Shown one piece after another: positions 1 through 13,654 of a DNA stretch of 13,654 bases. Location of the stretch: NCBI GenBank assembly GCA_020425885.1, contig JAGQRA010000337.1, forward strand, positions 1-13,654. The letters are read 5' to 3'. The notes beneath the pieces were generated by a model. That model saw nothing but the letters and a program-made list of their open reading frames with translations, searched no databases and was not told the origin of the DNA. The DNA is from Planctomycetota bacterium (GTDB lineage Bacteria > Planctomycetota > UBA1135 > UBA2386). A program made the position numbers and the translations under genes. The stretch's first letter is position 1. The number at the start of each line of letters is the position of its first letter.

Positions 1-18
1 AGCAGCGGTCCGCGGCTC

Positions 19-1809
19 TCAGGCCCGGTCCTGGACGTGCGACAACATGCGGGCGTAGACCCCGTTCTGCGCCACCAGCTGGTCGTGGTTGCCCGACTCC
101 GTGATGCGGCCGTGTTCGAGCACGAGGATCAGGTCGGCCTGGCGCACCGTCGACAGCCGGTGGGCCACGACCAGCGCCGTGCGCCCGCGCAGCGCCGCCG
201 CCAGCGCGCGCTGCAGACGATGCTCGGCCTCGCTGTCGATGCTGGCGGTGGCCTCGTCGAGCAGCAGGACGTCGGGATCGTGGACCAGGGCGCGGGCGAA
301 CGCGATCAGCTGGCGCTCGCCCTGCGACAGGGTCGCGCCGCGCTCCTCGACGGCGGTCAGCAGTCCGTCGGGCAGGCGCTGCACGAAGTCGAGGGCGCCG
401 ACGGTCTGCAGCGCCGCGGTCACGCGCTGTTCGTCGATGGCGGGATCGAAGAGGCGGACGTTGTCGAGGATCGTGCCGGTGAACAGGTACAGGTCCTGGG
501 CGACGAACGCGATGCGCCTGCGCAGCGAGGTGAGTTCGAGGCCGCGCACGTCGTCGCCGTCGACGCGGACGACGCCGCTCTGCGGTTCGCGCAGCCGTGA
601 GACCAGCGACAGCAGCGTCGACTTGCCGGAGCCGGTCGGGCCGACGATGGCGACGGTCTGGCCGGCCGCGGCCCGGAACGAGATGCGATCGAGCACCGGA
701 GTGCCGGCGACGTATTCGAAGGTCACGGCGTCGAAGGCGATGTCCGCCGCGCCGCGCCGCGGCGATGGCCGCGAGTTGCCACCGCCGGGCGGGAACTCGG
801 GTTCGTCGAGGATCTGGAACACGCGCTCGCAGCTGGCGAACGCCGCTTGCAGCACGTTGTACTTCTCGCCGAGCTGCTTGATCGGCGACGTCAGCAGGCC
901 GTAGCAGATCCAGAACTGCACGAACTGACCGGGCGACAGCGTGCCTTCGAGCACGGCCGTGCCGCCGAACCACAGCAGGCCGACCGTGGTCAGGCGCAGG
1001 GCGAGATCGATCAGCGAGAAGAACACCGAGAAGTGCCAGACCGTGGTCCGCCACGACGAGGCGGTGTCGTGGTTGCGGCGGGCGTAGAGGTCGGCGACCG
1101 TGGCCTCGCGGCCGTAGGCGCGGGTCGTGCGGATGCCGCCGATCAGCTCGGTCGCGAAGGCATTCTGCAGGGCGAGGCGGCCGCGCACGGCGCGGTAGGC
1201 CCGTTCGGCATTGCGCCGGAACAGCAGGCTGATCAGCAGCAGCACCGGTGTCGTCGCGATCGTGAACACGGCCAGGCTGTTGTCGAGCCAGAACAGCACG
1301 ACGACGACGCCGAGGATCTTCATCAGGTCGAAGACCGACTGCAGCACGCCCGTCGAGATCAGCTCGTTGAGATTGTCGACGTCGCTGGTGACGCGGGTCG
1401 TCAGCTTGCCGGCAGGGTTGCGCTCGTGGAACCCGAGCCCGGTGCGCATCAGGTGTCGGAACAGGTGACTGCGCACGTCGCGAACGACGCGCTGACCGTT
1501 CCAGGCCGTCCACATGCCGTAGACGTAGCCGAGCCCGGCGCCGCCGGCGGTGGTGGCGAGGAACCCGGCCGCGATCCACAGCAGCTCGCGGATCCGTTCG
1601 GCGTCGGTTGCGCTCGCATCGCGCATCGGGCCGTCGATGGCCAGCCGTACCAGCCACGGCGCCAGCAGCTCGAGCACGAACGAGATCGACAGCAGCAGCA
1701 GGCAGCCGGCGAAGCCGCGGCGGTACGGGCGCACGAAGGGCCACAGCCGGCGCAGGAACTCGAGCTGGAAGCGGGCCTCGGGGGCGTCGTCGAGGTACGG
1801 GTCCTTCAC
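19..1809 (-). CDS. ABC exporter half-transporter, catalytically canonical subunit (membrane domain + ATPase)
   Basis: This 596-residue protein has the fused layout of a type IV ABC exporter. An inner-membrane domain with about six helices (segments near residues 33-55, 76-98, 155-197 and 260-289) is followed by a nucleotide-binding domain from about residue 355. Visible motifs are Walker A GPTGSGKST (390-398), Q-loop Gln438, signature LSQGE (494-498), Walker B VLLLDE (514-519) with catalytic Glu519, and H-loop His550. The signature departs from the usual LSGGQ. The start is GTG at 1809, overlapping the upstream gene's TGA by 4 bases, with a GGGGGAGAG purine tract just before it at 1812-1820, so the two genes are translationally coupled. 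It probably pairs with the product of the upstream gene as a heterodimer. The substrate (drug, lipid or peptide) cannot be told from sequence. Family call is very secure; the heterodimer is inferred. Confidence 0.95.
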   Translation of the reverse strand: MKDPYLDDAPEARFQLEFLRRLWPFVRPYRRGFAGCLLLLSISFVLELLAPWLVRLAIDGPMRDASATDAERIRELLWIAAGFLATTAGGAGLGYVYGMWTAWNGQRVVRDVRSHLFRHLMRTGLGFHERNPAGKLTTRVTSDVDNLNELISTGVLQSVFDLMKILGVVVVLFWLDNSLAVFTIATTPVLLLISLLFRRNAERAYRAVRGRLALQNAFATELIGGIRTTRAYGREATVADLYARRNHDTASSWRTTVWHFSVFFSLIDLALRLTTVGLLWFGGTAVLEGTLSPGQFVQFWICYGLLTSPIKQLGEKYNVLQAAFASCERVFQILDEPEFPPGGGNSRPSPRRGAADIAFDAVTFEYVAGTPVLDRISFRAAAGQTVAIVGPTGSGKSTLLSLVSRLREPQSGVVRVDGDDVRGLELTSLRRRIAFVAQDLYLFTGTILDNVRLFDPAIDEQRVTAALQTVGALDFVQRLPDGLLTAVEERGATLSQGERQLIAFARALVHDPDVLLLDEATASIDSEAEHRLQRALAAALRGRTALVVAHRLSTVRQADLILVLEHGRITESGNHDQLVAQNGVYARMLSHVQDRA

Positions 1810-3674
1810 GGCTCTCCCCCCGGGTCGCTCTCGAGCGTCGCCGCCTCGGTCTGCAGGCGCCAGGCCGTGGCGTAGCGGCCGTCGCCGTGGCGCAGCGACT
1901 CGTGATCGCCCATCGCCTGCACCCTGCCGCCGTCGAGCACCAGGATGAGATCGGCGTCGGCCGTGACCGACAGGCGATGCGAGGCGACGATGACGGTGCG
2001 GCCCCGCCGTTCATTGTCGAGGCCGCGCAGGATGCGGTTCTCGGTGGCGGCGTCGACGGCCGACAACGTGTCGTCGAGCAGCAGCCCCGGGCGATCGCTG
2101 AGCAGCGCGCGCGCCAGCGACACCCGTTGCTTCTGGCCGCCCGACAGCGTCACGCCGCGTTCGCCGACCAGGGTCTCGAGGCCGGCATGCAGCTGCGGCA
2201 GGTCCTGATCGAGCGCGGCGGCTTCGACGGCGAGGTCGACCAGATCGGGCCCGGCATCGCTGCGACCGAAGACGACGTTGTTCGCGACCGAGTCGCTGAA
2301 CAGGAACGGCTCCTGCGGCGCCAGCGCGAACAGGGCGCGCACGCTGGCCGGCGCCAGGTCGAGGATGTCGTGGTCGTCGATGAAGATCGTGCCGCGCGGT
2401 GGATCGTAGAGCCGCAGCAGCAGCGCCAGCAGCGTCGACTTGCCGCTGCCGACGGCGCCGACGAGGCCGAGCTTCTGGCCGGGCTCGAGCGCGAACGTCA
2501 CGCTCTGCAGGGCGGGGCGGTCGGCGTTCGGGTAGCTGAACGTCAGATCGCGGACCCGCAGCTGGCCGCGAAGCGGTGGGGTCGCGCCGCCTCTGGGTTC
2601 GGGCTCGACCTCGAACAGCTCGGCGATGCGCACGGCCGCGGCGTGGGCGCGGGGCATCATCGCCAGCACCCAGCCCAGGATCTCGAGCGGGAACAACATC
2701 AGGGCGAGGTAGCCCATGAACTGGAACAGCTGCCCGATCGTGATCGCACCGCCGATGACCTCGTAGCCGCCGACCGTGAGCACGGCCAGGGTGATCGCGC
2801 CGCCGGTGGTGTGGACCAACGCGTTGAGCAGCGAGCGCAGGCGCACGAGGCGCAGGTTGGCGAGCAGGAAGCGACGGTTGCGGGTCGCCATCGCGGCGCA
2901 CTCGCGTTCGCCCTTGGCGAACTGATGGACGACGCGGATGCCGGCGAAGTCCTCCTGCGCCTGCTGCGAGATCTTGCCGATCGCCTCCTGCGACTTCTTG
3001 CTCCAGCCGTGGAGCCTTGGCATCACGGCGCGGAAGACCGCCATCAGCAGCCCGAAAACCGCGATCGCCGACAGCGTCACCGGCACGTTCATCCCGGCCA
3101 TCAGCCAGAGGCCTGCCGGCAGCAGGCAGATCGTGGTGCCGCCGTGCAACAGCAACGGGCCCATGACGAAGCGGACCAGCTCGACGTCCTGGGTCAGGCG
3201 GCTACAGATGTCGCCGGTGCGCGAGCGATCGAACCAGTGCACGGGCAGCTTCTGCAGGTGCAGGACGAGGTCGTTCTTCAGCGTCTCCTCGACGCGGCGC
3301 GAGGCGTCGATCAGCAGCAGGCGGGCGACGAACCGACTCGCGGCCTCGGCGAGCGCGAGCGCGAGCAGCAGGTAGCAGGCCGAGCGCAGGCCGAGGGCGC
3401 GGTCGGCATCGGTGTCGGTCGCGCCGGTGCCGCCGAGCAGATCGAGGGTCTGGCCGAGCAGCGCCGGCATCCAGAGCGTGATCGCGGCGTGCACCGGCAG
3501 CAGCAGGGCGCCGAGCAGGACTATGCCGCGATGGCGCCAGAGCAGGCGCAGCGGGCGGCCGAAGGCGCGGCGGATGGATCGGAGCACGGACACCGGGGCA
3601 GCATCACGGCGCGGCCGGGTTGATGCAAACCTCGGCAGCGTCTCGTTTCGGGACCTCGGCGGGATCGACACCAT
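1806..3674 (-). CDS. ABC exporter half-transporter, subunit with degenerate Walker B (Asp for Glu)
   Basis: This 622-residue protein has a membrane domain of about six helices (roughly residues 48-345) followed by an ATPase domain. Motifs are Walker A GAVGSGKST (406-414), Q-loop Gln454, perfect signature LSGGQ (510-514), Walker B ending LLLDD (531-535) and H-loop His566. Residue 535 is Asp where a catalytic Glu is expected. In heterodimeric exporters such as TM287/288 and BmrC/BmrD one subunit carries this change and its ATP site is nearly inactive. Here that site would be completed by the partner's atypical LSQGE, as the known asymmetric arrangement predicts. The chosen ATG at 3674 has no clear Shine-Dalgarno and gives about 28 basic, unstructured residues before homology begins. 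A GTG at 3593 (starting VSVLRSIRR) is an alternative start. It is the first gene of a two-gene operon and is divergent from the prepilin genes. Confidence 0.94.
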   Translation of the reverse strand: MVSIPPRSRNETLPRFASTRPRRDAAPVSVLRSIRRAFGRPLRLLWRHRGIVLLGALLLPVHAAITLWMPALLGQTLDLLGGTGATDTDADRALGLRSACYLLLALALAEAASRFVARLLLIDASRRVEETLKNDLVLHLQKLPVHWFDRSRTGDICSRLTQDVELVRFVMGPLLLHGGTTICLLPAGLWLMAGMNVPVTLSAIAVFGLLMAVFRAVMPRLHGWSKKSQEAIGKISQQAQEDFAGIRVVHQFAKGERECAAMATRNRRFLLANLRLVRLRSLLNALVHTTGGAITLAVLTVGGYEVIGGAITIGQLFQFMGYLALMLFPLEILGWVLAMMPRAHAAAVRIAELFEVEPEPRGGATPPLRGQLRVRDLTFSYPNADRPALQSVTFALEPGQKLGLVGAVGSGKSTLLALLLRLYDPPRGTIFIDDHDILDLAPASVRALFALAPQEPFLFSDSVANNVVFGRSDAGPDLVDLAVEAAALDQDLPQLHAGLETLVGERGVTLSGGQKQRVSLARALLSDRPGLLLDDTLSAVDAATENRILRGLDNERRGRTVIVASHRLSVTADADLILVLDGGRVQAMGDHESLRHGDGRYATAWRLQTEAATLESDPGGEP

Positions 3675-3745
3675 CAGGTCAGGGCCGAATGTCGATAGAC
3701 GCCGAGCATGACGACCAGGCCGAACCCCGTCAGGAGAGACTGACC
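3675..3745. promoter_or_regulatory. Divergent intergenic region between ABC operon and prepilin operon
   Basis: Only 71 bases separate the ATG of the leftward ABC gene from the ATG of the rightward giant prepilin gene, so both promoters must lie here or overlap the coding ends. A strong Shine-Dalgarno AGGAGAG sits at 3732-3738, seven bases before the prepilin ATG, and fixes that start. The short dyad GTC-GATA-GAC lies at 3691-3700. I do not see a convincing -35/-10 pair in either direction. TCGACA at 3665-3670 resembles a -35 box but has no good partner at 17 bases. Confidence 0.5.
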
Positions 3746-6700
3746 ATGTACGATTCTCGCGCCCGGAAGGAGGCAGGTTTCACGTTCGCCGAGCTGGCAT
3801 TCGCCATGTTGATCCTGGTGATCGGGGCCGCCGTCCTGATCAACCACCTCGCGATCAACTACAACACGACGAGCACCGAGCGGGATCGCGTCTTCGCCTA
3901 CTCGAAGGCGCAGGCGATCCTGTCGGAGATCCAGGGCTTCGTCGATCGCGGCGGCGTCGAGGCCGCGGTCGAGCTCGACGTCCTCGACGACGGCGTCGTG
4001 AACAAGAACCCGCTCACGATCGCCACCGACGACCTCGGCAACCTCGTCCTGCCGGACCATGTCCTGTCCGGCAACTACCAGCGCGACGGCCAGTGGGTCT
4101 GGTCGCGGCGCATCTCGGTGCAGCCGTTCTCCGGGGTGGTCAATCGCAACGTGCGCTACGTCACGGTCCGCATCTACCGGCGCGGCACCGATGGCGTCGA
4201 GCGCACGATGGCCGACCTCTCGGCCGTCATCAACTCCTCGGCCAGCGCCTACCCGACGACGCAGGTGTTCGACGTCTACCTGCTCGCGATCGAGAACATC
4301 CCGGGCTGGTGGGTCTACATGGACACCATGCGGCCGTTCGTCGAGTCGATGATCACCGACCTCGAGAGCCGCAACCCGGGGCTCGAGTTCAGGACCCATT
4401 GGATCACCAAGGCCAGCTTCGGCCGCAACGAGGGTTATCGGCCCTACGTCAACGACGCCGTCGACAGCAATGCGTCGATCCCCGACGTCTACCACTACCC
4501 GGGGAAGATGCCGGCCGGCGAGGCTTCGATCTACTACTACGTGCCCGACAGCATCAAGGCGCACATCAACCTCGATGGTGCGGACACGAACGGCTACGAC
4601 GCCGATCTCAACCCGCATCCGTACGCGCTGGCCGACTACTTCAACCACGCCATGCGCTATCCGGACGAGCTGGAGCTGTGGCAGCAGCGGGTCAAGGCGA
4701 TCACCGATCGGGAAGAGGAGATCGCGATCGCCGTCGCCGGCGGTACCGCGCCGCCGCCGGAGTTCACCGACATGTCGAAGGAGCCGACCTTGCGGCTCTT
4801 GCTCGAAGGCATGTACTCCGACTCGGACGAGTACCGCAACGCGTTGGTCATCAACCTGCACGGCGAGCTGTTGCCGATGCCCGCGCTGCGCAACTACAGC
4901 GACGCGGCACGGACTTCTTCGCTGCCCCACGTCCGTTGTGTCACCCATCCGGAGGAACTGCGCACGGCGCGCGACGCCGCCAGCCCGGGTTCGAGCGATT
5001 CGGTCGTGCTGCGGATGTACGCCTACAACGACGACACCCAGACCTACACCGGACCCGACCGCATGTCGGGCAGCAACTTCATGACGGTCGAGATCATGGA
5101 CATGGATCTCACCGAGCCGGGATCGACCGGGTTGCTGAAGTCCTCGGCCCGGTTGTTCAACGTGCCCGGCGGCGTACCGGTGGCCGGCAACTCGGACTAC
5201 AGCACGACGTGGCTACCGGCGACGCCATGGATCACGAGCACGAATCGCGCCGAGGAGATGTGGTACTACGCCTATCTCTCCTACTCCTCTGACGGCCACT
5301 ACATGACCCGCATCCTGCTGGCCAACACGCCAGTCGTGTGCCCGCTGCAGACCACCGCCGGCCCGGCCCAGTACTGTGGCCTGGCCAACACCGAGCGCGC
5401 GCAGCTCTACCAGATGCCGTACGTGCCGAGTCCGGTCGAGACGCTGCGCAACTTCAGCCACGACCTGACCTACCCCGATGCCAGCGGGCCGAAGAACACC
5501 GCGCGCTGGAAGCTCTACATCGACGGCGTGGCGCTGACCGACGACTCGTTCCTCGACGGGGCCTTCCACCGCTACAGCCCGTCGGGCGATGTCCGGCTCG
5601 AGGTGCGAACCCGGATCTGGTCGGGATCGAATCCGCCCAACACGGGCACGATGTGGCCGCCCGCGAGCCGCAACGAACCCGACAACCTGTCCGTGACCTA
5701 CACCTGGTGGGCAGACAGCATCGAGGACGTGCCGATCACCGAGCGGGCGCAGTTCAACGGCGACCCGCGTCACCTGCCCTACAAGGACTGCTTCAACAAC
5801 GATCCGGACTTCCCCAACGCCTACAACTGGTATCACAACGACCTCAACGACGGCTCGACGTTCGGCGTGACCGACTACGCCGGCATCGATCCGACCCGGC
5901 TGCGTGACCGTTGGAACGGCGCCATGTGCTGTGACGTGCCGCGCTACATGGAATTGCTGCGCAAGGGACTGGCTAAGAGCGCGTGCGTCTACACCACCCT
6001 GACCGGTTACTCGTACTACTACCTCGGCATCGGCAACGACATCGGCTACGACAGCGCCAACGGCTACCCGAACTCGATCCCGAGCAATCTCCAGCCGCAC
6101 GGCACCTCGGGCACCGGCTACCTCAACACGATCACGGGCTCGCGTCGACTCGTGCGCGAGAGCGGCTCGAACTACTGGTGGGGCATGCCCTGGCTGGGCG
6201 AGCTGTATCCCGACACTGCCGTGGCGACGTGGAACGTCGACTCGGGCGGCGGGATGCGCGGCAATCTGAACCCGGGGACCGGCAGTGGCCAGTTCTACCA
6301 GAGCCCCGCGGAGACGGTTTACGCCGGCAGCAACCGCAAGGCCTACGGGACGGTGCTCCAGTCCCACACCCAGCGCACGTCGACCCGCGGCTGCATCACC
6401 TTCTTCAACACCGGCTCGTCGGGCTCGACCTTCGATCACATCCCGACGAGCGGCAACGGCACCCTGACGTCGGTCGGCAGCGAGCTGGCGACCAACTACA
6501 ACCTCGACATGCCGGCGACGACGCCGGTCAGTCGCCCGTTCTCGCTGACCGACAACGCCACTCCGGCCGAGGAATGGAACTACGCGCCGTACACGACCCG
6601 ATCGACGACGTCGATGTTCAGGACCTACTTCACCCACGCGTCGGGCATCGGCTCGGGCGTCGTCAAGCTCGTCGAGCCCGGCAGCGGCTCCGCGAGCTAC

Positions 6701-7240
6701 GTCGTCGTCAACGGCATCGACAAGACGGTGACCTCGGGGACCGCGTTCATCGCCAAGTGGTCGATGCTGACCCTGGCCCACACCTTCTTCGAGGCGGGTG
6801 ACCTGTCCAACACGCTGCGCATCAAGCAGCAGCCGCGCGTCGAGATCGAGTATCCCAACGACATCTCCGAGCTGATCGACCCGGCGTCGATCGACATCCA
6901 GTACGACATCGATTGGACTCGCTGGGACGGGTTGCCCTACACCTCGACCGGGTCGTTCACGGAAGACGAGTCGGAACTCGAGTACGTCATCATGTACTCA
7001 CGGGACGGCGGCCGGAACTGGCTCCACGTCCAGGATGGTGCGGCGGCGACGCCGGGCGAGCGGCCGACGGATTCCGGCCACATCGAGTCGGATCTGAGCA
7101 TCGGTGCCGAGACCTACACCTGGCCGGTGCCGTCGTCGACCTTCCCGGCCGGCGGCTACCACCTCCGCATCGACTGCTACCGCCAGGGCGCCAAGGTGCA
7201 CTACGCCTATCACCGAACCCAGATCTACATCCAACGATGA
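3746..7240 (+). CDS. Giant prepilin-type protein (1164 aa), probable pilus or secretion-fibre tip/adhesin subunit
   Basis: The N-terminus is a textbook type IV prepilin signal. An 11-residue leader with Arg5, Arg7 and Lys8 ends in Gly11, and the cleavage site is G11^FTFAE with Glu at +5 (Glu16). A hydrophobic helix follows (about 12-34). A PilD-type peptidase should cut it and methylate Phe12. The remaining ~1130 residues have no family I can name. They are unusually rich in Tyr, Trp, Asn, Ser, Thr and Gly (clusters such as IYYYVP and YSYYYLG) and contain nine cysteines (398, 532, 544, 682, 728, 729, 747, 883, 1144). The last ~135 residues look like an Ig/Fn3-like or KNH-type beta-sandwich (YSRDGGRNW near 1084-1092, WPVP then GGYHLRI near 1126-1142). 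Ordinary pilins are 120-250 residues. An exported, fibre-tip or adhesin role is inferred. The start is fixed by AGGAGAG at 3732-3738, which excludes an in-frame extension to 3620. It is coupled by a 4-base overlap to the next gene. Confidence 0.93.
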   Translation: MYDSRARKEAGFTFAELAFAMLILVIGAAVLINHLAINYNTTSTERDRVFAYSKAQAILSEIQGFVDRGGVEAAVELDVLDDGVVNKNPLTIATDDLGNLVLPDHVLSGNYQRDGQWVWSRRISVQPFSGVVNRNVRYVTVRIYRRGTDGVERTMADLSAVINSSASAYPTTQVFDVYLLAIENIPGWWVYMDTMRPFVESMITDLESRNPGLEFRTHWITKASFGRNEGYRPYVNDAVDSNASIPDVYHYPGKMPAGEASIYYYVPDSIKAHINLDGADTNGYDADLNPHPYALADYFNHAMRYPDELELWQQRVKAITDREEEIAIAVAGGTAPPPEFTDMSKEPTLRLLLEGMYSDSDEYRNALVINLHGELLPMPALRNYSDAARTSSLPHVRCVTHPEELRTARDAASPGSSDSVVLRMYAYNDDTQTYTGPDRMSGSNFMTVEIMDMDLTEPGSTGLLKSSARLFNVPGGVPVAGNSDYSTTWLPATPWITSTNRAEEMWYYAYLSYSSDGHYMTRILLANTPVVCPLQTTAGPAQYCGLANTERAQLYQMPYVPSPVETLRNFSHDLTYPDASGPKNTARWKLYIDGVALTDDSFLDGAFHRYSPSGDVRLEVRTRIWSGSNPPNTGTMWPPASRNEPDNLSVTYTWWADSIEDVPITERAQFNGDPRHLPYKDCFNNDPDFPNAYNWYHNDLNDGSTFGVTDYAGIDPTRLRDRWNGAMCCDVPRYMELLRKGLAKSACVYTTLTGYSYYYLGIGNDIGYDSANGYPNSIPSNLQPHGTSGTGYLNTITGSRRLVRESGSNYWWGMPWLGELYPDTAVATWNVDSGGGMRGNLNPGTGSGQFYQSPAETVYAGSNRKAYGTVLQSHTQRTSTRGCITFFNTGSSGSTFDHIPTSGNGTLTSVGSELATNYNLDMPATTPVSRPFSLTDNATPAEEWNYAPYTTRSTTSMFRTYFTHASGIGSGVVKLVEPGSGSASYVVVNGIDKTVTSGTAFIAKWSMLTLAHTFFEAGDLSNTLRIKQQPRVEIEYPNDISELIDPASIDIQYDIDWTRWDGLPYTSTGSFTEDESELEYVIMYSRDGGRNWLHVQDGAAATPGERPTDSGHIESDLSIGAETYTWPVPSSTFPAGGYHLRIDCYRQGAKVHYAYHRTQIYIQR

Positions 7241-8310
7241 ACTCCCGACCTGCTCGTGATCCTCGGCCCACGTCCGCGTCCCGGCACGCCGCCGACGCCG
7301 GCTTCACCTTGGTCGAGGTCGTCATCTCGGCCTCGCTGTTGATCGCGATGCTGTACGCGGTCTCGACGCTCTCGTTGTCCGGTGCCCAGGCGGCCGACCT
7401 GTCGCGCCGGCTGACGCGGGCTTCGGAGGTGACCCAGGAGATCGTCGACGACATGCGCCTCGAGCTGACCTCATCGGTGCGACTGTTCGGCAACGACACC
7501 GAAGGCATCGAGTGCATGCAGCGCTTCGACATCTCGGGGGGGCCGCCGCCCCTCGGTTCGCTGCGATTGCCGACGATCGACAGCGGCGGGTCGGTGCGCG
7601 CGGATACTCCCGGCGACGAGATCACCGGCAACGTGCTGATCTTCGCCAAGCTGGCCTGGACGGATCGCTTCGTCTGCACGAGCTCGGCCGAGTACCTCGT
7701 CGATGTCACCCGCTGGGTGGGCTACTACCTGACGCCGGAAGCCGGCGGGCCGATGGAGGGGCGACCGACCGGGCTCAATCTCGTCCGTGTCCTCAGCGAG
7801 CCCCTCATCGATGCGGCCGGGATCGACAGCATCACGGACTCCACGGATCAGGCCGAGTTCCTGTTGCATCTCCTCAACGCGACTCCTGACGCGCAGGGCG
7901 TGAGGCACGCGCCGTGCGAGATCGTCTGGCAGCGCGGGGCCCTGCCGTCGACCGTGGGGACGTTTCGTCAGATCGACCCGACGAACGGCTCGCTCAGCTT
8001 CACGCCGATCCTCGCCACCGGCCGCGCCGATCCGTTCGCGGTCGAGCGAGCCGAGCCGGATCTCACCGGCATCCTCTATTACCGCCACCACTCGGTGGCG
8101 ACGAATTACTCACAGCCGAGCTACGGTGTCGGCGCGTTCGCCGTGATGGACAGCGCCGGCGACGGCTTCCCACACGGCTTCGAGGTCCAGATCGCCGGCC
8201 CGAGTTCGGCGCGGCAGGTGTTGCTTCACCTGGTCGTAACCAGCACCAACGGCACCGGCCACCTGGCCTGGAGCAACGTGCAGGTCCTCGTCGACGCCAG
8301 GGACATCTGA
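7237..8310 (+). CDS. Prepilin-type N-terminal cleavage/methylation protein (minor pilin or pseudopilin-like, 357 aa)
   Basis: This second prepilin starts with an ATG that overlaps the TGA of the giant prepilin (ATGA at 7237-7240). It lacks its own clear Shine-Dalgarno, so it is probably translated by coupling. The leader is longer (22 residues, with five Arg) and is followed by G22^FTLVE with Glu27 at +5, then a hydrophobic helix to about residue 48. The Leu/Ser/Gln-rich amphipathic continuation is typical of a pilin alpha1 stalk. The C-terminal ~310 residues are a mixed beta-rich globular domain. It has three cysteines and a late strand-rich stretch (QVLLHLVVTSTNG) reminiscent of GspJ-like minor pseudopilins, but I cannot assign a specific family. 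It probably forms a complex with the upstream giant at the tip of a fibre. Assembly ATPase, PilD and secretin are not in the window. A run of seven G at 7536-7542 lies in the coding sequence. Confidence 0.92.
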   Translation: MNSRPARDPRPTSASRHAADAGFTLVEVVISASLLIAMLYAVSTLSLSGAQAADLSRRLTRASEVTQEIVDDMRLELTSSVRLFGNDTEGIECMQRFDISGGPPPLGSLRLPTIDSGGSVRADTPGDEITGNVLIFAKLAWTDRFVCTSSAEYLVDVTRWVGYYLTPEAGGPMEGRPTGLNLVRVLSEPLIDAAGIDSITDSTDQAEFLLHLLNATPDAQGVRHAPCEIVWQRGALPSTVGTFRQIDPTNGSLSFTPILATGRADPFAVERAEPDLTGILYYRHHSVATNYSQPSYGVGAFAVMDSAGDGFPHGFEVQIAGPSSARQVLLHLVVTSTNGTGHLAWSNVQVLVDARDI

Positions 8311-8387
8311 GTCAGTACGTCGCGCCCCGTGATCCGGGATCGGATGATCCAGGGGGCTGTGGCGCGGGTCCGGGGCCGTGTGCGGGG

Positions 8388-8416
8388 TTGCAAACCCGGG
8401 CACCGCTTCCTACCAT
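8388..8416 (+). promoter_or_regulatory. Candidate sigma70-type promoter for rpoZ
   Basis: TTGCAA at 8388-8393 (4/6 to TTGACA) is separated by exactly 17 bases from TACCAT at 8411-8416 (4/6 to TATAAT). Transcription would begin near 8423, giving a ~50-base leader before the ATG at 8474. The spacing and position in a 163-base gap support it. The two boxes are imperfect and the match could occur by chance. Confidence 0.4.
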
Positions 8417-8473
8417 GCTTCGCCCTTCTGGGCCCGAGTGGCCCTGCCACCCCATTTCGACGCCGGCTTCCAC

Positions 8474-8695
8474 ATGGAACAGAGTCTTCCGCAGGAATTG
8501 GTCAAACAGGTCTCCGGTTCGTTCCGCCTGACCGCCCTGCTGCAGAAGCGCGTGCGCGAACTCGTCCGCGGCCAGAAGCCGTTGTTCGAGACCCGCGAGC
8601 GTAACTACATCAAGATCGCCAGCGAAGAGCTGAAGCGAGGCCTGATCGAGCTCGTCCCCGACGAGGACCAGGCCGATCCGACCCACGTGCTCTGA
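8474..8695 (+). CDS. rpoZ: DNA-directed RNA polymerase omega subunit-like protein (73 aa)
   Basis: Omega is a small accessory subunit that clamps the C-terminus of beta-prime and aids RNA polymerase assembly. The 73-residue product fits that size. It shows the expected pattern of a Gly-x-Phe-Arg-Leu-Thr-x-Leu-hydrophobic-Gln-Lys-Arg helix (15-27), then VRGQKPLFE (31-39) and a helical tail NYIKIASEELKRGLIEL (44-60), close to the 'RF.L....KR...L..G..P.......K....A..E...G.I' layout of omega. The acidic end (DEDQAD) is variable in the family. The start is ATG 8474; no Shine-Dalgarno is visible, and upstream extension in frame to 8378 gives unconvincing sequence. It is not next to gmk, its partner in many bacteria. 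The similarity is judged by eye and the subunit is divergent, so a distant omega-like protein is possible. Confidence 0.8.
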   Translation: MEQSLPQELVKQVSGSFRLTALLQKRVRELVRGQKPLFETRERNYIKIASEELKRGLIELVPDEDQADPTHVL

Positions 8696-8715
8696 CCGAG
8701 CCGGTTTCGCCGGGC

Positions 8716-8776
8716 GCCAGGACCAATACCCACCTGTCGGCTGCCATGCGGCCGACAGATGGGTTTTGGTCCTGGC
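8716..8776. terminator. Long imperfect hairpin between convergent genes, probable bidirectional terminator
   Basis: Arms at 8716-8741 and 8751-8776 are 26 bases each and complementary except for two mismatched positions. The intervening nine bases can add three more pairs around a CAT triloop, so the stem reaches about 29 base pairs. It begins 20 bases after the rpoZ stop and ends 4 bases before the stop of the opposing gene, exactly where a shared terminator belongs. There is no U-tract on either side, so it is not a classic intrinsic terminator. It may act as an RNA-stabilising or Rho-assisting structure, or be a copy of a dispersed palindromic repeat. Confidence 0.7.
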
Positions 8777-8780
8777 ACCG

Positions 8781-10526
8781 TCAGTCCAGCTTGGCGCGTC
8801 GTTCGCGTTCGACCCGGGTGATGAGTTCGAGCAGCTCCGCCGGGGCTTCCGCCGTGCCCAGGATCTTGCTGCCGACGGCGACGAAGGCGCATTCCCTGTC
8901 GCCGTACTGCAGGCCGCTGCGGCCGAGCAGGATCGGGTCCCGTTTCGGGTCGAGGGTCTGCACGATGCGCGACGGCACGTAGCTGGCGAGTGCCGCGCGG
9001 CGCAGTGCGGCCGACGCCTCGCTGTCGCGGTCGCCGATGATGGTGACGAACAGCGGCTCGTAGAACACCAGGTCGATGGCGCGGCCGTAGCCGGCGACGT
9101 AGTAGCCGTACTCGCGATAGTCGCTGGCGAAGGACTCGAGCGCACTCACCGCCTCGGTGAAGAGTTCGGGTCGCCGTGACAGGTACGACAGCCGCACGAG
9201 GGACTCGGCCATCGTGGCGTTGTCGAGGATCGAACGATTGCGGCGCCGCATCGACCCGTGCTGCTCGGGCTGGTGCAGGATGTCGTAGAAGCCGCCGGTC
9301 TTCGACTTCTGCTGCGCGATGACGCGGTCGGCGATCGCCTCGGCCGGCAGCAGCAGGTCGGCGTCGGCGGTGTTCTGCGAGGCGTCGATCAGCGCGCGGA
9401 TCAGGTAGGCCTGATCGGCGAGCATGCCTGGCAGGTGGTAGGTGCCGTCCCAGTAGTGGTAGACCGCGCGGCCGTCGTAGAGGTTCTCGGTCAGGAAGCG
9501 CAACGTCCCCATGGCGAGGTCGAGCCAATGCGGTTGCGACAGCACCGCGGCGGCCTTGAGCAGGCTCGAGACGGCGACGGCGTTGGCGTTGCAGTAGACC
9601 GTCCGGTCGAGCGCCGGCGGCGAACGGCGGCTGCGGTCGTCGGCGCTGCTCGTGAAGTAGTCCTGGTCGCCGTCCTGGCTGCCCGCGAACGCGCCCGTGT
9701 GCGAGTCGCGCATCGCGGTCAACATCCATTCGACGATGCCCTCGGCGACACGGCGGTAGGCGTCCTTCTCGAACAGCTGGTAGGCCTCGAGGTAGGCGCG
9801 CAGCACCAGCGCGTTCTGATCGAGCAGCTTCTCGTAGTTGGGGGTGTGCCAGTCGGGCGTGCGCGAGAATCGGAAGAAGCCGCCGTCGACATGGTCGTGC
9901 AGGGGGCTCTCCATCATCCGGTCGAGGGTCAGCTCGACGACCTCACGCATGCGCGCATCGCCGCGCTTGCTGACCTGGACGAGGGCGAAGTCGAGGGCCT
10001 CCGGGTGGGGAAACTTGCTGCCCTCGCCGAAGCCGCCGTGACGGTGGTCGAGCTTCTCGTAGATCGCATCGACGACGTCGTCGGTCATCTGGCGGCGCAG
10101 CTTGCCGCCGTCGGCGCGGGAGCGCTCGGTCGCGCTTGCCCACAGTTGCTGCAGGTTCTGCCGGATGTCCTGCTTGCGCTCACGCCAAGCCGTCCGCACG
10201 CGCTCGAGCTGCGCGCCGAGCTGGTCGGCGTCGAGGAAGTTCGTGTGCGTGATCAGCTCGCCGTCCGGCGTCAGCCATGCGATCGTCGGCCAACCGCCGG
10301 TGCCGTAGCGTTGGTTGACGTCGGGGCGGCGTTCGGCGTCGATGTGGACGGGCAGGAAATCCGCTTCGACAATGGCCTGCACGTGCGGATCGGCGAAGCT
10401 CGTCGTCATCAGCTCGCGGCAGTGCTGGCACCAGGGCACGGTGATCACCATCAGCACAGGGCGATCGTCGGCAGCGGCGGCCTGCAGGGTCGCCGAGTCG
10501 AAGTGCTGCCAGCGGATGTCCGTCAT
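8781..10526 (-). CDS. Thioredoxin-fold / six-hairpin (YyaL, SSP411, DUF255-type) protein, 581 aa
   Basis: The first ~115 residues form a thioredoxin-like domain with a CQHC redox motif (33-36, in PWCQHC) and the cis-proline element GGWP (77-80), followed by LTPDGE. The rest matches the alpha/alpha-barrel portion of YyaL/SSP411 (spermatogenesis-associated protein 20-like) proteins: GGFGEGSKFPHPEAL (164-178), DGGFFRFSRTPDW (214-226) and NYEKLLDQNALVLRAYLEAYQ (from residue 230). At 581 residues it is shorter than usual (about 650-700). It lacks the SPYLLQHA...NPVDW-type lead-in and the CHWC site of typical members. The biochemical role of the family is unresolved. The N-terminal half suggests a thiol or carrier function, and the barrel resembles N-acyl-glucosamine epimerase or glycosidase folds. 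No signal peptide is seen, so it is probably cytoplasmic. The start ATG at 10526 has a weak AGAAG upstream. Confidence 0.85.
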   Translation of the reverse strand: MTDIRWQHFDSATLQAAAADDRPVLMVITVPWCQHCRELMTTSFADPHVQAIVEADFLPVHIDAERRPDVNQRYGTGGWPTIAWLTPDGELITHTNFLDADQLGAQLERVRTAWRERKQDIRQNLQQLWASATERSRADGGKLRRQMTDDVVDAIYEKLDHRHGGFGEGSKFPHPEALDFALVQVSKRGDARMREVVELTLDRMMESPLHDHVDGGFFRFSRTPDWHTPNYEKLLDQNALVLRAYLEAYQLFEKDAYRRVAEGIVEWMLTAMRDSHTGAFAGSQDGDQDYFTSSADDRSRRSPPALDRTVYCNANAVAVSSLLKAAAVLSQPHWLDLAMGTLRFLTENLYDGRAVYHYWDGTYHLPGMLADQAYLIRALIDASQNTADADLLLPAEAIADRVIAQQKSKTGGFYDILHQPEQHGSMRRRNRSILDNATMAESLVRLSYLSRRPELFTEAVSALESFASDYREYGYYVAGYGRAIDLVFYEPLFVTIIGDRDSEASAALRRAALASYVPSRIVQTLDPKRDPILLGRSGLQYGDRECAFVAVGSKILGTAEAPAELLELITRVERERRAKLD

Positions 10527-10558
10527 GAGGCTTCTGTGATCGGTTGCCGAGGGGGCCT

Positions 10559-10574
10559 GTCGACTATCGTCGAC
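10559..10574. promoter_or_regulatory. Perfect short dyad (GTCGAC-TATC-GTCGAC), possible operator
   Basis: Arms GTCGAC at 10559-10564 and 10569-10574 are exact inverted repeats around a 4-base spacer, 33 to 48 bases upstream of the thioredoxin-domain gene's ATG. On the minus strand the centre reads GATAGT, a weak -10 resemblance (4/6), but there is no matching -35 at 17 bases. It could be a regulator site or a chance palindrome, since GTCGAC is itself palindromic and CG-rich. Confidence 0.25.
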
Positions 10575-10653
10575 TGCGCGGTTCGAACTGCAAGGTTCCC
10601 TTCCGAACGGTCGATCCGATGGGGGAGAGGTCGGTTCGGTCCGTCGGAAAGGT

Positions 10654-10674
10654 GGCCGGGCGCCGGGCCCGGCC
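10654..10674 (-). terminator. GC hairpin overlapping the rsfS stop codon
   Basis: GGCCGGG at 10654-10660 and CCCGGCC at 10668-10674 form a 7-base-pair stem around a 7-base loop. The stem includes the last base of the rsfS stop codon (10674-10676, read as TAG on the minus strand). Minus-strand RNA beyond it reads ACCTTTCC, so only a three-base U run follows. It is a plausible weak terminator or attenuator between rsfS and the next gene. GC-rich chance pairing is possible. Confidence 0.4.
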
Positions 10675-11219
10675 TACCGCGGATCGTCCGTCCCCGGTGT
10701 GCTCTCCGGGGCGTTGTCGTCGGCGGAGCCGGCGGGCAGGAACGCGCCGAATCCTTCCAGCGTGGGTTGCCTGATCTCGGTCGCCACCGGCTCGGTGCGG
10801 ACCGCCGCCGTGAACGGCACCCGCGGCACGTCGGCCCACAAGGTCTCGAGGGCGTAGTAGGAGCGCGCTTCGGGTTGGAACAGGTGTACGACGATGTCGT
10901 CGTAGTCGAGCAGCACCCAGTTCGAACCTTCGCCGTCCAGCCCGCCGGCATTGCGCCGCGGCTTGTGGCGTCGCGACTTGGCCTCCATGTCCAGTTCGCG
11001 GGCGAGGGCGATCGCCTGGCGTGGGCTCTGCACCGTTGCGATGACGAAGTAGTCCGCGATGACGAGCGGGCCAGACACGTCGAGGATGGCGATGTCCGTC
11101 GCCTGCTTCTCGTCGAGGCGCTGGGCAATGCTCAGGGCGACCCGGGTGGTGGCCGGGTCGGGAGTCGCGCTGACTTCGGGAACTGGATCAGGACGTGGTT
11201 CGGATGCTGGGGTGGTCAA
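10674..11219 (-). CDS. rsfS: Ribosomal silencing factor RsfS (Iojap/DUF143 family)
   Basis: RsfS binds ribosomal protein uL14 on the large subunit and blocks joining of the small subunit, shutting down translation during starvation. The core is clear: EKQATDIAILDVSG (37-50), ADYFVIATVQSPRQA (55-69), then NWVLLDYDDIVVHLFQ (100-115) and RSYYALETLWAD (119-130), all in family order. The protein is 181 residues, while typical members are 105-130. The surplus is a Pro-rich N-terminal extension (~22 residues) and a Pro/acidic tail (~50 residues) with no recognised domain. The only usable initiator is TTG at 11219: an in-frame stop lies about 40 bases upstream with no ATG or GTG between, and no ATG occurs before the conserved core. 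A weak AGAGAG lies just before it. It is not next to nadD as in many genomes. Confidence 0.93.
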   Translation of the reverse strand: MTTPASEPRPDPVPEVSATPDPATTRVALSIAQRLDEKQATDIAILDVSGPLVIADYFVIATVQSPRQAIALARELDMEAKSRRHKPRRNAGGLDGEGSNWVLLDYDDIVVHLFQPEARSYYALETLWADVPRVPFTAAVRTEPVATEIRQPTLEGFGAFLPAGSADDNAPESTPGTDDPR

Positions 11220-11520
11220 AGCTCTCTGGTGGTTGTCAACGCTCGCTGGGCGCGTGCGTCAAGGATAGCGGCATCGAAGCCGGTGATAAGCCCCTGCCGC
11301 GTGCGGCAGAATCAGAAACCCCGGCCCTTCGCGCGGGAAGACCCGAGAACCGATCGATTCATCGGGTGTTTCGGGGGCGCTGACAACCGCTCCGCGCGGT
11401 TCCTCCCCCGAATCGCCGTTGCCAGCGGCCGGACCGTCCGGCGCGCGCCCCGGCGGGCGGTGGTTCCGCCCGCGGTCGCGCTGCTCGAATGCCTACTAGA
11501 ACAGGGCTACTCGAACAGGG
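11220..11520. other. 301-base intergenic region, hppA 3' side and rsfS 5' side
   Basis: No gene is supported here. From right to left on the minus strand it holds two extra copies of a 14-base tandem repeat immediately after the hppA stop, two GC-rich hairpins (11453-11473 and 11428-11442), a 7-base-arm palindrome at 11294-11309 (CTGCCGC-GT-GCGGCAG), and the leader of rsfS. A TTGACA box occurs on the minus strand about 19 bases upstream of the TTG start, but no -10 element at a workable spacing is visible. The rsfS promoter therefore remains unidentified. Confidence 0.6.
11453..11473 (-). terminator. GC-rich hairpin downstream of hppA, candidate terminator
   Basis: Eight-base-pair all-GC stem: GCGGGCGG at 11453-11460 pairs with CCGCCCGC at 11466-11473 around the loop TGGTT. 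It lies about 48 bases beyond the hppA stop. A second stem, GCCGGA/TCCGGC with loop CCG, follows at 11428-11442. There is no U-tract after either. Position supports a role in ending hppA transcription; strength is uncertain because random pairing is common at this base composition. Confidence 0.4.

Positions 11521-11534
<14 letters not shown>
11493..11534. repeat. Three tandem 14-base repeats spanning the hppA stop codon
   Basis: On the plus strand the units are CTACTAGAACAGGG (11493-11506), CTACTCGAACAGGG (11507-11520) and CTACTTGAAAAGGG (11521-11534). They are perfectly abutted and differ from one another at one or two positions. The third unit contains the last codons and stop of hppA (read on the minus strand); the other two lie just downstream. 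A diverged partial copy may begin at 11481. The pattern is best explained by tandem duplication of the gene's 3' end by replication slippage. Confidence 0.75.
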
Positions 11535-13596
<2,062 letters not shown>

Positions 13597-13654
13597 GGGG
13601 TTTTCCGGGGCCGGGGGGTAGGTAACCGGCGCAAAATGGGCGCGGCACGATAGC

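Follow-up and report, generated by a model that had tools for sequence, protein, structure and literature searches.

The window, the whole stretch of 13,654 nucleotides that was analysed, encodes a giant prepilin together with a second prepilin, an ABC exporter component and the omega subunit of RNA polymerase (Table 1).

Table 1. Features of the prepilin locus, with positions in the window.
Feature	Position	Strand	Basis
ABC exporter half-transporter, divergent neighbour	1806..3674	-	Pfam ABC_membrane and ABC_tran
Shine-Dalgarno-like AGGAGA ahead of the ATG of the giant gene	3732..3737	+	Direct reading of the sequence
Giant prepilin, probably I-type, 1164 aa	3746..7240	+	Open reading frame; signal, relatives, invariant G11/E16, predicted helix
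Class III leader peptide, residues 1-11, last residue Gly	3746..3778	+	G11 and E16 invariant in 59-row alignment
Pilin module, probably GspI-like, residues 12-163	3779..4234	+	
Body, residues 168-1026, without recognised family or confident fold	4247..6823	+	
Invariant NLHGE motif, residues 370-374, after predicted strand 367-370	4853..4867	+	59-row alignment
Beta-sandwich-like region within the body, residues 395-658	4928..5719	+	
C-terminal Ig/Fn3-like domain, residues 1027-1164	6824..7237	+	
Second prepilin, J-positioned, 357 aa	7237..8310	+	ATG overlaps the stop codon of the giant gene (ATGA, 7237-7240)
RNA polymerase omega (RpoZ), downstream neighbour outside the system	8474..8695	+	Pfam PF01192, E 1.3e-6 on 8405-8695; start inferred from ORF listing

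The second prepilin gene that the first-pass annotation had reported next door is indeed present and overlaps the giant gene. Positions 8781-13596 hold ordinary neighbours, encoding a DUF255/thioredoxin protein, RsfS and a membrane H+-pyrophosphatase, whose order is kept at a related locus (L014). A mobile-element origin of the giant gene appears unlikely, because two ABC genes, the giant, the prepilin and the genes for RpoZ, DUF255, RsfS and H-PPase occur in the same order in L014; a search of plasmid records with the giant returned no match.

The giant begins with the signal MYDSRARKEAG^FTFAE, in which G11 stands at -1 and E16 at +5, and structure prediction places a helix after it, at residues 14-68. 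The elements of the class III signal of the type IV pilin superfamily (Gly at -1, Glu at +5 and a hydrophobic helix) are all present, as the first-pass annotation had claimed, and G11 and E16 are invariant in an alignment of 59 rows. The nine cysteines that it had counted were found again in the 1164-residue translation (positions 398, 532, 544, 682, 728, 729, 747, 883 and 1144), and the richness in Tyr, Trp and Asn was borne out: after the leader, Tyr makes up 6.2%, Trp 2.3% and Asn 5.5% of the mature protein, compared with 2.4%, 1.3% and 2.1% in five other window proteins pooled, Tyr and Asn being more than twice as frequent in the giant.

A search of about 5.8 billion proteins, with 7993 candidates scored, gave 700 proteins at E<=1e-3, the query included; among the 119 other matches listed, identity to the giant was 54-68% and coverage at least 98%, except for P0113 (91%). 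The number of these relatives, together with the invariant G11 and E16, indicates that the giant prepilin is not a chance open reading frame. A second search, started from residues 1-700 of the distant relative L054, retrieved 96 proteins of up to 2187 residues. Most of the rows are unnamed; among those naming a taxon, the family is present only in Planctomycetota: protein matches are labelled Planctomycetota, Planctomycetes or 'bacterium', and the 25 loci found on genome contigs bear Planctomycetota titles except for two 'bacterium', one 'Singulisphaera' and one 'Planctomycetia'. The genome sampling comprised 392 evenly drawn Planctomycetota genomes, other taxa being covered by the contig search, and giant matches occurred in 33 of them, or in 31 once G057 and G284, with matches limited to about 65 N-terminal residues or fewer, were left out. 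Copy numbers are lower bounds, as scoring was confined to the few best candidates in each genome.

Long matching frames were found at 45 loci, 35 of which include the N-terminus; among these 35, two of which look like duplicates, Gly at -1 is universal and Glu at +5 is kept in 34, with Asp in L034. Glu at +5 is known mainly for its role in assembly, and its retention speaks against the reading that the giant is an unassembled membrane-anchored protein whose former pilin helix merely tethers a large periplasmic or surface protein. Such a tethered body could function without a filament, and the longest members of the family seem hard to picture passing a secretin; however, the pilin module is also conserved together with two partner genes, and we regard this reading as very unlikely.

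The N-terminal domain of the giant, judged from its structural model, resembles a pseudopilus subunit, probably one of the I type. Among the VIA hits of the full-length model, the top one aligned residues 12-163 with a chain of 116 residues in the XcpGHIJK pseudopilus model, and the NCBIfam gspI profile matched 19 of 29 giant relatives at E<=1 (best 4.9e-6). The window giant (P0001) scored 11.9 bits with this profile (E 0.24, residues 11-60), below the 44.35-bit cut-off of TIGR01707 (gspI), and by that curated cut-off it would not be classed as GspI. GspI is a small protein of about 120-150 residues, a size range that the 1164 residues of the giant exceed. In P0001 the pilin module is combined, as in modular pilins, with a large and confidently modelled extra part, in which no named domain was found, and the giant most likely works like a modular minor pilin in the I position.

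Beyond the pilin signal, family searches returned little. Pfam gave N_methyl below its cut-off (E 0.017; 15.1 of 21.2 bits) and DUF7502 over 24 residues (E 0.3), and neither Pfam nor NCBIfam offers a family for the body, in agreement with the first reading of it as having no nameable family. DUF1559 prepilins are a Planctomycetota prepilin group, and their domain is absent from the Pfam matches at E<=1 (17 families) of 29 members of the giant family. A sequence profile compared with solved structures gave nothing but a geopilin N-terminus (E 0.4). Foldseek against the PDB gave nothing at E<=1e-3 for either the whole model or the body alone, GH158 rows reaching E about 0.005 with the whole model (probability 0.84-0.97, about 170 columns). 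Several candidates were set aside: a phmmer search with residues 1-170 hit designed repeat proteins twice (E 1.4e-4 and 0.0029) by summing many weak repeats, three further rows of that search lay near E 1, and one row of a viral structure library at E<=1e-3 (3.5e-4) had a probability of 0.25 and an rmsd of 37.9. The first-pass annotation had proposed to look for lectin, protease, PilY1 or VWA folds; in Pfam and NCBIfam no such family matched the window giant, and among the VIA rows of the body none of the lectin, protease, VWA and caspase-like folds was prominent, an absent row not being proof. In the literature searched, which lacked most subscription journals and all preprints, no title or abstract start dealt with this giant prepilin family. 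On the evidence of these profile searches, the giants can be regarded as a large-prepilin family whose only coverage by Pfam or NCBIfam is of the pilin signal.

The body is conserved about as strongly as the pilin domain, with a mean frequency of the commonest residue of 0.64 against 0.68 (59 rows), and the most conserved part of the protein is found at residues 167-300 (0.76). This counts against a fast-diversifying adhesin. The body might be a catalytic module displayed by the pilus, as 136 of 860 body positions vary in no more than one of the 59 rows, including the NLHGE motif after a predicted strand, and predicted strands and helices alternate around the sandwich-like part. In addition, modular pilins with predicted peptidase domains are among those catalogued in PMC8179133. 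An enzyme at the filament tip is nevertheless distinctly unlikely in our estimate. A caspase-like reading of LHGE was rejected, the nearest following cysteine, C398, being Val in 20 of 22 aligned rows.

Some relatives carry additions to the body. The distant relative P0192 has a ConA-like lectin domain (Laminin_G_3, residues 546-701, E 1.1e-11), inserted after the equivalent of giant residue 575. In a branch of longer relatives (L016-L025), acidic loops of the DxNGNG type, possibly calcium-binding, are inserted after giant residues ~285 and ~488-515. The presence of such loops is concordant between the giant and its K-like partner in 12 of 12 loci (both in eight, neither in four), a further hint that the genes act as a unit, although a single clade could account for it; in the second prepilin a loop was found in one of 17. 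The proposal of a fibre-tip adhesin in the first-pass annotation fared unevenly: the tip location gains indirect support from the pseudopilus-like N-terminal domain and from neighbours in J and K positions, whereas the adhesin part is weakened by the conserved body and the missing lectin, protease, VWA or PilY1 match in the window protein, even though P0192 has its lectin-fold insertion.

The giant is accompanied by two further pilin-like proteins. The second prepilin lies directly downstream in the window and in 25 of 25 loci (L001-L025; in L019 it runs off the contig), and this conservation, by which the first-pass annotation would have recognised a possible new large-prepilin family, argues for one, no Pfam or NCBIfam model being available. 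It has G at -1 and E at +5 in 17 of 17 aligned sequences; its position suggests a J-like pilin, but the label is tentative, since by NCBIfam its N-terminus is nearest to PilV (9/17, best 5.1e-7) rather than gspJ (2/17, best 0.068). The other partner is a K/PilX-like protein of 408-750 residues as called, with no Pfam family over the cut-off and a weak GspK match in one of 13, and it lacks Glu5 in all 13. Its gene is directly upstream of the giant in L008, L011 (partial), L012 and L016-L025, and in L009 it lies close by on the opposite strand; no K-like gene was found in the 13,654-nt window, and in four giant-bearing genomes (G001, G004, G058 and G129) K is on a different contig from the giant. 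At the distant locus L054 (G022, 33% identical; 7-16085), a K of 507 residues is followed by a giant of 2107, a prepilin of 482 and a second giant of 2115. The codon composition of the L054 genome is unusual for the giant family.

Across the 392 genomes, the K-like profile matched 34, and the 31 that remain without the weak or partial matches in G253, G283 and G350 are exactly the 31 giant-bearing genomes, K being the next gene to the giant in 27 of them (exceptions G001, G058, G129 and G386). Owing to its generic N-terminus, the second-prepilin profile matched 371 of the 392 genomes; long matches, however, (E<=4.4e-36) were confined to 29 of the 31 giant-bearing genomes and to none of the 361 others, counting G257, where the match is split over two contigs. 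The best match outside this set reached 2.6e-11 over model positions 9-135 of 333. The two giant-bearing genomes without a long match are G032 (no match) and G022 (N-terminal only, though a 482-residue prepilin lies beside its giant). These co-occurrence counts are confounded by shared ancestry. They show the co-inheritance that characterises H-I-J-K sets, the giant going together with another prepilin as well as a K-like pilin without Glu5.

The secretion machinery was compared in eight giant-bearing genomes. T2SS-type (T2SSE) ATPases occur in all eight and a prepilin peptidase (Peptidase_A24) gene in seven, G003 being the exception. The giant could be a receptor at the tip of a type II-like pseudopilus, its head lying in the periplasm or secretin vestibule, away from the surroundings, and selecting or pushing a lineage-specific substrate. 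The type II pseudopilus match of the N-terminal model would agree with this, the high conservation of the body would suit a fixed partner, and in G004, whose giant is 66-68% identical to that of the window, a distance of 1.0 kb separates the end of the K-like gene from a T2SSF gene, behind which lie genes for T2SSE and a secretin. However, the G004 genes are convergent and do not form one operon, and in G001 and G129 the contigs that carry K gave no T2SSE match; the link of the giant set to secretin, GspE and GspF is weak, as it comes from one genome. Moreover, a gspI-profile match outside the giant set is present in all eight genomes, none over the cut-off, some further gspI rows there being giants or second prepilins. 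For instance, G002 carries an ordinary-looking gspF-G-H-I-J run (names except I assigned by eye) with a 149-residue GspI on a contig other than that of the giant, which suggests that the giant set is additional to the standard set, at least there. Taken together, we consider the receptor reading unlikely.

The explanation to which we give somewhat better than even probability is that the giant is a minor (pseudo)pilin of modular build, I type (GspI/PilI/PilV position) being the most likely, in a tip complex with its head capturing a ligand. The prepilin signal, the pilin-like N-terminal model, the three-gene set and its co-occurrence are computed observations; by homology with H-I-J-K complexes and modular pilins, we infer the steps that would follow. 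Also in favour of this explanation are the loop concordance between giant and K-like partner, the lectin insertion of P0192, and the prepilin peptidase genes and T2SS-type ATPases of giant-bearing genomes. Prepilin peptidase would cleave the giant after G11, and residues 12-163, with the helix and the pilin module, would pack against the J-positioned prepilin of the next gene and also against the K/PilX-like pilin without Glu5, giving the tip complex at which a type 4 filament is initiated. The conserved body and the Ig-like domain, about 1000 residues together, would then hang from the I subunit, and this head would bind a ligand, either in the surroundings of the cell or on its outer surface, capturing it or anchoring the cell. 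Ligand capture is the favoured role of the head, although tentatively and at somewhat less than even probability. It is fairly unlikely, in our view, that the set forms a Planctomycetota-specific type 4 filament in which an I subunit with a giant head of new fold and its two partners take hold of macromolecules at the cell surface, separately from the ordinary type II set.

Modular pilins are already known, but in the tip complex the I subunit is a small protein. The present family consists of I-like proteins of about 1100-2190 residues with two co-inherited partners, and it defines a testable three-gene unit of K, giant I and second prepilin. It could help to show how surfaces or macromolecules are encountered by uncultured Planctomycetota. 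The giant resembles GspI/PilI/PilV of the H-I-J-K complex in its signal, helix and pilin module as modelled, in the prepilin gene directly downstream and in the K-like partner without Glu5, but it is several times larger, extending about 1000 residues beyond the pilin module; P0001 falls under the gspI cut-off, and separate gspI-profile matches exist in the eight genomes tested. According to PMC10191384, assembly starts at a complex of the minor pilins H, I, J and K that lies at the tip and is capped by a subunit without Glu5, and a K without Glu5 beside a second prepilin with G-1/E+5 would correspond to that arrangement.

Another large pilin-linked protein family is Verru_Chthon cassette protein A (TIGR02600). 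In 31 of 99 Planctomycetota genomes its profile matched ORFs, mostly large ones, over their first ~50-80 residues and always below the cut-off; it is absent from the NCBIfam matches of P0001 at E<=1. Seven TIGR02600-type regions (L076-L082) have large ORFs of about 1000-1350 residues; four match the K-like profile at the N-terminus, two of these four standing in tandem at L082 (1006-7147), and no ORF in these regions matches the giant profiles at E<=10. Unlike the window giant, these would be giants in the K position, with a different body. Giant I proteins and large ORFs with a K-type N-terminus in other Planctomycetota together suggest more than one origin of oversized tip pilins in the phylum. 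Among the 99 genomes, 12 bear the giant, and only G017 and G066 of these have TIGR02600 matches, on contigs other than that of the giant; a complementary distribution is not established (2/12 giant-I genomes against 29/87 others).

The PilY1/PilC tip adhesin is likewise a large tip protein working with minor pilins, as PMC10191384 and PMC9934059 describe it, but PilY1 is not a pilin, and its propeller domain had no Pfam match in the giant at E<=1. A parallel in architecture is offered by PilB and PilC of Streptococcus sanguinis, which according to PMC8179133 and PMC9934059 carry bulky heads on a pilin module, modelled at the filament tip, that bind proteins and glycans; an Ig-like domain, and a lectin domain in one giant relative, are further likenesses. 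The giant is also larger than the 860-residue protein given in PMC8179133 as the most extreme modular pilin by number of domains. In S. sanguinis, a small I-like PilA works with these modular subunits, so that the heads sit on other pilins (PMC8179133, PMC9934059), whereas in Planctomycetota the I-like subunit itself would carry the head, which in the window giant has no named domain.
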